DNA from: Dyella lipolytica
GTDB taxonomy: Bacteria > Pseudomonadota > Gammaproteobacteria > Xanthomonadales > Rhodanobacteraceae
NCBI RefSeq assembly: GCF_030160075.1
Contig: NZ_BSNQ01000009.1
Location: 120,295 to 184,294, forward strand
DNA length: 64,000 nt
Reading direction: 5' to 3'
Shown here: positions 1 through 64,000 of the stretch, piece after piece
Layout: each line of letters begins with the position of its first letter
Position numbering within the stretch: position 1 is the stretch's first letter
Made by a program: the position numbers and the translations under genes
The notes under the pieces: generated by a model
The model's database searches: none
The model's input: only the letters and a program-made list of their open reading frames with translations
What the model was told of the DNA's origin: nothing

Positions 1-528
1 GCACTGCAACTCGCGCAAACGGCCGGCATCCCGACGTTGGTGCTTGATCCGCACGATTACGCCGAACGTCGCGATTACGACTTCGCCCTGTTCGACCGCA
101 TCGCGGCAAGCAAACCAGATGTGTTGGTGCTGGCGGGTTTCATGCGCATCATCGACGGCGATGCGTTGAAACCCTGGGTAGGCCGGATGATCAACATCCA
201 CCCCTCGCTGCTTCCCAAATACCGCGGCCTGCATACGCACCGTCGCGCGCTGAAGGCAGGCGATAGCGAGCACGGCGCCAGCGTGCATTACGTGACAGCC
301 GAGCTCGACGGCGGCCCGGTGATTGCCCAGACGCTGCTGCCGGTCGAAGCCGGCGACGACGAAAACACGCTCGCCGCCAGGCTGCTACCGCTGGAACATC
401 AGTTGCTATCCGCCGTAGTCGCCTTGATCGCTGCCGGTCGTCTTTCGCTGGGTGCGGACGGTATCGTCTTCGACGGCCAACCGCTTCGCAAACCCTTGCG
501 ATGGCGTGACAGAAAATTGCTGCGCTGA
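1..528 (+). CDS. purN: Phosphoribosylglycinamide formyltransferase, 5' truncated
   Basis: PurN transfers a formyl group from 10-formyl-THF to GAR in cytosolic purine synthesis. The open frame runs in from the window edge, so the true start and the N-terminal phosphate-binding part are missing; 175 residues are visible against about 210 in the family. The catalytic block N-I-H (visible residues 65-67) followed by PSLLPKYRG is present, and the catalytic Asp lies in the ELDGGPVI segment. A DUF3108 gene follows after 44 bases. Identification is secure. Confidence 0.95.
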   Translation, partial: ALQLAQTAGIPTLVLDPHDYAERRDYDFALFDRIAASKPDVLVLAGFMRIIDGDALKPWVGRMINIHPSLLPKYRGLHTHRRALKAGDSEHGASVHYVTAELDGGPVIAQTLLPVEAGDDENTLAARLLPLEHQLLSAVVALIAAGRLSLGADGIVFDGQPLRKPLRWRDRKLLR

Positions 529-572
529 CGCTGCAACGAAGCGTTCAGGATGGATGGATACACTGCCGATCC

Positions 573-1280
573 ATGCGCACACTCAAACTCCCCAGTATCC
601 TTCTCGCCGGCCTCGCGCTGGTCACCTTCACTACGGCCGCGTTTGCCGCGGCACCGACGCCGTTCACTGCGACGTATCAAGTGTCGCGCGATGGCGAGGC
701 GATGGGTCAGGCAACGATCACGTTGAAAGCCCTCGGCAACGGCGAATACGAATACAGCAACCAGATTCGCGGCACCTCCGGTCTTGCGGCCATGCTTGGT
801 GCAAACTCCAGCGACATCACGCGCTTCCGTTGGAACAATAACGCGCCCGAAACGGAAAGCTACAACTCCAAAGTGAGTGCGCTAAAGACCAAGCAGCGCC
901 AGATGCTGGTGAACTGGAATACCAAACAGGTCAGCGTGGACGAAGGCAAAGGTGCAACCAACTATGCTGCGGAGCCGGGCATGGTGGATCGCAACACCAT
1001 GTCGCTTGCGCTGGGCCTGGCATTGCGTAACGGCAGCCAGAACGTAACGCTGCCCGTCGGCGTGAAGCAGCGCGTGGAGCAACAGCAGTTCAAAGTACAA
1101 GGCACCGAAGCAGTCAAAGTGCCGGCGGGCAGCTTCCAGGCCCAACGCGTTACACGCACGGATTCGGACAAACACTTCGATGCGTGGTACGTACCGAAGC
1201 AATTCTCGCTGCCAGTGAAAATGGCGCAGAGCGACGGCGGCGATTTGACCTTGGAGCTGGTTCGCTACAGCAGCCCCTAA
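573..1280 (+). CDS. Exported DUF3108 protein
   Basis: A 235-residue protein with a clear Sec signal peptide (basic MRTLK start, hydrophobic stretch to about residue 24, AFA-A cleavage site) followed by a beta-rich domain that resembles DUF3108. No catalytic motif is visible. It follows purN closely and ends just before a strong hairpin, so it is probably co-transcribed with the purine gene, but no functional link is known to me. It is probably periplasmic; the function is unknown. Confidence 0.8.
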   Translation: MRTLKLPSILLAGLALVTFTTAAFAAAPTPFTATYQVSRDGEAMGQATITLKALGNGEYEYSNQIRGTSGLAAMLGANSSDITRFRWNNNAPETESYNSKVSALKTKQRQMLVNWNTKQVSVDEGKGATNYAAEPGMVDRNTMSLALGLALRNGSQNVTLPVGVKQRVEQQQFKVQGTEAVKVPAGSFQAQRVTRTDSDKHFDAWYVPKQFSLPVKMAQSDGGDLTLELVRYSSP

Positions 1281-1300
1281 ACGAAGCACTCCTCCACAAG

Positions 1301-1331
1301 AGAAAAGGGCTGCTTGCGCGGCCCTTTTCTT
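1301..1331. terminator. Bidirectional rho-independent terminator
   Basis: The stem GAAAAGGGC-GC pairs with GC-GGCCCTTTTC around a short TTGC-type loop, with A and T tracts on the two sides. It lies between the convergent DUF3108 gene and murA and would end both transcripts. Confidence 0.8.
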
Positions 1332-1341
1332 AGCGGAAGCA

Positions 1342-2610
<1,269 letters not shown>

Positions 2611-2648
2611 TTAAGTAAACGAAATCGGGAGAGCGGCTGCCGCGACCG

Positions 2649-2888
2649 TCAACGGCGCGCAGCGGCTTCTTCCGGTGTGAGAGTCTTGAGCGCGAGCGCA
2701 TGGATAGCGCCCCCCATCAGGTCCCCGAGTGTGGCGTAGACCAGCCGGTGCCGCGCCAGGGGCAACTTGCCCGCGAACTGCGCAGCCACCACTTCTGCCT
2801 CGAAGTGCACGCCATCGTCCCCTTGCACGTTCACCTGTGCTCCGGGCAGGCCCGTTTCAATCATTGCCTGGATGCTGGCTGCGTCCAT
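2649..2888 (-). CDS. ibaG: BolA-family protein IbaG
   Basis: A 79-residue BolA-fold protein. The family works with monothiol glutaredoxins in iron-sulfur cluster handling; IbaG is the acid-stress paralogue linked to murA. The typical BolA segment RHRLVYATLGDLMGGAIHAL is visible in the second half. There is no N-terminal extension of the BolA type, which favours IbaG. It is transcribed towards murA and probably forms an operon with it. Confidence 0.88.
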   Translation of the reverse strand: MDAASIQAMIETGLPGAQVNVQGDDGVHFEAEVVAAQFAGKLPLARHRLVYATLGDLMGGAIHALALKTLTPEEAAARR

Positions 2889-3055
2889 TGGTTTTCCACT
2901 GCGGAGATCCTGAACGCCGGCCGCTCGATGTTAAGGGGCGAGCCATTGGCGTCAGGCATCAAGATAGAATGCGAATGTGCCATGTTAATGGAAATCTGCT
3001 GTCGCAGAAACGACACAGGCGACCCCCGTCAGCCGCCAGCCGTCATCGAGGACGC

Positions 3056-4066
3056 ATGAACGCACCCATCGTCAAAGCCAAGTCCACCCGGGTGGATGCT
3101 GCCGCCATCGTGCGCAGCGCACGCACGGTCATCGCCACCGAGGCAGCCGCCATTCGCGCGCTGGAGCCGCGGATCGACGAGACTTTTGTCGACGCCTGCC
3201 GGCTGATCCTGGGCTGCAAAGGGCGCGTGGTGGTCACCGGAATGGGCAAGTCCGGCCATGTGGGGCGCAAGATTGCCGCCACCCTGGCCTCCACCGGCAC
3301 GCCTGCTTTCTTCGTCCATCCGGGCGAGGCCAGCCATGGCGACCTGGGCATGATTCTGCCGCAGGACGTGGTGCTGGCCTTGTCCAACTCCGGCGAGACG
3401 GATGAGATTCTCTTCATCCTGCCCGTGATCAAGCGCCAAGGCATCCCGCTGGTCGCCATTACCGGCAACCCGGACTCCTCCCTCGCCGGCCAGGCCGACG
3501 TGCATCTGGATGCTGGTATTTCCGCCGAGGCCTGCCCGCTGGGCCTGGCACCTACGGCCAGCACGACGGCCGCGCTGGTGATGGGCGATGCCCTGGCGAT
3601 AGCCCTGCTGGAGGCACGCGGGTTTACCTCTGAGGACTTCGCGCGTTCTCATCCCGCCGGGAGCCTGGGCCGTCGTCTGCTGTTGCACATCAGCGACGTG
3701 ATGCACACAGGTACCGGCATACCGACGATCTCCCCTGACGCGAGCCTTACCGAAGCCTTGATGGAAATGACCCGCAAACATCTGGGCATGACCGCCGTCG
3801 TCGATCACGAACAGCACCTGCTGGGCGTGTTCACTGACGGCGACTTGCGCCGTGCCCTGGACGACGACGGTGTCGACCTGCGCAACGCCAAGGTCAGCGA
3901 CTTGATGACGCGCGGCCCCAAGGTGATCGGCGCGGACAAACTGGCTATCGAAGCGGCGCAATTGATGGAGAAATACCAGATTCACGCCTTGCTGGTGGTC
4001 GACGACGCGCAGCGTGTGGTCGGTGCACTGAACATCCACGACCTGCTGCGCGCACGCGTCGTTTGA
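3056..4066 (+). CDS. kdsD: D-arabinose-5-phosphate isomerase
   Basis: KdsD converts ribulose-5-phosphate to arabinose-5-phosphate, the entry step of Kdo synthesis for LPS. From the ATG at 3056 the protein has 336 residues: an SIS sugar-isomerase domain (about 40-175, with TGMGKSG at 61-67 and the SNSGETDE phosphosugar loop near 110) and two CBS domains (about 205-260 and 275-330). The frame is open far upstream, but that part is antisense to ibaG; the 3056 start is preceded by a GAGGA Shine-Dalgarno and gives the usual family length. kdsC follows after 10 bases. Confidence 0.95.
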   Translation: MNAPIVKAKSTRVDAAAIVRSARTVIATEAAAIRALEPRIDETFVDACRLILGCKGRVVVTGMGKSGHVGRKIAATLASTGTPAFFVHPGEASHGDLGMILPQDVVLALSNSGETDEILFILPVIKRQGIPLVAITGNPDSSLAGQADVHLDAGISAEACPLGLAPTASTTAALVMGDALAIALLEARGFTSEDFARSHPAGSLGRRLLLHISDVMHTGTGIPTISPDASLTEALMEMTRKHLGMTAVVDHEQHLLGVFTDGDLRRALDDDGVDLRNAKVSDLMTRGPKVIGADKLAIEAAQLMEKYQIHALLVVDDAQRVVGALNIHDLLRARVV

Positions 4067-4076
4067 CGGAAGCCTC

Positions 4077-4619
4077 ATGGATTACCTCGCCAATCTGCCC
4101 GCCGAGCTGCTCGCCCGCGCCGCCAAGATCCGTCTGGCGGCGTTCGATGTGGATGGCACGCTCACCGATGGCCGCCTCTGGTACAGCGAGAGCGGCCATG
4201 AAACCAAAGTGTTCCACGTACATGACGGCCTGGGTCTGAAGCTGCTGCAGACGCATGGCGTGCAAGTGGCCATCATCAGCGCGCGCATCAGTCATCCCGT
4301 GGCGCTGCGTGCGGAAGAACTGGATATCGCCCATGTCTACCAGGGCCAGGGCGACAAGCGCGAATGCCTGCTGCAGATCCTGGAAGCCCTGAATCTGCAG
4401 CCCGAACAGGCGGCCTTCGTGGGCGACGATCTGCAGGACATTCCAGCCATGCGCCTCGCCGGTCTCGCGGTTGCGGTCGCCAACGCCCATCCCTGGGTGG
4501 TTGCGCAGGCTCAGTGGCAAACCCACCTTGGCGGCGGCATGGGTGCGGTGCGCGAAGTTTGCGACCTGATCCTTCACGCACAGGGCAAAACGGCGGCGGA
4601 ACAGGAGCACTGGCGGTGA
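4077..4619 (+). CDS. kdsC: Kdo-8-phosphate phosphatase
   Basis: KdsC is the HAD-type phosphatase that releases Kdo from Kdo-8-P. Its 180 residues carry motif I DVDGTLTDG (residues 24-32), a motif II region IISAR, and the motif IV acidic pair in GDDLQD. It is a small tetrameric HAD protein without a cap domain, as usual for this family. Its stop codon overlaps the GTG start of lptC, so translation is probably coupled. Confidence 0.95.
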   Translation: MDYLANLPAELLARAAKIRLAAFDVDGTLTDGRLWYSESGHETKVFHVHDGLGLKLLQTHGVQVAIISARISHPVALRAEELDIAHVYQGQGDKRECLLQILEALNLQPEQAAFVGDDLQDIPAMRLAGLAVAVANAHPWVVAQAQWQTHLGGGMGAVREVCDLILHAQGKTAAEQEHWR

Positions 4620-5278
4620 ATCTGCGCCAATACCTGCGCGATAACCGCATCACCGTGGTCATCGCCGTGCTCGCCATTGCCGCACCCGCAAGCTGGATGC
4701 TGCAGCGCTGGGTGGCGGGGGCCCCTCCCACCAACGATTTTATCGGGCCGCCCGTATCGGATTACGTGCTCTACACCTCCAAGGTGTGGAGTTACGACGT
4801 CGACGGACTGCTCAACTTCACCATGACCGCGCCACGCATGGATCGCCGCGCGGGCGATGAATCGCTATATATCAATGCGCCGATTTTCGACATCAAAGCC
4901 AAGAAACCCGGCGTGCCGGACTGGCAGGGCAATGCACCCTTCGGCTGGGTCAACAAGACGGGCACCCTGATGCGGCTGGACGGCGATGTCTACATGTATC
5001 GCCCTGCCTATGCCGGGGGTCCCATGGCAACATTGCATACCTCCGATGTCACCGGCTGGCCGAAAGAGAACCGCATGGAAACGACGGCGCCCGCAGTGAT
5101 GACGCAGGGTCAAAGCGTAATGAACGGCGTCGGCATGCGTGCCAACTTAGACGATAACCATTTGGAGTTGCTCCATGACGTGCACGGCATCCTCTATCCG
5201 CGCCAGAAAAATGCTACGACTCAGCCTGTTGGCCACGGGGTTGCTGCTCCTGCAGCCGGCGCTGGCAAAGCAGGATGA
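4616..5278 (+). CDS. lptC: LPS export protein LptC
   Basis: LptC is the single-pass inner-membrane protein that passes LPS from LptB2FG to LptA. The GTG start at 4616 overlaps the kdsC TGA by four bases. The 220-residue product has one N-terminal membrane segment (about residues 12-30) and a periplasmic beta-jellyroll region with the family pattern of a DYVLYTSKVWSYDVDG start. The C-terminal 35 or so codons overlap the start of lptA, and the tail is alanine-glycine rich. Confidence 0.9.
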   Translation: MNLRQYLRDNRITVVIAVLAIAAPASWMLQRWVAGAPPTNDFIGPPVSDYVLYTSKVWSYDVDGLLNFTMTAPRMDRRAGDESLYINAPIFDIKAKKPGVPDWQGNAPFGWVNKTGTLMRLDGDVYMYRPAYAGGPMATLHTSDVTGWPKENRMETTAPAVMTQGQSVMNGVGMRANLDDNHLELLHDVHGILYPRQKNATTQPVGHGVAAPAAGAGKAG

Positions 5279-5828
5279 CCGCAACCAGCCGATCCATGTC
5301 GTACACGCCGACAGCATGGACGGTTACAACGAACCCAATTCCGTCAGCACCTTCACGGGCAGCGTCCTGATCACTCAGGGCACCATGAAGCTGACCGGTC
5401 AGGTCGCCAAGATCTTCACGGCTAAGGAAGACACCTCGGTCGATCACATCATCGTGACCGGCACAGCCCAGAAGCGGCCGCACATCGAACAGATCGACGA
5501 CAACGGCAACCTGATGACCGGCGACGCCGATCAGCTGTACTACGACAACGTCAACAGCATCGCAATCCTTACCGGCCATGCCGTGGTCCATCAGCAGAAC
5601 AAGGGCGACTCCAGCGGCGCCAAGCTCACCTACAACACCAACACCGGTTACATGGCCGGCGAGAGCGGTAACGAAGGCCCGGTGTCGATGACGTTCTTGC
5701 CGAAGCAGAAGCCCATTACGCCGAAGAATGGCGCTCCGGCCCCCGCGCCAGTCAAACCCGCGACTAAACCGGCTCCCCATTCACCCACCACGCCGGCGCC
5801 CGCCAGCAGCGCGCCGACCAAGGGATAA
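5175..5828 (+). CDS. lptA: LPS transport periplasmic protein LptA
   Basis: LptA forms the periplasmic bridge that carries LPS to the outer membrane. The start at 5175 has a GGAG Shine-Dalgarno seven bases upstream; the internal ATG at 5211 has none, although it would give a more compact signal peptide (MLRLSLLATG, cleavage after ALA). The mature part has the OstA/LptA beta-jellyroll with repeated turns such as FTGSVLITQGTMKLTG. The last 40 residues are a Pro/Ala/Lys-rich tail that is unusually long. The gene overlaps the end of lptC by 104 bases. Confidence 0.92.
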   Translation: MTCTASSIRARKMLRLSLLATGLLLLQPALAKQDDRNQPIHVVHADSMDGYNEPNSVSTFTGSVLITQGTMKLTGQVAKIFTAKEDTSVDHIIVTGTAQKRPHIEQIDDNGNLMTGDADQLYYDNVNSIAILTGHAVVHQQNKGDSSGAKLTYNTNTGYMAGESGNEGPVSMTFLPKQKPITPKNGAPAPAPVKPATKPAPHSPTTPAPASSAPTKG

Positions 5829-5837
5829 TCGCTACTC

Positions 5838-6557
5838 ATGCTTTCCGCAGAAGGGCTGCAAAAAAGTTTCCGCGCGCGCCAGGTCGTGCGTGATTTCGCG
5901 TTCTCGATCCGCCAGGGCGAAGTGGTCGGCCTGCTCGGCCCCAATGGCGCAGGCAAGACCACCTGTTTCTACATGATCGTGGGCTTGATCGAAGCCGACG
6001 GTGGCGCTATCAAGCTCGATAAGCAGGACATCACCGGGCTGCCCATGCACGCGCGCGCCAAGCTCGGCATTGGCTATCTGCCACAGGAAGCATCGGTGTT
6101 TCGCCGCCTCAGCGTGGCGGACAACATCATGGCGGTGCTGGAACTGCGCGAAGGCCTCGATCAGCGCAAACGCGACGCCGAACTGGAAAGTCTGCTTGAC
6201 GAATTGAAGATTGCCCACATCGCCGGCCAGAAGGGCATCAGCCTCTCCGGCGGTGAACGTCGCCGCGTAGAAATCGCCCGCGCCCTTGCCGCACAACCGC
6301 GTTACATGTTGCTCGACGAACCGTTCGCCGGCGTGGACCCGATCTCGGTCGGTGAAATCCAGCGCATCGTGCGACACCTGAAGGAACGCGGCATCGGCGT
6401 GCTGATCACCGATCACAACGTCCGCGAGACACTGGGCATCTGCGACCGCGCCTACATCATGAACGAAGGCGAGGTGCTCTCGCGCGGCACGCCCGCGCAC
6501 ATCCTCGCCGACGAAAAAGTGCGCGAGGTTTATCTGGGGCGTGAATTCCGCTTGTAA
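5838..6557 (+). CDS. lptB: LPS export ABC transporter ATPase LptB
   Basis: LptB energises LPS extraction with LptF and LptG, which are not in this window. Its 239 residues show Walker A GPNGAGKT (34-41), a Q-loop region [15 protein letters not shown], the signature [16 protein letters not shown], Walker [14 protein letters not shown] and the switch His in [11 protein letters not shown]. The gene lies nine bases after lptA and completes the kdsD-kdsC-lptC-lptA-lptB operon. Confidence 0.97.
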
Positions 6558-6699
6558 TACTCCATTCAAACCGCCCGCACAAGTTGCAATTTGCGTCGTT
6601 TCACATCCGCATACACGACCGGTCATTTCGGTCGTAGAGGCTATGGCCGACGCTCCGGCGAAGGGTTAGGATGATGCCAAGTTCACCCTCTTGGCAGGC

Positions 6700-8181
6700 A
6701 TGAAACCGGGACTTCAGTTTCGTCTTAATCAACAGCTGGCTCTCACGCCGCAACTGCAACAAGCCATTCGCCTGTTGCAATTGTCGCAACTGGAGTTGGC
6801 CGCCGAACTGCGCCAGCTTGCCGAGAGCAATCCACTGCTCGAGTTCGCCGAGGACGCCGATCCGGAACAAGACGAAAACGAAGGCGACAGCGAATTCGAG
6901 AACGAATTCGATGCTCCGCTCTCGGCCAAGAGCGATACGTCCGCGAGCAGTGATAACGATGAGGCACCGGAGTGGACCGAGGCCGATATCACCGCCGACC
7001 AACCGATTGATTTCTCGTCCAGCAACGGCAGCGGCAACGGTAGTAGCAGCCAAAGCAACCGCGACGATGAAGGGATGGAGCCGCAGAACGCCGCGCCCGA
7101 ATCCCTGCAGGAACACCTGCTATGGCAGCTCAACCTGACACCGATGGAACCGCGCGCCAAGGCCATCGCCACGGTGCTGATCGACGCATTGAACACAGAC
7201 GGCTATCTGGGGGAAGGCCTAGATGCTGTCCTTGCGGCGTTGCCGCCTCATTTGAAGGCGACGCTCGAAGAAGTGGAAGGTGTTCGCCGGCAACTGCAAC
7301 AGTTCGATCCCGCCGGCGTCGCCAGTATCGACTTGCAAGACTGCCTGCGCGCGCAGCTCGAACAGTTCGACCCTAGCACGCCGCAACGCGATCTGGCGTT
7401 ACGCATCGTCGAACATGAACTGGAGCTTCTGGCGCGCAACGATATGGTCAAGCTTGCGCGCCGCATGCATGCCAGCGAAGAGGAAACCACGGCCGCAGCA
7501 CTCCTGATCCGCAGCCTCGACCCGCGTCCCGGTGCCGCGCTGGATATCACGCCGGTGGAATATGTCGCGCCCGACGTCTATGCGCGCAAGGATGGCACCC
7601 GTTGGCGTGTGGTCCTGAACCCGGACAGCCAACCGAAGCTCAGCCTGAACCAGCACTACTGCGGCCTTATTGCGCGAGCGCGCAGTGACGACGCAAGCTG
7701 GATGCGCGGTCAATTGCAGGAAGCGCGGTGGCTCATCAAGAGCCTGGAATCTCGCGCCGAAACACTGCTGAAGGTGGCCGAAGCCATCGTACGTCGGCAA
7801 AGCGCCTTCCTTGACTACGGTCCGGAAGCCATGCAACCGCTGGTGCTGCGCGAAGTGGCCGAGGAAGTGGGTATGCATGAATCAACGATTTCACGTGTAA
7901 CTACCCGCAAGTACATCCACACGCCGCGCGGCACCTACGAGCTGAAGTATTTCTTCTCCAGCGGCGTGTCCACGGAAGACGGCGGCAGCGCGTCGGCCAC
8001 CGCCATTCAGGCGATGCTGCGCAAACTGGTCGATGGCGAAGATCCGCGCAAACCGTTGTCGGATCAGGCGCTCGCCGAAGAATTGCACGGTAAAGGCATT
8101 CAGGTGGCGCGCCGCACCGTCGCCAAGTACAGGGAAATCCTACGTATTCCCAGCTCCAGCGAACGACAGCGCAACAGCTGA
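6700..8181 (+). CDS. rpoN: RNA polymerase sigma-54 factor
   Basis: RpoN directs RNA polymerase to -24/-12 promoters and needs an AAA+ activator. The product from the ATG at 6700 has 493 residues: the Gln/Leu-rich region I (residues 1-50, starting MKPGLQFRLNQQLALTPQLQ), an acidic Asp/Glu/Ser-rich region II (about 50-125), the core-binding domain, and the C-terminal RpoN box ARRTVAKYRE. A TTG nine bases upstream is in frame but less likely. A candidate target promoter with a perfect consensus lies in this same window at 45164-45179. Confidence 0.97.
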   Translation: MKPGLQFRLNQQLALTPQLQQAIRLLQLSQLELAAELRQLAESNPLLEFAEDADPEQDENEGDSEFENEFDAPLSAKSDTSASSDNDEAPEWTEADITADQPIDFSSSNGSGNGSSSQSNRDDEGMEPQNAAPESLQEHLLWQLNLTPMEPRAKAIATVLIDALNTDGYLGEGLDAVLAALPPHLKATLEEVEGVRRQLQQFDPAGVASIDLQDCLRAQLEQFDPSTPQRDLALRIVEHELELLARNDMVKLARRMHASEEETTAAALLIRSLDPRPGAALDITPVEYVAPDVYARKDGTRWRVVLNPDSQPKLSLNQHYCGLIARARSDDASWMRGQLQEARWLIKSLESRAETLLKVAEAIVRRQSAFLDYGPEAMQPLVLREVAEEVGMHESTISRVTTRKYIHTPRGTYELKYFFSSGVSTEDGGSASATAIQAMLRKLVDGEDPRKPLSDQALAEELHGKGIQVARRTVAKYREILRIPSSSERQRNS

Positions 8182-8210
8182 ATGTTGGCGCCGTCATAAC
8201 GCTCGGGAAC

Positions 8211-8238
8211 TTGCTACTAAACGGAACGTTCCTATATT
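8211..8238 (+). promoter_or_regulatory. Candidate sigma-70 promoter for hpf with palindromic spacer
   Basis: TTGCTA (8211-8216) and TATATT (8233-8238) are 16 bases apart. Most of the spacer is the perfect palindrome GGAACGTTCC (8223-8232), which could be an operator. The position is about 100 bases upstream of the hpf start. Pattern match only. Confidence 0.45.
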
Positions 8239-8337
8239 CAAGAGTAAGGTTTTGCTTCACGGTGCAACGATCGTTTCACGGCGATTCGCGCATCGATCCA
8301 CGCCGCCGCTGGCGGCAGCTCTAGAAGGAGGCGCACC

Positions 8338-8661
8338 ATGCAATTTCAACTCAGTGGTCAACAGATCGATGTCACCGCGGCCCTGCGCGACCATGTCACG
8401 GCCAAGCTCGATCGATTGACCCGCCTCGACGACCGCATCGTCAGCTTGAACGTCGTGCTCTCGGTCAACAAACTCCAGCAGCGCGCCGAGGCCACCATGA
8501 ACGTCACAGGCAATTCGCTGCACGCCGAAGCCACCGGTACTGACATGTACGCCTCCATCGACATCATGTTCGACAAGCTCGTCAATCAGTTGCGCCGATA
8601 CCGTGAAAAGCTGTGCGACAAGCACCAGCGCGAAGTACGCGAGGTTCGCCAATACGGCTGA
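8338..8661 (+). CDS. hpf: Ribosome hibernation promoting factor
   Basis: Short-form HPF (107 residues) binds the 30S decoding region and promotes 100S ribosome dimers in stationary phase. It shows the family fold with MQFQLSGQQIDVTAALRDHV at the N-terminus and the basic patch RRYREKLCDKHQREVR near the end. A strong AAGGAGG Shine-Dalgarno lies upstream. The gene lies in its usual place after rpoN. Confidence 0.95.
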   Translation: MQFQLSGQQIDVTAALRDHVTAKLDRLTRLDDRIVSLNVVLSVNKLQQRAEATMNVTGNSLHAEATGTDMYASIDIMFDKLVNQLRRYREKLCDKHQREVREVRQYG

Positions 8662-8670
8662 ATTCTCCCC

Positions 8671-8695
8671 CGCCCGCCCCCATATGGGGCGGGCG
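8671..8695. terminator. GC-rich hairpin after hpf
   Basis: CGCCCGCCCC and GGGGCGGGCG form a perfect 10-bp stem around CATAT, ten bases after the hpf stop. There is no U tract, so it may act as an mRNA-stabilising or pause hairpin rather than a classical terminator. Confidence 0.5.
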
Positions 8696-8800
8696 CCCTC
8701 CCCCTCCCGGGCCTCATAACGACCCGCCTCCGAGCCCAAGCTGGCACAATAGTTCCTGCCGCCGCCCCCGATCAGGCCTCTGCGGCGCAAAGGAACGCCC

Positions 8801-9751
8801 TTGGACCGCCTCACCGCACGACAACTCTTCGACGATATCCACGAGCGCATGGCGCTGCGCTGGATCGCGGGCATGCGTGGCGAAACACGCACGCTGGAGT
8901 ACGGCTCCACGCCCGCGCGCCGCCCTTCGCTGGTGGGCTATCTCAACGTCATCTATCCGAACAAGATTCAGATCGTCGGCACCGAAGAGCTGAGCTATCT
9001 CGACGGCCTGGATTCGCGACAGCGCTGGGAAGTGATTCACAAAGCGGCCGCGACGCAGCCAGTGGCCTTCATCGTCACCAAGGACCAGACGATACCCGCC
9101 GACCTGCGCGAAGTGGCGGAAGAAACCAACACGCCTCTGTGGATCAGCGCCAAACGCGGCCACGAATTGTTGACCTGGATGCAATATCACTTGGCGCGCA
9201 CCATGGCGCCGCGTCTCACCTTGCACGGTGTATTGCTGGAAGTGTTCTCGATTGGCGTGCTGATTACCGGCGAGGCCGGTTCCGGCAAAAGCGAGCTGGC
9301 GCTGGAACTGATCAGCCGCGGCCATCGGCTGGTCGCCGACGACGCGCCCGAATTCACCCTGATCGCGCCGGACGTGATCGACGGCGCCTGCCCCGAGCTG
9401 CTGCAAGATCTGTTGGAAGTGCGCGGCCTGGGCATACTCAACGTGCGCGAAATGTTTGGTCACACGTCCGTAAAGACGTCCAAATACCTGCGCCTGGTGG
9501 TGCACCTCAAGCCACTGCGCGAGGCCGAATACTCCGATGGCATGACGCGCCTGACCGGAGACGTCGGGCACCGCGAAATTTTCGACGTGCAGGTGCCGAT
9601 GATCACCCTGCCCGTCGCGCCCGGCCGCAACCTTGCCGTACTGGTGGAGGCAGCCGTGCGCAGCCACATGCTCAAGAGCAAAGGCATCGATCCAGCCATG
9701 AGCTTTATGGATCGCCAGGCCCACCAGATGCGCCGGCTTCCTCCGTGGTGA
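8801..9751 (+). CDS. hprK: HPr kinase/phosphorylase
   Basis: HprK phosphorylates HPr on Ser46 using ATP and removes it by phosphorolysis, linking PTS state to metabolism. The 316-residue protein has an N-terminal domain and a C-terminal kinase with Walker [10 protein letters not shown], the His of TLHGVL just upstream of it, and the family signature [15 protein letters not shown]. The start is TTG, supported by AAAGGAA six bases upstream. It overlaps nothing and ends four bases before rapZ. The matching Ser46 is present in the HPr encoded nearby. Confidence 0.95.
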
Positions 9752-9755
9752 CCTC

Positions 9756-10649
9756 ATGAGCGAAAACATCAGCCTGCTGTTTGCCGACGATCCGAACGCC
9801 ATCCATCTGGTGGTGCTGACCGGCATGTCGGGTGGCGGCAAAACGGTGGCCTTGCGCGCACTGGAAGACCTGGAGTTCTACTGCGTCGACAACCTGCCCA
9901 GCGCACTGCTGCCGCAATTGGTCGACGCGGCGACGCGCGGCGATAGCCATCGCCGACGCATCGCCGTCGGCGTGGACGTGCGCAACCGTGACGAAGATTT
10001 TCAACACATGCCCAAAGTGCTCTCGTCCCTGGCGGCGAGCGTGCATGTGCATCTGATCTTCATCGACTGTAGCGATGCGGTGCTGACGAAGCGCTTCTCG
10101 GAAACACGACGTCGACATCCATTAGCTTCACGAGGCATGTCGCTAGCCGATGCAATCGCCGAGGAACGTCGGTTGTTGCGTCCATTGATGGCGATCGCCG
10201 AACGCGTGATCGACTCCAGCGATTTGAACGTACACCAGCTGCGCCGCTTGATCGCCACCGGTTACGCGCAAACCACCGCCGGTCTCACGCTGATGTTCCA
10301 ATCGTTCGCCTTCCGACGCGGACTGCCCCTGGATTCCGATTTCGTGTTCGACGCGCGCTGCCTGCCCAATCCGCATTGGGAGCCGACATTGCGCCCGCTT
10401 TCGGGCAAGGACGGTCCAGTGCGCGAATTCCTCGAACAGCAGCCTGTGGTCGGCGAATACTTTGCCGATACGGCGCGCTGGCTCGACGCGTGGCTGCCCC
10501 GCTTCGAAGCGGATGACCGTAGCTACGTCACCATCTCCATTGGCTGTACCGGCGGTCGTCACCGTTCGGTCTACCTGGTCGAAAAACTCGCCGCGCACTA
10601 CCGCACCAGCCGCGAAGGCGTTCTCACTTTCCATCGTGAACTCGAGTGA
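9756..10649 (+). CDS. rapZ: RNase adapter protein RapZ
   Basis: RapZ is a nucleotide- and RNA-binding adapter; in E. coli it guides RNase E to the sRNA GlmZ and so controls glucosamine-6-phosphate synthase. Its 297 residues have Walker A GMSGGGKT (23-30), a DARCLPNPHW segment, and the C-terminal RNA/metabolite domain with IGCTGGRHRSV. It follows hprK by four bases. Whether the sRNA pathway exists in this organism cannot be judged from the window. Confidence 0.95.
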   Translation: MSENISLLFADDPNAIHLVVLTGMSGGGKTVALRALEDLEFYCVDNLPSALLPQLVDAATRGDSHRRRIAVGVDVRNRDEDFQHMPKVLSSLAASVHVHLIFIDCSDAVLTKRFSETRRRHPLASRGMSLADAIAEERRLLRPLMAIAERVIDSSDLNVHQLRRLIATGYAQTTAGLTLMFQSFAFRRGLPLDSDFVFDARCLPNPHWEPTLRPLSGKDGPVREFLEQQPVVGEYFADTARWLDAWLPRFEADDRSYVTISIGCTGGRHRSVYLVEKLAAHYRTSREGVLTFHRELE

Positions 10650-10692
10650 TAGCCATGTTGTCTCAAACCAAACTCACCAAAGCCGCCGTGTC

Positions 10693-11085
10693 ATGACCGT
10701 CGGCGTGTTATTGATGACCCACGAGTCGGTCGGCCAGGCGCTGGTAAAAGCGGCACGTCACGTGCTGCCGAAACTGCCGCTGCGGGTCGCCACCGTGGAA
10801 GTACCGGCGCGAGCCGATCCGGATGTGATGCGCACGCTGACCGCCAAGCATGCGCGTGAACTGGATCACGGCGATGGCGTGCTGGTGTTGGCGGATCTCT
10901 ACGGCGCTACACCCTGCAACATCGGGCTGTCGTTGAGTACCGTCGGTGTAAGGCTACGCTGCGTATCGGGATTGAATCTGCCCATGCTGCTGCGCGTGCT
11001 CAACTACGCCGATAAGCCGTTGGACGAACTTGCGGAAATCGCGGCCAGCGGCGGTCGCGGAGGAATCTTCATCGATCATGCTTGA
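10693..11085 (+). CDS. Mannose-family PTS EIIA domain protein
   Basis: A single-domain, 130-residue EIIA of the mannose/sorbose (PTS_IIA_man) type. The phosphoacceptor His10 is present in VLLMTHESVG, and a LADLYGATPCN segment matches the family core. No EIIB, EIIC or EIID gene is nearby, so this protein most likely takes part in a regulatory phosphorelay and not in sugar transport. It overlaps the HPr start by eight bases, a strong sign of coupled translation. Confidence 0.88.
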   Translation: MTVGVLLMTHESVGQALVKAARHVLPKLPLRVATVEVPARADPDVMRTLTAKHARELDHGDGVLVLADLYGATPCNIGLSLSTVGVRLRCVSGLNLPMLLRVLNYADKPLDELAEIAASGGRGGIFIDHA

Positions 11086-11347
11086 AAAAGATATTGTCGT
11101 CTCCAACAAACTGGGCTTGCATGCCCGCGCATCGGCCAAACTGGTGCAGCTCGTGCAAGGTTTCAAATCCACCGTCTGGTTGATCAGCAAAGGTCGCGAA
11201 GTGAATGCTCAAAGCATCATGGGCGTGATGATGTTGGCCGCAGGCATCGGCACGCCGTTGACGATACGCGCCGACGGACCGGACGAATCGACCGCGCTCA
11301 ACGCAGTGGCGGATCTGTTCGAGCGAAAATTCGACGAAGGGGCGTAA
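11078..11347 (+). CDS. ptsH: Phosphocarrier protein HPr
   Basis: HPr carries phosphate from enzyme I to EIIA. The 89-residue product has the catalytic His15 in KLGLHARASAK and the regulatory Ser46 in AQSIMGVMML, the site used by HprK. The ATG at 11078 lies inside the end of the EIIA gene and is preceded by GCGGAGGAA. An N-terminal extension is open in frame but lies in the EIIA coding region. Confidence 0.95.
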   Translation: MLEKDIVVSNKLGLHARASAKLVQLVQGFKSTVWLISKGREVNAQSIMGVMMLAAGIGTPLTIRADGPDESTALNAVADLFERKFDEGA

Positions 11348-11465
11348 GGATGAAGCAAGGAACAGGGAACGGGAAACGGAGCACGGAGGTCGTCTCGACA
11401 TCCGGGCTGCGTCAACCTGCGCCGGTTCACCGCTTCACGCTCCTTGCATTGCCGGGGACCTGCCT

Positions 11466-13202
11466 ATGAGGCAAATCCTCGCCGGCACGATGGCAGCACG
11501 CGGCATGACCCTGGGTCGCGCGAGACTAGTGCAACCCAGCCGCTACCACGTCGATACGCGTCCGCTCACCGAAGAAGAAATTCCTTCCGAGCTTGAGCAC
11601 CTCCACAAAGCGCTGGACACGGCACGCCACGAACTGCGCGAACTGCGCGGCAAACTGCATGGCGCGCTGGCGCGCGAAGTCAACGAGTTCATCGACGCGC
11701 ACACCCTGCTGCTCGACGACGCGGAACTGCTGCGCGGGCTGGATGAAATGATCAGCATCGGCCGCTATCGCGCCGGCGCCGCGCTGAAAAAGCAGCGCGA
11801 TCGTCTCGCCGGTGTATTCGGCGCCATGGACGATCCTTATCTGCGCAGCCGCATGGAAGATGTCGACCAGGTGATCGGCCGTGTGATCTCTGCCTTGCAG
11901 CGCCAGACCAGCGTGGAAGAACGCAAACTGGCCGCACGCGTCGGCGAAATCCTCGTGGCCGATACGATCGCGCCCGCCGACATGGCGCACCTTGCCGGCC
12001 ACGGATTGCTCGGCGTGATCACCAGCTCCGGCAGTCCGTATTCGCACAGCGCGATTCTTGCGCGCAGCCTCAGCCTGCCGATGCTGGTAGGTACGCGCGA
12101 TGCGCTGTCGACCATTCACGACGACGACCTGATCCTGCTCGATACCGAGCACGGCGAAGCGGTGGTGCATCCCACGGCACAGGATCTCGCCCGCTATCGC
12201 GCCTGGCAGCGTGAAGCCGCACTGGAAGGGCGCCGGCTGGCCAGCCTGGCGAATGCACCCACGCGGACGCGCGACGGTATCGATGTGCGGCTGCTGGCGA
12301 ATGCCGAATCCGTTACCGATGTCGCTTTGGCGCGCACGCGCGGCGCCGACGGCATCGGTCTGTATCGCACCGAATTCCTGTTCCTGCGCCACAAGGGCCT
12401 GCCGTCGGAAGACGAACAGTTCATCGCCTATCGCGATGTGGTACTCGGCATGGGCGGCGCACCCGTCACCATTCGCACCCTCGACCTTGGCGCAGATAAG
12501 GCAGATGCCGCCGGCCTGGTCATTCGTGGCGAGGAGAATCCAGCGCTAGGCGTGCGCGGCGTACGGCTCTCCTTGCGTCACCCGGCGGTATTCACCACGC
12601 AGATCCGCGCCATCCTGCGCGCCGCCTGCTACGGCCCGATGCGCGTGCTGGTACCGATGGTCACCCAGCCGGACGAACTGATCGCCGTGCGCACGCTGTT
12701 CAAACTGGCGCGACAGGACCTCAAGCGCGAGAACGTCGACCTGCCGGAAAAGCTGCCGCTGGGCGCAATGATCGAAGTGCCTGCAGCAGCGATCAACGTG
12801 CGCGCGCTGCTTGAACACGCCGACTTCCTCGCCATCGGCACCAACGACCTCGCGCAATACGTGCTCGCCGCAGATCGCGGCAACGACGCGCTGGAAAACA
12901 TCTACAACCCGCTGCAACCTGCACTGCTGCGTTTGCTGTCGCACGTGATTTCCGCGGGCCGGCGCGCGGGCAAGCCCGTAAGCTTGTGCGGCGAAATCGG
13001 TGGCGACGTCAATTTCACCGCATTGCTGCTTGCGCTGGGTCTGGGCGAATTCAGCATGCATCCCAGCCAGATCCTGCATGTGCGCGATCGTCTCGCCACA
13101 CTCGATCACGCCGTACTGCGACGTCATGCGCCCCGACTCGTTCGGGCACGCACGCATGAAGAAGCGGAAGCCATTCTCGCGGCTATTGTCGAAACTGCGT
13201 AG
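11466..13202 (+). CDS. ptsI: Phosphoenolpyruvate-protein phosphotransferase (enzyme I)
   Basis: EI autophosphorylates from PEP and passes the phosphate to HPr. At 578 residues it has the normal length without a GAF extension, so it is the sugar-type EI and not EI-Ntr. The phosphorylated His194 lies in SSGSPYSHSAILARS, the PEP-binding TEFLF and GTNDLAQY segments are present, and the catalytic Cys lies in SLCGEIGGD. A gap of 118 bases separates it from ptsH, with no obvious hairpin; the GTG/ATG start region has GGGGACC upstream. Confidence 0.96.
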   Translation: MRQILAGTMAARGMTLGRARLVQPSRYHVDTRPLTEEEIPSELEHLHKALDTARHELRELRGKLHGALAREVNEFIDAHTLLLDDAELLRGLDEMISIGRYRAGAALKKQRDRLAGVFGAMDDPYLRSRMEDVDQVIGRVISALQRQTSVEERKLAARVGEILVADTIAPADMAHLAGHGLLGVITSSGSPYSHSAILARSLSLPMLVGTRDALSTIHDDDLILLDTEHGEAVVHPTAQDLARYRAWQREAALEGRRLASLANAPTRTRDGIDVRLLANAESVTDVALARTRGADGIGLYRTEFLFLRHKGLPSEDEQFIAYRDVVLGMGGAPVTIRTLDLGADKADAAGLVIRGEENPALGVRGVRLSLRHPAVFTTQIRAILRAACYGPMRVLVPMVTQPDELIAVRTLFKLARQDLKRENVDLPEKLPLGAMIEVPAAAINVRALLEHADFLAIGTNDLAQYVLAADRGNDALENIYNPLQPALLRLLSHVISAGRRAGKPVSLCGEIGGDVNFTALLLALGLGEFSMHPSQILHVRDRLATLDHAVLRRHAPRLVRARTHEEAEAILAAIVETA

Positions 13203-13213
13203 GTTTGAGTTCG

Positions 13214-14092
13214 TCAGGCCAGCGAATGCAGGAACGCTTCCAGCGCCGCGCCGCGGTATTTCTCTCGGTGCAACAAGATCGACAACTTACGACGCAGATC
13301 CAGGAACGGTGTTTTCAACGCCACCAGCCGGCCAGCCGCGAGCGCATCGGTCACCGCGACTTCCGGCAGACAAGCAATACCAAGTCCCGCGCTCACCGCC
13401 TGCTTGATCGCCTCGATCTGATCGAGCTCGATCACCGTCTCGCCGGGCGGTAACTGCGCGAGCGCACGCTCGCTGGTGGTACGCGTCGCGGAGCCGGGCT
13501 CGCGCAATACCCAGCGCGCCCCCGCGAAGTGTTCGGGTTTGAGAACACGTTTTTTTGCCAGCGGATGATCCAACGGTGCACAGACCACCAGCGCATCGTC
13601 ACGCCATGGGTGTGCTTCGAGCAGCGGATGGGTGACCGGACCTTCGACGCAGCCGACATCCAGGCTGTGATCGAGCACGCCCGCGGCAATATCTTCAGTG
13701 TTGGCCACGCGCAGGCGGATAGCTACCTGCGGGTGAGTGCGCACGAAGTCCCCGAGCAACTCCCCCACGCGGTAATTGCCGACCGTATTGCTCGCGCCGA
13801 TCCGCAGCTCGCCCGCCAGCGACGCGGTTTTGCCGGTAGCGCGCCGCCCGAATTCGGCGTGGCGTTCGAGCAGCTCCTGCGCCAACGGCAATAACTCGCG
13901 CCCGCGTGCGTTGAGCCGCAGCCGCCCCCGCTCGCGGTCGAATACCGGCGCATCCAGCTGCCGCTCCATTTCGGCCAGCGCCATGCTGGCGGCGGGCTGG
14001 GTGAGGTGCAGCCGATCGGCGGCAGCGCGCACGCTGCCGTGCAAGGCGATCTGCACGAAAACATCGAGCTGGCGCAGGCTGACGTTAACCAT
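13214..14092 (-). CDS. LysR-family regulator divergent from yeiH-like gene
   Basis: A 292-residue LysR-type activator: winged HTH at residues 1-60 (SLRQLDVFVQIALHGSVRAA, then LTQPAASMALAEME) and a CysB-like effector domain with GELRIGASNTVGNY. It is divergent from the YeiH-type gene, the same pairing as yeiE/yeiH in enterobacteria, so it probably controls that gene. The effector is unknown; sulfur compounds are plausible from the YeiE comparison, which is inference only. It converges on ptsI with an 11-base gap. Confidence 0.88.
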   Translation of the reverse strand: MVNVSLRQLDVFVQIALHGSVRAAADRLHLTQPAASMALAEMERQLDAPVFDRERGRLRLNARGRELLPLAQELLERHAEFGRRATGKTASLAGELRIGASNTVGNYRVGELLGDFVRTHPQVAIRLRVANTEDIAAGVLDHSLDVGCVEGPVTHPLLEAHPWRDDALVVCAPLDHPLAKKRVLKPEHFAGARWVLREPGSATRTTSERALAQLPPGETVIELDQIEAIKQAVSAGLGIACLPEVAVTDALAAGRLVALKTPFLDLRRKLSILLHREKYRGAALEAFLHSLA

Positions 14093-14112
14093 CAGTCTAT
14101 TTTATGGCATGG

Positions 14113-14137
14113 ATTAGATATTTCAAATTTTCCTAAT
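14113..14137. promoter_or_regulatory. Candidate LysR operator
   Basis: An AT-rich interrupted palindrome, ATTAG-n15-CTAAT, lies between the divergent LysR and YeiH-type genes, 20 bases from the regulator start. Size and symmetry suit a LysR dimer site (T-N11-A type). Pattern-based only. Confidence 0.5.
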
Positions 14138-14182
14138 CGATACCGGCGAGGAGAATGCACCCGACCCCCAGGACTCTCTGCC

Positions 14183-15220
14183 ATGAATGCCACCTCGATC
14201 CCCATGACCTCGCCAAGCCCGATCAGTCGCGCATCAGGTTTATTGCTTGCCATCGGCATTGCGCTGCTGGCCTGGTGGCTAGGGCACCGCATGCCGCTGA
14301 TCGGCGGTCCGGTGTTCGGCATCGTGCTCGGCATCCTCGTACGCAACCTGCTAGCGCCGCCGGACAGCTTCAATCCGGGTATTCAGTTCGCCAGCAAGCA
14401 GATCCTGCAATGGTCGATCATCGCGCTCGGCTTCGGCCTGAGCCTGACCCAGGTGGCGAAAACCGGGCTGGAGTCGCTCTCCGTGACGATGGTGACGATG
14501 ACCACGGCGTTCGTCACCGCGCTGGTGCTCGGCCGCTTGATGAAAGTGCACAACAAGCTGCAGGTGCTGATCGGCGTGGGCACCGCGATCTGCGGCGGCT
14601 CGGCGATCGCGGCGGTGACGCCGATCATCAAGCCGGACGATCACGACACCGCGTTCGCGATCTCGACGATCTTTTTGTTCAATCTCGTTGCGGTGCTGCT
14701 GTTCCCGCTGTTGGGGCACATGCTGCACCTGTCCGACCTCGGTTTCGGGCTTTGGGCTGGCACGGCCATCAACGACACGTCTTCGGTGGTCGCGGCCGGC
14801 TACAGCTACAGCAACGCGGCCGGCGACTACGCCACCATCGTGAAGCTGACGCGCGCCACGCTGATCATTCCGATCTGCCTGATCCTCGCCATTGCCGTGG
14901 CCGTGCGCGAAAAGCGCGCGGCGAAGCACTCGGGCAACGTCAGCGACTTCAGTCTGTGGCGCATCTTTCCGTGGTTCATCCTGTGGTTTCTGGTGGCTTC
15001 GGCGGTGCGCACGGCGGGTTACGTACCCGTGGTCATACAGCCGGCGATTCACCTGGCGGCGGAGTTCATGATCATCGTCGCGCTCACCGCGATCGGCTTG
15101 TCGGCCAACTTGCGCAAGATGGCGGCGACCGGCGCTCGGCCGATTCTGCTGGGCCTGGGTGTGTGGGCTGCGGTGTCGATCAGCAGCTTGCTAGTGCAAC
15201 TCGTGATTGGGCGGCTTTAA
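14183..15220 (+). CDS. YeiH/UPF0324 family integral membrane protein
   Basis: A 345-residue polytopic membrane protein of the UPF0324 (putative sulfate exporter, PSE) family, with about 9-10 hydrophobic segments. The conserved GVGTAICGGSAIAAVTP and WAGTAINDTSSVVAAGYSYS segments are present. The ATG at 14183 gives a typical cytoplasmic start; an ATG at 14155 with a better Shine-Dalgarno is in another frame. The substrate is not established in the family. It is probably under control of the divergent LysR gene. Confidence 0.88.
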   Translation: MNATSIPMTSPSPISRASGLLLAIGIALLAWWLGHRMPLIGGPVFGIVLGILVRNLLAPPDSFNPGIQFASKQILQWSIIALGFGLSLTQVAKTGLESLSVTMVTMTTAFVTALVLGRLMKVHNKLQVLIGVGTAICGGSAIAAVTPIIKPDDHDTAFAISTIFLFNLVAVLLFPLLGHMLHLSDLGFGLWAGTAINDTSSVVAAGYSYSNAAGDYATIVKLTRATLIIPICLILAIAVAVREKRAAKHSGNVSDFSLWRIFPWFILWFLVASAVRTAGYVPVVIQPAIHLAAEFMIIVALTAIGLSANLRKMAATGARPILLGLGVWAAVSISSLLVQLVIGRL

Positions 15221-15235
15221 TCGCCCGCTGACGCC

Positions 15236-15922
15236 TCAGCGCCCCTGTTCTGCCAGGGTCAACGCCACCTTGTCGCGCAAATACACCGGCAAAGCGAGTT
15301 CCGGTGCATGCGCGCGACCGGCCTTGAATTCGCTCACCGCCAAGGTGGCCACGTGACGTGCCTGCGGATAGCAGGCGCCATCGGCCGAACGGGGTACCAC
15401 GCCCAGCCGGTCACGCAAAGCGTCCGCATACGTTGCCCAGCCCGTGCCGACGACCTGCCAGGCGCTCGCCTGCGGCAACACCAGTGACTCCGCCGTGGTG
15501 ACGCGTTCTTCGTCCAGCGCGATCAGACCGCCGCCTGCGTCGCGCCGGTAGCTGGCTGCATAGATCTCGCCCATGCGAGCGTCGATCACCGCGAGAATGG
15601 CAGCATCGTCTTCCGGCGCCTCGAGCGCGAGCGCAGCGAGCGAGGAGATCGTCACCACAGGCAAACCCAACGCCATCGCCATGCCCTGTGCCAACGACAC
15701 GGCCAGGCGCACACCGGTAAACGCGCCAGGGCCGCGGCCCACCGCAATCGCATCCAGCGCATGTTTGCCGATACCGGCTTCGGCTAATAGCTCATCGGCC
15801 ATCGGCAACACGCGTTCGGCCTGGCGGCGTGGCGCCAGCTCGGTGCGCGCGATGACGGTTTCACCGTGGACCAGGGCGACGGAGCAGGCTTCGGTGGCGG
15901 TTTCGATGGCTAGCAGGTTCAT
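15236..15922 (-). CDS. tsaB: tRNA t6A biosynthesis protein TsaB
   Basis: TsaB is the inactive paralogue of TsaD that scaffolds the TsaBDE complex, which makes threonylcarbamoyladenosine in ANN-decoding tRNAs. The 228-residue product begins MNLLAIETATEACSVALV, the ASKHA phosphate-1 motif, and has VGRGPGAFTGVRL, both diagnostic. The start at 15922 was chosen for this motif; the frame is open upstream into the next gene. It ends 15 bases from the convergent YeiH-type gene. Confidence 0.94.
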   Translation of the reverse strand: MNLLAIETATEACSVALVHGETVIARTELAPRRQAERVLPMADELLAEAGIGKHALDAIAVGRGPGAFTGVRLAVSLAQGMAMALGLPVVTISSLAALALEAPEDDAAILAVIDARMGEIYAASYRRDAGGGLIALDEERVTTAESLVLPQASAWQVVGTGWATYADALRDRLGVVPRSADGACYPQARHVATLAVSEFKAGRAHAPELALPVYLRDKVALTLAEQGR

Positions 15923-15948
15923 CGGGCCATTCTCGCACCGCCAAGCTT

Positions 15949-16902
15949 TTAATACCGCTTGGCTTTGGGGTTGTAGTAGCTCGTATCGGTCGATTCGAGC
16001 AATTTGCGCATCGCCGGGCCGATGTGCTGAAAGCCGTGCGCGGCCAGCACTTCTTTCTTGCCCGGAATATCGTATTGACCTGTCACGCCCGGTCGCGGCG
16101 TGCCATCGGCCGGAATATCCGCTGGCCGCGGCAACTGTTCCGGCCAATGCTGGGCGTGCAGTGTCAGCTTGGGGCACCAATGACGATTGTCCGGATGCAC
16201 CGGCTCGCGCTCGGTGATGCCGAGAACCGCTTTTTTGCCGAACTCTTTCACGAACGCCTGATAAAAATCGTATTCCAGCGTGTTCTCGATCGTCGGCTGG
16301 ATCGCATCGAGCATCTTGAAGAAGCGCGGATCGTTGCGCGCAATGAAGAATTGCGTCGACAGTGTCTGCTTGCGTTTAATGCCGAAGTCGTTGCCGAAGG
16401 CGTTAAGCACTTTGGCGACACCCAGTTTCACTTTCGCGAACGGATGGCGTAGGCGACGCCACTGCGGACGCTGGTCGGTGCTCCAGGTCGACGCGGCCAG
16501 ATAAGCCTCCGGATGACGATCGAGCAGATCGATGTAGCGCTTGATGATGCCTTGATCGAAAACCCAGGTATCGGCTTCCACGTGAATCAGATACTGCGGG
16601 TTGTAAACCTCCACTGCCGCACGGCAAGACTGCTGCAGCAGATTCAAGGCGCCGTAGATGATGGTGCGAGGTTGGCAACGAACCAGCACGTCTTCCATGT
16701 GCGGCTCGTAGGTCACATCTGAGCAGGAATGAACGATCGGCCACGGCTCCGGATAGTTGAGCCTCACGATCTCCATATTGATGCGCGCGCAATCCGGACG
16801 CTCGTGATTGGTCATGCACACGACCGCCTTGGGCCGGGGAACCGTCGCTGCAGGATGCGGCAGACCGGCTGTCGCGATATCGACCTCGTTCCTCGTTTCC
16901 AT
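15949..16902 (-). CDS. Orphan glycosyltransferase-like protein
   Basis: A 317-residue soluble protein without signal peptide or membrane segment. The first half (PKAVVCMTNHERPDCARIN, then QYLIHVEADTWVFD, IIKRYIDLLDRHPEAYLAAS) has the layout of a GT-A glycosyltransferase: an N-terminal alternating sheet/helix region followed by an acidic EAD-T motif where DxD is expected. The C-terminal 80 residues are Pro/His rich. I do not recognise a named family. It precedes tsaB by 26 bases and may be co-transcribed. The function is tentative. Confidence 0.55.
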   Translation of the reverse strand: METRNEVDIATAGLPHPAATVPRPKAVVCMTNHERPDCARINMEIVRLNYPEPWPIVHSCSDVTYEPHMEDVLVRCQPRTIIYGALNLLQQSCRAAVEVYNPQYLIHVEADTWVFDQGIIKRYIDLLDRHPEAYLAASTWSTDQRPQWRRLRHPFAKVKLGVAKVLNAFGNDFGIKRKQTLSTQFFIARNDPRFFKMLDAIQPTIENTLEYDFYQAFVKEFGKKAVLGITEREPVHPDNRHWCPKLTLHAQHWPEQLPRPADIPADGTPRPGVTGQYDIPGKKEVLAAHGFQHIGPAMRKLLESTDTSYYNPKAKRY

Positions 16903-16967
16903 TCCCTACCCGCCGCCCCGTTTGATAGCGCCCAAGCCAACGAGGAAATATAGCCGAATTGCCCCTT

Positions 16968-17235
16968 AGAGCCAGTCCTCATAGTCCACGTGGCCCGCGC
17001 CGGGATCTGTTTGCGCGCAAGACCAGGAAGAACGAGGGCGTGTATGTCGATACACAACCGAGTGATGACGCAGGATTGCGGGCAAACAGACCCGGCCCTT
17101 CGGGTTGTCGCTGAGTGGCCGCCATGCGGCAGCGCGCGGCTTGGCCTGACAGCCAGTCAGGCGCTGCGCCACGCACTACCACCTGACGGCCACTCAGCGG
17201 CAACGCGGGCCACGTGGACTATGAGGACTGGCTCT
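16968..17235. repeat. 268-bp nested inverted-repeat element (three-way-junction fold)
   Basis: This fills most of the 436-base gap before valS. The outer arms (16968-16999 and 17204-17235) are perfect 32-bp inverted repeats. Inside are two further hairpins. One joins 17000-17020 to 17076-17095, with one bulge and one mismatch, and carries a GTGTAT/ATACAC tip at 17040-17055. The other joins 17104-17121 to 17187-17204 (18 bp, one G-T wobble) and carries a CCTGAC/GTCAGG tip at 17145-17161. No convincing gene is present. I do not recognise the element. Confidence 0.8.
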
Positions 17236-17252
17236 TACAGACCCTCTACGCT

Positions 17253-17281
17253 TTGGCAGCCCAGCCGCTGACCTTTACAAT
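17253..17281 (+). promoter_or_regulatory. Sigma-70 promoter of valS
   Basis: TTGGCA (17253-17258) and TACAAT (17276-17281) are separated by exactly 17 bases, giving a start near 17288 and a 5' UTR of about 50 bases. That UTR contains a perfect 9-bp hairpin, GCGCCCCGG/CCGGGGCGC (17303-17323), ending 15 bases before the ATG. The promoter lies just downstream of the nested palindrome, so the palindrome is not part of this transcript. Confidence 0.65.
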
Positions 17282-17338
17282 GCGTGTTTCACGCCTACCC
17301 ACGCGCCCCGGCAACCGGGGCGCAAACGCGAGTCCCCG

Positions 17339-20167
17339 ATGGAAAAGAGTTTCGAGCCCCGCCCGATCGAGTCGAAGTGGTATGCCCGCTGGGAAGCCAG
17401 CGACGTATTCCGCCCGTCGGGGCATGGCGAGCCGTACTGCATCCAGCTGCCGCCGCCGAACGTCACCGGCACCCTGCACATGGGCCACGCGTTCCAGCAG
17501 ACGGTGATGGACATGCTGATCCGCTACCAGCGCATGCGCGGCATGAACACGCTGTGGCAGGTAGGAACGGATCACGCCGGCATCGCTACGCAGAAGATCG
17601 TCGAGAACCAGCTCGCCGTCGAGAACAAGAGCCGCCACGATCTGGGCCGCGAACCGTTCGTCGAGCGCGTGTGGCAGTGGAAGGACGAATCCGGTTCCAC
17701 CATCACTAACCAGATGCGCCGCCTCGGTGTCGCCGCCGATTGGTCGCGCGAGCGCTTCACGATGGACGAAGGTCTGTCGGCCGCCGTGCGCAAGGTGTTC
17801 GTGGAGTGGTACCGCGCCGGGCTGATCTATCGCGGCAATCGTCTAGTGAACTGGGATCCGGTGCTGGGCACGGCGGTGTCCGATCTCGAAGTGAACAGCG
17901 TCGAGCGCGACGGGCATATGTGGTCGATCCGCTATCCCGTCACCGATAGCGACGAGAGCATCGTCGTTGCAACCACGCGCCCGGAAACCATGCTGGGCGA
18001 CGTTGCCGTGGCTGTACATCCGGAAGACGAGCGCTACCAACACTTGATCGGCAAGACGCTAACGCTGCCGCTGAGCGGTCGCCAGATTCCGGTCATCGCC
18101 GACGACTATGTCGATCGCGAATTCGGCACCGGTTGCGTGAAGATCACGCCTGCGCACGATTTCAACGACTACGCCATCGGCCAGCGCCACAAGCTGGCGC
18201 CGATCGAGATCTTCACGCTCGACGCGAAGGTCAACGGCAATGCACCGGCGAAATACCAGGGCATGGATCGCTACGACGCACGCAAAGCCGTGCTCGCCGA
18301 TCTGGAAGCGGCTGGCCTGTTGGTCGAAACCAAACCGCACAAATTGCAAGTTCCGGTGAGTCAGCGCTCGGACGCGGTGATCGAACCGATGCTTACCGAT
18401 CAATGGTTCGTCGATCTCACCAGCGACGCGCAGAAAGATGGACGTCCGGGCGGACGCAAGGCCATCACTGAACCTGCGCTCGATGCCGTTCGTTCGGGCG
18501 AGATCAAGTTCGTGCCGGAAAACTGGACCAGCACGTACACGCAATGGCTGGAGAACATCCAGGACTGGTGCATCAGCCGCCAGCTGTGGTGGGGACATCG
18601 CATTCCGGCGTGGTACGACGAAGCCGGCAACATCTTCGTCGGCGAGAATGAAGCCGACGCGCGCGCGCATGCCACTATCGCACCGGTCGGTGCTTTGAAG
18701 CAGGACGAAGACGTGCTGGACACATGGTTCAGCTCGGCATTGTGGCCGTTCTCCACGCTCGGCTGGCCCGCCAACGGTCCGGTGAAAAACGAGCGCGGCG
18801 ATATCGTCGCCCACTGGGAAACCGACAAGATTTTCCTGCCTAGCGCGGTGTTGGTCACCGGCTTCGACATCATTTTCTTCTGGGTCGCACGCATGGTGAT
18901 GGCGACCAAGTACTTCACCGGGAAGGTGCCGTTCCGCGAGGTGTACATCAACGCCATCGTGCGCGATGCGGAAGGCCAGAAGATGTCCAAATCGAAGGGC
19001 AACACCCTCGATCCGTTGGACCTGATCGACGGCATCGAACTGGAACCGTTGGTGGAGAAGTCCACCAAGTCGCTGCTGATTCCGCAGGTGCGCGAGAAGG
19101 TCGAGAAGCGTATCCGCAAGGATTATCCGAGCGGCATTCCAGCCATCGGTACGGATGCGCTGCGCTTCACCTTCGCCGCGCTGGCCAGCTACAGCCGCAC
19201 CATCAACTTCGATATCAAGCGCGCCGAAGGCTACAAAGCGTTCTGCAACAAGCTGTGGAATGCAGCGCGCTTCGTGCTGATGAACCTTCCGGAAGGCAAA
19301 CTGCCTGCCCCGTCGGGCGCACCGGCCACCGAAGCCGAACGCTGGATTCTCACCCGTCTCAAGCAAACGCTGGTCGACGTGGAGCAACACTTCACCAGCT
19401 ACCGCTTCGACCTGCTTGCGCAGGCGTTGTACGAATTCACCTGGAACGAGTTCTGCGACTGGTTCCTCGAACTGTCCAAGCCGGCGTTGAACGGCGATGA
19501 TGCGATAGCAGCCGCTTCAACGCGTCACACCCTGGTGGTTGTTCTGGAAACGGTGTTGCGCGCACTGCATCCGATCGTGCCGTTCATCACGGAGGAAATC
19601 TGGCAGTCGGTGGCGCCGAAGCTTGGCATCGACGCCGAAGGCATTTTGCACCGTTCGTGGCCGAAGGCTGGCGAGATTCCTGCCGACGAAGCGGCCACGG
19701 CCGAGATCGAATGGTTCAAGAACGTGCTTAGTGGCATCCGCCGCATTCGCGCGGAAATGAACATCGCGCCAGGCAAGACCATCCCGCTGCTCCTCGCCGA
19801 CGGCGATGCCAGCGATCGCGCACGTGCAGCCAAGTTCGCCGCGCAGATCAGCTTTCTCGCCCGCGTGGAAGCACCGCAATGGATCGAATCCGGCGCCCAT
19901 GAACCGGCGGCAGCCGCGGCCGTCGTCGGCTCGCTGCGTGTGCTGATTCCGCTCGCCGGGCTGATCGACCTCGGCGCCGAGAAAACACGTCTCGCCAAGG
20001 AAATCGCGCGCATCGAAAGCGAGATCAAGAAGTGCGAAGGCAAGCTTAGCAACGCCAACTTCGTGGCTAATGCACCGGCCGAGGTTGTGGCACAGGAACG
20101 CCAGCGTATTGCCGATTGGGGTACGCAGCTCACGGCGCTGCGCGAACAGATGCAGAAGTTGGGATGA
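17339..20167 (+). CDS. valS: Valyl-tRNA synthetase
   Basis: ValS charges tRNA-Val and edits misacylated threonine. The 942-residue class I enzyme shows the HIGH-type motif HMGH (47-50, within [13 protein letters not shown]), the CP1 editing domain with [17 protein letters not shown], the KMSKS motif at 548-552, the anticodon-binding domain, and a C-terminal coiled-coil arm ending in EQMQKLG. Length is normal. It has its own promoter; downstream is a repeat hairpin and not a recognisable holC neighbour. Confidence 0.97.
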
Positions 20168-20175
20168 CGTTTTAG

Positions 20176-20356
20176 CCCCTCTCCCTTCGGGAGAGGGGTT
20201 GGGGTGAGGGTGCGATCAGCGCGCGTTATTGAAAGCTTGCGCAAGTCTTGAATATCACGCTCCGCCCGTACCCTCACCCGCCTCTCGGCACCCTCTCCTC
20301 GCTCCTCAAAACCGAGCACATCCGTGTGCTCTCCCCGCGTGCCCACAGGGAGAGGG
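20176..20356. repeat. Dispersed CTCTCCC/GGGAGAG repeats after valS
   Basis: A perfect 10-bp hairpin CCCCTCTCCC-TTC-GGGAGAGGGG (20176-20198) is followed by GGTTGGGGTGAGGG. A second unit of about 66 bp (20291-20356) begins CCCTCTCCTCGCTCCTCAAA and ends in GGGAGAGGG. The second unit reappears inverted at 22671-22738. Both lie in the gap between the convergent valS and rimI genes and could block transcription, though U tracts are absent. Confidence 0.75.
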
Positions 20357-20384
20357 ATTCCCCATGTGTAGATCGCGTGGCGCG

Positions 20385-20855
20385 CTACGACAGCGGAAAC
20401 TCCAACGCCATCACAATCGCATCCTCGCGCCCACCGTGCGCGGGGTAATAACGCGGACGACGCCCGATTTCACGAAAGCCCATCGACGCGTACAGCTGCT
20501 GCGCGTTCGGATTGGACGGCCGCACTTCCAGAAACACCCGCTCCGCACCGTTCCAGCGCGCGATATCCAGCAGTCGCCGCATAAGATGGCGCCCGAAACC
20601 CTGTCCGCGCTGTTCCGGATCGATGCAGACATTCAGCACGTGCGCCTCCCCGGCGCCCACCGAAAGAATGCCGTAGCCGATCACCTGCCCTTCCATGCAC
20701 AAGACCCAGGAAGGATGCCCGGCCTTGAGGCAATCGCCGAAGATGCCCAGCGTCCAAGGAAAATCGTAGGAGGCGTTTTCCATCGCGCTGACCAGAGGCA
20801 GATCTTCGCGACGCATCGCGCGCATCTCGAGCGAGGGGCGCGCTACCGCAACCAT
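20385..20855 (-). CDS. rimI: Ribosomal protein S18-alanine N-acetyltransferase
   Basis: RimI acetylates the N-terminal alanine of ribosomal protein S18. The 156-residue GNAT protein has the acetyl-CoA loop EQRGQGFGRHLM (motif A) and the LEVRPSNPNAQQLYASMGF motif B typical of RimI. The ATG at 20855 overlaps the upstream stop as TAATG, which fixes the start. It is the last gene of a pssA-holD-rimI unit. Confidence 0.92.
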   Translation of the reverse strand: MVAVARPSLEMRAMRREDLPLVSAMENASYDFPWTLGIFGDCLKAGHPSWVLCMEGQVIGYGILSVGAGEAHVLNVCIDPEQRGQGFGRHLMRRLLDIARWNGAERVFLEVRPSNPNAQQLYASMGFREIGRRPRYYPAHGGREDAIVMALEFPLS

Positions 20856-21337
20856 TACGACTGCCTGCTGGCCGCCAATGCGCGGCGCATCGTGCGCAAG
20901 GCGTGCCAGAGTCGTCGCTTGGCTGGCGCCTGCCCAAGTACCTCCGCCGGCGCATCGACCAGCACGATATGCGCATCGCGCATGACGTCGGCTGGCAAGG
21001 CGCGCCCAAGGGCGTGCGCCTGCGCCTGACCAAAAACAAGATAAGCCTGTGCGTGCGGCACCTGCATCGTTTCGCTGTCGGTCGCCTCGATGCGAGCTGC
21101 GCGCGCGAGATGCGGCCCGAACGCACATAGCGCGCGCCCGAGCAGATCAAGCTCGCGCACCGCACAACCCGGTGGCAACACCACCACAACGTTGGCGCTG
21201 GAAGGCAATGCCGCCGGTACCGATGCCGCTGCTTGCTCTGCCGGCATCGCAGCAACGCTGCGCCGACGCCAAGGCACCAAGCCCAATGCGCGCAGCACGC
21301 GGGTGCGATGCGCAGGGCTGGCGATCAACGCATTCAT
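20855..21337 (-). CDS. holD: Probable DNA polymerase III psi subunit (HolD-like)
   Basis: A 160-residue protein of low similarity. Three points suggest HolD, which links the chi subunit to the clamp loader: an N-terminal LRALGLVPWRRR comparable to the psi LGI..W..R chi-binding motif, a central ANVVVVLPPG strand followed by helix/strand alternation, and a C-terminal RRLWHALRTMRRAL helix. It also lies directly upstream of rimI, as holD does in E. coli. The start overlaps the end of pssA by four bases. The match is by pattern and synteny, not by strong identity. Confidence 0.55.
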   Translation of the reverse strand: MNALIASPAHRTRVLRALGLVPWRRRSVAAMPAEQAAASVPAALPSSANVVVVLPPGCAVRELDLLGRALCAFGPHLARAARIEATDSETMQVPHAQAYLVFGQAQAHALGRALPADVMRDAHIVLVDAPAEVLGQAPAKRRLWHALRTMRRALAASRQS

Positions 21338-22110
21338 GCAGAGCCACGCCGCGGGCGTTTGCGACGCGTGGCCAAGCCCCACAGCGTGACCACCGGCCCG
21401 GACAGGAGATAAAGCGAGAACACCACCAGCAGCACGGGCGGTGGATCGACGAAAAACGGTATCAGGATCAACACGCCGATAATGATCCACAAGAACGGCA
21501 CCCGCTCTCCCATCGGCAGCGACTTGAAGCTGTAGTAGCGAAAGCGGCTCACCATCAGTAAGCCGACAACCACCGCCAAGAAAGGCGTAAACATGTCGAG
21601 CTCCGGACCGGAGAAGCCAAAGTTTTCCATGCTCCACACGAACGACATGCACACCGCGGCAGCCGCCGGGCTGGCCAGCCCCTGAAAGTAGCGTTTGTCG
21701 ATCACACCCACCTGGGTATTGAAGCGGGCCAATCGCAGCGCGGCGCACACCGCATAGATGAAAGCCGCCGCCCAGCCGACCTTGCCCCATAGCGGCCCAT
21801 ACTCGCGCAAGCTCGACAGCGACCAGTTGTACATGACCAGCGAAGGCGCCAGCCCAAAGCTCACCAGATCGGACAGCGAGTCATACTGCACGCCGAACTC
21901 GCTCTGTGTATGGGTCAGGCGCGCCACCCGGCCGTCCATGCCATCCAGCAGGGCCGCCACGAACACCGCGATGGCGGCGTCCGTGAACCGGCCGCCGATG
22001 CTGACCACGATGGCGTAGAAACCGGCAAACATGGCGCCGGTCGTGAACAGGTTCGGCAGCAGGTAAATACCGGGGTGCCGCGGCGCCCGGACTGGCGTAG
22101 TGTCGCTCAT
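21334..22110 (-). CDS. pssA: CDP-diacylglycerol-serine O-phosphatidyltransferase
   Basis: An integral-membrane CDP-alcohol phosphatidyltransferase making phosphatidylserine, the precursor of phosphatidylethanolamine. The catalytic signature D-x2-D-G-x2-A-R-x8-G-x3-D-x3-D is intact (DGMDGRVARL followed by GVQYDSLSD). About eight membrane segments are visible in 258 residues, with a basic C-terminal tail. This is the PssA type of Gram-positives and many proteobacteria, not the peripheral PLD-type enzyme of E. coli. Confidence 0.92.
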   Translation of the reverse strand: MSDTTPVRAPRHPGIYLLPNLFTTGAMFAGFYAIVVSIGGRFTDAAIAVFVAALLDGMDGRVARLTHTQSEFGVQYDSLSDLVSFGLAPSLVMYNWSLSSLREYGPLWGKVGWAAAFIYAVCAALRLARFNTQVGVIDKRYFQGLASPAAAAVCMSFVWSMENFGFSGPELDMFTPFLAVVVGLLMVSRFRYYSFKSLPMGERVPFLWIIIGVLILIPFFVDPPPVLLVVFSLYLLSGPVVTLWGLATRRKRPRRGSA

Positions 22111-22220
22111 GAATCAATCCGTGACGGGATGCGCGCAGTGTAAACCATCCATCGCTTGAGTCCGGAGCGCGCCGGTTGTTAACTAGTGCACCGCCCTTAT
22201 CCGCCCTTTGGAGCAAACCC

Positions 22221-22658
22221 ATGCGTCGCCTACCCATCGCCCTCGTGCTGCTGCTGGTCGCGCCGCTGGTTTCGGCCCAGGTCTACAAGTGGACCGACGC
22301 CAAGGGCACCACCCATTATTCCGAATCACCGCCGCCGGCGGGCACCAAATACAGTCAGGTCACCGTAAGCGGTGGCGAACAGCCGGTCACGCCTGCATCG
22401 GACAGCTCGACCTCGACCTCCTCCTCCACATCGACGTCCACACAAAGCAGCGCAGGCGCAGCACCGACGGCCGATACACCGGAAAACAGGGCCAAGCTCT
22501 GCGCTTCGCTAAAAGCGAACCTCGGTACCTTGCAGGGCACCGGTCCGGTCGTCATGCAGGGAGCGAACGGCCAACAGCTGCTCAATGCCGACCAGCGCAA
22601 ACAGCAGTTGGACGCCACCCAGTCCGAGTACCAGGACTATTGCGCGGATACCCAATAA
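22221..22658 (+). CDS. Exported DUF4124 protein
   Basis: A 145-residue protein with a signal peptide (MRRLPIALVLLLVAPLVSA) followed directly by the DUF4124 core QVYKWTDAKGTTHYSE, then a Ser/Thr-rich low-complexity stretch (about residues 60-85) and a helical C-terminus with two cysteines. DUF4124 proteins are periplasmic and common in Xanthomonadales; no function is established. The ATG at 22221 was chosen for the signal peptide and a GGAG site. It is divergent from pssA. Confidence 0.85.
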   Translation: MRRLPIALVLLLVAPLVSAQVYKWTDAKGTTHYSESPPPAGTKYSQVTVSGGEQPVTPASDSSTSTSSSTSTSTQSSAGAAPTADTPENRAKLCASLKANLGTLQGTGPVVMQGANGQQLLNADQRKQQLDATQSEYQDYCADTQ

Positions 22659-22670
22659 GGCTTGCTCGCT

Positions 22671-22851
22671 CCCTCTCCCCAGCGGGGTACGCGGGGAGAG
22701 CACATGGATGTCCTCGGCTTTGAGGAGCGAGGAGAGGGCTGGGGTGAGGGGGACAATCTTGCGAGTTTGGTGATTCGAAGCGTGCTTCGATGAAAGGTGA
22801 TCGCAAGCGCAGCCCCTCACCTCAATCCTCTCCCCATCGGGGAGAGGAGGC
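22671..22851. repeat. Dispersed repeat units between DUF4124 gene and proS
   Basis: The 291-base gap 22659-22949 contains a 68-bp unit (22671-22738) that is the inverted, diverged copy of 20291-20356, followed by CTGGGGTGAGGGGGAC. A second short unit, CCTCTCCCCATCGGGGAGAGG, lies at about 22828-22848. The unit is rich in CTCTCCC/GGGAGAG pairings and resembles BIME-type intergenic repeats. Confidence 0.75.
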
Positions 22852-22876
22852 GAACGCGAGAAGCACATATTTAAAT

Positions 22877-22921
22877 CTCTTGCTGCTCCCCGAAGGGGAG
22901 CAGCAAGAGGCCGGCTATAAT
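22877..22921 (+). promoter_or_regulatory. proS promoter region with 15-bp palindrome
   Basis: A perfect 15-bp inverted repeat with a GAA loop (22877-22909; arms end in GCTGCTCCCC and GGGGAGCAGC) abuts a TATAAT -10 box at 22916-22921, 28 bases before the proS ATG. The palindrome occupies the -35 position, where no TTGACA-like box is visible, so it may be an operator or a mobile repeat inserted at the promoter. Confidence 0.5.
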
Positions 22922-22949
22922 CGCGGTTTTAACGCCGGATTCGCCGCAC

Positions 22950-24647
22950 ATGCGCCTTAGCCAATTCCACCTGGCCACCGTCAAGGAAGTCCCCGCCGAT
23001 GCCGAAATCGCCAGCCATCGGCTGATGCTTCGCGCCGGTATGATCCGCAAGCTCGCCGCCGGCCTCTATACCTGGTCGCCGCTGGGCCTGCGCGTGCTAC
23101 GCAAGGTGGAGCACGTCGTGCGCGAGGAAATGAATCGCGCCGGCGCCATCGAAATGCTGATGCCGTCTGTGCAACCCCGCGAGCTGTGGGAAGAAACGGG
23201 CCGCTGGGAAAAATTCGGCGGCCAGCTGCTGAAGATCAAAGACCGCAAGGAGCAGGAGTTCTGCTACGGCCCCACGCACGAGGAAGTGATCACCGACTTC
23301 GCGCGCAACGAGCTGAAGAGCTACAAGCAGCTGCCGGTCAACTTCTATCAGATCCAGACCAAGTTCCGCGACGAGATCCGTCCGCGTTTCGGAGTGATGC
23401 GCGCGCGCGAGTTCCTGATGAAGGACGCCTACTCCTTCCACCTCAGCCAGGCATCGCTGGCCGAAACCTATGAGGCGATGTATCAGGCGTATTCGCGCAT
23501 CTTCACGCGCCTTGGCCTGAAGTTCCGTGCAGTGCAGGCCGATACTGGCGCGATCGGCGGCAACGCCAGCCACGAGTTCCAGGTGCTTGCCGATTCGGGC
23601 GAAGACGCCATCGCGTTCTCCGACGGTTCCGATTACGCCGCAAACATCGAAAAAGCCGAAGCGCTGGCCCCGGCCATCAGCCGCCCTGCCCCGACTGCCA
23701 CGCTGCAACGCGTGGATACACCGCGCGTGCGCACGGTCGAAGATGTCACGGCGCACTTCGGCGTCACCGCCGACCGCGTGCTCAAGACGGTGCTTGTACG
23801 CGGCAAAGACGGCCTGGTCGCCCTGTGCCTGCGCGGCGACCACGAAATCAACGAGGTGAAGGCGTCCAAGCTCGCCGAATTGCCCGACGAGTCGGTACTG
23901 GCCAGCGAGGAAGAAATTCTCGCCGCCACCGGCACGCGCCCCGGTTTTATCGGCCCGGTCGGATTGCCTGCGTCTATTCCGATCATCGTCGATCGCAGCG
24001 CCGCGGTGCTCGCCGACTTCGTCTGCGGCGGCAACGCCAACGACACCCATTACACCGGCGCCAACTGGGAGCGCGACGCGCATATCACCCGCGTTGAAGA
24101 CATTCGCCAGGTCGTCGCTGGCGATCCCTCGCCCGACGGCCACGGCACGCTGCATATCGCGCGCGGTATCGAAGTCGGCCATGTGTTCCAGCTCGGCAGC
24201 AAATACGCCGAAGCACTCGACGCCACGGTGCTAGACGACCAGGGCAAGAAGCAGGTGATGCTGATGGGTTGCTACGGCATCGGCGTCAGCCGCATCGTCG
24301 CCGCTGCCATCGAGCAGCGCCACGACGAAGCCGGGATCATCTGGCCCGAAGCCATGGCACCCTGGCGCGTAGCGGTGTGCGTGATCAATCCCAAGAACGC
24401 GCCGGAAGTGACCGCCGCTGCCGAATCGCTCTACAACGAACTCGTGGCGCGTGGCATAGAAACCCTATGGGACGACCGTGGCCTACGCCCCGGTGCGATG
24501 TTTGCCGACATGGAATTGATCGGTATTCCGCACCGCGTCGTCGTCAGCGAACGCGGACTGGCCGCCGGCACTCTGGAATATCGCGCCCGCGATGCCGCTG
24601 AAAGCAGCGCCATTACACGCGACGGATTGTTTGAGCTGCTCGGCTGA
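22950..24647 (+). CDS. proS: Prolyl-tRNA synthetase
   Basis: ProRS charges tRNA-Pro. At 565 residues it is the bacterial form: class II motifs 1-3 (motif 2 near [20 protein letters not shown]), the inserted YbaK-like editing domain between motifs 2 and 3 (about residues 225-385, with [19 protein letters not shown]), and the C-terminal anticodon-binding domain ([20 protein letters not shown]). Editing of Ala-tRNA-Pro is therefore expected in cis. Confidence 0.97.
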
Positions 24648-24665
24648 AACTCGCCTCAATGAAAC

Positions 24666-24694
24666 AAAAAAGGCCGCTTTATGCGGCCTTTTTT
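24666..24694 (+). terminator. Rho-independent terminator after proS
   Basis: GGCCGC and GCGGCC pair around TTTAT, flanked by six A and six T residues, 19 bases after the proS stop. Textbook form. Confidence 0.9.
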
Positions 24695-24908
24695 ATGCAT
24701 AGCAACATACTGCTCGATTAGTGATCGGCATTAACCAAGTTGTAATATGTGCAGATGATGATTTATATAACGAAACCGATTATCTCGCCTATATAACTTT
24801 GCAATTTCACCATATCTGCGGGAGAATCGAAAACGTTTCCGAGCATTTATCTCATAATCAACTCTCTCGGAATGTCTCACCCCATTCCCCTTTACCGGAG
24901 TCACTCCT

Positions 24909-25229
24909 ATGGCCATTGATATCAAGAATCTCAACCACACTCAGCTCAATGACCTGATCACCAAAGCGCAATCCCGCCAGCATGAATTGAAGAAGGAAAA
25001 AGTCGGCAAACTGCGCGAAAAAGTGCATGCCTTGCTGAAGGCCGAGGGCTACACCTTCGAGGATGTCTTCGGCGGCGTGCGCGGCAAGCGCCGCAGCACC
25101 GGCTCCGTCGCTCCGAAATACCGTAATCCCGCCGACCCGGAACAGACATGGTCCGGCCGCGGCAAGCGCCCGCGCTGGTTCAATGACGCACTCAAGGCCG
25201 GCAAGAAAGAAAAAGACCTGGCCATCTGA
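24909..25229 (+). CDS. H-NS family nucleoid protein
   Basis: A 106-residue H-NS-like protein of the short Xanthomonadales type. The N-terminal half is a coiled-coil oligomerisation helix (residues 5-45) and the C-terminus carries the DNA-binding loop region YRNPADPEQTWSGRGKRPRW, equivalent to TWTGxGR in H-NS. The preceding 260 bases (24648-24908) are visibly much more AT-rich than the surroundings and contain several TATATA-like stretches, as expected for an autoregulated hns promoter. Confidence 0.9.
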   Translation: MAIDIKNLNHTQLNDLITKAQSRQHELKKEKVGKLREKVHALLKAEGYTFEDVFGGVRGKRRSTGSVAPKYRNPADPEQTWSGRGKRPRWFNDALKAGKKEKDLAI

Positions 25230-25254
25230 TACCAGACGTCAATGCGCGCTTACG

Positions 25255-25282
25255 AAAAGACGCCGGCTATGCCGGCGTTTTT
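25255..25282 (+). terminator. Rho-independent terminator after H-NS-like gene
   Basis: CGCCGGC-TAT-GCCGGCG followed by five T residues and preceded by AAAAGA, 26 bases after the stop codon. It could also serve the convergent exporter gene. Confidence 0.88.
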
Positions 25283-25301
25283 CATTAGCAAAGTTATAAA
25301 C

Positions 25302-26564
25302 CTATAGCGAACGCCGCGGTGCAACCAGCAACTCGCCAAACATCAGTCCCGCCACCAGCGAGATAAGCAAAGTCACCAACAGCATCCCGGTATCGAAACC
25401 CAATGATGTGTTGCGTTCGAGCAGATAAGAGACGCTGCGAAAACCGACACTACCTGGCACCAGTAACAAAATTCCCGGCTCGCGAACCACGGCGCCCGGC
25501 CGCCCGGCATAACGGGCATACAGATTCGCCAGCGCACTCAGCAACAATCCACCCAGGAACACCCCGAACGGCGCCCCCGGCAAATTGACGGAAATCTCGC
25601 CGCCCAGACGTGTCGCGAGATAACCCACGATCACCGCCACGATCACTGCCGGCCAATCCCTTCTGGCCGCTCGGAACAATATGGCGAAGGCAATTGCCGC
25701 CACCAATAGCGCGGGATAATCGACCCACCCCGGCAACGCCGGCAATTCAAAATCGCGTGGCTCGATACCCAGCACGGCGCAGACCTGCGTCGCCGCCGCA
25801 ACGCCAAAGGTGAGTTTGAGCAAGGTCGACATCGCGCCGCCCATACGCGCCATGCCGGACACTAGATGCTGGCTGGAGATCTCGCGCACCGCCGTGGTCA
25901 GCGACATGCCCGGTACCAGCACGATCAACCCGGCAAGCACCACCGACTTGATCGCCAGCGGCACCACGAAAGCACTGAATACGATCGCGACCAAGGTGGC
26001 GACCATGGCGCAAATAGCGTCGCTAGCCACCGCCAGACGCGGCCGCGTTGCCGACAGGATGGTGATGCCGCCGATGATCAGCCCGACCGCGCCAGCCACC
26101 AGCAGATCCACCCAGGAGCTGTGCAAAAACAAAGCGTCGATGGCCCCCGCTGAGAGTCCATAGCTGATGACGACCCCCGCTTTCTGTCGGCGTGTATCCG
26201 GCAATTCCAGCGCACGCAACAGACGGAAGCCCTCGCGCAGATCCAAGTCGCCAGCAATGACGCGATCGGCGATGTCATCGGCGCGGCATAGCTTGTCGAG
26301 ATTCACGTCGCCCGGCAGCAGCCGCACTACCTGAGTGGCCTGCGCCAGACGGCCCTCCTCGCCCTGCGCGAGATCGGCAAAGGAAATAATGATGGCAGTC
26401 GGACTCGACCACACATCCGCACTCAGGCCAATACGCTGCGCTGCTCCGGAAATCGCTGCTTCAAGGCGCGGCGACGAAGCGCCGTACTTGTGCAGGCGGG
26501 TCGCGAGTTCCACCAAGAAGGCGATGCGGGTATTGAGCGCCGTGGTAGCGAACTGGACGCTCAT
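25302..26564 (-). CDS. ThrE-type threonine/serine exporter family protein
   Basis: A 420-residue membrane protein of the ThrE family (threonine/serine exporter in Corynebacterium). It fuses both halves: a soluble N-terminal part plus the DUF1212-type domain (to about 270, including GLIVLVPGMSLTTAVREISS) and the C-terminal DUF3815-like domain. About ten hydrophobic segments are visible. The central VPGMSLT motif is characteristic. The physiological substrate here is inferred from the family. NfeD lies 157 bases upstream on the same strand. Confidence 0.85.
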   Translation of the reverse strand: MSVQFATTALNTRIAFLVELATRLHKYGASSPRLEAAISGAAQRIGLSADVWSSPTAIIISFADLAQGEEGRLAQATQVVRLLPGDVNLDKLCRADDIADRVIAGDLDLREGFRLLRALELPDTRRQKAGVVISYGLSAGAIDALFLHSSWVDLLVAGAVGLIIGGITILSATRPRLAVASDAICAMVATLVAIVFSAFVVPLAIKSVVLAGLIVLVPGMSLTTAVREISSQHLVSGMARMGGAMSTLLKLTFGVAAATQVCAVLGIEPRDFELPALPGWVDYPALLVAAIAFAILFRAARRDWPAVIVAVIVGYLATRLGGEISVNLPGAPFGVFLGGLLLSALANLYARYAGRPGAVVREPGILLLVPGSVGFRSVSYLLERNTSLGFDTGMLLVTLLISLVAGLMFGELLVAPRRSL

Positions 26565-26721
26565 GCCCAGACCACCGCGATGGCAGCAAGGGGTGGCGAC
26601 AACATGGGAGGAGTGAATGCAGGCATGACGCCATTCTTACCGGAAGCGCGTTGCTTGGGTATGCAGAGGGTCACGTCGGTTGGCGTAAGCACAGCGAACC
26701 CCAGCCTGCGATGGATGCGCT

Positions 26722-27168
26722 TTACGCTGACCGCACCGTTAGCGTGGTGCCTTCCACGGCCACCACTTCCACCGTGCTTCCCACCGGCAAATCCGGTCCG
26801 CTCACTAGCCACTGCCCATCGCCTACCTGCGCCTTGCCGCGACCGTTAACGATCGCCTCGATCAGCACATAACGCTTGCCGATAAGCTGCTCGCCACGTC
26901 GATTCAGTCGATCATCGCCCGGTTCGTCGCGCTGCAGTTTCGGGCGTACGCCGTACCAATAAACGGCGCACGAGGCGAATGCCAGCACTCCAAAAGCAAT
27001 CGCTTGGGTGAGCAAGGACAAACCCGGTATCAGTAGCACCAGCAAGCCTGTCGCGGCGGCGCCAATGCCGATCCACAACATGAAAAAGCCGGGCATGAGC
27101 ACCTCGATGGCGATCAGCACCAGCGCAACGATCCACCACAAATAATGCGCAGTAACGCTTGCGAACAT
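26722..27168 (-). CDS. NfeD-like membrane protein
   Basis: A short NfeD (148 residues): two or three membrane segments (about residues 8-75) and a C-terminal OB-fold (LIGKRYVLIEAIVNGRGKAQ, then GDGQWLVSG). Short NfeD proteins pair with SPFH proteins, and the SPFH gene lies 84 bases upstream on the same strand. The start at 27168 is supported by GGAG. The pair is thought to act in membrane microdomain organisation or quality control. Confidence 0.88.
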   Translation of the reverse strand: MFASVTAHYLWWIVALVLIAIEVLMPGFFMLWIGIGAAATGLLVLLIPGLSLLTQAIAFGVLAFASCAVYWYGVRPKLQRDEPGDDRLNRRGEQLIGKRYVLIEAIVNGRGKAQVGDGQWLVSGPDLPVGSTVEVVAVEGTTLTVRSA

Positions 27169-27252
27169 GGTTGGCTCCGTAAAAGCTGCAGAGACACGTG
27201 TCGCGCGGCAAGTGGATGATCCACTCACCGCGCCGATTCATTCGCGTTTAGC

Positions 27253-28194
27253 TTATCGCGGGCGGGACGCGGCAAGTTTATCCTGCTGCTGCACCAGCGA
27301 TTCCTTCGCCAGTTCGGCAATGCCCGCCAGCGAGCCGAGAATGCCGGTGGCCTCCATCGGCAGCATCAGCATCTTCTGATTCGGCGAGTTGGCCATTTCC
27401 TTCAACGCCTCGACGTACTTGTTCGCAACGAAGTAGTTGAGCGCGTTGACGTTGCCGTTGGCAATCGCCTCGGACACCATCGACGTTGCCTTGGCTTCGG
27501 CTTCGGCGGAGCGCTCGCGCGCCTCGGCAGCGCGGAATGCCGCCTCCTTCTCGCCCTCGGCCGCCAGGATGACCGACTGTTTCTCGCCTTCGGCCTTGAG
27601 GATCGCGGCCTGACGAAAACCTTCGGCTTCGAGAATATTCGCTCGCTTCTCGCGCTCGGCCTTCATCTGCCGCGCCATCGAATCGATCAGGTCGCGGGGC
27701 GGCGCAATGTCCTTGATCTCGATGCGGTTGACCTTCACTCCCCACGGATGAGTGGCTTCGTCGACCACCTTCAGCAGCTTGGCGTTGATCGCATCGCGCT
27801 GGCTCAGCGATTCGTCCAGATCCATCGAACCGAGCACGGTACGGATATTGGTCATCACCAAGGCAAGCGCGGCCTGCTCCAGATTGGCGACTTCATACGC
27901 GGCTTTGGCAGCGTCGAGCACCTGATAGAACACGACGCCGTCGACACGCACCACGGCGTTGTCCTTGGTGATCACGTCCTGGCTTGGCACGTCCAATACC
28001 TGCTCCATCATGTTCATCTTGCGGCCGATGCCGTACATGACGGGAATGAGAAAGGCCAGACCTGGCGACAGCGTGCGGGTGTATTTGCCGAAACGTTCAA
28101 CGGTCCATTCGTAACCCTGCGGAACAATGCGGACCAGCTTGGACAGCACCACTACCACGACTGCGATAAGGACCAACGCGAAAATGGGACCCAT
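27253..28194 (-). CDS. qmcA: SPFH/stomatin-family membrane protein
   Basis: A 313-residue SPFH protein anchored by an N-terminal membrane segment (residues 3-20). It shows the PHB domain ([20 protein letters not shown] onward) and a long Glu/Ala-rich coiled coil (about 185-245, [18 protein letters not shown]) used for oligomerisation. Members such as QmcA and stomatin form ring-like cages at membranes and regulate proteases. An excellent AAGGAGG site precedes the ATG. It forms a unit with the NfeD gene. Confidence 0.88.
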
Positions 28195-28249
28195 GGCAAC
28201 TCCTCCTTGTAGACCGGAGGAGTATAGGGCAGTCGCGAAGTCGGACCCG

Positions 28250-29620
28250 TTACGTAGCGGCAGTCTGCGGAAGGATCAGAGTGACTCGCAGGCCACCGTC
28301 TTCGCGGTTGGCGAGCGCGATGCGGCCGCCGTGCGCCTCACTGATCTCGCGCGCCAGCGCCAGACCCAGGCCGGTGCCGGAGCGCTTGGTGGAATAGAAC
28401 GGCAGCAGCGCCTGTGCCAACACGGCTTCGCTCATGCCTGGACCACGATCACCGACTTCGATGCGCAGCTCGTGCCCGATCAGAGTCAACGACAAGGTCA
28501 CGCCCTCGGGCGCGCTGCCCGATTCGTGCGCGTTCTTGACGAGATTGATCAGCACCTGTTCGATCTGCACCGGATCGAACCAACCCGGCTGTGTCGGCAC
28601 ATTGCCCTGCAATTGAAAACGGCAATGCAGCGCCAATGCATCCAGGAAGGGCTTCCATTCCACCGCTGCCAGACGGGGCGCGGGCAATTTGGCAAAACGT
28701 GCATAGCCGTCGATAAAGCCATGCAAATGACGAGCACGTTCGCCGATGGTGGCGAACACGCTGGGCAAGCGCTGCACATCGCCACGCCGCGCCAGTTCGG
28801 CACCGGAGTGCGCGAGCGAAGAAATCGGCGCCAGCGAATTGTTCAATTCGTGACTGACTACGCGGATCACGCGCTTCCAGGCGGCCACTTCCTGCCGCGA
28901 CAGTTCACGTGTCATGCGTCGAAACAGCTGCAAACGGTGCGGCCGTCCTTGCAGGCGGAACGCACGCTGCGAGAGATGGAAAGTTTCCTCGCTACCGTCC
29001 ATCTCCACGCTGAAAAGGGCGTCTTCGGTAGCCTCGGTCGCCTTGCGCAGCGCTTCGGGTGCGTCCTCAATCAAGGTGCCGAAATGCAGGCCGTTGAGGC
29101 TGCGGCCTTCATTGAATAAATGCCTGGCCGCGATATTCGCATAGGCCACGCGACCACCGGAGTCGGTCAGCACCAGTGCTACCGGCGTATTTTGCACGAC
29201 GGTATCGAGCAGCAGTTCGCGTTGCGCAAGATTCTGTCGCTGTTCGCGCAGCGTCTGGCCCAGTTCGTTATGCACGCGGATCAGATCGCCCAGCTCGTCA
29301 CGACGATCGAGCGCGATGGAAATGCTGAAATCGCCATCGCGGTAACTGGCCACTGCACCTTCCAGCGCGCGCAGCAGGCGCTTGACCGGCTCCATCACCA
29401 TATGGCCGAGCCACCATGACAAAGGCGCCAACACGATCGCGCAGATCACTATCGCTTCGGCACGGTCAGGAGTGGAGATCTTCAGGCCCAGGCTCTCGTG
29501 CATCCACTTCAGGATCTGCGGCAACGGCCAGCCGGTAACGCCGGCATATACCAACGCGCCGATCAGCGCCGCCAGGGCAAGCAAGATGGTCAGGCGCCCC
29601 TCCAGCGACCTCAACCGCAT
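28250..29620 (-). CDS. NtrY-like membrane sensor histidine kinase
   Basis: A 456-residue kinase with two membrane segments (about 10-30 and 54-74) enclosing a very short periplasmic loop of about 22 residues, then HAMP, a PAS domain ([20 protein letters not shown]), the phosphoacceptor His in [20 protein letters not shown], and an HATPase domain with [10 protein letters not shown] and [12 protein letters not shown]. The HELNNSLAP form is typical of kinases paired with NtrC-type regulators. The short loop suggests sensing in the membrane or cytoplasm. Its partner is encoded 151 bases upstream. Confidence 0.9.
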
Positions 29621-29771
29621 AGCCAGGCCTTGATCAGATACATGCGGTGCGACATCGACGATCTCCCCGAGGAATGTGTCCGTTCTACAACGCCGATGCC
29701 TGGGTGCACCACTGCCGAAAGATCAGTTCAAAAGAGCACCACGCGAGTCGCGAGGGTGCCTTCGGCAACTA

Positions 29772-31115
29772 TCAGGTCTGCGAGATCAGCCCGTACCGCT
29801 CCATACGCCGATACAGCGCCTGGCGCGACAAGCCTAGTGATTGCGCAGCGCGACTCACCACCCCCTCGGCCTTGTGCAACGCCGACTCCACCAGTTCGCG
29901 ACTCGGCTCGTCGAGGTTTCGCACCGCTGCCGCTCCCGCCTGTTGCGGAAGGTTGAGCTGCTCGGGCGTGATCGGACCTGCGCCGGCCAGCAGCGCGGCG
30001 CGCTCGATCGCGTTCTTCAACTCGCGCACATTGCCCGGCCATGAGTACGTCAGCAGGGCTTCGCGCGCAGCGTCGTTGAGTTGCGCGCGCCCGGCCAGAA
30101 AATGCTCGGCCAAGGGAAGAATGTCATCGATGCGCTCGGACAACGGTGGCAGATTGACGTCGATCACGTTGAGGCGATAGTACAGATCTTCGCGGAACGT
30201 ACCCGCGCGTATCATCGCCTTGAGGTCGGCATTGGTCGCACTGAGCACACGCACCTTCACCTTACGTGTACGACCGGAGCCCAGTCGTTCGAATTGGCCG
30301 GTTTCCAGCACGCGCAGCAGCTTCATCTGACCGGGCAACGGCAGGTTGCCGATCTCGTCCAGAAACAGCGTGCCGCCATCGGCCAGTTCGAAGCGCCCTT
30401 CGCGGGCCTTGTTGGCGCCCGTGTAGGCACCCGCTTCCGCGCCGAACAACTCCGCCTCGATCAGCTCACCCGGCAACGCGCCGCAGTTGACCGCGATAAA
30501 CGCCCCGCCGCGCACCGCCGAGTTGGCATGCACGATCGCCGCAATGCGTTCCTTACCGGCACCGTTGGGGCCGGTGATCAGCACCGGCACGTCCGAGCGG
30601 GCGACCTGACAGGCCAGGTCCAGCGTGCGCGCCATCGCCTCGGAGGCGAACACCAGCCCGTCCAGATCGTATTTGCGCTGCAGCGCTTCCCGGCGCTTGC
30701 GACGCTCCTGCCGGTTGCGGTTCACCTCGCGGGTGGACTCGGACAGCTCCAGCAGATTCTCGACCGTCGCCAATAACTTGGAGTCGTCCCAGGGCTTGGC
30801 CAGATAGTCGGCCGCGCCGGCCTTCACCAGTTCCACCGCGGTCTCCAGATGTGTCCAGGCCGTGAGAAGAATCACCGGCAGGTCCGCATGACGCTGGCGA
30901 ATGGCACGGAATAGTTCGACCCCCTCCTCGCCCGAGGTGGTGTCGGCCGTGAAGTTCATATCCTGAATAACCACATCCACGGCCTGGCGCTCCAGCATCG
31001 CCAGGCCCTCATCGGGCGTCAGCGCTGACAGAGGCTTCACATCGTGCAGCGAAAGCAACAGGGACAGCGCCTCGCCCACGGCCGGGTTATCGTCAATGAT
31101 CAGTACAGTGCGCAT
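29772..31115 (-). CDS. Sigma-54-dependent NtrC-family response regulator
   Basis: A 447-residue activator with a receiver domain (DD pair at 7-8, acceptor Asp in VVIQDMNF, Lys in LAKPWDD), an AAA+ domain (Walker A ITGPNGAGKE, sigma-54 contact loop GAYTGA in place of GAFTGA, Walker B GGTLFLDEIGNLP, WPGNVREL) and a Fis-type HTH (AAQSLGLSRQALYRRMERYG). The start at 31115 gives MRTVLIIDDNP. The probable target is the sigma-54 promoter of the adaptor gene at the other end of this cluster. Confidence 0.93.
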   Translation of the reverse strand: MRTVLIIDDNPAVGEALSLLLSLHDVKPLSALTPDEGLAMLERQAVDVVIQDMNFTADTTSGEEGVELFRAIRQRHADLPVILLTAWTHLETAVELVKAGAADYLAKPWDDSKLLATVENLLELSESTREVNRNRQERRKRREALQRKYDLDGLVFASEAMARTLDLACQVARSDVPVLITGPNGAGKERIAAIVHANSAVRGGAFIAVNCGALPGELIEAELFGAEAGAYTGANKAREGRFELADGGTLFLDEIGNLPLPGQMKLLRVLETGQFERLGSGRTRKVKVRVLSATNADLKAMIRAGTFREDLYYRLNVIDVNLPPLSERIDDILPLAEHFLAGRAQLNDAAREALLTYSWPGNVRELKNAIERAALLAGAGPITPEQLNLPQQAGAAAVRNLDEPSRELVESALHKAEGVVSRAAQSLGLSRQALYRRMERYGLISQT

Positions 31116-31344
31116 TCGTTTTCTACACATGCAGACATGGATGCTGCTCCCACCCAAAAGGTTGCCATGACCGCCGGGCTACGTATATGAAAATCGATCA
31201 CACCGAGCGCATTGCACCCTCTCGAGCGTACGGCCTAGGCGTTTGAAGCATGTCCTGTTAACGCTATCTCGCCTCCATTGGCTTCTCCCGCCCCCGCATC
31301 CCGAAGTCGATATAACAAGCGCTCCGGCCTTGTTGCCACCTATC

Positions 31345-32517
31345 TCATCGATCGCGCGCGATCTCGGCCGGAGCGGTGTCGCCCGCCTTCTGCGCCAGTG
31401 GCAACGCGTCCGTCACCAGATGCATCAGGAATCGTCCCGGCTGTTCCTCCATCACCATATGCGCGGAGTCGGCAAAGACCACCAGATGCTTCGACGGTGC
31501 CTGGATCTTGTCGAACCACTGTTCGGCGAGCTCGTGCGACGTGGTCTCGTCGTGCTTGCCGACGAACAGAATCACCGGGCAATCGAAACGCGTAACGTTG
31601 TCAAAGTCGACTGCGAGCAATGGCTGCATGAGATGCTGGATCGTAAACATGCTGCCCTTGTCGATCGCGTCGAGATCTTTTTCGCTGTAATCGGGCGAAA
31701 TTTGTTCGGCCTCCGAGACGTAATGGTAATTCTCGCGCCCATAGGTCAATCCACCGAACTTCATCTCCCATTTGCTGCGCACGCCGAGGCGCTGCAGGGT
31801 CAACGCCTTGGTACCCGGATAGGGCCCGATGGCCTGCAGCTCACGAATGGCCTCGGTGTCTCCACTTGCCTTGGCACTGCGCAGGGCAAAGTCGTACCCC
31901 ATCTCCTCGTTGCGACGCACATTCACCACCTGCCCCACACCGATATACGCATAGAACCAATCAGGGTGCTGCTGCGTAAGGCGCGTACCCAACACCGTGC
32001 CCCAGGAATGACCCAGCACGAAGATTTTCTGTTTGCCGTAGTGCTGACGCAGGTACTGCACTACCTGCGCGGCATCGTCCGTCATCCCCTCGATGGTCAT
32101 GCCCTGCGCCATCTGCGCCTCGGTATTGGCGGCGTAGGTTTTGCCGGCCCCGCGCTGGTCCCACTGCACCACCGTGAAATAGTCTTCCCACGGCGATTGA
32201 TAGGTGTAATCCGACGGCATACTCGGCGATGCCGGGCCGCCATGCAGCACCAGCAGGATGGGATTGCGACGATCCTTGCCCCGAATCGAAAGCCATTGAT
32301 CGATGCCGCCGATCGGCACTTTTATCAATTCCTCCACACCGTTGGGCGAGACGATGTGGCGACTGTCGGCGATGGTTCGGGTTACGTCAGCACGAGACAG
32401 GGTCGACGACTTGTCTGGCGCCGCAGCATCAGGCTTCGCTGCGTCGCTGGCTGAAGCAACAAGGTTTACCGACAACACCAGTAGGCTTCCCATCGCCATA
32501 GTGCGTAATGCCTTCAT
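31345..32517 (-). CDS. Exported S33-family alpha/beta hydrolase (prolyl aminopeptidase-like)
   Basis: A 390-residue protein with a signal peptide (hydrophobic 7-20, cleavage near ASA). The fold motifs are HGGPASPS (oxyanion), GHSWGTVLG (nucleophile Ser), GKHDETTS (Asp) and DSAHMVMEEQPGRF (His), the pattern of proline iminopeptidases of family S33. It is the last gene of the permease cluster, 36 bases after permease B4, with its own AGGAGA site. A periplasmic peptidase or esterase acting on the transported or sensed compound is plausible but unproven. Confidence 0.85.
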   Translation of the reverse strand: MKALRTMAMGSLLVLSVNLVASASDAAKPDAAAPDKSSTLSRADVTRTIADSRHIVSPNGVEELIKVPIGGIDQWLSIRGKDRRNPILLVLHGGPASPSMPSDYTYQSPWEDYFTVVQWDQRGAGKTYAANTEAQMAQGMTIEGMTDDAAQVVQYLRQHYGKQKIFVLGHSWGTVLGTRLTQQHPDWFYAYIGVGQVVNVRRNEEMGYDFALRSAKASGDTEAIRELQAIGPYPGTKALTLQRLGVRSKWEMKFGGLTYGRENYHYVSEAEQISPDYSEKDLDAIDKGSMFTIQHLMQPLLAVDFDNVTRFDCPVILFVGKHDETTSHELAEQWFDKIQAPSKHLVVFADSAHMVMEEQPGRFLMHLVTDALPLAQKAGDTAPAEIARDR

Positions 32518-32553
32518 AAGTTTCTCCTGATAGATGTAGCGGATTGGCGGAAT

Positions 32554-33783
32554 TCACACAGACCTTGTTGCCACAACAGGCGGTACCGCTGCGGCACGAA
32601 GTGCAGGTCCAAGCACCGCCGCCTGACCAATCAGCCATAGCAATCCAGCGCCCACTGGAAAATAAAACGCCGGCATGCGCGGAAGTTCGTAATGCACGAT
32701 CAGAAATAGATTGATGCCGTAGGCCATGACCATACCCAGCGCGATGCCGATGGTGGTCAGCAGAAAGTTCTCGGTCTGGAAGTAATGCAGGATGTTGTTG
32801 CGTGTGGCACCCAGCGCGCGGCGCACACCGATGCTGCGATTGCGCTGCGCCACCCAGAAGCTGGCAAGACCCACGATGCCCAATGCAGTAACGATCAGCA
32901 AAGCAAGGCAAACACCCACCAGGATGCCGGCCATCGCGCGATCGTCCTGGAAATAATCCCGGCGCAGATGGTCCACCGTGCCTTTATCCAGCACCAGGCG
33001 GTTGGGATCGAGCCCTTTCAACTTTGCCAACGCCGTCTTCAAGACCTGCTCGCGATCTTGCGGTGCGCAGCGAATCACATAAACCGCACCTTGCGTAATG
33101 CTCACGCGAATCGGATTGATGACACTGTATTGCGCGCCTTCTCCAAACTGATTGGGCCGCACCAGTTGCGCCGTCACGCCGATCACGGTCAAGGGAATAC
33201 CCTGGCCTACGTAAATCTGCTTGCCCAATGGATTTTGTCCAGGCCAAAGCCGCTCGGCAACGGCGCGGGTAACCAGAGCCTGTTTGGGCACCGCATTGAG
33301 GTCGCCTTTGCCCAAGGCTGCAAAGACATCGGTGATATCGCGATATTCTTCGGGGCGGAAATCGCGTCCAGCAACAAGCTGGACGCCAAGCGTGGACAAC
33401 AAGTCTTCGCCCAAATACTGCGCGGCGTTGATCGTATCCTTTTGCGGCATCAGATCGGCCCTGATACCCATGTTCGACGATGATCCGCCGAAGGGAATCT
33501 GGTTGGTCAGCGTGACGGACTTGACCCCGGCAATCTCTTTCAACGCCGCGATATCGGCCGCGGCGCGGGCCATGGCATCCGGGCGGCTGCCAATATAGGC
33601 CAGATTGACATACACCAACTCATGCTCGGCAATGCCTGAGGCGATGTCCATGCGCTCAATACGCTGACCGATCAGGAAGATCGCATTGCAGATGATCGCG
33701 CAGGTCAACGCGATTTGCATGATCAACAGGCTCGCCGTGAACTTGTGCCGACGCAGCGTGGAAAGAATGGGTCGTATGTCCAT
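32554..33783 (-). CDS. MacB/FtsX-type ABC permease, subtype B (B4)
   Basis: 409 residues. MDIRPILSTLRRHKFTASLL leads into membrane segment 1 (about 17-38, ending in the subtype-B motif CNAIFLI), then a MacB-PCD periplasmic domain with YLGEDLLSTLGVQLVAGRDF, and three C-terminal segments with SIGVRRALGATRNNILHYF in the cytosolic loop. The end, PALRAAAVPPVVATRSV, is closest to B3. The ATG lies one base after the stop of A4, the tightest spacing in the array. No ATPase domain is attached. Confidence 0.93.
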   Translation of the reverse strand: MDIRPILSTLRRHKFTASLLIMQIALTCAIICNAIFLIGQRIERMDIASGIAEHELVYVNLAYIGSRPDAMARAAADIAALKEIAGVKSVTLTNQIPFGGSSSNMGIRADLMPQKDTINAAQYLGEDLLSTLGVQLVAGRDFRPEEYRDITDVFAALGKGDLNAVPKQALVTRAVAERLWPGQNPLGKQIYVGQGIPLTVIGVTAQLVRPNQFGEGAQYSVINPIRVSITQGAVYVIRCAPQDREQVLKTALAKLKGLDPNRLVLDKGTVDHLRRDYFQDDRAMAGILVGVCLALLIVTALGIVGLASFWVAQRNRSIGVRRALGATRNNILHYFQTENFLLTTIGIALGMVMAYGINLFLIVHYELPRMPAFYFPVGAGLLWLIGQAAVLGPALRAAAVPPVVATRSV

Positions 33784-33784
33784 G

Positions 33785-35089
33785 TCAGTTCCCCTTCAAC
33801 TGCAAGGCCGGCGTGATTCGACAGGCCCGCCAGGCCGGCAACAATCCCGCTAGCAAACTTGCGCTTACGGCAAGCGCAAACGTCATCAACAGCATGGTGA
33901 CATCCATATGCGCCAACTTGGCGTAATTGGCGGGCTGCTGACGCACCAGCCACAAGCCGAGCAATGCAAGCATCCAGCCGCTCAAACCGCCAGCGATACC
34001 AATCACGCCCGACTCCATCAGCAACTGCCCGAACACTGCTCGCTGCGATGCGCCAAGCGCACGTCGCACGCTAAGCTCGCCGGAGCGACGCATGAATTTG
34101 GCCAGCATCAAACCCACCGTATTGATCAGGCAGACGGCGAGGAAGCCCAGTGCAAGCCAGGTCTGAAGAACAGTATCGCTGGGCACTACTTTGATGTAAT
34201 CGAGCCACTGCATCATGGTACGCAGACGGATATTCGGCGGTCGCATGAATCGCCCCGCCGTGCGCTGATCTTGCGAGTAATGCATGAGAAAATCCCTGTA
34301 CGCGGCCGCGCTGGCTGGACTATCGAGCTGCACCCAGAACTGCAGCCAAGTGCAATTATTCGTCTCAAGATGATCAGGGTCACCGCCACCATTGCCCCAG
34401 CAATCCGTGGAACCGTCATGCTCCATCAGCAGGTCCCGCGATGTCGTCAAGGGAAGGTAGACATCTTCGTCGCTCGCATAGCGTCCCATGTACCACTCGT
34501 AGAAGTGCGGATTGGGATGCCAGTCGCCCAACACGCCGACGATGCGGAACGCGGATTCCTGCAAGCGCAGGATCTGCCCCACGCTGTTCTTGCCGCCGAA
34601 CAGTTTGTCGTTCAGCGCCGACGTGATCACGACCACGCGGGCCTTGCCATTGTCCTCAGCCTCGCTCCAGCCAGTACCGTATTGGAATGGCACGCCGAAC
34701 ATCGGAAAAAAGTCGGTGCTGGTGTATAGCGCAACAGCCTGAAAGGGATCGATGCTCGATTGCGTTGGCTGCAAAGGAACCATGCCGCCGGTCATCAGTG
34801 CCTGCCGCGTCGCTCGTTTCGAGTGCAGCAGATACATGCCATCCGTCCATGTCAGCTGCTCGGGCGGTTCGATTCCCGGCGTATAGTCTTTCATGTCCAG
34901 GGGATCGAGTTGCGGGTAATAGATCGATCCACTGCGGCCCGGCAGCGGATCGCCCGACAGCACGTGCAGCACAGTCAGCGTGGTCATGCTAGCGCCGATA
35001 CCCAGCGCGATCGCCAACACCATTAGTGCAGTAAGTGCCCGATTGCGCTTGAGGCTTCGCAACGCGAGATCAAAGTAATAAGTAAGCAT
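33785..35089 (-). CDS. MacB/FtsX-type ABC permease, subtype A (A4)
   Basis: 434 residues starting MLTYYFDLALRSLKRNRALT; the frame is open further upstream, but this start aligns with the other A subunits. Segment 1 spans about 18-42. The periplasmic domain carries two Cys 15 residues apart, before TWLQFWVQLD. The cytosolic loop reads ELSVRRALGASQRAVFGQLL, the least conserved of the four A forms. It ends GLLPAWRACRITPALQLKGN. It resembles A3 most (SGDPLP and YPQLD/YPQVD segments). Confidence 0.93.
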   Translation of the reverse strand: MLTYYFDLALRSLKRNRALTALMVLAIALGIGASMTTLTVLHVLSGDPLPGRSGSIYYPQLDPLDMKDYTPGIEPPEQLTWTDGMYLLHSKRATRQALMTGGMVPLQPTQSSIDPFQAVALYTSTDFFPMFGVPFQYGTGWSEAEDNGKARVVVITSALNDKLFGGKNSVGQILRLQESAFRIVGVLGDWHPNPHFYEWYMGRYASDEDVYLPLTTSRDLLMEHDGSTDCWGNGGGDPDHLETNNCTWLQFWVQLDSPASAAAYRDFLMHYSQDQRTAGRFMRPPNIRLRTMMQWLDYIKVVPSDTVLQTWLALGFLAVCLINTVGLMLAKFMRRSGELSVRRALGASQRAVFGQLLMESGVIGIAGGLSGWMLALLGLWLVRQQPANYAKLAHMDVTMLLMTFALAVSASLLAGLLPAWRACRITPALQLKGN

Positions 35090-35115
35090 GGCGATCCTTC
35101 GGATTCTCTCTTCGC

Positions 35116-36336
35116 TTATGCCGCTTGCGTGGCGACCACCGGTGGTACGGCGGCGGCACGCATGGCGGGGCCCAGCACGGCAAGCTGACCAAGTAACCAC
35201 AGTGCAGCAGCACCCCCGGGCAGGTAATACCAAGGCATGCGGCTTATTTCGTAGTGCTGCATCAGATACAGATTGATCGCAAAGGCCAGCCCCATGCCGA
35301 TAATCACGCCCACGGTGCTAAGCAGGAAATTTTCGGTACGGAAGTAACGCAGGATGTCACCGCGCGTCGCCCCCACTGCGCGACGGATGCCGATCTGCCG
35401 CCGACGCTGGCCGACCCAGAAACTAGTCAGACCGACAATGCCAAACGCGGTTACCGCCAGCATCACCAAACAGACAAGTACCAACGTCCACACCATGCTG
35501 TTGGTGTTGGCGAAGTATTTGCGGCGCGTGCTGTCGTAGGTAGCGCCAGTTACCACTGCTGCAGGATTGAGCTCCTGCAGTTTCTGCACGGCTTCCTTGA
35601 GGATACGGTCGCGGTCCGCTGGCGCGCTGCGCAGAATGTAGTTGCGGAGCGCTGGATCGGGTGCGACCGGATAGTAGGTGCTGTAGTAGGACTTTTCCTC
35701 GTTCTCTGTGGCCACAAACGGTCGCAGCACATCCGCAACGACACCGATCACGGTGAAATAATCGGGTTTGGAGTAAAACGTCTTGCCCAAGGCCGACTGC
35801 CCAGGCCAAAACTGCTTTGCCACCGTTTCGGTAACGATCACCACATGGGTCGACGGCAATGCCGCAGTTCCGATGGTGCTGTCTGCATATTCCGCCGCAT
35901 TGAAGAAGCGACCCTCACGCAACTGCAAACCCAGCGCTTTCTCGGCACCCTCGCCCAGGAAATACAACGTGACGTTGGTTCTGTGTTGATCGCTAAGGGA
36001 TGTATCTGGTGTCAGCCCGAAGCTCCAGCCCCAGTTGTTATGGCTCAGCGGCACAGAGCTGGTGACGGCAGCCTCCTGCACGCCGGCGATGGTGCGCAGC
36101 GCCGCGATGTTGCGGGGAATATCGCTAGCCGCGAGCTTGGGATCCGTACCTTGAAGCTTAATCGTAGTGATGCCTTGTTCGTCGATCGCATTCGGCAGGT
36201 AGATGTCTCCCACCCTCCGACTGATCATGAACACGGCATTGCAGAGCACGGCGCAGGCCAGTGCGATCTCCAGCACGATCAGCAGTGTCGGAATGCGATG
36301 CTTGCGCAAGCTAGCGACGATCGGCAGAACGTCCAT
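35116..36336 (-). CDS. MacB/FtsX-type ABC permease, subtype B (B3)
   Basis: 406 residues from the ATG at 36336, which aligns with the B4 start; an in-frame GTG at 36342 is also possible. The N-terminus MDVLPIVASLRKHRIPTLL leads into a membrane segment ending CNAVFMI. The periplasmic part has FLGEGAEKALGLQLREGRFF, the most diverged version of this B motif. The loop reads QIGIRRAVGATRGDILRYF and the end PAMRAAAVPPVVATQAA. It lies seven bases after A3. Confidence 0.93.
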   Translation of the reverse strand: MDVLPIVASLRKHRIPTLLIVLEIALACAVLCNAVFMISRRVGDIYLPNAIDEQGITTIKLQGTDPKLAASDIPRNIAALRTIAGVQEAAVTSSVPLSHNNWGWSFGLTPDTSLSDQHRTNVTLYFLGEGAEKALGLQLREGRFFNAAEYADSTIGTAALPSTHVVIVTETVAKQFWPGQSALGKTFYSKPDYFTVIGVVADVLRPFVATENEEKSYYSTYYPVAPDPALRNYILRSAPADRDRILKEAVQKLQELNPAAVVTGATYDSTRRKYFANTNSMVWTLVLVCLVMLAVTAFGIVGLTSFWVGQRRRQIGIRRAVGATRGDILRYFRTENFLLSTVGVIIGMGLAFAINLYLMQHYEISRMPWYYLPGGAAALWLLGQLAVLGPAMRAAAVPPVVATQAA

Positions 36337-36343
36337 GATCACC

Positions 36344-37648
36344 TCAGGCGGCCTTAAGTTGAGGAGCGGGTGCCATCACGCAGGCGCGCCAGGCAGGCAA
36401 CAGGCCCGCGATGAGGCTGGCAACGAGCGCCACGACAAAAGTGAACAGAAACATCTGGATGTCCAAATGAGCGAGGCTGGCGTAGTCGGCAGGTTGATGA
36501 CGAACGCCCAATAGCCCTAGTTCGGCAAGCAGCAAGCCAATTAAGCCACCGGCCAACCCGACAATCCCCGCCTCCACCATGAACTGCGCGAAAATCGCCC
36601 TTCGTGTGGCGCCCAGTGCGCGGCGCACGCCGATTTCGCGTGAACGACGCAAACATTTCGCGAGCAGCAATCCCACGGTGTTGACAACGCAGATCAGCAA
36701 GAAACCGAAAGCAAGATAAACCTGCAACCGCGCATCGTTGGGAACGACTTGTTGATCGCTTAGCCAGCCCATCAGGCCGAGCAGCGCCGTGTCGGAACGC
36801 TTGAAGCGCCCCAATGCAATCTGTTGCTTCACGTAGCCGTCGAGGAACGACTTGTAGTCGGTGACGGCGGCACTGTCGCCCAACTCCACCCACATGCCTA
36901 ACCATTCACAGGGCGCGAGCTCCAGATGCTCTACATCGGTGACCGAGGCATAGCACTCGGTGTCCTCCGGACCCATGTCCATCGAACGTGCCGTCTGCAG
37001 CGGCATAAACACCCCATCGCCATCGCCGTAGTCGCGACTGCCGAGATCCTGTGTGTAGAAGCGGGGCTGCGGTGCCCAATGCTTCAATACGCCAACGATT
37101 CTGAAATCGTGATCGTTGATGCGTATGACCTTGCCTACGCTGTTGGCGCCGCCGAATAGCTTGTCGTTGAGAAAATCCGCTATCACTACCAATGCCGCGC
37201 GGTTCTCGTCGTCATCGGCGGTCCAGCCACCGCCATATTGGAACGGCGCGTCGAACATGCCGAAGAAATCCGCCGTGGTCATCACGCCATCGCTGAAATA
37301 AGGATGTTCGTTGGCATGCTGAGGAATGATTTTGGCCTGGGTGAGCGCCATAACTGCCTGTCGCTTGGCGCGACGGGCATGCAACAGGTTCATCGCATCG
37401 GGATAGGCCATGGTGGCGTCGGGCTTCGTCTGCCCTGCCACATACCCATCCAACGTATTGGGATCCACCTGCGGATAGAACAGCCGTGCACTCTTTTGCG
37501 GCAGCGGATCGCCCGACAACAGTCTCAGCACTGTGAGCGTGGTGATCGACGCTCCGATGCCCAACGCCAGCGTCATGATCATCAGCGCGGTGAGAATCTT
37601 GTTGCGCTTGAGGCTGCGCACAGCAAGATCGAGATAATAACCGAGCAT
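36344..37648 (-). CDS. MacB/FtsX-type ABC permease, subtype A (A3)
   Basis: 434 residues starting MLGYYLDLAVRSLKRNKILT. The periplasmic domain includes FFGMFDAPFQYGGGWTADDD and FRIVGVLKHWAPQPRFY, both shared with the other A forms, and a Cys pair 14 residues apart before EWLGMWVELG. The cytosolic loop is EIGVRRALGATRRAIFAQFM. It has an alternative GTG start one codon upstream. A 48-base gap separates it from B2, longer than the gap to its own partner B3. Confidence 0.93.
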   Translation of the reverse strand: MLGYYLDLAVRSLKRNKILTALMIMTLALGIGASITTLTVLRLLSGDPLPQKSARLFYPQVDPNTLDGYVAGQTKPDATMAYPDAMNLLHARRAKRQAVMALTQAKIIPQHANEHPYFSDGVMTTADFFGMFDAPFQYGGGWTADDDENRAALVVIADFLNDKLFGGANSVGKVIRINDHDFRIVGVLKHWAPQPRFYTQDLGSRDYGDGDGVFMPLQTARSMDMGPEDTECYASVTDVEHLELAPCEWLGMWVELGDSAAVTDYKSFLDGYVKQQIALGRFKRSDTALLGLMGWLSDQQVVPNDARLQVYLAFGFLLICVVNTVGLLLAKCLRRSREIGVRRALGATRRAIFAQFMVEAGIVGLAGGLIGLLLAELGLLGVRHQPADYASLAHLDIQMFLFTFVVALVASLIAGLLPAWRACVMAPAPQLKAA

Positions 37649-37696
37649 CACCTACCCCTTATTCAGTGAATCTCCGTCCCAAGAAAGAACAACGCG

Positions 37697-38950
37697 TCAC
37701 ACTGACCGCGTTGCCACCACAGGCGGCACGTTGGAAGCGCGTCGTGCCGGCACGAACACCGCGGCCTGCCCCAGTAACAACACGACCACCAGGCCACCGA
37801 GCACATAGACGATGGGCATGCGGCTCATTTCAAAATTCTTGATCAACACCATGTTGAGGCCGATGGCCAACGCAATGCCGATCAATGCGCCGATACCCGC
37901 TATCAGCAGGTTTTCCAGCTGGAAGTAATGCAGGATGTCGATCTTGCGTGCGCCCAGTGCACGACGCACACCGATCTGACGATGTCGCTGTCCCACCCAA
38001 AAGCTGGTCAGGCCGACGATGCCGGCAGCGGTGACCGCCAGCAGGATCAAGCAAACAATTCCCATCAACACCGCCATGCCGATATCGGCGCGATAGGCGT
38101 CGCTACGAATGTCCGCAAACGATTTCACGCTGTCGTCGTCGAGCACGCGCATGGGGTTGGTCTTGTAAAGCGTCGGCGTCACCGCGCGCATGGCTGCTTC
38201 CAGACGGCCCGGCTTGGTGCGTATCAGATAGCGCGAAAAGTTCGCGTTCAAACGGATCGGCGCGATGGTCGTGTCCCAGAAAAAGCCACTGGACCAACTA
38301 CTGGTCGACGGCACCTGCAAGCGTTCGACCTCGCCGACGATGGTGGTCGGCATGGTGTCGCCATTGAAATAGACCGCCTTGCCGACTGCATCGCCTTTCG
38401 GGAACAGCTTGTCGCCCAACGCCTTGCTGACTATGACCAGGGACGGCTGACGTTGATCGCGCATCGCACGGTTCACCACATCGGCGGCGGTGAAATTACG
38501 GCCCGCGACAAGGCGGACACCCAACGTGGCCAACTCATTTTCGTCACCGAAGTAGAAAGCGGTGCGTGCAGTACCTCCGCGCAGATCCGAGCCCGGTTTG
38601 AGTGCAACCGACCCGGTCCAGCTGGAATTGAGCAGAGGCACTGAATTCGTTGGCGTCACGGATTCCACATCCGGCATCGCACGCAGGGCCGCCAGGTCCT
38701 CGCGCTCCAGTGCATCGAGTTTCGCAATGCTGTCTGGATCGTCGCCGCTCGGCGCACCCACCCATTGCTGGGTCACCAGGAACAAATTGGCTTCGTCTAG
38801 GCCGCTTGGCCTACGCACATTGTCTACACGGGTATAAATGATGAAGATCGCGTTGCAGACAATGGCCAAGGTCAGCGCGATCTGCATGGCGATGAGGATA
38901 ACGCCGGCTTTGTGTTTGCGTAATGCAGCAATCATCGGATGCACACTCAT
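37697..38950 (-). CDS. MacB/FtsX-type ABC permease, subtype B (B2)
   Basis: 417 residues starting MSVHPMIAALRKHKAGVILI, with membrane segment 1 ending CNAIFII. The periplasmic domain has FGDENELATLGVRLVAGRNF. The C-terminal three segments contain QIGVRRALGARKIDILHYFQ and the end PARRASNVPPVVATRSV. Identity is visibly highest with B1 (ALRxHKAG, LIAxQIALTLAIVCNA). The frame is open upstream into A2; the start was set by alignment with the other B forms. Confidence 0.93.
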   Translation of the reverse strand: MSVHPMIAALRKHKAGVILIAMQIALTLAIVCNAIFIIYTRVDNVRRPSGLDEANLFLVTQQWVGAPSGDDPDSIAKLDALEREDLAALRAMPDVESVTPTNSVPLLNSSWTGSVALKPGSDLRGGTARTAFYFGDENELATLGVRLVAGRNFTAADVVNRAMRDQRQPSLVIVSKALGDKLFPKGDAVGKAVYFNGDTMPTTIVGEVERLQVPSTSSWSSGFFWDTTIAPIRLNANFSRYLIRTKPGRLEAAMRAVTPTLYKTNPMRVLDDDSVKSFADIRSDAYRADIGMAVLMGIVCLILLAVTAAGIVGLTSFWVGQRHRQIGVRRALGARKIDILHYFQLENLLIAGIGALIGIALAIGLNMVLIKNFEMSRMPIVYVLGGLVVVLLLGQAAVFVPARRASNVPPVVATRSV

Positions 38951-38961
38951 GGCATCGCTCC

Positions 38962-40284
38962 TCAATTCGACTTGAGCTGCAGCGCGGGTTGCACGCGCGA
39001 GGCTCGGAAAGTGGGATAAATCCCCGCCAGCATCGTCGCAATCACAGCGACCAGCAGGGTAAGAACCAGCAAGCTGAGATTCACATGCGCCAGCGTGGCG
39101 ATTTCCTTGGGCAACACCCAGCCCACGCTGATCACACCGGCCCAGGTCAAGAACAGACCGAGCAGCCCACCGGTCAATCCGACAATGCCGGCTTCGATAA
39201 GAAACTGCGTATAGATGGCCAGACGCGGTGCCCCCAAAGCCCGGCGCACGCCGATTTCCGAACTGCGGCGCAGGAACTTCGCCAGCAGCAGCCCGGCCGT
39301 GTTCACCAGACATACGACCAACAGACCCAACGCGACTACCAGCGATATTTTGGTGTCGCTCGGCACGACGTGCTGGGAATCCAGCCATGCCGGCAGATCG
39401 CGCAGGCGGTTGTTCAACGGCCAGTTGAAACGCCCCGCCTGTTTCTGGTCACGGAAATAGCCGTCCAGATAATCCTTGTATGCCGCCACAGCCGCTTTGT
39501 CGTCCAGTTCGGCCATGTAAGCGATCCAGACGCAAGAGGATTTCTGCAACCCAACGAAGCCTGATTCCTTCGGGATCTCCGAGCAATTGGTATTGCCGTC
39601 ATTCGTCATGCCGACGTCGATGGCGCGCTGGAACGGAATGAACACGTCCTCCTGATCGGTGGTAAACCCTCCCGTATTCACTACATCGTAGAATTCCGGC
39701 TTGGGATTCCAGTTGTCCAGCACGCCGACTACGCGGTAATCCTTGCCGTCGATATCAACCGTTTTGCCGACGCTATTGGCGCCTGCAAACAGTTTTTGAT
39801 TGAGCTTGCTGTTGAGCACTACCACCGCAGCGCGTTGCTCGTCGCTATCGGCGCTCCAGCCGCTGCCGTATTTGAACGGTGCATCAAGCATCGCGAAAAA
39901 TTCGCTATAAACGGCATGGCCTCCGACGCTGACCGGATGCTTGCTCGGATCGGGCGGTACGATCGATGGTGAAATGCGATACAACGCCGACTGATATTTG
40001 GCGCGGTGCGCACGCATCAGGGCAACGGCATCGGTGTAGTCCATCGCATCCGGCGGCTCACCGTTGTCGCCGTCGAGGCGACCTTTGGGCCCCCAGATAT
40101 CGATCTGCGGCACAAAAAGCTGCGAGGACTTCCATGGAATCGGATCGCCCGATACCGCACGAAACACCGAATAGGTAGTCATCGAGGCGGCTACGCCGAA
40201 GCCGATGGCCAAAACCATCAGCAAGGTAAGGCCAGGACTTCTTTTGAGACTTCGTACGGCCAGATCAACGTAATAGCCCAGCAT
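38962..40284 (-). CDS. MacB/FtsX-type ABC permease, subtype A (A2)
   Basis: 440 residues starting MLGYYVDLAVRSLKRSPGLT. After segment 1 it has FRAVSGDPIP and SSQLFVPQIDIWGPKG, shared only with A1. The periplasmic Cys pair is 16 residues apart, ahead of VWIAYMAELD. The loop is EIGVRRALGAPRLAIYTQFL and the end GIYPTFRASRVQPALQLKSN. B2 begins 11 bases downstream. Together with B2 it forms one repeat unit of the array. Confidence 0.93.
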   Translation of the reverse strand: MLGYYVDLAVRSLKRSPGLTLLMVLAIGFGVAASMTTYSVFRAVSGDPIPWKSSQLFVPQIDIWGPKGRLDGDNGEPPDAMDYTDAVALMRAHRAKYQSALYRISPSIVPPDPSKHPVSVGGHAVYSEFFAMLDAPFKYGSGWSADSDEQRAAVVVLNSKLNQKLFAGANSVGKTVDIDGKDYRVVGVLDNWNPKPEFYDVVNTGGFTTDQEDVFIPFQRAIDVGMTNDGNTNCSEIPKESGFVGLQKSSCVWIAYMAELDDKAAVAAYKDYLDGYFRDQKQAGRFNWPLNNRLRDLPAWLDSQHVVPSDTKISLVVALGLLVVCLVNTAGLLLAKFLRRSSEIGVRRALGAPRLAIYTQFLIEAGIVGLTGGLLGLFLTWAGVISVGWVLPKEIATLAHVNLSLLVLTLLVAVIATMLAGIYPTFRASRVQPALQLKSN

Positions 40285-40344
40285 GGGGCACCTCCCTCAT
40301 TTTGTTGATGACCCTCTTCCGAGGGCTCCTTTTTTAGTTCGTGT

Positions 40345-41577
40345 CTACGCCGGTCGTGTCGCCTCCACCGGCGACACACGTGATGCGCGCAGTGCCGGAG
40401 CGAATACCGCGCCCTGGCCCAGCAATATCAACAGCACCACACCACCCAGCACGTAGACCAACGGCAACAGCTGAGAGGAAAACTGCTTGACCAGCCACAG
40501 GTTGAGCCCGAATGCCAGGAATATCCCCATGGCTATACCCGCGAGACTGATCAGCAAGTTTTCGGTGAGGAAGTAATGAAGAATGTCGCGATGCGTGGCT
40601 CCCAATGCACGGCGCACGCCGATCTGACGGCGACGCTGTCCGACCCAGAAACTCGTGAGCCCGACAATGCCCGCACCGGTGATGGCCAGCAGCACTAGAC
40701 AGATGATGCTCATTAGGACGGCCATGCCGCGATCGCTTTCAAAGGCAAGGTGACGGATCTGCGCGAAACTCTGGACGCCGTCCTTGGGGCTGATCATGCG
40801 CATGCGGTTTTCCGCATACAAAGCCTTCGGTGCTTCGCGCATAGCGGCATCGAGTTGACCAGGCCTGGCGCGCACGATGTAGAACACACCCCATGGCTGG
40901 GCGTCGCGCACCGGCCACACCAACGATTCATTCGCGAACGGCACACTCCATGTCGAAACATCCGATCGATGCAAGCGATCAACGATGCCGATGATGGTGG
41001 TTGGCTTATCGCTCATGGAATAGAAGGGCTTTCCGAGCGCGTCGCCATTCGGGTACAGCTTGTCGGCCAAGGCCTTGCTGACAATGGTGACGGGCGGGAC
41101 GAAATTCTGGCGCAACCCCATGTTCTGCACTTCGTCGGCGTGAAAATCCCGCCCTGCGATGAGCTTGACACCGAGCGTACGAAGAAAATGTTCGTCGCCG
41201 AGATAAATCGATGAGTCCGTGGTCGGCGAAATCTGATCGGGCTTCATCGTGATGAAGTTGTCCCAGCCGCCGCCGCGCAGTGGGTAGCTATTGCTCTGCG
41301 TAGCATCGGCCACGCCGGCGAGTTGCCGCAGTGTCGCGAGATCCTGCTGTACCTTTGCCGCGGCTTCCTCGGTGGAGTACTGCTCTCCCCACAGGTTCTC
41401 GATAACGAACAGATTGGGTTCGTCGACGCCAGTGGGCTCAGAGATATGCGCCAAACGCTGATGGATGATGAACAGCGCATTGCAAACGATCGCCAGTGTC
41501 AAAGCAATCTGCAACGCGATCAGTAGAGTACCGGCCTTGTGGCGACGCAGGGCAGCGAGAATGGGATGGATCTGCAT
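40345..41577 (-). CDS. MacB/FtsX-type ABC permease, subtype B (B1)
   Basis: 410 residues. Membrane segment 1 is at about 16-38 (IALTLAIVCNALFII), the periplasmic domain at about 40-283 with YLGDEHFLRTLGVKLIAGRD, then segments at about 285-310, 340-364 and 372-396. The loop QIGVRRALGATHRDILHYF between segments 2 and 3 is the usual coupling region to the ATPase. It ends PALRASRVSPVEATRPA. It follows A1 by 16 bases; the next unit begins after 60 bases. Confidence 0.93.
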   Translation of the reverse strand: MQIHPILAALRRHKAGTLLIALQIALTLAIVCNALFIIHQRLAHISEPTGVDEPNLFVIENLWGEQYSTEEAAAKVQQDLATLRQLAGVADATQSNSYPLRGGGWDNFITMKPDQISPTTDSSIYLGDEHFLRTLGVKLIAGRDFHADEVQNMGLRQNFVPPVTIVSKALADKLYPNGDALGKPFYSMSDKPTTIIGIVDRLHRSDVSTWSVPFANESLVWPVRDAQPWGVFYIVRARPGQLDAAMREAPKALYAENRMRMISPKDGVQSFAQIRHLAFESDRGMAVLMSIICLVLLAITGAGIVGLTSFWVGQRRRQIGVRRALGATHRDILHYFLTENLLISLAGIAMGIFLAFGLNLWLVKQFSSQLLPLVYVLGGVVLLILLGQGAVFAPALRASRVSPVEATRPA

Positions 41578-41593
41578 GCTGTTCTCTCTCGCC

Positions 41594-42904
41594 TCAGTTG
41601 GATTTCAATTGCCAGGCCGGCTGCACCTGAGCGGCACGCCAAGCGGGATAGAACGCAGCTGCTACCGTGGCAAGGATGGCCACCACCAACGTCAGCCCCA
41701 CTAGCGAAACATCCAGATGTGCTAACCGCGCGATGTCCGCGTTGAACAACAAACCTACGCCGGACATACCTATCGACGTCAGCAGCAAGCCCAGTCCACC
41801 TCCAGCCAGACCGACGGCCGCGGCTTCAATCAGGTATTGCGAATAAATTTCCCGGCGTGTCGCACCCAGGGCGCGACGTACGCCGATCTCGCCCGCGCGG
41901 CGCATGAATTTGGCCAGCAGGAGTCCGATCGTGTTAACCAGACAGATCACAAAGAAGCACAGCGCTACGACCATTGAAATGCGGCTTTCGGGTGGCACGA
42001 CATTCATCTGATCGAGCCATGCCATGACATCGCGCAGGCGTACATTAGGCGGCCAGGCGAAACGTCCGACATGCTGCTGGTCGGCGGCGTAGCCTTCGAG
42101 AAAGCGGTGATAGCGCGCGACATCGTTCGCCGTGTCCAGCTCAACCCACGGCATTAGCCATACGCAATTGCTTTGTAACCATTCGTCCCAGCCGGTGAAG
42201 GTCAGATTTCCGCGGCAACTGTTTCTGCCCGATGAGTCCGTTTTCAAATCGAGCATGCGGTTGAGCAGCACATAGAAATCCGGCGGATCTTGAAATGCAC
42301 TGTCACTCCATACCGCGTAGAAGCGTGGCGAGGGATCCCAGTGCTTGGCGACACCGACAATGCGGTAGTCGTGTCCCGACAAGGTGATTTCTCTTCCCAC
42401 GCTGTTGGCACCGCCGAACATGCGCTGATTGAATTCCTCAGTGAGCACGACATCCGCGGCGCGTCTGTCGTCATCGTTGGCGTTCCAACCATTGCCGTAC
42501 AGGAACGGCACTTCAAACATTGAAAAGAAATCGCCCGTAACGGCGTAACCATTTATCGAAACCGGAATGCTGTTGACGTCATGGGGAAGCGCAGAAAGCA
42601 TGACCGGATAAAGCAGCGTCTGGCGCGTAGCTTGATGCGCCCTCATCACCGCCATCGCATCGATATAGCTCAAGGCACCTGACGGCTCGCCCTTCTCGTT
42701 TTGCTGCGGCCCCCAGTTATCGATCTGCGGTACAAACAGCTGCGAGGATTTATCCGGTATCGGATTGCCGGACACCGCACGGAACACCGAGTAGGTGATC
42801 ATCGACGCGGCCACACCGAAACCGATAGCCATCACCATCAGCGCAGTGAGCACTGGGTTGCGCTTGAGACTGCGTACACCGAGCTGTAAGTAATAGGCGA
42901 ACAT
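41594..42904 (-). CDS. MacB/FtsX-type ABC permease, subtype A (A1)
   Basis: 436 residues, first permease after the ATPase gene. Membrane segment 1 is at about 18-42, a periplasmic MacB-PCD-like domain at about 43-305, then segments at about 310-332, 358-380 and 400-422. The domain has DYRIVGVAKHWDPSPRFY and a Cys pair 16 residues apart before VWLMPWVELD. The coupling loop is EIGVRRALGATRREIYSQYL. Unlike true MacB it has no fused ATPase, so it must use the separate ATPase encoded upstream. Confidence 0.93.
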   Translation of the reverse strand: MFAYYLQLGVRSLKRNPVLTALMVMAIGFGVAASMITYSVFRAVSGNPIPDKSSQLFVPQIDNWGPQQNEKGEPSGALSYIDAMAVMRAHQATRQTLLYPVMLSALPHDVNSIPVSINGYAVTGDFFSMFEVPFLYGNGWNANDDDRRAADVVLTEEFNQRMFGGANSVGREITLSGHDYRIVGVAKHWDPSPRFYAVWSDSAFQDPPDFYVLLNRMLDLKTDSSGRNSCRGNLTFTGWDEWLQSNCVWLMPWVELDTANDVARYHRFLEGYAADQQHVGRFAWPPNVRLRDVMAWLDQMNVVPPESRISMVVALCFFVICLVNTIGLLLAKFMRRAGEIGVRRALGATRREIYSQYLIEAAAVGLAGGGLGLLLTSIGMSGVGLLFNADIARLAHLDVSLVGLTLVVAILATVAAAFYPAWRAAQVQPAWQLKSN

Positions 42905-42936
42905 GTATGGCGCTCGATCTCTGTATGGAGTTTTCT

Positions 42937-42982
42937 GGCGAGGGTGACCCTGCCCTCGCCCTCTCCCCAAAAGGGAGAGGGC
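42937..42982. repeat. Two overlapping hairpins inside the transporter operon
   Basis: GGCGAGGG/CCCTCGCC (42937-42960) and GCCCTCTCCC/GGGAGAGGGC (42958-42982) lie in the 87-base gap between the ATPase and permease A1. They belong to the CTCTCCC/GGGAGAG repeat family seen at 20176 and 22671. They could attenuate or stabilise the mRNA at the boundary between the adaptor-ATPase part and the permease part. Confidence 0.65.
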
Positions 42983-42991
42983 GCAGTGACA

Positions 42992-43714
42992 TCAACCGCG
43001 CACTTGGCCGGCTGCAGCGGTGTAGGCCGTGTGGAAACGCGGATCTTCGGCGAGATCCACCACTTGGCCGTCGATGATGTGCACGTTGCGCTGCGCACGC
43101 GCGGCCAGTTCCGGATCGTGCGTGACCATCACGATGGTCGCGCCTTCGCGATGAATTTCTTCGAGCAGCTCCAACACGCCGCGCGCCATTTGCGTATCCA
43201 GGTTGCCGGTCGGTTCGTCGGCGAGCAGCAGACGCGGGCTGCCGGCCAATGCGCGAGCAATCGCGACGCGCTGTTGCTGACCACCGGAGAGTTCGGCCGG
43301 ATAGTGCTTGGCGCGCGACGCCAGACCCACACGCTCCAACGCACCCATGATGCGCTCTTTGCGTTCAGGCGCTTTCATGCCCCGATAACGCAACGGTACT
43401 TCGACGTTGTCGAATACGTTGAGATCGGGAATCAGGTTGAAGGCCTGGAAGATGAAACCGATCTTCTCGTTGCGGATCTTCGAGCGCGCGTTGTCGTTGA
43501 GCTGACTGACTTCGATACCGTCGAGGTGGTATTCGCCGCCGGTGAAGGTTTCCAGCAAGCCTGCAATGGTGAGGAAGGTCGTCTTGCCCGAACCGGACGG
43601 ACCCGTCACGGCAACGAACTCGCCTTCCTTCACATCGATATTGAAATCGCGAAGCGCATAGGTCTCCACCACTTCGGTGCGGTAGACCTTGGACAGGTGA
43701 GTCATCTTCAACAT
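42992..43714 (-). CDS. ABC transporter ATPase, LolD/MacB type
   Basis: A 240-residue stand-alone ATPase with Walker A GPSGSGKTT, Q-loop FIFQAFNLIPDLNVFDNVE, signature LSGGQQQRVAIARAL, Walker B LLLADEPTGNLD and the switch His in MVTHDPELA. These are the features of the MacB/LolD mechanotransmission subfamily. It is the only ATPase gene in a cluster of eight permeases. The start at 43714 (MLKMTHLSKVY) was chosen over an upstream in-frame start because it matches the family N-terminus. Confidence 0.95.
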   Translation of the reverse strand: MLKMTHLSKVYRTEVVETYALRDFNIDVKEGEFVAVTGPSGSGKTTFLTIAGLLETFTGGEYHLDGIEVSQLNDNARSKIRNEKIGFIFQAFNLIPDLNVFDNVEVPLRYRGMKAPERKERIMGALERVGLASRAKHYPAELSGGQQQRVAIARALAGSPRLLLADEPTGNLDTQMARGVLELLEEIHREGATIVMVTHDPELAARAQRNVHIIDGQVVDLAEDPRFHTAYTAAAGQVRG

Positions 43715-43740
43715 GGTTGTGTCCTTTGTTAGTTTGTCTT

Positions 43741-43845
43741 GACCCCTTCCCGTCACAAGGGAAGGCCGGGAGAGAGGTAAGGGCTTGCCGGCTAGCTCAC
43801 CCCACCCCAGCCCTCCCCCGGACGCGATCCGGGGAAGGGAGTAAT
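43741..43845. repeat. Intergenic inverted repeats between adaptor and ATPase genes
   Basis: The 133-base gap contains CCTTCCC/GGGAAGG at the ATPase side and CCCCGGA-CGCGA-TCCGGGG at the adaptor side, joined by GCTCACCCCACCCCAGCCC, a segment also typical of the dispersed repeats near valS and proS. No gene is present. Confidence 0.6.
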
Positions 43846-43847
43846 CG

Positions 43848-45119
43848 TCAGCGGCTGATTACGACGCGCTGCGCGCCTTTGAAGTTGTCGGTGCCCGAAA
43901 TCACGATGCTGTCGCCTTCTTTCAGACCATCGAGGATCTCCACCTTGTCGATGCTGCTTTCACCCGCGCGGATCGGCGTCTTGGTAGCGATACCGTCGCG
44001 CACCACGTAGGCATAGCTGCCGCCGGATTCGTCGACGAATGAACCGCGCTGCACAGTGAGTACGTTCTCGCGATGGTCGAGCAGAATGCGTACCGACAAG
44101 CGCTGGTTCTGACGCAGCTGCTTGGGCGTCTCGCCATCGAAGCGCACGCGCGCGGCCACTTCGCCGTTCACCACTTCCGGCGAGATCGCACTGACGATGC
44201 CCTTCCAGTTGTGGTCGTTGCCGCTGATCTCGCCGTTCATACCGATAGCGAGGTCGCGTGCGAAGCTCTCCGGCACTTTCACTTCCACTTCGAGTGCGGA
44301 GAGATCGATCACGCTGAGCAGTTGCGCATCCTTCGCCACCGTGGCGCGCTCGGCGATGAACAACTGACCGACTTGGCCGTCGACGGGCGAGCGCACATTG
44401 AGGTTGTCGACCTGGCGTTGCAGATCCTGCACCAGCAGCACCTGCCGATCGTGCGCCAGCTTCTTCGCCTTGATATCGAAGCTCTCGCTGTTGCTATCGA
44501 GACCGCGATCGTCCTCGGCGTGCTCCAGGGTGATCTTCGCTTTATCGAGCGTATCGTGGGCGCGGTCCACGTCCATCTCCGATACGCCGCCCTGGCTGTA
44601 GGCCTTTTGATAGCGGTCGAGATCGCGTGCAGCCGTCTGCTCGTCGATCTTCGCGTTGTCGTACGCCTTTTGCATCTGCGAAGTCTGTTTGCGCGCGTTG
44701 ATCTGTGCGCGCAGGTAATCGACCTGCATGGCATCGGCGTTGGATTGTTCCTGGGCGAGCTTGTTGAGAAGCTCCGGGCTGTCGATCACCGCCAGCACCT
44801 GTCCCTTCTTCACGGTGTCGCCGGCATGCACTTTCATCGTGACCGCGCCGCCGTAGGTCGCGTACAGCGTCGGACTTACTGCGGCGACAACCTGGCCTTC
44901 GGCGGCGATATCGCGCACAAAGGAGCCGCGCTGCACAGTGGCGAAGGCCAGTCGCGACGCGCTGACCGAGGCATCCGCCGAAAACAAACGTGCGATGCCC
45001 GGCAGGATGAGGGCCAGTACGACCACGGCCGCCAAGCCACCACCGATCCACAGCAGTTTTCGCTTGCGGCTGGGCTTGACCTGGATCAGGCGGTCCTGGG
45101 CTGAGGTGTCGCGAATCAT
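43848..45119 (-). CDS. HlyD/MacA-type periplasmic adaptor protein
   Basis: A 423-residue membrane-fusion protein: cytoplasmic basic N-terminus, one membrane anchor (about 23-45), a split lipoyl domain (VTMKVHAGDTVKKGQVLAVID and NVRSPVDGQVGQLF), an alpha-helical hairpin between them (about 115-235), then beta-barrel and membrane-proximal domains. It should link the permeases to an outer-membrane TolC-like channel, which is not encoded here. It is the first gene after the sigma-54 promoter, with AAGGA seven bases before the ATG. Confidence 0.93.
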   Translation of the reverse strand: MIRDTSAQDRLIQVKPSRKRKLLWIGGGLAAVVVLALILPGIARLFSADASVSASRLAFATVQRGSFVRDIAAEGQVVAAVSPTLYATYGGAVTMKVHAGDTVKKGQVLAVIDSPELLNKLAQEQSNADAMQVDYLRAQINARKQTSQMQKAYDNAKIDEQTAARDLDRYQKAYSQGGVSEMDVDRAHDTLDKAKITLEHAEDDRGLDSNSESFDIKAKKLAHDRQVLLVQDLQRQVDNLNVRSPVDGQVGQLFIAERATVAKDAQLLSVIDLSALEVEVKVPESFARDLAIGMNGEISGNDHNWKGIVSAISPEVVNGEVAARVRFDGETPKQLRQNQRLSVRILLDHRENVLTVQRGSFVDESGGSYAYVVRDGIATKTPIRAGESSIDKVEILDGLKEGDSIVISGTDNFKGAQRVVISR

Positions 45120-45163
45120 GGAGAGGTCCTTGGCCGCGGACAGTGCGGCCCCACCCCTCTCAC

Positions 45164-45179
45164 AGCAATCCGCGTGCCA
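45164..45179 (-). promoter_or_regulatory. Sigma-54 (-24/-12) promoter of the transporter cluster
   Basis: Read on the minus strand the sequence is TGGCACG-CGGA-TTGCT, a full match to the consensus TGGCACG-N4-TTGCW. Transcription would start near 45153, about 34 bases before the adaptor ATG. The rpoN gene and an NtrC-type regulator gene are both in this window. Confidence 0.85.
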
Positions 45180-45207
45180 GCCCGCGAACAGCGAATTATA
45201 ATTTATG

Positions 45208-45220
45208 AATCAATAAATTA
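45208..45220 (+). promoter_or_regulatory. IHF-type site upstream of the sigma-54 promoter
   Basis: AATCAATAAATTA matches WATCAANNNNTTR at every defined position. It overlaps an AT-rich inverted repeat TAATTTAT-n6-ATAAATTA (45199-45220) in an otherwise GC-rich region. It lies about 55-67 bases upstream of the predicted start, between the -24 box and the upstream repeats, where IHF usually bends sigma-54 promoters. Confidence 0.65.
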
Positions 45221-45245
45221 CGCGATCGATCCGAACGCAGACCGT

Positions 45246-45290
45246 TGTCCGCGGACACTCCGCCGGACAGATGGACAGGCGCTGCGGACA
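45246..45290. promoter_or_regulatory. Probable activator-binding repeats (UAS)
   Basis: The perfect palindrome TGTCCGCGGACA (45246-45257) is followed by further GGACA half-sites at 45265, 45273 and 45286. GCGGACA recurs with a 33-base period (45251 and 45284), three helical turns. They lie about 93-137 bases upstream of the predicted start, the normal place for NtrC-type activator sites. Binding is inferred. Confidence 0.6.
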
Positions 45291-45360
45291 GGTGGTTATC
45301 CCGAACGCGACATGGATTCAGCCCCACTCTCTTGCGGTTGGGGACAGATGACAATGCGCG

Positions 45361-45567
45361 TTATTTGGTGAGGATCAGCTTGCCGTTGCGCGTGAGCCGC
45401 AGGTGGTACTCGCTACCTTGATGTTGAATCACGAGCTCACGCTCGCCAGCCAGCAATCGCTGACTGGAGATACGCCGCACGGATGACACGGTCGCGGCCT
45501 CGTCCACGCTCGGCAACATCGGCAACGGCGAGGGGCGGGAAAGAGTTAGCGTGCTGGGGAGGGACAT
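45361..45567 (-). CDS. hemP: Hemin uptake protein HemP
   Basis: A 68-residue HemP/HmuP-family protein with the conserved C-terminal half SSQRLLAGERELVIQHQG then YHLRLTRNGKLILTK. In other proteobacteria HemP is required for, or activates, haem receptor expression. A Fur box lies 30 bases upstream of the start, so iron repression is expected. No haem receptor gene is adjacent. Its stop codon lies 14 bases from the last GGACA repeat upstream of the transporter operon. Confidence 0.87.
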   Translation of the reverse strand: MSLPSTLTLSRPSPLPMLPSVDEAATVSSVRRISSQRLLAGERELVIQHQGSEYHLRLTRNGKLILTK

Positions 45568-45596
45568 GGCGCGACTCCGTCGTCGGGGTGACGATC

Positions 45597-45617
45597 AAAT
45601 GATAATAATTCTCATTT
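45597..45617. promoter_or_regulatory. Fur box of hemP
   Basis: AAATGATAATAATTCTCATTT matches the Fur consensus GATAATGATAATCATTATC in its alternating hexamer pattern. It lies in the 75-base gap between the aldo/keto reductase gene and hemP. Confidence 0.8.
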
Positions 45618-45642
45618 AATAGTCAAGCCACCATAAAATGGC

Positions 45643-46611
45643 CTACGCCAACGTGCGTTCGATGCGGTCCTTCAGCGCCAGATCGAAGCGCGGCAACAGC
45701 TCCAGCGCCGCCAGGTTCTGCTCCAACTGCTCCTTCCGGCTGGCACCCAGCAATACCGTGGAGACATGTGGATTGGTCAGGCACCACGCGATGGCAAGTT
45801 GCGCCGGTGTCGCCCCTAGCTCTGTCGCGATGGCGGGCAACAGCTTCACCTTCTCCACGCGCTCCCCGCCTTCACCCAGCACCATGTCACGCAGCCACTC
45901 GTAACCGGGTTGCGTCAGGCGTGATCCTTGCGGCACTCCCTGGTTGTACTTGCCGCTCAGCAAACCCGAGGCGAGCGGCGACCAGATCGTGGTGCCCATG
46001 CCGTAGCTCGCGTACAACGGCGCGTATTCCTGTTCTACGCGTTCGCGGTGCAACAGGTTGTACTGCGGTTGTTCGGCCACCGGCGCATACATATGCATGG
46101 CCTGCGCAACGCGATGCGCTTCGTGAATGGCCGCAGCTGGCCATTCGCTGGTGCCCCAATACAGCACTTTGCCTTGACGGATCAGCGTATCCATCGCAGC
46201 TACCGTTTCCTCGATCGGTGTTTCAGGATCGGGGCGATGGCAGAAATAAAGATCGAGATGTCCTACGCGCAAACGTTCAAGCGCCTGATGACAGGCTTCG
46301 ATCACGTGCTTGCGCGATAAACCGCGTTGCGTGGGGCGCGGCTTCTCCGCCGCGCCGAAATACACCTTGCTCGAGACGCAATAGCTATCGCGTGGAAACC
46401 GCAGATCGGCCAGCACGTCACCCATCAGGCGCTCGGCTTCGCCGTGGTTGTAAGTCTCGGCGTTATCGAAAAAGTTGACGCCGCGATCCCAGGCCAGCGC
46501 CAGCAATTCGCGCGCATCAGAGCGACCGACCTGGCGACCGAACGTCACCCACGCGCCGAAAGAGAGTGCGGATAACTGCAGGCCGGTGCGGCCGAGGCGA
46601 CGATATTGCAT
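45643..46611 (-). CDS. Aldo/keto reductase, KCNAB/YghZ-like
   Basis: A 322-residue NADPH-dependent TIM-barrel oxidoreductase. The catalytic tetrad is visible: Asp and Tyr in NFFDNAETYNHGEAE, Lys in VSSKVYFG, His in YFCHRPDPETPIEE. The C-terminal VLLGASRKEQLEQNL is the cofactor-binding loop. The sequence is of the potassium-channel beta-subunit-like group, often active on methylglyoxal or aldehydes. The start at 46611 has GGAG upstream; an in-frame GTG lies seven codons earlier. Confidence 0.9.
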   Translation of the reverse strand: MQYRRLGRTGLQLSALSFGAWVTFGRQVGRSDARELLALAWDRGVNFFDNAETYNHGEAERLMGDVLADLRFPRDSYCVSSKVYFGAAEKPRPTQRGLSRKHVIEACHQALERLRVGHLDLYFCHRPDPETPIEETVAAMDTLIRQGKVLYWGTSEWPAAAIHEAHRVAQAMHMYAPVAEQPQYNLLHRERVEQEYAPLYASYGMGTTIWSPLASGLLSGKYNQGVPQGSRLTQPGYEWLRDMVLGEGGERVEKVKLLPAIATELGATPAQLAIAWCLTNPHVSTVLLGASRKEQLEQNLAALELLPRFDLALKDRIERTLA

Positions 46612-46685
46612 GGGAATCTCCTGAGCTGTCACGACGCTTGACCAGACGCCATCGGCAACGCCACCGATGGCTAGCGTGAATGCTA

Positions 46686-47486
46686 CTACTCCACGTTGAA
46701 GTCAACGATGCTGCTATCGATCGTACTGTCGGCGTTCTGCAAGTGAAGCATCAATGCCACACCGTATTTTTCCAAGTAAGCAAGCTTCATCTTGTCGGTG
46801 ACGATGCCGTTTGTGTCAACGAACTGACAGTCCAGCTCGTGCGCCTGACCTTCGATAGCTTGATTGAGCGACGACGCGCTGTAGCTTTTGCCGCTATCGC
46901 AGACGACTTGCCCGGGATCGCTAAAGGTGGGCTTGCCGGTCGAACCATACAGGTACGTAAAATTCATGTGGCCATCCGTGTTCGTGTCGAATCGGATGAC
47001 TTTGCGCGCTTCCACGATGGGAGGGAGTGCGCCCGCATTGGCCGGAACGCTCTGAGTAAGGAAGGAAAAATAACCGCGATAGGTAAGATCGAAACGCGCG
47101 ACCGTCATGGTTCCGTCATGCTGTACGGTTTCCATGCGACGCACCAAGCCGCTGCCGGCATTTTCCAGCGTAATCGCTACATCATAGCTGCCGGGTTTGG
47201 TCTGACCGGTGGCAGTGAGTTGATCGTGTGTGTGTACGACGATTTTCTTGAACGATACGGCTGCAAGATTCGCGCGTACAACGGCATCTTTGATGTCGCT
47301 GCCGAGCGCATCCGTGCTGAAGTGCTGCGAAAAATAGCTCGAATCATCCTTGCGAGCGTCCGCGGGCGGAGTAGAACCGCCAGCGCCGTTGGCAGATGGT
47401 GTGCTACCGGCGGCACCGGCGACTCCGGTGATGAGCACCGGAACCAGCATGAATGCGAAAAACCTGCTCTTTGCCGCAAAGCCCAT
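46686..47486 (-). CDS. Exported protein of unknown function
   Basis: A 266-residue protein with a signal peptide (basic GFAAKSR, hydrophobic 9-25, cleavage near GAAG), a short Gly/Ser/Pro-rich linker and a beta-rich domain with two cysteines (in VVCDSGK and ELDCQFVD) that could form a disulfide. I do not recognise the family. It lies between the aldo/keto reductase and pgpA on the same strand, with 74-76 base gaps. Confidence 0.7.
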   Translation of the reverse strand: MGFAAKSRFFAFMLVPVLITGVAGAAGSTPSANGAGGSTPPADARKDDSSYFSQHFSTDALGSDIKDAVVRANLAAVSFKKIVVHTHDQLTATGQTKPGSYDVAITLENAGSGLVRRMETVQHDGTMTVARFDLTYRGYFSFLTQSVPANAGALPPIVEARKVIRFDTNTDGHMNFTYLYGSTGKPTFSDPGQVVCDSGKSYSASSLNQAIEGQAHELDCQFVDTNGIVTDKMKLAYLEKYGVALMLHLQNADSTIDSSIVDFNVE

Positions 47487-47562
47487 GACTCACCCTCTTT
47501 AATGATTCGTGACATTCAGCACGAAGCTCCGGCTGCGTCAGAGTTCTCCGGGCAACCTCAAC

Positions 47563-48066
47563 TTATGCTCGCACCACGTGCAGCAACACCAGCAAGACAA
47601 CGGCGGCGAAGACGCCGGCCACCACATCGTCCACCATGACGCCTAGGCCGCCTTTCAGATGCCGGTCCAGCCAGCGGATCGGCCACGGCTTCCACACATC
47701 GAACAGACGAAACAACGCGAAGCCTGCGATGACCGCCCACCAGGGCGCCAGCAGTGCGGGCAGCAGCGCGATCCACTGCCCGACAAATTCATCCCAAACC
47801 AGACTGCGATGATCATCGACACCTAACGCACGACCAGCGATATCGCACGCCCATACGCCGATGGCAAAGCCGATCACAATGACCAACATATTGAACGGCA
47901 ACGACAACTGACGCAGCAACAGCCACGGCAGGATCGCCGCCAGCGAACCGAACGTACCTTGCGCCACAGGCGCCAGGCCTGAGCCGAAGCCGCAGGCGAG
48001 CCATCCGGCCGGACTAGCCAACAACGCGCGACGTTGCGTATCAGTGAGGACTTTACGTTCGCTCAT
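47563..48066 (-). CDS. pgpA: Phosphatidylglycerophosphatase A
   Basis: PgpA dephosphorylates phosphatidylglycerol phosphate in the inner membrane. The 167-residue protein has the family motifs GFGSGLAPVAQGTFGSLAA, the acidic VDDHRSLVWDEFVGQW site and FDVWKPWPIRWLD, with four membrane segments. The ATG overlaps the thiL stop by four bases, the usual thiL-pgpA coupling. Confidence 0.94.
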   Translation of the reverse strand: MSERKVLTDTQRRALLASPAGWLACGFGSGLAPVAQGTFGSLAAILPWLLLRQLSLPFNMLVIVIGFAIGVWACDIAGRALGVDDHRSLVWDEFVGQWIALLPALLAPWWAVIAGFALFRLFDVWKPWPIRWLDRHLKGGLGVMVDDVVAGVFAAVVLLVLLHVVRA

Positions 48067-49025
48067 GCGCCGAAATGATCCCAGCCGCGATGAACAGGTT
48101 CCAACCATCGTCCATCCGCATCGCGCACGCTCACGCCGCTTCCTTCCACGACACGTCCGATTTTGGTTGCACCGCAGCCGATTCGCGCGAGGTCTGCTTG
48201 TACGGCAGCAACGTGCTGAACGGGCAGCGTAAAACACAGTTCGTAATCGTCGCCGCCGCTCAACGCGAAATCGCGCGAGGCCGCTTCGTCGAAAAGATCC
48301 AGCAGCGCCGACGAACGTGGCAACAGGGGCGCCTCGATCTCTGCCCCGACATGGCTGGCCGCGCACAGATGGCCGAGATCGGCGAGCAGACCATCGGAAA
48401 CGTCGATGCACGCACTTGCATGTCCGCGCAACGCCAGGCCGGCGGCGACACGTGGCGTGGGACGATTTAGACGTTCGAGCAGCAACGCCGAACGGAGATC
48501 GATGCCGCTGTTCCCACTTTGCACCAGCCGCAAACCGGCAGCGGCATCGCCGAGCGTTCCCGTCACCAGGATCGCATCGCCGGCTTGCGCACCTGCACGC
48601 GTAAGCGCTTTACCCGGCGGAACAAAACCATGCACGGCGACACTGACGGTGAACGCGCCGCGCGTCGTGTCGCCGCCGACCAGCGCGAGTCGATACGACT
48701 GCGCTAGTTGCGCAAAACCGGTTGCAAAGCCGTCGATAAATGCGGGGTCGGCACTGGGCAGCGTCAACGCCAACAGCGCCCAGGCGGGTGTGGCACCCAT
48801 CGCAGCGAGATCGGAGAGATTCACTGCCAAGGATTTCCAGCCAATATCGGCCGCTGCAGTGCCGATCGGGAAATGCACACCTTCGACGAGCGTGTCGATC
48901 GACACGGCCAGTTCCTGCCCGGCCGGCACGGCGAGCAGCGCCGCGTCGTCGCCGATGCCCAAGCGCACATCATCGCGCCCCTGCGCAGTGCGCTCACGGA
49001 TGCGGTCGATCAGCGTGAATTCCAT
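48063..49025 (-). CDS. thiL: Thiamine-monophosphate kinase
   Basis: ThiL phosphorylates thiamine monophosphate to thiamine diphosphate. The 320-residue protein has the N-terminal GIGDDAALL, metal-binding IDTLVEGVHF, LVGGDTTRG and ALSGGDDYELCF motifs of the PurM/ThiL superfamily. The start at 49025 gives MEFTLIDRI, the common N-terminus. It lies 80 bases downstream of nusB. Confidence 0.95.
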   Translation of the reverse strand: MEFTLIDRIRERTAQGRDDVRLGIGDDAALLAVPAGQELAVSIDTLVEGVHFPIGTAAADIGWKSLAVNLSDLAAMGATPAWALLALTLPSADPAFIDGFATGFAQLAQSYRLALVGGDTTRGAFTVSVAVHGFVPPGKALTRAGAQAGDAILVTGTLGDAAAGLRLVQSGNSGIDLRSALLLERLNRPTPRVAAGLALRGHASACIDVSDGLLADLGHLCAASHVGAEIEAPLLPRSSALLDLFDEAASRDFALSGGDDYELCFTLPVQHVAAVQADLARIGCGATKIGRVVEGSGVSVRDADGRWLEPVHRGWDHFGA

Positions 49026-49105
49026 AGGAAGCCGGAAAGATGAGGAGGTTGTCGCGCGTGCTGCCAAGCTTGAATCACGCCGCGGCGCACATCAATGCGC
49101 CCGCA

Positions 49106-49564
49106 CTATTCGGCTCCGGTGCCTCGCTTCTCCACCACGCGGAGCTGCGCGGCAAGCTTGTCCAGCACACCATTGACGTAGCTGTGTCCGTGATCCGCAC
49201 CGAAACGCTTGGTCACTTCGATCGCTTCGTTGATGATCACGCGATACGGCACATCCGGGCGGTATTTCAATTCGTAGGCGGCCAGGCGCAGAGCAGCGCG
49301 TTCGATCGGGTCGATCTGCGCAACATCGCGATCGATGTAAGGCTTGAGCGCATCGTCGAGCGCGCCGACGTGTTTTTCCACACCGCGCAGCAGATCTTCG
49401 AAGTACTCCAGGTCGGCCACTTCCATATCCTGCTCGTGGCGAAACTGGTCGATCACCGCGTTCATCGAGCTACCGCTCATCTGCCACGCGTACAGCGCCT
49501 GCAGCGCGCGACGGCGAGCGCGCGAGCGTGCGGCAAGATCGATGCCTTCCGGACGGTGGCTCAT
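49106..49564 (-). CDS. nusB: Transcription antitermination factor NusB
   Basis: NusB binds boxA RNA with NusE (S10) in rRNA antitermination. It has 152 residues, all helical, with ARRRALQALYAWQMSG near the N-terminus and the conserved INEAIEVTKRFG and YVNGVLDKLA segments. Its start overlaps the ribH stop as TAATG, a firm sign of coupling. Confidence 0.95.
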   Translation of the reverse strand: MSHRPEGIDLAARSRARRRALQALYAWQMSGSSMNAVIDQFRHEQDMEVADLEYFEDLLRGVEKHVGALDDALKPYIDRDVAQIDPIERAALRLAAYELKYRPDVPYRVIINEAIEVTKRFGADHGHSYVNGVLDKLAAQLRVVEKRGTGAE

Positions 49565-50025
49565 TACAGCTTTCCGTACAGATTGACCATTTCCAGCGCG
49601 GCCATCGCAGCGTCGGCGCCCTTGTTGCCGGCCTTGGTGCCGGAGCGTTCGATGGCCTGTTCGATGGTGTCGGTGGTGAGTACGCCAAAGGCCACCGGTA
49701 CGCAGGAACCAAACGATGCCTGCGCCAGACCCTTGGCACATTCGCCGGCGACGTAATCGAAGTGCGGCGTGGCGCCGCGAATCACCGCGCCCAGTCCGAT
49801 CACCGCTGCGTACTTGCCGGAGTGCGCCAACTTGTGTGCGGCCTGCGGGATTTCCCACGCACCGGGCACGCGAATCAGGTCGATGGAATCGTCCTTTACA
49901 CCGTGGCGCACCAGCGCATCGCGCGCCCCGGCCACCAGCGGTTCGACGACAAAGCCATTGAAACGGCCGGCGACGATGGCAAAACGGCCCTTGGGCGTGG
50001 CGAAATCGCCTTCGATGGTCTTCAT
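49564..50025 (-). CDS. ribH: 6,7-dimethyl-8-ribityllumazine synthase
   Basis: RibH condenses DHBP with the pyrimidine intermediate to form lumazine. The 153-residue product has the substrate loop GRFNGFV, the VPGAWEIP motif and the catalytic His in [12 protein letters not shown]. It is separated from the other rib genes by an LD-carboxypeptidase and a GH3 gene, unlike the usual ribBA-ribH adjacency. Confidence 0.96.
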
Positions 50026-50102
50026 GATGCGTGGATTCCTTTGAACGGGTTGGGCCCGTGCGAGCCCAGTATTTTACGGGTTTGGGGGGAAAGCTGCCGA
50101 AA

Positions 50103-51089
50103 TCAGGTCATGGATGGCTCGTGGGGCTGCCGCAGGTGCGGGTAGCCACGGAAATCCAGGCTTGCCCGCTGCCCCATCACCCGCAGACGGGCCGGCGCGC
50201 CGAACGGCAGGGTGAATTTGTCCGCAGCATGGCCAAAGGGCATGCCGGAAAGTACCGGAATACCGGCGATGCGCCGCACCTGGGCGAAGCCATCGGCCAG
50301 GTCGTAGCCGTTGTCGTAGGCGGTGGGCCGGCATTGGGTGAAGTCAGCCAGGATCAAGGCGCGCTGCCGCCCCAATACACCGGACAAATGCAGCTGATAG
50401 AGCAGGCGTTCGATGCGGAATGGCGGTTCGCCCACGTCTTCCACGAACAGGATGCCGCCGTCGATGTGGGGGAAATACGGCGTGCCGAGCAAGCTGCACA
50501 ACATGGCAAGGTTACCGCCCCAAAGCGGCCCCTCCAGGTCGCACTCCGCCGCGTCGCCGCAATCCCAACTGGCTTTGCCCTGCGGTGCGCTCACGGTGCG
50601 CCAGAAATGACGCCAGGTCAGCGGGCTCATTGAGACCGGGCCGAAATCCGGACCAAGCATCGGGCCGCCGAAAGTGACCAGTCCTACCTTTGCATACAAC
50701 GCCATCTGCAAGGCGGTGAAATCGCTGTGGCCGACCAGTGCGATCGATTCACCCACAAGGCGTTCACGCAATGCGTCGTACTGCACATGTTCCAGCAGAC
50801 GCGTGACGCCGTAGCCGCCGCGAATCGATAGCGCGATATCCGGCAGCGTATCGAGCGTCGCCAGCGCATTGATGTCCGCGACGCGTTGAACATCGCTGCC
50901 GGCATAACGCAGCTCGGTGCGATCGAGCACATCCAATCCATCCACGGTGCAGCCCGCGCCGCGCAAACGCGCCACGCCGCGGGTCATCGCATCGCGGTCG
51001 TGCGGATAACCGGAAGGGGCGATCAAGCGAACGCGGCAAGCATGATCGGCGTGCATGGGCGGTGTTTCTCCGCTGCTCGATGCATTCAT
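50103..51089 (-). CDS. ldcA: LD-carboxypeptidase (S66 family)
   Basis: Family S66 enzymes cleave the L-D bond of murein tetrapeptides in recycling, or inactivate microcin C (MccF). The 328-residue product has the nucleophile Ser122 in LVGHSD, an acidic FVEDVGEPPFR segment and the catalytic His in PFGHAADKFTLPFG. There is no signal peptide, so it acts in the cytosol. The ATG at 51089 overlaps the GH3 stop as ATGA, favouring it over the ATG at 51056. LdcA and MccF cannot be separated from sequence alone. Confidence 0.88.
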   Translation of the reverse strand: MNASSSGETPPMHADHACRVRLIAPSGYPHDRDAMTRGVARLRGAGCTVDGLDVLDRTELRYAGSDVQRVADINALATLDTLPDIALSIRGGYGVTRLLEHVQYDALRERLVGESIALVGHSDFTALQMALYAKVGLVTFGGPMLGPDFGPVSMSPLTWRHFWRTVSAPQGKASWDCGDAAECDLEGPLWGGNLAMLCSLLGTPYFPHIDGGILFVEDVGEPPFRIERLLYQLHLSGVLGRQRALILADFTQCRPTAYDNGYDLADGFAQVRRIAGIPVLSGMPFGHAADKFTLPFGAPARLRVMGQRASLDFRGYPHLRQPHEPSMT

Positions 51090-53320
51090 GGCGCGATACG
51101 GGCCGCGGCAACGTCGGCCTGGCCGTTCAACACGAGATCGCGCGACGAGTGTCCGACGTCGATCGGATAGCTGCCTGCCGCAATACGCCACTGGTCGGCG
51201 TCTGCATCGAATACAGCGAGCAACCGCGGATCGATCGTGACGCTTACCGTGCGGCTTTCCTTCGGCTGCAAGCTGACCTTGTCGAATCCGGCCAGACGAC
51301 GCGGCGCCTCGCCGCTATCGGTCGGCATGCCGACGTAGATCTGCGGCGTATCCATGCCGGCGCGGTCACCGAGGTTAGTGACCTTGAAGCTCACCGTGAC
51401 ATGGTCGCCTTGCGTGCTCACGTGCAGATCGCTATAGCCGAAGCGGCTGTACGAAAGCCCAAAGCCAAACGGAAACAGCGGCTCCAGTTTCTTTTCGTCG
51501 TACCACTTGTAGCCGACCGCTGCGCCTTCGACGTTGTAGTCGACTTCGTTGGCATTCGTCATCTGCGGGCGTGGCAATTGCTGTTCGTCCTTGGGGAAGG
51601 TGATCGGCAGATGGCCCGACGGATTCACCTTGCCGGTCAAGACGCCAGCAATCGCATCACCACCACGCGAGCCGGGATACCACGCTTCCACGACGGCGCT
51701 CACTTTTGACAGCCACGGCATCTTCACCGGACCGCCGTTTTCCAGCACGACGATGGCATGCGGATTGGCGGCGGCCACGGCATCGATCAATGCGTCCTGC
51801 CCGTTCGGCAAGGACAGGTTGGGAGCATCGATGCCCTCGCACATCCATTGAGTAGCGAAAACGATGGCGATATCGGATGACTTGGCCAGTGCGACAGCCT
51901 TCGCCGGATCGCTGCCATCGTCATAACGCAGCGTGGCCGCGGGCATCTGCTTTTGCAGCGCCTTCATCGGCGATGACGGGTCATAGACCATCCATTGCCA
52001 CACGTTCTGAACGGGCGGCTGCACCGCCGGAATGGCCGGACCACCGATCGGCCAGACCTGTGCGGAACCGCCACCGGAAAGCACGCCGGCATCCGCATGA
52101 CCGCCGATGATCGCGATCGTCTTTACGCTCGCATTCAAAGGCAATTGCGCGCGATCGTTCTTCAGCAGCACGATGGCCTGCTCCGCGGCGCTGCGCGATA
52201 CGGCCGCATCGGCTTTCGCATTGATCGGCTTGATGACCGGCGGATGATCGAACAACCCGCCCGCATACATCGAGCGCAGGATGCGATGCACCATGTCCTG
52301 CAGACGACTGCGCGGCACGGTGCCGTTAGTGATGGCTTGCGTTAGCGGCGCGCCGAAGCTGCTGCCCGTATTGCCTAGACTGCTTCCCGTCCCGAGATCG
52401 ATGCCAGACACCTGATCGACACCGGCCAGCGCATCGTTCACGCCGTGGTCGGCACCCCAGTCGGTCATCACCCAGCCGGGATACTTCCAATCGCGCTTGA
52501 GGATGTCGTTGAGCAAGTGACTATTGGAGCAATCGTAGATGTTGTTGACCTTGTTATAGCCGCACATCACCGAAGCGGGATGACCGTCCTCGATCGCCAG
52601 TTCGAAGGCAAGCAGGTCCGATTCGCGTATGGCGCGTTCGCCGATGTTCGAACTCATGGTGAGGCGATTGGTTTCCTGCGCGTTCAAGGCGTAATGCTTG
52701 ATCGTGGAAAGCACATGGCGGGACTGGATGCCGCGTATCTCGGCACCATCGATGCGTGCGGCCAGCAAGGGGTCTTCGCCGAGGTACTCGAAGTTACGGC
52801 CGTTGCGCGGCTCGCGTGCCAGGTTGATGCCACCGGCAAGGAGCATGTTGATGCCCTGCGCATACGCCTCGCTGCCGATCATGCTGCCGCCGGCATAAGC
52901 GATCTGCGGGTTCCACGTAGCGGCCACCCCCAACAGCGACGGCAGCGCCGTCGCATCGCCGGCCTTCCCGCGCACCAGCAAGGGCTGCCCGTTCTTGTCT
53001 TTGCCGACGGGATAGTTGTGAACGCCGATGCCCGCATCGTTCTCCTGCAAAGCCGGAATGCCAAGCGCGGGCAGCGCCGGTACATAACCTGCGGTACCGA
53101 TGCCGCCGGGCGGTTGCTGCGGGACCATCGTGTTGAAGGTCTGCACCATATGGTGCATGTCTTCCAACGACATGCGTTGCACGAGCTGATCCGCACGCTG
53201 GTCCGGCGTGGGGTTCGCCGTGGACTGTGCGCTGGCACTGGACATGCAAGCCAGCGAAAGTGCAGTCAAACAGAGGGTGCGTGTCGGCACGCTTGCGAAC
53301 AGCAGATCCACGGCTTTCAT
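51086..53320 (-). CDS. Periplasmic GH3 beta-glucosidase (BglX-like)
   Basis: A 744-residue exported glycoside hydrolase family 3 enzyme: signal peptide (cleavage near ASA-Q at 30-32), the (beta/alpha)8 domain with KH at 208-209 and the nucleophile Asp287 in VMTDWGADHG, the alpha/beta sandwich domain (LPLNASVKTIAIIGGHADAG), and a C-terminal fibronectin-III-like domain. It is much larger than NagZ and is of the beta-glucosidase/xylosidase type. It lies 117 bases after ribB and is translationally coupled to ldcA. Confidence 0.92.
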   Translation of the reverse strand: MKAVDLLFASVPTRTLCLTALSLACMSSASAQSTANPTPDQRADQLVQRMSLEDMHHMVQTFNTMVPQQPPGGIGTAGYVPALPALGIPALQENDAGIGVHNYPVGKDKNGQPLLVRGKAGDATALPSLLGVAATWNPQIAYAGGSMIGSEAYAQGINMLLAGGINLAREPRNGRNFEYLGEDPLLAARIDGAEIRGIQSRHVLSTIKHYALNAQETNRLTMSSNIGERAIRESDLLAFELAIEDGHPASVMCGYNKVNNIYDCSNSHLLNDILKRDWKYPGWVMTDWGADHGVNDALAGVDQVSGIDLGTGSSLGNTGSSFGAPLTQAITNGTVPRSRLQDMVHRILRSMYAGGLFDHPPVIKPINAKADAAVSRSAAEQAIVLLKNDRAQLPLNASVKTIAIIGGHADAGVLSGGGSAQVWPIGGPAIPAVQPPVQNVWQWMVYDPSSPMKALQKQMPAATLRYDDGSDPAKAVALAKSSDIAIVFATQWMCEGIDAPNLSLPNGQDALIDAVAAANPHAIVVLENGGPVKMPWLSKVSAVVEAWYPGSRGGDAIAGVLTGKVNPSGHLPITFPKDEQQLPRPQMTNANEVDYNVEGAAVGYKWYDEKKLEPLFPFGFGLSYSRFGYSDLHVSTQGDHVTVSFKVTNLGDRAGMDTPQIYVGMPTDSGEAPRRLAGFDKVSLQPKESRTVSVTIDPRLLAVFDADADQWRIAAGSYPIDVGHSSRDLVLNGQADVAAARIAP

Positions 53321-53437
53321 CTAAGACCTCGTTATCGGCGGAGCAAGGCGATCGCGCAGAGCATGCCACGAAGATGGCATTTATTGCGGGAAGAATGGGG
53401 CAAAAATCAGGACAGGGCATTTAGCGCGTGAGACGCA

Positions 53438-54532
53438 TTACTCCGCGTGCTCAACAACCTCCAGCCCAAATCCGGCCAGGCCCACCAGCTTGCGCGGCGT
53501 ACCCAACACGCGCAGGCGATGTACGCCGAGATCGGTGAGGATCTGCGCGCCCAGCCCCAACTGACGCCATTCCTGCTGCTGTACCTCCTCGGGCGCTTGA
53601 GTCGCAGGCTGTCGATTGAGGCGGCGCAACAGGGCCTCAGGTGTATCTTCGCCGGAGAGCACCAGCAGCACGCCGCGGTTTTCGTCCGCAATGCGACGCA
53701 GAGCTGCCGTTACCGTCATGCCAAGATCGTCGCGTTGCAGATGCAGCACGTCCGACAAGGTGTTGCGCACATGTACGCGCGAAAGCACCGGCGCGCCATC
53801 GTCCACCGCACCGCGCACGAGTGCGAAATGCAGGCCATGTCGAATGGCGTCGCGGTAGGCCACCAGGCGGAACGGTCCAAACTCGGTCTGCACCTGTTCC
53901 TCGTGCACGCGCTGTATCGTCTTCTCGGTTTCCAGGCGATAGCGGATCAAGTCGGCGATCGAGCCGATCTTCAAGCCGTGTTTCTTGGCAAAGATTTCCA
54001 GCTCCGGGCGGCGTGCCATGGAGCCGTCTTCGTGCAGCACTTCAATCAATACGGCTGCCGGCTCCAATCCCGCCAGTGCAGCGAGATCGCAACCTGCTTC
54101 GGTGTGTCCGGCGCGCGTCAACACGCCACCTGGCTGCGCAGTGAGCGGAAAGATGTGGCCAGGCTGCGAGAGATCTTGCGGTTTGGCATCCGCCTTCACG
54201 GCCACCTGGATGGTGCGTGCACGATCGTGCGCGGAGATGCCGGTGGTGACGCCTTCGGCCGCCTCGATCGAGACGGTGAAGTTGGTGTGATAAGGCGAGG
54301 TGTTGTCGCTCACCATCGGGCGCAGGCCAAGCTGGCGCGTGCGTTGCTCGGTCAACGTCAGGCACACCAGGCCACGCGCTTCGCGCACCATGAAGTTGAT
54401 GTCCTCGGGCCGCACCATCGACGCGGCGATGATCAGGTCGCCTTCGTTTTCGCGGTCTTCGTCGTCGAGAATGACGACCATGCGGCCGGCGCGGATGTCT
54501 TCGAGGATTTCGGGGATGGTATTGAAAGCCAT
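53438..54532 (-). CDS. ribB: DHBP synthase with degenerate GTP cyclohydrolase II domain (RibBX type)
   Basis: The N-terminal domain (1-200) is a complete 3,4-dihydroxy-2-butanone-4-phosphate synthase with DDEDRENEGD (23-32) and RAGHTEAG. The C-terminal domain (about 205-364) aligns with GTP cyclohydrolase II but lacks the three zinc cysteines: where RibA has HSECLTGD and RCDCG, this protein has HVRNTLSD and RDDLG, giving Asn257, Asp268 and Leu270. It should therefore make DHBP but not act on GTP; a separate ribA is expected elsewhere. Confidence 0.93.
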   Translation of the reverse strand: MAFNTIPEILEDIRAGRMVVILDDEDRENEGDLIIAASMVRPEDINFMVREARGLVCLTLTEQRTRQLGLRPMVSDNTSPYHTNFTVSIEAAEGVTTGISAHDRARTIQVAVKADAKPQDLSQPGHIFPLTAQPGGVLTRAGHTEAGCDLAALAGLEPAAVLIEVLHEDGSMARRPELEIFAKKHGLKIGSIADLIRYRLETEKTIQRVHEEQVQTEFGPFRLVAYRDAIRHGLHFALVRGAVDDGAPVLSRVHVRNTLSDVLHLQRDDLGMTVTAALRRIADENRGVLLVLSGEDTPEALLRRLNRQPATQAPEEVQQQEWRQLGLGAQILTDLGVHRLRVLGTPRKLVGLAGFGLEVVEHAE

Positions 54533-54582
54533 GTCTTGTTCCTTTGATGCTCACCGCCTACGCGGAGGAAGCGAGTTGAAAA

Positions 54583-55224
54583 TCACGCGAAGCCGTGCTG
54601 CTTGAGAAACGCCTCGTCGATCCGCGGCGCTTCGCCGCTACCGATCAGCCGCTCGATATAGCGTGCCACCACGTCCACTTCGATGTTCACCGCATCACCG
54701 CCACGGCGCGCATGGAATGCTGTGTGTGCCACTGTGTGGGGGATAAGGTTCACACCGAAGCGATTCCCGGCAACCTCGTTGACGGTAAGGCTGGTGCCGT
54801 CGATGCAGATCGAGCCTTTCGAAGCGATGTAGCGCGCAAGCTGCGCCGGTACTTCGAAGGTCCAGCGCTGCGAACGGCCATCCGACGTAATGGAAACGAC
54901 TTTGCCCACCCCATCGACATGCCCGGACACCAGATGACCGCCCAGGCGGTCGGCCAGGCGCAGGGCTTTCTCCAGATTCACCGGATCACCGGCTTTATGC
55001 TTGCCCAGCGTGGTGAGCGACAGCGTTTCGTTGGAAACGTCGGCACCGAATCCGCGGGCATCCAGCGACACGGCGGTCAGGCATACGCCGGATACGGCAA
55101 TGCTGTCGCCAAGCTGCACATCGGAAAGATCGAGATCGGCGGTATCGACATGCAGCCGCACGTCGCCACCGCGCGATTCCAGCCGCACGATGCGGCCTAC
55201 GCTTTGAATAATGCCGGTAAACAT
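54583..55224 (-). CDS. ribE: Riboflavin synthase alpha chain
   Basis: RibE dismutates two lumazines to riboflavin. The 213-residue product contains two similar beta-barrels, with MFTGIIQSVG at the start, GVCLTAV in the first barrel, and GGHLVSGHVDGVG and SICIDGTSLTVN in the second. It is the first gene after the FMN riboswitch. Its Shine-Dalgarno GGAGGT lies inside a hairpin (55230-55248), and its ATG overlaps the stop of a possible 17-codon leader. Confidence 0.96.
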   Translation of the reverse strand: MFTGIIQSVGRIVRLESRGGDVRLHVDTADLDLSDVQLGDSIAVSGVCLTAVSLDARGFGADVSNETLSLTTLGKHKAGDPVNLEKALRLADRLGGHLVSGHVDGVGKVVSITSDGRSQRWTFEVPAQLARYIASKGSICIDGTSLTVNEVAGNRFGVNLIPHTVAHTAFHARRGGDAVNIEVDVVARYIERLIGSGEAPRIDEAFLKQHGFA

Positions 55225-55277
55225 CAGCGCACCTCCGTCGCGGAGGTGGCAACAAGCTTGAAACGACGCGTAATCAT
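55224..55277 (-). CDS. Possible leader peptide coupled to ribE
   Basis: A 17-codon ORF, MITRRFKLVATSATEVR, starts at 55277 with GGAG eight bases upstream and ends with a TGA that overlaps the ribE ATG as TGATG. Its last codons pass through the hairpin that holds the ribE Shine-Dalgarno. Translation could therefore open the hairpin. There is no known homologue, and short ORFs of this size can occur by chance. Confidence 0.4.
   Translation of the reverse strand: MITRRFKLVATSATEVR
55230..55248 (-). promoter_or_regulatory. Shine-Dalgarno sequestering hairpin of ribE
   Basis: On the mRNA, CACCTCCG-CGA-CGGAGGTG forms a perfect 8-bp hairpin. The 3' arm contains GGAGGT six bases before the ribE ATG, so folding would hide the ribosome binding site. 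It is the likely expression platform of the FMN riboswitch. Confidence 0.75.
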
Positions 55278-55357
55278 GAAACGTTCTCCACGCCAAACCC
55301 ATGTGGGAACGCCCCAAGGCATGAGGCCGACGCATCCGCTTGCGCGGTGCGCCCTGC

Positions 55358-55521
55358 CGTCTTCTTTCATCCGGACTGTGCGCTGCGAACCACTGCAGCG
55401 TGAACCGTCGGCTCCGGCATCTGACCGGATCTGCTGACCTTCCGAGGGAACCGGAAGCGCTCGCGGGCTCGTGTCTTGCGACACCTACCGCCGGTGGGGA
55501 ATGTCACCCCGCCCTGAAGAC
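55358..55521 (-). promoter_or_regulatory. FMN riboswitch (RFN element)
   Basis: The minus strand shows the conserved RFN blocks in order: CTTCAGGGCGGGGTGACATT, CCCACCGGCGGTAGG, AGCCCGCGAGCG, GGTCAGCAGATCCGGT, CCGGAGCCGACGGT and CAGTCCGGATGAAAGAAGAC. It lies in the 384-base gap between ribD and ribE, so it controls ribE and downstream genes but not ribD. The gap otherwise holds only the expression platform. Confidence 0.96.
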
Positions 55522-55608
55522 GTTATGTCTGTTTATGCCGGCCAGGCCGACCGCGCCAGTTTAGCACCCCTCGCCCGAGCCATCGGCGCCGGGTGCCGGA
55601 TTCAGCGT

Positions 55609-56736
55609 TCACGTGCGCGGACGCAGGCGGATGCGCAGATCCTCGCCCAGCTGGCGCTGGTCGATGGCTTGCATGCGCCAGCGGCCCGCCATATCGGTCA
55701 ACACGGGCAAATGCAGCAGGGGCCGGGCGCTGTCGCCCAGGAATACCGGGGCGACATAGAGCAGCACTTCGTCGACCAGCCCTTGGGCAAGCAGCGCGCC
55801 GCACAGGGTAGGCCCGGCTTCGACGTGCACTTCGTTGCAATCGCGTGCGGCCAGCATCTCCAGAACGGCAGCGAGGTCCAACGCCTCATCGCGCTCGGCG
55901 ATGGTGGCGCACTCAACCCTCTCGAAGCGACGGTCATTCGCGCTAACGGACGCAGCGTGCAGCAGCAGTGTCGGGGCCAGTCCGTCAACGAGCACGTGGC
56001 TTCCCGCCGGGGTGCGCAGATGGCGGTCGAGTATCACTCGCCATGGCGGCACGAATGCATGCGCTTCGTCGCGCTCGTCCAGTCGCACAGTAAGGTGCGG
56101 ATTGTCCGCCAGCACCGTGCCGCTGCCGCTGAGGATCGCCGAACTGCGCGCGCGCCACCGTTGCACATCGGCACGCGCCGCCTCACCGGTAATCCACTTC
56201 GATTCGCCGTTGGCGAGCGCGGTGCGGCCGTCCAGACTCATGGCGAGTTTCACGCGCACCCATGGACGTCCGCGTTCGATGCGACTGAAGAAACCGATAT
56301 TGATCTCGCGGGCGGCATCACGCATCAGCCCTGTCTGCACGTCGATGCCAGCCTCACGCAATTTGGCGATGCCGTGGCCATCGACCTGCGGAAACGGATC
56401 TTCGGCGGCGATCACTACGCGCGCGACACCCGCAGCGATCAACGCATCCGCACAGGGTGGCGTGCGACCCCAATGCGCGCACGGCTCCAAGGTGACATAG
56501 GCGGTGGCACCGCGCGCGCGTTCGCCCGCTTCGCGCAGTGCAAACACTTCGGCATGCGGCTCACCGGCACGCTGATGCCAGCCCTGGCCCACCACTTGTT
56601 CGCCGTTGGCGATCACGCAGCCGACACGCGGATTCGGTTGCGTGGTGTAAAGGCCCCGCTCGGCCAGGCGCAGAGCCTGTGCCATGTGTCCGTGGTCGAT
56701 GGCAGAGAAAGCGTCTGGACGTCGATTCATGGGCAT
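55609..56736 (-). CDS. ribD: Bifunctional riboflavin deaminase/reductase RibD
   Basis: RibD deaminates and then reduces the pyrimidine product of RibA. The 375-residue product has the zinc deaminase domain (HAEVFAL, then PCAHWGRTPPC) and the C-terminal NADPH reductase domain (KLAMSLDGRTALANGESKWI, then EAGPTLCGALLAQGLVDE). The ATG at 56736 and another two codons later are both possible. It is divergent from cysK with an 87-base gap and lies upstream of, and thus outside, the FMN riboswitch. Confidence 0.94.
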   Translation of the reverse strand: MPMNRRPDAFSAIDHGHMAQALRLAERGLYTTQPNPRVGCVIANGEQVVGQGWHQRAGEPHAEVFALREAGERARGATAYVTLEPCAHWGRTPPCADALIAAGVARVVIAAEDPFPQVDGHGIAKLREAGIDVQTGLMRDAAREINIGFFSRIERGRPWVRVKLAMSLDGRTALANGESKWITGEAARADVQRWRARSSAILSGSGTVLADNPHLTVRLDERDEAHAFVPPWRVILDRHLRTPAGSHVLVDGLAPTLLLHAASVSANDRRFERVECATIAERDEALDLAAVLEMLAARDCNEVHVEAGPTLCGALLAQGLVDEVLLYVAPVFLGDSARPLLHLPVLTDMAGRWRMQAIDQRQLGEDLRIRLRPRT

Positions 56737-56823
56737 GAAGTGTGCGCGATTACGCACCGTTTGTCGCGTCACGGACAGCGGGAGTACGCTTGGACGCTTG
56801 CAGCCTCCGACAAGGAAACGCCC

Positions 56824-57780
56824 ATGATCCACGACAGCATTCTAGACACGATCGGCAGCACACCTATTGTCCGCCTGCATCGCGTCGCGCCGGCTCATAT
56901 CACGCTGTATACGAAAGTCGAATCGTTCAATCCCGGCGGCTCGGTAAAAGATCGTCTTGCCATCGCCGTGATCCTCGACGCGGAGCAGAAAGGCCTGCTC
57001 AAACCCGGCGATACGGTGGTCGAGGCCACTTCCGGTAATACCGGTGTCGCCTTGGCGATGGTTTGCGCAGCACGCGGCTACCGCTTTGTGGCCACCATGA
57101 GCGAAACATTCTCGGTCGAACGACGCAAGCTGATGCGCGCATACGGCGCCAAGGTCATCCTGACGCCCGGCGCCGAACGCGGCAGCGGCATGGTCAGACG
57201 CGCCGAAGCGCTGGCGGAGAAGTACGGTTGGTTCCTGCCCCGGCAGTTCCAGAATCCCGCGAACCCGGCCTATCACCGCAGCACGACTGCAGCGGAAATC
57301 CTGCGCGACTTCGCCGGCCGCCGACTGGATGCTTTCGTCACCGGCTGGGGCACCGGCGGCACGCTGACTGGCGTAGGTGAGATGCTCAAGCTTGCCCGGC
57401 CCGGTGTGAAAATCGTCACCTCCGAACCGGCCGGTGCGCCGCTGCTCAAGGATCAGCCGTGGCAGCCGCACAAGATCCAAGGCTGGACGCCGGATTTTGT
57501 CCCTGACGTACTCAATCGCAAAATCTTCGACGTGGATTTGCCCGTCGACGATGTGCTTGCCCGCGACACCGCGCGCCGTCTAGCGCAGGAGGAAGGTATT
57601 TTCGTCGGAATATCCGCCGGCGCGACGGTGGCTGCTGCGCTCAAGTTTGCGGAAACGGCGGAACAAGGTAGCGTGATTCTTGCGATGCTGCCCGACACCG
57701 GCGAACGCTATCTGTCGACGTTCCTGTTCGAGGGTGTAGAAGAAGGTTCGGACGAGGCGTGGCTGGAAAGCCTGAATTAG
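56824..57780 (+). CDS. cysK: Cysteine synthase family PLP enzyme
   Basis: A 318-residue beta-family PLP enzyme making cysteine from O-acetylserine and sulfide. The PLP Lys42 lies in NPGGSVKDR, the substrate loop is TSGNTG, and the phosphate loop is GTGGTLTG. The start at 56824 has AAGGAA upstream; the frame is open for 450 more codons antisense to ribD, which is not coding. CysK is the likeliest reading; CysM or another OAS sulfhydrylase cannot be excluded. Confidence 0.9.
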   Translation: MIHDSILDTIGSTPIVRLHRVAPAHITLYTKVESFNPGGSVKDRLAIAVILDAEQKGLLKPGDTVVEATSGNTGVALAMVCAARGYRFVATMSETFSVERRKLMRAYGAKVILTPGAERGSGMVRRAEALAEKYGWFLPRQFQNPANPAYHRSTTAAEILRDFAGRRLDAFVTGWGTGGTLTGVGEMLKLARPGVKIVTSEPAGAPLLKDQPWQPHKIQGWTPDFVPDVLNRKIFDVDLPVDDVLARDTARRLAQEEGIFVGISAGATVAAALKFAETAEQGSVILAMLPDTGERYLSTFLFEGVEEGSDEAWLESLN

Positions 57781-57803
57781 TCGCCGTCAGCGGCGATACT
57801 TTT
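57778..57803 (+). terminator. Hairpin terminator after cysK
   Basis: TCGCCG-TCAG-CGGCGA begins directly at the cysK stop codon and is followed by TACTTTT. It is short and lies between the convergent cysK and nrdR genes. Confidence 0.6.
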
Positions 57804-57806
57804 CGC

Positions 57807-58334
57807 TCAGTTTTTGCGGCCGCGCTTTGCGGCGGCCGCAGCTTCGCCTAGCAATGAAAGCTGCAGGTTTTCCAAGCCGGGCAAATCGCGCTCCAGCTTC
57901 TCGATCTCTTCGCGGAATGCGTGCACGTCCTCGAACTTGCGATAGACCGAGGCGAAGCGCACATAAGCGACCTGGTCGAGTTTCTTCAACTCGCGCATGA
58001 CCAGTTCGCCGACATGACGCGATGTCACTTCGCGTTCGCCGCTCTTGCGCAAATCGTCGATCACCGCACGCACCGCTGCATCCACGGCATGGCTTGCCAC
58101 GGGGCGTTTTTGCAATGCGCGCTCGAAGCTGATGCGCAGCTTGCGTTCGTCGAAACTTTCGCGCCGTTCACCGCTCTTCACGATCGCCGGCAGCTTCAAC
58201 TCGGCCGTCTCGAACGTATTGAAGCGCTCGCCGCATTGCGGACACTCGCGACGACGGCGCACGGTAGCACCGTCTTCAGCGAGGCGTGAATCGATCACGC
58301 GGGTGTCTTCATGCTGGCAGAAGGGACAGTGCAT
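57807..58334 (-). CDS. nrdR: Transcriptional repressor NrdR
   Basis: NrdR senses ATP/dATP and represses ribonucleotide reductase genes. The 175-residue product has the zinc ribbon Cys3, Cys6, Cys31 and Cys34 (MHCPFC and CPQCGERF) followed by an ATP-cone domain with [15 protein letters not shown]. The C-terminus has an Ala/Lys-rich extension. It lies three bases after the amidotransferase-like gene. Confidence 0.96.
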
Positions 58335-58337
58335 GGA

Positions 58338-59057
58338 TCAGGCGGCCTTCTCAACGCGCAGATCGCTCGCTGCCTGTAAAAATGCTCTCGCAAGCGGCGG
58401 ACAGACGCCGCTCAACGCGGCGCGTTCGTGCTGGAACAAGGTGGCGACGAAAAACGGATGGCCCTCCAGCTCCAGCGCACGGACATCATCCTGATCGTCC
58501 ACGGCCGTGATGCGCAAGGGTTGGGCGGCAATCGCCTCGCGGAATCCGCTGCCCAGCCCGTAACGGCAGTGATAACCCTCTTCGATCACCTGGGTGCCGT
58601 ATGCAGCCGAGATACGCGAACCCGGTAGCAGGCGCACTGCATCGCGCACTTCGACCAATCCGCAACTGAGCGGCACGATGACGGGACGCGCTGCATCCGG
58701 CGCAGTTTCGGCATGCTCGGCATCCATCCAGCCCAGCACGTGACGGGCGTATTCGACGACAGCATGCTGAAAACCGCCGCACGTACCGAGGAAAGGCTTG
58801 CGCGCTTCGCGCGCATGGCGAATGGCGGTCAACGCACCATCCATGCTTCGATAAGGGCTGGCCGGTACGCACCAAATGGCTTCAAAGCCATCCAGCAACT
58901 TGCCATCGCCAATCGTCTCGGTAGCGATCCAGTGCACCTCGGCCGTAATCGACGTCGCATCGGCAGCCATCGCAAGCGCCAGCGGGATCGCGCGGTGGGC
59001 GACGACAGCGTCGTCGCGATCACCAATTAGCCCGATACGCAGCGCTTGCGTGGCCAT
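58338..59057 (-). CDS. CTP synthase C-terminal-like class I amidotransferase domain protein
   Basis: A 239-residue stand-alone glutaminase-like domain. The nucleophile Cys93 lies in FLGTCGGFQHAVVEYARHVL. The His-Glu part of the triad is altered: where CTP synthase has HPEF this protein has GHPFFVATLF, so the usual Glu is a Phe. The family is annotated as CTP-synthase-related (with selenocysteine in some members); no function is established. It is inserted between glyA and nrdR, with four-base gaps on both sides. Confidence 0.85.
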   Translation of the reverse strand: MATQALRIGLIGDRDDAVVAHRAIPLALAMAADATSITAEVHWIATETIGDGKLLDGFEAIWCVPASPYRSMDGALTAIRHAREARKPFLGTCGGFQHAVVEYARHVLGWMDAEHAETAPDAARPVIVPLSCGLVEVRDAVRLLPGSRISAAYGTQVIEEGYHCRYGLGSGFREAIAAQPLRITAVDDQDDVRALELEGHPFFVATLFQHERAALSGVCPPLARAFLQAASDLRVEKAA

Positions 59058-59061
59058 GGGT

Positions 59062-60315
59062 TCAGCCGTAAACCGGGAATTTACGGCACTGTGCAGCGAC
59101 CTTGTCACGCACCGACTTAATCACACCCTCGTCGGTGGGCGCATCGAGCACATCACAGATCCATTGGGTGAGCTCGACCACGTCCGATTCCTTGTAACCG
59201 CGCGTGGTGACGGCAGGCGTTCCGACGCGCAGACCCGATGTGACGAACGGCGAGCGCGGATCGTTCGGCACGGCGTTCTTGTTGACCGTGATGTGCGCCT
59301 TGCCCAGCGCCGCTTCCGCATCCTTGCCGGTGACTTCGCGACCGATCAGATCGATCAGCATCAGGTGGTTTTCAGTGCCACCGGATACCACTTTGTAGCC
59401 GCGCTCGATCAACGTCTTGGCCATCGCCTTGGCGTTCTTTACGACCTGCGCCTGATAGTCCTTGAACGACGGCTCCAGCGCTTCCTTGAACGCAACGGCT
59501 TTCGCAGCGATCACGTGCATCAGCGGACCGCCCTGAATGCCGGGAAACACGATCGACTGCAACTTTTTCTCGATCTCTTCGCCGGCATCCTTGGCGATCA
59601 CGAAACCGCCACGCGGTCCGCGCAAGGTCTTGTGCGTGGTGGATGTGACCACGTGTGCGTGCGGCACCGGGCTGGGATAGACACCTGCGGCGATCAGACC
59701 CGCCACGTGCGCCATATCGACAAAGAGATAGGCACCGACCTTGTCGGCGATGGCGCGGAAACGTGCCCAGTCCATCACCTGCGAATAGGCGCTGAAACCG
59801 GCCACGATCATCTTCGGCTTGTGCTCGACGGCGAGGCGTTCCACTTCGTCGTAATCGACCAGGCCCTGTTCGTTCACGCCGTACTGCACGGCGTTATAGA
59901 GCTTGCCGGAGATGTTGACCTTGGCGCCGTGGGTGAGATGGCCGCCGTGCGCCAGGCTCATGCCGAGAATGGTGTCGCCCGGGTTGAGCAGCGCGAAGTA
60001 CACCGCCTGGTTGGCCTGCGAGCCGGAGTGCGGCTGCACGTTGGCGTAGGTGGCGCCGAACAGCTGCTTGAGGCGTTCGATGGCCAGGCGCTCGGCCACG
60101 TCCACATATTCGCAACCGCCGTAGTAGCGCTTGCCCGGATAACCTTCCGCGTATTTGTTGGTGAGTACCGAACCTTGGGCTTCCAGCACCCGAGGGCTGG
60201 CGTAGTTCTCCGAAGCGATCAGTTCGACGTGGTCTTCCTGGCGCTGGGCTTCATGGGCGATGGCCTTGGCCAGTTCATCGTCATAGCCGGCGATCGTGTC
60301 GGTCTTCGGGAACAT
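59062..60315 (-). CDS. glyA: Serine hydroxymethyltransferase
   Basis: GlyA interconverts serine and glycine with tetrahydrofolate. The 417-residue product has normal length, the LIASENYAS and YYGGCEYVD motifs and the PLP-binding Lys in [13 protein letters not shown]. The start at 60315 ([12 protein letters not shown]) matches the family. It is the first gene of the glyA-amidotransferase-nrdR unit and is divergent from the secreted hydrolase gene. Confidence 0.97.
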
Positions 60316-60422
60316 TCGTGCCTCGTGGGAATGAAGTGGTGGGTAGCAAGCGGGGTTGAGACTTGAAAGTGTAATGGTCGGGGGTGTTTGCGGCCACCGG
60401 CAGGGACTTGCCTGGCCAGTTG

Positions 60423-60446
60423 CGTACATCGTACCGTACACCGTAC
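60423..60446. promoter_or_regulatory. Two tandem 12-bp repeats upstream of the hydrolase gene
   Basis: CGTACATCGTAC and CGTACACCGTAC follow each other without a gap, 28 bases before the hydrolase ATG. GTAC half-sites at regular spacing also give local dyad symmetry. It is probably the operator of the TetR regulator encoded two genes away. Confidence 0.55.
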
Positions 60447-60474
60447 ATAACCAATACCGAAGGAGAGTACACGC

Positions 60475-61554
60475 ATGACCTCCGTTCGCTCCCGAGCCAC
60501 CCACGCGTTGCGCTGGCTTGCCCTGACGTTTCTTCTCGCACCCGCCCTGCTCTTTGCCCAGGCCACCACGGGTGTTGGTTTCCATCGGATCGCCATCCAT
60601 GATCCGGTCAACAACGGCACGATGCCGGGTTACGTGTTTTACCCGTCAGCACACGCCAAAGGCGTTACCAAGGTCGGCCCGTACGACGTCGACGCCTCGC
60701 TCGACGCTCCGCCTATCGCAGGCGCGAAGCCGTTGGTGGTGATTTCACACGGCAACGGCGGCTCCGACCTCGGCCACAACGAACTGGCGACCTATCTGGC
60801 AAGCCATGGTTTCGTCGTCGCCACGCTCGAACACCCCAAGGACAATTTCCACGACACCAGTGGTGTCGGCTATTCGCCGGTATTGGTAGGACGACCGATT
60901 CAGGTGAAAGCGACGATCAGCATGCTGCTCGACGATCCGCAGTGGAAAAGCCTGATCGATCCCGCACGCATCGGCGTCGCCGGTTTCTCCGCGGGCGGCT
61001 ACACAAGCTTGCTGATCGTAGGGGCCGTTCCGCAATTCAAGCGCTTTCTCGATTACTGCCAACGCTATCCCCACGACGATGTCGTCTGTCACGACGCGAA
61101 GCGGATCGAGGCAGAAGCCGCCAGCCAGGGACTGACGATGGATCAATGGCTGGCCAGGATACAAAACGATCTTCCGCGCTGGGGCAGCACTGCCGATCCT
61201 CGTGTCAAAGCAGCCTTCGCGATGGCGCCGCTGAGCTTGATCTTCGACCAGGCCGGCATCGACAAAATCGATCGGCCGGTGTTTCTTTACTATGGCCAGG
61301 ACGATCACGTCCTGATCCCCACGGAAAATGCAGCACACATCCGGCCGTGGATGAAGACACTGGTTGGCTTCAAGGTTGTACCCAACGCGGATCACTGGGT
61401 CTTTATCGATCCGTGCACGGCTGATCTGAGCAAAGACAATCCGGTTATCTGCACCGACCCGGCTGGCGTCGATCGGATCAAGGTGCATGCGCAGCTCAAT
61501 GCGGACGCGCTGTCTTTTTTCCGCAAGACGCTCACAGTTCCGACGACCGATTAA
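60475..61554 (+). CDS. Secreted alpha/beta hydrolase, dienelactone-hydrolase-like
   Basis: A 359-residue protein with a signal peptide (to about residue 28, LFAQA). The fold shows ISHGNGGS (oxyanion), [11 protein letters not shown] (nucleophile Ser), an acidic [13 protein letters not shown] and a final [11 protein letters not shown] with the probable catalytic His. Four or more Cys suggest disulfides. The layout resembles platelet-activating-factor acetylhydrolase/dienelactone hydrolase-like proteins. A GGAGAG site precedes the ATG. The TetR gene follows after eight bases. Confidence 0.85.
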
Positions 61555-61562
61555 AGATCCTC

Positions 61563-62183
61563 GTGCCCAAAGCGCTCAGCGAAACCGAAACCGAGGCATT
61601 CCGCGCCCGCATCTGCCAGGCGGCGGCCCGATTGTTCGTCGAGGAAGGCCCGGCGGCCGTCACCATGCGCCGCCTGGCCATCGAACTGGGTTGTGGAACG
61701 ATGACGCCGTATCGCTATTACGGCAGCAAGGACGAGATCATCACCGCGATACGTGCGCGCGGTATGCAGCGTCTTTCCGAAGCGCTGGAAAACGCGCTGG
61801 ATACGCCGGGCGACGGTCGCACGCGCAGCCGCAACGTGCGCGATGCCTATATCGGTTTCGCGCGCAGCGACACGGCCACGTATCGCCTGATGTTCGAGTA
61901 CCCCGAAACCAATCTCAACGATCCTGCTTACCGCCAAGCGCACGCGCGCATGTGGCGGACAATGGCCGCCGATACGCAAGTGATGATCGACGAAGGCATC
62001 ATCGAGGCGGATGCGCCCATCCTCGGCCATCAGATATGGGCCTCGCTACACGGTGCGATGATGCTGGAGATCGCCGGCCTGTTGCCGACAGGCTTCGATG
62101 CCGCATCGCTGCATTCGCGCACGTTCGCCGCGCTGATGGAGGCGTATCGTCCTTCACCGCGCAAGAACAAGCCTTCGGCGTAA
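61563..62183 (+). CDS. TetR-family regulator
   Basis: A 206-residue TetR protein. HTH region ICQAAARLFVEEGPAAVTMR followed by RLAIELGCGTMTPYRYYGSK, where YRYYGSKDEI is the recognition helix and its extension. The ligand domain (60-190) resembles the TetR_C_33/WHG type. The start is GTG. It lies eight bases after the hydrolase gene, so the two are probably co-transcribed and autoregulated through the tandem repeats. Confidence 0.88.
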   Translation: MPKALSETETEAFRARICQAAARLFVEEGPAAVTMRRLAIELGCGTMTPYRYYGSKDEIITAIRARGMQRLSEALENALDTPGDGRTRSRNVRDAYIGFARSDTATYRLMFEYPETNLNDPAYRQAHARMWRTMAADTQVMIDEGIIEADAPILGHQIWASLHGAMMLEIAGLLPTGFDAASLHSRTFAALMEAYRPSPRKNKPSA

Positions 62184-62234
62184 GCCTCTTGTTTTCCTGG
62201 GCAAAGACAGGGCGCTGCCGGATCGAGAAAAGCA

Positions 62235-63134
62235 TCAATTGCGTGGATCTTCTCCCTCCCTCCCATCCGACGCCGGTCGCCGCGCCGCCACCGCGCTCAC
62301 CATCACGTAGCTGATGATCATCAACAACAACCACGCGCCGAGTTTCGACAGCGGGACCATGCTCCACGCATGACGCTGCGCCGGATATCGCCACACCGAA
62401 GTGAATGTGCCCACGTTCTCGGCGAACCAAATAAACAGCGCCACCAGCACAAAACCCAGCAGCAACGGCATGCGCCGATGCACGTCGCGAATACGGAAAT
62501 AAACCCAGGTTCGCCCGAACAACGCGAGCACGGCGACGAACAGCAGCGGACGCACATCGGGCAGGAAATGATGGCTAAAGAAATTCACGTAGATCGCTAT
62601 GGATAGCCACACCGTCGCCATAAAAGGCGGATGCCGCGTAAAGCGAAAATCGAACAGCCGCCAAGCACGGGCGATATAGCTGCCGACCGATGCGTACATG
62701 AAGCCGCTGAACAACGGTACGCCGCCGATATGCAATAGCGATGGTTCGGGATAGATCCATGAGCCCGCCGCGGTCTTGAACACTTCCATCGCCGTACCGG
62801 CCGCGTGGAACATCAGGATGACCTTCGCCTCATCGCGGCTTTCCAGGCGGGTGGCAATCAGTACGCACTGGATCGCCACTGCCGCCAATGTCAGGAAGTC
62901 GTAACGTGGCAGCACGGTGCCGTGCGGATAAAAAGCCCAGGTCAAACCCAGCAAACCGACCATACAGCCGCCGAACAGGCAAGCTGACGCCTGCTTGACG
63001 CCAAAGCACACCAGCTCGTGCAAGGCGACTGCATGGCGGCCGCGCGAGTGCGCCCACACGCCTATGCGTTCGTCCAGTTGCCGGACTCTTACCAGCAAAC
63101 CGCTCGGGTATTCGAGTCCGCTGGCGTCTTCCAT
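62235..63134 (-). CDS. DUF817 family integral membrane protein
   Basis: A 299-residue polytopic membrane protein with about eight hydrophobic segments. The conserved DUF817 features are the VLMFHAAGTAMEVFKTAAGS segment, WIYPEP, and GVPLFSGFMYASVGSYI. The function is unknown. It converges on the TetR gene with a 51-base gap. Confidence 0.85.
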   Translation of the reverse strand: MEDASGLEYPSGLLVRVRQLDERIGVWAHSRGRHAVALHELVCFGVKQASACLFGGCMVGLLGLTWAFYPHGTVLPRYDFLTLAAVAIQCVLIATRLESRDEAKVILMFHAAGTAMEVFKTAAGSWIYPEPSLLHIGGVPLFSGFMYASVGSYIARAWRLFDFRFTRHPPFMATVWLSIAIYVNFFSHHFLPDVRPLLFVAVLALFGRTWVYFRIRDVHRRMPLLLGFVLVALFIWFAENVGTFTSVWRYPAQRHAWSMVPLSKLGAWLLLMIISYVMVSAVAARRPASDGREGEDPRN

Positions 63135-63289
63135 CGGTCACCTTCGCCCGTCATTGACTAGGAAGTCTGACACCCGGAAATGACCAAACCCTCATAGGAA
63201 GTGGCGCCACCATGGCTGTCCGGTTGCACCCTGCCGGCAGGCAAATGCCTGGGTGCCATCGCCGTAACCGGGATTTGCAGTTGAGCCGC

Positions 63290-63295
63290 TATAAT
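63290..63295 (+). promoter_or_regulatory. Candidate -10 box of ettA
   Basis: TATAAT lies 74 bases before the ettA ATG in a 235-base gap (63135-63369). The -35 region is not clear. Nothing else recognisable is in the gap apart from GC-rich short inverted repeats. Confidence 0.4.
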
Positions 63296-63369
63296 GCCCG
63301 GCTTGATACCCACGCCCCGCGTGTTGCCCATCCATCCGGGCCGGCCGCGCGCACGCCCACGGAGACTCC

Positions 63370-64000
63370 ATGAGCTCGCAATACATCTACACCATGAACG
63401 GGGTTAGCAAGATCGTCCCCCCGAAACGCCAGATCATCAAGGACATCTCGCTGAGCTTCTTCCCCGGCGCCAAGATCGGCCTGCTGGGTGTCAACGGCTC
63501 GGGCAAGTCCACGGTGCTGCGTATCATGGCCGGCGTGGATACCGATTTTCAGGGTGAAGCCCGCCCGCAGCCGGGCATCAAGGTCGGTTACCTGGCGCAG
63601 GAACCACAGCTGGATCCGGACAAAACCGTGCGCGAGGTGGTGGAGGAAGGTGTATCCGTCGTCCTCGACGCGCAAAAGCGTCTGGAAGAGGTCTATGCCG
63701 CCTACGCTGAGGAAGGCGCCGACTTCGACAAGCTGGCGAAAGAACAGGAACAGCTGGAAAGCATCCTCGCGGTGAACGATGCTCACGCCCTGGAGCGCCA
63801 GCTCGAAGTGGCCGCCGACGCGCTTCGCCTGCCGCCGTGGGACGTGAAGGTCGGCCCTCTATCTGGCGGTGAAAAGCGCCGTGTGGCGCTCTGCCGCCTG
63901 CTGCTATCCAAGCCGGACATGCTGCTGCTGGACGAGCCCACCAACCACTTGGACGCCGAGTCGGTGGAATGGCTGGAGCACTTCCTGCAGGACTATCCCG
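63370..64000 (+). CDS. ettA: Energy-dependent translational throttle protein EttA, 3' truncated
   Basis: EttA is an ABC-F ATPase that binds the ribosomal E site and gates the first peptide bond according to energy charge. The window shows the first 210 residues: MSSQYIYTMNGVSKIVPPKR, Walker A GVNGSGKST, signature LSGGEKRRVALCRLLL and Walker B MLLLDEPTNHLD of the first ABC domain, with the coiled arm region between. The second domain lies beyond the window edge. A GGAGACTCC leader precedes the ATG. Confidence 0.94.
   Translation, partial: MSSQYIYTMNGVSKIVPPKRQIIKDISLSFFPGAKIGLLGVNGSGKSTVLRIMAGVDTDFQGEARPQPGIKVGYLAQEPQLDPDKTVREVVEEGVSVVLDAQKRLEEVYAAYAEEGADFDKLAKEQEQLESILAVNDAHALERQLEVAADALRLPPWDVKVGPLSGGEKRRVALCRLLLSKPDMLLLDEPTNHLDAESVEWLEHFLQDYP

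Follow-up and report, generated by a model that had tools for sequence, protein, structure and literature searches.

Introduction

The interiors of MITEs are usually treated as filler. Bacterial families such as NEMIS, RUP, ERIC and YPAL are described as non-coding elements of 70–300 bp bounded by terminal inverted repeats (TIRs) of 15–30 bp (PMC3733652). The GTAG-tagged REPs and REPINs, linked with RAYT transposases, are intergenic palindromes occurring in many copies (PMC3733652). Among complete insertion sequences (ISs), members of the IS427 group of the IS5 family (e.g., IS1248 and ISPpa6 of Paracoccus) are characterized by inverted repeats of about 13–21 bp, a length of about 830–865 bp and, for most of them, a 2-bp target duplication (PMC3281130). 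Here, we describe a nested palindrome found at positions 16968–17235 of a 64,000-nucleotide stretch of Dyella lipolytica DNA (hereinafter the window). It resembles NEMIS, RUP, ERIC and YPAL in size, TIRs, multicopy state, intergenic location and strong hairpins (PMC3733652), but differs from them in an interior that has been preserved from genus to genus, with most of its pairs showing compensatory changes, and in its modular build with arms following several different IS ends. With GTAG REPs and REPINs (PMC3733652) it shares the look of a many-copy intergenic palindrome, having IS5 ends instead of the GTAG tag and no link to RAYT genes. The element is ordinary in kind, being a MITE with IS5-family ends; what makes it unusual is the conserved, modular and covarying core.

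Results

The element (268 bp, + strand) lies between two divergent genes, and the predicted palindrome with perfect 32-bp inverted ends enclosing two long imperfect hairpins was borne out in each of these respects. The left arm (16968–16999, +) and the right arm (17204–17235, −) are 32 nt long and 100% complementary, the latter being the exact reverse complement of the former; the first ~18 nt of the left arm represent an IS5-type terminal inverted repeat (GAGCCWG...), and the remainder belongs to the inner stem and is better conserved than the outer part. Hairpin 1 (HP1; 16999–17096, +), with an inner inverted repeat at 17003–17020/17076–17093 (89% complementary), is composed of a lower stem, an internal stretch with three tandem G·A motifs and an apical GTGTAT-GTCG-ATACAC stem-loop. 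According to alignment columns transferred by hand onto the window sequence, the tandem G·A/A·G mismatches of HP1 (17027–17068, +) oppose 17027–28 to 17067–68, 17030–31 to 17064–65 and 17034–35 to 17060–61. Hairpin 2 (HP2; 17104–17204, +), covered by an inner inverted repeat at 17101–17140/17168–17207 (80% complementary), contains five conserved C·A mismatches on the + strand, which are G·T on the − strand. Between HP1 and HP2 there is a mini-hairpin CCCNNNGGG (CCCTTCGGG in the window copy; 17096–17104, +), making the junction formally four-way. Folded as RNA, the element reaches −191.5 kcal/mol, a value that none of 200 dinucleotide-shuffled sequences attains (mean −110.5 ± 5.5; z = −14.7), and the DNA fold gives −110.7 on either strand (z = −14.7 and −14.9). 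Reading frames through it are short, as had been noticed originally, and a coding function was ruled out on the grounds of these short frames together with single-base length differences among copies in relatives. An Rfam scan of the window left the element without a match; the sole match belongs to an FMN riboswitch elsewhere (RF00050, 55355–55525, −, 96.8 bits).

The frame of the divergent gene starts at 16902 and the ATG of valS is at 17339, the element being located between the two. A good sigma-70 type promoter, TTGGCA-17-TACAAT (17253–17281, +), recognisable upstream of valS in relatives, lies just outside the element at a distance of 17 bp from its end, in keeping with the expected position upstream of the valS transcript. 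When the 480 bp preceding valS were inspected by eye in 15 genomes of the same genus, none contained the element, and in four of them the joined flanks are spanned by one alignment, these empty-site alignments being ~70–85% identical and too diverged to read a target duplication. The orthologous site is occupied in the window's genome and empty in these relatives, as for a MITE: the element is mobile. The family drops ready-made hairpins between genes of Rhodanobacteraceae, one of them landing here a short way 5′ of the valS promoter.

The palindrome belongs to a large MITE family found in Dyella, Rhodanobacter and relatives, and the assumption of a single-copy sequence, named originally as the outcome that would speak against it, is itself refuted by the search of this and related genomes. 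In the window's genome, matches to the HP1 half or to the greater part of the element occur at eleven places, and the HP1 covariance model likewise gives 11 matches there. As a DNA query, the element finds matches in 22 of the 41 genomes, the window's included, all of them inside its own family (22/25); the 16 genomes that represent the order's other families give none. The HP1 covariance model extends the family to 56 of 117 Rhodanobacteraceae genomes and 17 of 26 genera, with 34 candidates scored per genome, so that copy counts are to be read as “at least”. The named matches, among the best 80 of at least 114 stretches, come from Dyella, Rhodanobacter, Fulvimonas and MAGs labelled Lysobacterales. 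Among phages and plasmids nothing matched the element at an E-value cut-off of 1e-5, and a search of published literature, mostly outside subscription journals, returned no description of the family. Being short (268 bp), non-coding, multicopy and bounded by 32-bp TIRs, the element has the common attributes of a MITE. Lengths were compared over 79 loci, 3 partial copies being left out; the initial alignment comprised 74 of 76 copies, and the subsequent ones retained 56/74 (A1), 54/73 (A2) and 51/71 (A3), with exclusion mostly of G005, G006 and G015 near-duplicates of kept copies.

The build of the element is modular and allows arms alone, arms with HP1, arms with HP2, or all parts together. 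Manual reading of one genome (G006) showed the arm pattern pairing up 20 times, which yields 10 full-length elements, an HP1-only form of 160 bp, an HP2-only form of 162 bp, a form of ~197 bp and seven forms of 51–90 bp with little beyond the two arms, while eight more arm matches are unpartnered; HP1-only and HP2-only forms were also read directly in sequence. The presence of gene cargo between the hairpins was considered and rejected, as inspection of half-matches revealed fragments or elements with just one of the two hairpins, and no gene-bearing form among them. Within the window's genome, two copies (L008 and L010) have the lower stem of HP2 wholly replaced yet still paired, and another one (L005) carries HP2 flipped in orientation and nearly perfectly paired.

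The outer ~18 bp of the arms are IS5-family inverted repeats. The arms were compared with eight IS ends found in relatives, some of which had been identified by screening the neighbourhood of transposases for ends of this kind. At a threshold of ≥14/18, 62 of 95 elements match at least one of the eight, against 0/95 for flank and 0/95 for inner controls, and 33 match none. Ends identical or close to element arms belong to L200 and L204 (GGGCGTGTTAACACTATA), L343 (GGGCCTGTTAACACTACC), L201 (GAGCCTGTTCACGATCTT), L355 (GAGCCTGTTCAAAGTCTC) and L354, the last being a pair of such ends around a transposase remnant in genome G017. Three G017 elements carry the L355 end letter for letter; of the 20 loci retrieved for this comparison, one (L414) is without recognisable arms. 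The L355 and L200 ORFs exceed the cut-off of NF033580 and match Pfam DUF4096 and DDE_Tnp_1, which identifies them as IS5-family transposases. The relatives' ISs with arm-like ends measure 818–855 bp and belong to the IS5 family by NF033580, agreeing in size and apparent 2-bp duplication with the IS427 group as tabulated for Paracoccus (PMC3281130); the element differs from ISs of this group in having no transposase gene, and its conserved structured core is absent from them. The sharing of TIRs with an autonomous element is observed at the family level; for the window's own arm type, GTCCTCATAGTCC, no partner IS was found. No IS5-family transposase was found in the window's genome (G000) or in G005, so the copies there look orphaned. 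Sibling palindromic elements of ~270–285 bp, which have different ends (GAGATGCTCTGA...) but a recognisable two-hairpin form, occur in the window's genome (L019, L022) and in G009 (L426); no partner IS was found for this family either. An IS expansion is seen in G002 (L169, L199 and others), with 18 Y1-transposase and 25 IS5-family DUF4096 matches.

The arms vary between subfamilies, each resembling the ends of a different IS5-family IS, while the core they enclose is shared. Divergence of arms and of core mostly goes together (r = 0.64; Mantel 0/2000), and in one genome two copies (L046 and L079) differ by 4% in the core but by 50% at arm positions 9–22, both arms having changed together. Six pairs pass the arm-swap filter, five of them involving L079, which amounts to one clear case and not to a rate.

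Elements of the GGGCC type sit at TA within YTAR targets, with TA on both flanks in 27 of 32 copies, mostly as CTA...TAG. For the GAGCC type, which includes the copy in the window, TNA/TNA flanks with an equal middle base are in weak excess (7/40 vs. 3.3 expected; 49 of 2000 permutations). These counts used 72 of 76 copies, the motif filter having skipped four, including the window's copy (L001), whose flanks read TTA/TTA. The gene context was assessed with a home-made gene caller for 184 distinct elements from 213 loci, 173 of them usable. Most copies lie between same-direction genes; the distribution over tandem, divergent and convergent contexts is not clearly different from background (p = 0.08), and copies in tandem contexts point with or against their neighbouring genes about equally often (58 vs. 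60). The distance to a stop codon is ≤20 nt in 101 of 154 cases, as expected for an element inserting at TA.

The covariation analysis proposed in the original prediction ran contrary to the refuting case named there, i.e., a lack of compensatory changes. In the 51 aligned copies 93.1% of cells pair and double changes are found in 78 of 105 pairs; cells changed on both sides number 725, where shuffles give 203.8 and slid partners no more than 96. Among 74 copies of the outer arm, three or four Watson-Crick types are represented at 14 of 21 pairs. Whereas pairing of the arms could follow from transposase binding at both ends, that of HP1 and HP2 cannot. Five of the six mismatch pairs in the tandem G·A/A·G motifs of HP1 are kept in 51/51 copies and one in 49/51, and a pair between two such motifs alternates between A-T (24) and G-C (23 of 51). 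At A3 columns 64 and 103, also between two tandem G·A motifs, A-T (30) is exchanged for G·G (19 of 51). In HP2, five positions are mismatched in 36 to 47 of the 51 copies, with C·A on the + strand and G·T on the − strand. Wobble pairs of the outer arms comprise 11 G·T and 13 A·C, while those of HP1 favour the + and those of HP2 the − strand; since the events are few, this strand preference was not used as proof.

Discussion

Taken together, these data make it very probable that the element is a MITE with IS5-family ends, moved in trans and possessing a selected modular folded core, mobilisation and the selective agent being the inferred parts of this reading. The suggestion of a MITE-like mobile repeat, one of those offered originally, is supported by the multicopy state, IS5-type arms, TA target and absence from the relatives' site. 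The outer arms are terminal inverted repeats of the IS5 family (NF033580-type transposases), which recall the IS427 group in size and in the 2-bp target duplication suggested by the GGGCC-type flanks, and most likely it is IS5-family transposases acting in trans that cut and paste the element at TA-containing sites, as its ends and targets suggest; landing sites would often be stop codons or places between genes. The core, a modular nested palindrome of HP1, mini-hairpin and HP2, is probably a cis-acting folded DNA or RNA that aids multiplication of the element, its pairing and few non-canonical motifs presumably being selected in propagating lineages, as covariation points to, and inserted copies would decay after landing.

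Several other explanations deserve consideration. Pairing might be kept by mutation instead of selection, if template switching between palindrome arms (quasipalindrome correction) copies changes across; this would yield double changes in every stem, as seen, and agrees with the wholly replaced yet paired HP2 stem of L008 and L010. However, the 53 closest pairs of copies (<5% different) show single-sided over double stem changes as 285:27, compared with 17190:39331 in 1856 distant pairs (counts for which no test is claimed, as the pairs overlap and are not independent), and the three tandem G·A and five C·A mismatches remain uncorrected, leaving this mechanism rather unlikely. Purifying selection in place also raises the ratio of double to single changes with distance, so these data separate template switching from selection better than they separate places of selection. 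If the element were a structured RNA with host function, transcribed on its own or as part of operon mRNA, its copies would be dispersed RNA genes or cis-regulators, in line with the strong covariation, the near-invariant tandem G·A motifs with covarying neighbours on the + strand and the prevalence of same-direction neighbours. We consider this quite improbable in view of the unbiased tandem-context orientation, the opposite wobble preferences of HP1 and HP2, uncompensated single changes as the main difference between the closest copies, and the absence of an Rfam match; of the structured ncRNA option proposed originally, a clearly constrained HP1 structure stands, while Rfam and orientation lend it nothing. 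The original alternative of a REP-derived sequence, taken here as a REP/REPIN-type element that a RAYT (Y1/HUH) transposase would move via folded single-stranded DNA, has in its favour the hairpin structure and PF01797 matches in 30 of 41 genomes, but PF01797 does not track copy number and was not found in G005, G011 and G013 despite their many copies, and the ends (AGAGCC/GGCTCT) match IS5 inverted repeats and bear no GTAG tag. With both the tag and the link to a RAYT transposase missing, such an origin is barely credible.

Returning to a MITE with a selected core, we infer that the structure is selected in still-jumping lineages and decays after landing, and is not selected for the sake of the neighbouring gene, because orientation is unbiased and most differences between recent copies are single changes that leave a pair broken. 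A bolder version, which we put forward tentatively and with more doubt than confidence, regards the core, HP1 with its three tandem G·A motifs plus HP2, as a structured parasite whose nucleic-acid fold itself is required for propagation and which switches between IS5-family transposases by swapping both terminal repeats simultaneously while the core is kept. If true, it would represent a MITE class with fitness dependent on secondary structure and with a built-in route to change the helper transposase. With an interior whose covariation over many genera is like that of a structured RNA, the family offers a way to test whether a non-autonomous transposon benefits from secondary structure in its multiplication, and equally how such an element changes its helper transposase.

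Follow-up and report, generated by a model that had tools for sequence, protein, structure and literature searches.

Type VII ABC systems are not restricted to export: lipid extraction and export-independent signalling are also among their possible functions. Among the described permeases of the MacB type, MacB and FtsX are homodimers, and LolCE and YbbP are known heterodimeric or fused permeases with 4+4 helices (PMC5985334). A type VII permease acting with a periplasmic hydrolase is represented by YbbAP-TesA (PMC12646458). ATPases that serve several permease sets encoded elsewhere are known for importers, such as MceG with YrbE1-4A/B (PMC9947336) and MsmK with the CUT1 importers (PMC8579813); in the searches made, none was described for a type VII exporter. 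Literature searches for permease arrays, ADOP function and the regulon found no description of the system presented here, and no paper on a paired array with one ATPase, which a previous sequence-only reading of this locus had also taken to be uncharacterised.

Organization of the permease locus

The window, which is the whole stretch of 64,000 nucleotides analysed, belongs to the Dyella lipolytica genome (4.05 Mb, 9 contigs). It shows a locus with the gene order adaptor, ATPase, A1-B1, A2-B2, A3-B3, A4-B4, S33 hydrolase, sigma-54 response regulator and histidine kinase:

43848..45119, minus strand: periplasmic adaptor (MFP, 423 aa), with HlyD_D23/RND_mfp matches
42992..43714, minus strand: ABC ATPase (240 aa), the single dedicated ATPase; best NCBIfam match DarD, below cut-off
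41594..42904, minus strand: permease A1 (436 aa), homologue of the ADOP N half
40345..41577, minus strand: permease B1 (410 aa), homologue of the ADOP C half
38962..40284, minus strand: permease A2 (440 aa)
37697..38950, minus strand: permease B2 (417 aa)
36344..37648, minus strand: permease A3 (434 aa)
35116..36336, minus strand: permease B3 (406 aa)
33785..35089, minus strand: permease A4 (434 aa)
32554..33783, minus strand: permease B4 (409 aa)
31345..32517, minus strand: alpha/beta hydrolase of the S33 aminopeptidase type; lies 36 bp behind B4 and seems to carry a signal peptide
29772..31157, minus strand: sigma-54-dependent response regulator (receiver, AAA+ and Fis-type HTH)
28250..29620, minus strand: sensor histidine kinase (HAMP, HATPase_c)

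The strict alternation of A and B in eight same-strand permease genes was confirmed, together with their coordinates, lengths and gaps. Genes of pairs 1 to 4 are separated by 16, 11, 7 and 1 bases, the pairs by 60, 48 and 26, and all eight genes start with ATG. In a Pfam profile search, the eight permeases scored above the cut-offs for FtsX and MacB_PCD, and with an FtsX domain, a MacB-type periplasmic domain and four TM helices they belong to the type VII (MacB/FtsX) ABC permeases. MacB was the best PDB fold match for the AF2 models of A1 (pLDDT 85) and B1 (pLDDT 92), and these monomers were similar to MacB, LolC/E and YbbAP in the fold search; a viral fold search found no relative. By BLASTP, the window permeases show identities of 42-54% between A proteins and 37-52% between B proteins over the full length, whereas A aligned with B only weakly or over part of the length, chiefly in the C-terminal domain, which supports two real subtypes.

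A HemP-like small ORF with a Fur-box-like sequence upstream is found at 45361-45567, just before the array promoter. The closest named relatives are Dyella species, with A1 identities of 79% in Dyella dinghuensis and 78% in D. monticola. A metagenome contig labelled Candidatus Eremiobacteraeota (L001) shows 91% identity to the window A1 and is probably a mis-binned Dyella-like contig.

Relationship of A and B with ADOP

The NCBIfam ADOP model (TIGR03434) has 803 positions and a cut-off of 622 bits. All A proteins of the window match positions 5-401 and all B proteins match positions 410-801, so that each permease covers one half of the model, with about 150-196 bits against the 622 needed. When A and B were placed in a tree with the N and C halves of fused ADOPs found in other Gammaproteobacteria, {A,N} separated from {B,C} with a support of 0.988; therefore, the A and B roles are older than the gene split or fusion. 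Since a fused ADOP chain holds one A-type and one B-type half, it gives the best support in this study for an A-B heterodimer. Fused ADOPs in tandem, in 3 and 2 copies, are found with an adaptor, an ATPase and a sigma-54 regulator in two loci of other Gammaproteobacteria (L313 and L314).

Co-evolution was analysed on 420 pairs. Couplings between TM2 of A and TM1 of B, an expected contact, account for five of the top 200, versus 0-2 in seven re-pairings; however, the mirror contact between TM1 of A and TM2 of B was not enriched, and the antiparallel diagonal was no better than in the controls, hence this signal is suggestive only. The heterodimer proposed in the sequence-only reading thus receives indirect support, from the fused homologues and from a weak co-evolution signal, and A with B is likely to form a heterodimeric permease. 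The contrast it drew with the homodimeric MacB holds true but is not new, since heterodimeric or fused permeases with 4+4 helices are known (LolCE, YbbP; PMC5985334).

Inheritance and age of the A-B pairs

Across 13 genomes, the count was 137 A genes and 138 B genes; every A gene has a B gene directly downstream (137/137), and a single B is alone. The survey for unpaired genes in related genomes, suggested to challenge the pairing, found essentially nothing else. The A-B order also recurs in the 28 stitched arrays, 27 of them without a full-length orphan, the other being an array of G040 with one extra B. Distances in the A and B trees of 179 pairs are correlated (r=0.898), and when B was re-paired within arrays 1000 times the correlation fell to a mean of 0.04 and a maximum of 0.141. 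Given this congruence, the pairs are inherited as units. The alternative that A and B form homodimers, or mix between pairs, the pair being only a unit of co-expression, can point to the homodimeric MacB and FtsX (PMC5985334) and to the fact that our models are monomers; we find it very unlikely in view of the fused A-B homologues, the strict pairing and the tree congruence that re-pairing destroys.

The pair had also been proposed as the duplicating unit, and here the trees separate two things: inheritance as a unit stands, and local or recent duplication does not. Of 179 A and 179 B permeases, just two A and no B have their nearest relative inside their own array, and the four pairs of the window represent four old types (a, c, d and b) found across genera. 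Ordinary tandem duplication giving redundant, dose-raising copies would suit a copy number that varies from 4 to 12 across array-bearing genomes, but the pairs that share an array are old types with identities of about 40-50% and almost never each other's nearest relatives, which makes it a highly improbable explanation; recent tandem duplication was rejected on these trees. Judged by their phylogeny, the pairs are ancient versions that have been maintained separately, and not recent duplicates.

Between pairs of one array, the periplasmic domains are 29-40% identical and the coupling loop, which faces the ATPase, 67-75%. As the periplasmic domains are the most divergent part, a separate cargo for each pair is probable. 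Divergent periplasmic domains with a similar loop would fit different cargoes on one motor, although this pattern is not specific to it: loop conservation was dropped as a proof of ATPase sharing because orthologues show high loop conservation too.

Distribution and size of the arrays

An A homologue was found in 184 of the 198 sampled genomes of Rhodanobacteraceae. The complete arrays of the family that were examined mostly contain 4 to 12 pairs; smaller ones are a single pair in a genome of the same genus (G017) and 2 to 3 pairs at L047, L037, L055 and L057. A sister family has one array of 4 pairs and another of 5, and outside the family there is usually one pair with adaptor and ATPase, followed in most cases by regulator and kinase. 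Counted per genome, A-B pairs range from 5 to 17 (13 genomes); up to 10 pairs lie outside the array and without ATPase. Thus, of the four-pair array with one ATPase described in the sequence-only reading, the one ATPase was upheld, but four is the low end, as arrays reach 12 pairs and unlinked pairs add to them. The shared sigma-54 regulon, the connection with TolC and the S33 hydrolase had also escaped that reading.

Behind a five-pair array, G040 has one more set of adaptor and ATPase (L155-L156). Two loci (L017 and G157:C44) show a perfect inverted duplication of the array start, probably an assembly artefact.

Sigma-54 regulon

Two elements were located upstream of the adaptor gene:

45246..45257, no strand assigned: palindrome TGTCCGCGGACA, probable enhancer of the sigma-54 response regulator; sole match in the window, 0.03 expected
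45164..45179, minus strand: sigma-54 promoter TGGCACGCGGATTGCT, 60 bp upstream of the adaptor start codon; sole match in the window, 0.11 expected

Of 80 loci, 76 have the palindrome 5' of the adaptor gene (background 1.8% per 400 nt), about 78 bp beyond the sigma-54 site, and 76 have the promoter at the same position (background 0.9%). The operon's own response regulator, which comes after the array in most relatives, would be the protein that binds the palindrome. Within the genus of the window, the combination of both elements is present in 2 to 7 copies per genome, where it precedes the array, unlinked A-B pairs, an S33 hydrolase and small membrane peptides. At least 12 unlinked pairs (L234-L238 and L240-L246) are directly behind it; the unlinked pair of the window genome (L107) has no palindrome and is behind a LytTR-type two-component system.

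The palindrome alone is found upstream of pcm-tolC in 14 of 15 loci of the same genus and in two other genera; for tolC genes outside the operon it is upstream in 16 of 17 loci from three genera. In about 20 loci of other genera, the TolC gene is inside the operon, between the ATPase and A1.

The small peptides of the array regulon are a 28 aa membrane peptide, MKFETIMLNSFFAACIVLCVSTISAMLL (G000:C3:1660449; L198, L201 4588), and a 68 aa membrane peptide beginning with MKFETLILRSLFVACMLVCGLIL (G000:C9:849592; L200, L202 4734). Relatives have both peptides in conserved form, neither matches a Pfam family, and they could be pump modulators or cargo. About 110 bp after the gene of the 28 aa peptide there is a beta-lactamase-family (PF00144) gene (L201 4787-5989), possibly in one operon with it.

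The hydrolase allows another reading, in which the A-B pairs would pull hydrophobic molecules from the inner membrane and pass them to the periplasmic S33 hydrolase with no export, as YbbAP does for TesA (PMC12646458). Its gene is directly after the array, homologues are inside some arrays (G147 and G022) and one is alone behind an array-type promoter in G003 (L239); furthermore, YbbAP is among the fold matches. Nevertheless, adaptor and TolC appear to be part of the system and YbbAP needs neither, many of the arrays examined show no hydrolase, and TesA comes from another hydrolase family, which together render this reading quite unlikely, and we favor an export pump.

ATPase and unlinked pairs

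In each of the 13 genomes, a single ATPase locus reaches 89-100% identity to that of the window, and the next best ATPase is 43-58% identical. Neither ATPase nor adaptor was found near the 12 promoter-bearing unlinked pairs, nor near the other solitary pairs examined; the genomes therefore have several permease sets without their own ATPase, a trait of shared-ATPase transporters of the MceG/MsmK type. With a single close ATPase for 5 to 17 pairs per genome, sharing in trans would be the most economical interpretation, for which MceG and MsmK are precedents.

Against this, the other MacB/LolD-type ATPases of each genome could serve some unlinked pairs. The unlinked pairs might then be sensors, or users of such ATPases, leaving the operon ATPase for the array pairs only. 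In four loci (L107, L059, L062 and L071), a solitary pair without ATPase is beside a LytTR response regulator and a LytS-like kinase, which precede it and recall Bce-type sensing, and these pairs are possibly a sensing version. However, the promoter of the array also stands before 12 unlinked pairs, and the other ATPases reach just 43-58% identity, and we consider this alternative unlikely, preferring an ATPase shared in trans.

A slower evolution of the ATPase was also considered as a proof of multiple partners. Array genomes were compared with three single-pair genomes at comparable adaptor identities (ATPase identity of 93% on average versus 85-88%), and the argument was rejected because three genomes are too few. 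In a nine-pair array, the ATPase is split into two overlapping frames (G070:C1:1066623-1067332), which is either real or a sequencing error.

Proposed exporter and comparison with known systems

Taken as a whole, we regard as probable a tripartite type VII exporter in which ATPase, adaptor and TolC are common to swappable heterodimeric permeases under one sigma-54 regulon. It would be similar to MacAB-TolC, with an obligate A+B heterodimer as permease in many versions: the operon contributes four pairs, and relatives have as many as 12 in the array plus up to 10 elsewhere, all served by one homodimeric ATPase with a single adaptor and a single TolC. The set would be turned on via the palindrome by the histidine kinase and the sigma-54 response regulator. 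By analogy with MacAB-TolC, when the ATPase dimer binds ATP, the periplasmic domains of A and B would shift and push the cargo through adaptor and TolC; each pair probably handles its own cargo, with little change in the ATPase-facing loop. For a more extended version, we see the chances as evenly divided: a modular export pump whose ATPase, adaptor and TolC take up to 17 heterodimeric permeases scattered on the chromosome and largely in one sigma-54 regulon, where the small membrane peptides of the regulon (28 and about 68 aa) would act as pump modulators or be exported as cargo.

If true, one small motor would drive a whole range of export permeases, an export-side counterpart of the shared-ATPase importers, and loss of one ATPase should silence every pair. 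It would also bear on the evolution of efflux range, on permease-ATPase recognition and on the exports of soil- and plant-associated Rhodanobacteraceae.

A and B are akin to the N and C halves of ADOP (TIGR03434), respectively, and tandem fused ADOPs of other Gammaproteobacteria show the same operon layout; unlike ADOP, the window permease is split over two genes and its halves remain far below the cut-off. LolCDE has a separate ATPase, as here, and a heterodimer of two 4-TM MacB-type permeases (PMC5985334, PMC8277102), as proposed for A and B, but it is a single pair without adaptor or TolC, and the window permeases reach 18-28 bits against the 362 of the lolCE equivalog (TIGR02212) and 34 against the 473 of LolC. 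MacAB-TolC has the same permease fold and works with an adaptor and TolC, which may be parts of the pump here too: an adaptor gene is present in the window operon, and a TolC gene is in relatives' operons or with the common palindrome; however, MacB is a homodimer with an N-terminal ATPase fused to the permease, whereas here the ATPase is a separate gene (42992-43714) and the permease would consist of two gene products. The darobactin exporter DarBCD provides the best match of the ATPase (DarD, 256 of 375 bits) and a match of the adaptor (DarC, 85 of 450 bits), both below the equivalog cut-offs, and differs in that DarB is one fused chain. The YbbAP permease of YbbAP-TesA is fused, single copy and has no adaptor or TolC. 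MceG and MsmK serve importers with an unrelated fold, whereas the window system is type VII and its adaptor and TolC are apparently common too. In relation to all these systems, the new point would be the scale: many linked and unlinked heterodimeric permeases, for the most part under one regulon, with a single set of ATPase, adaptor and TolC.
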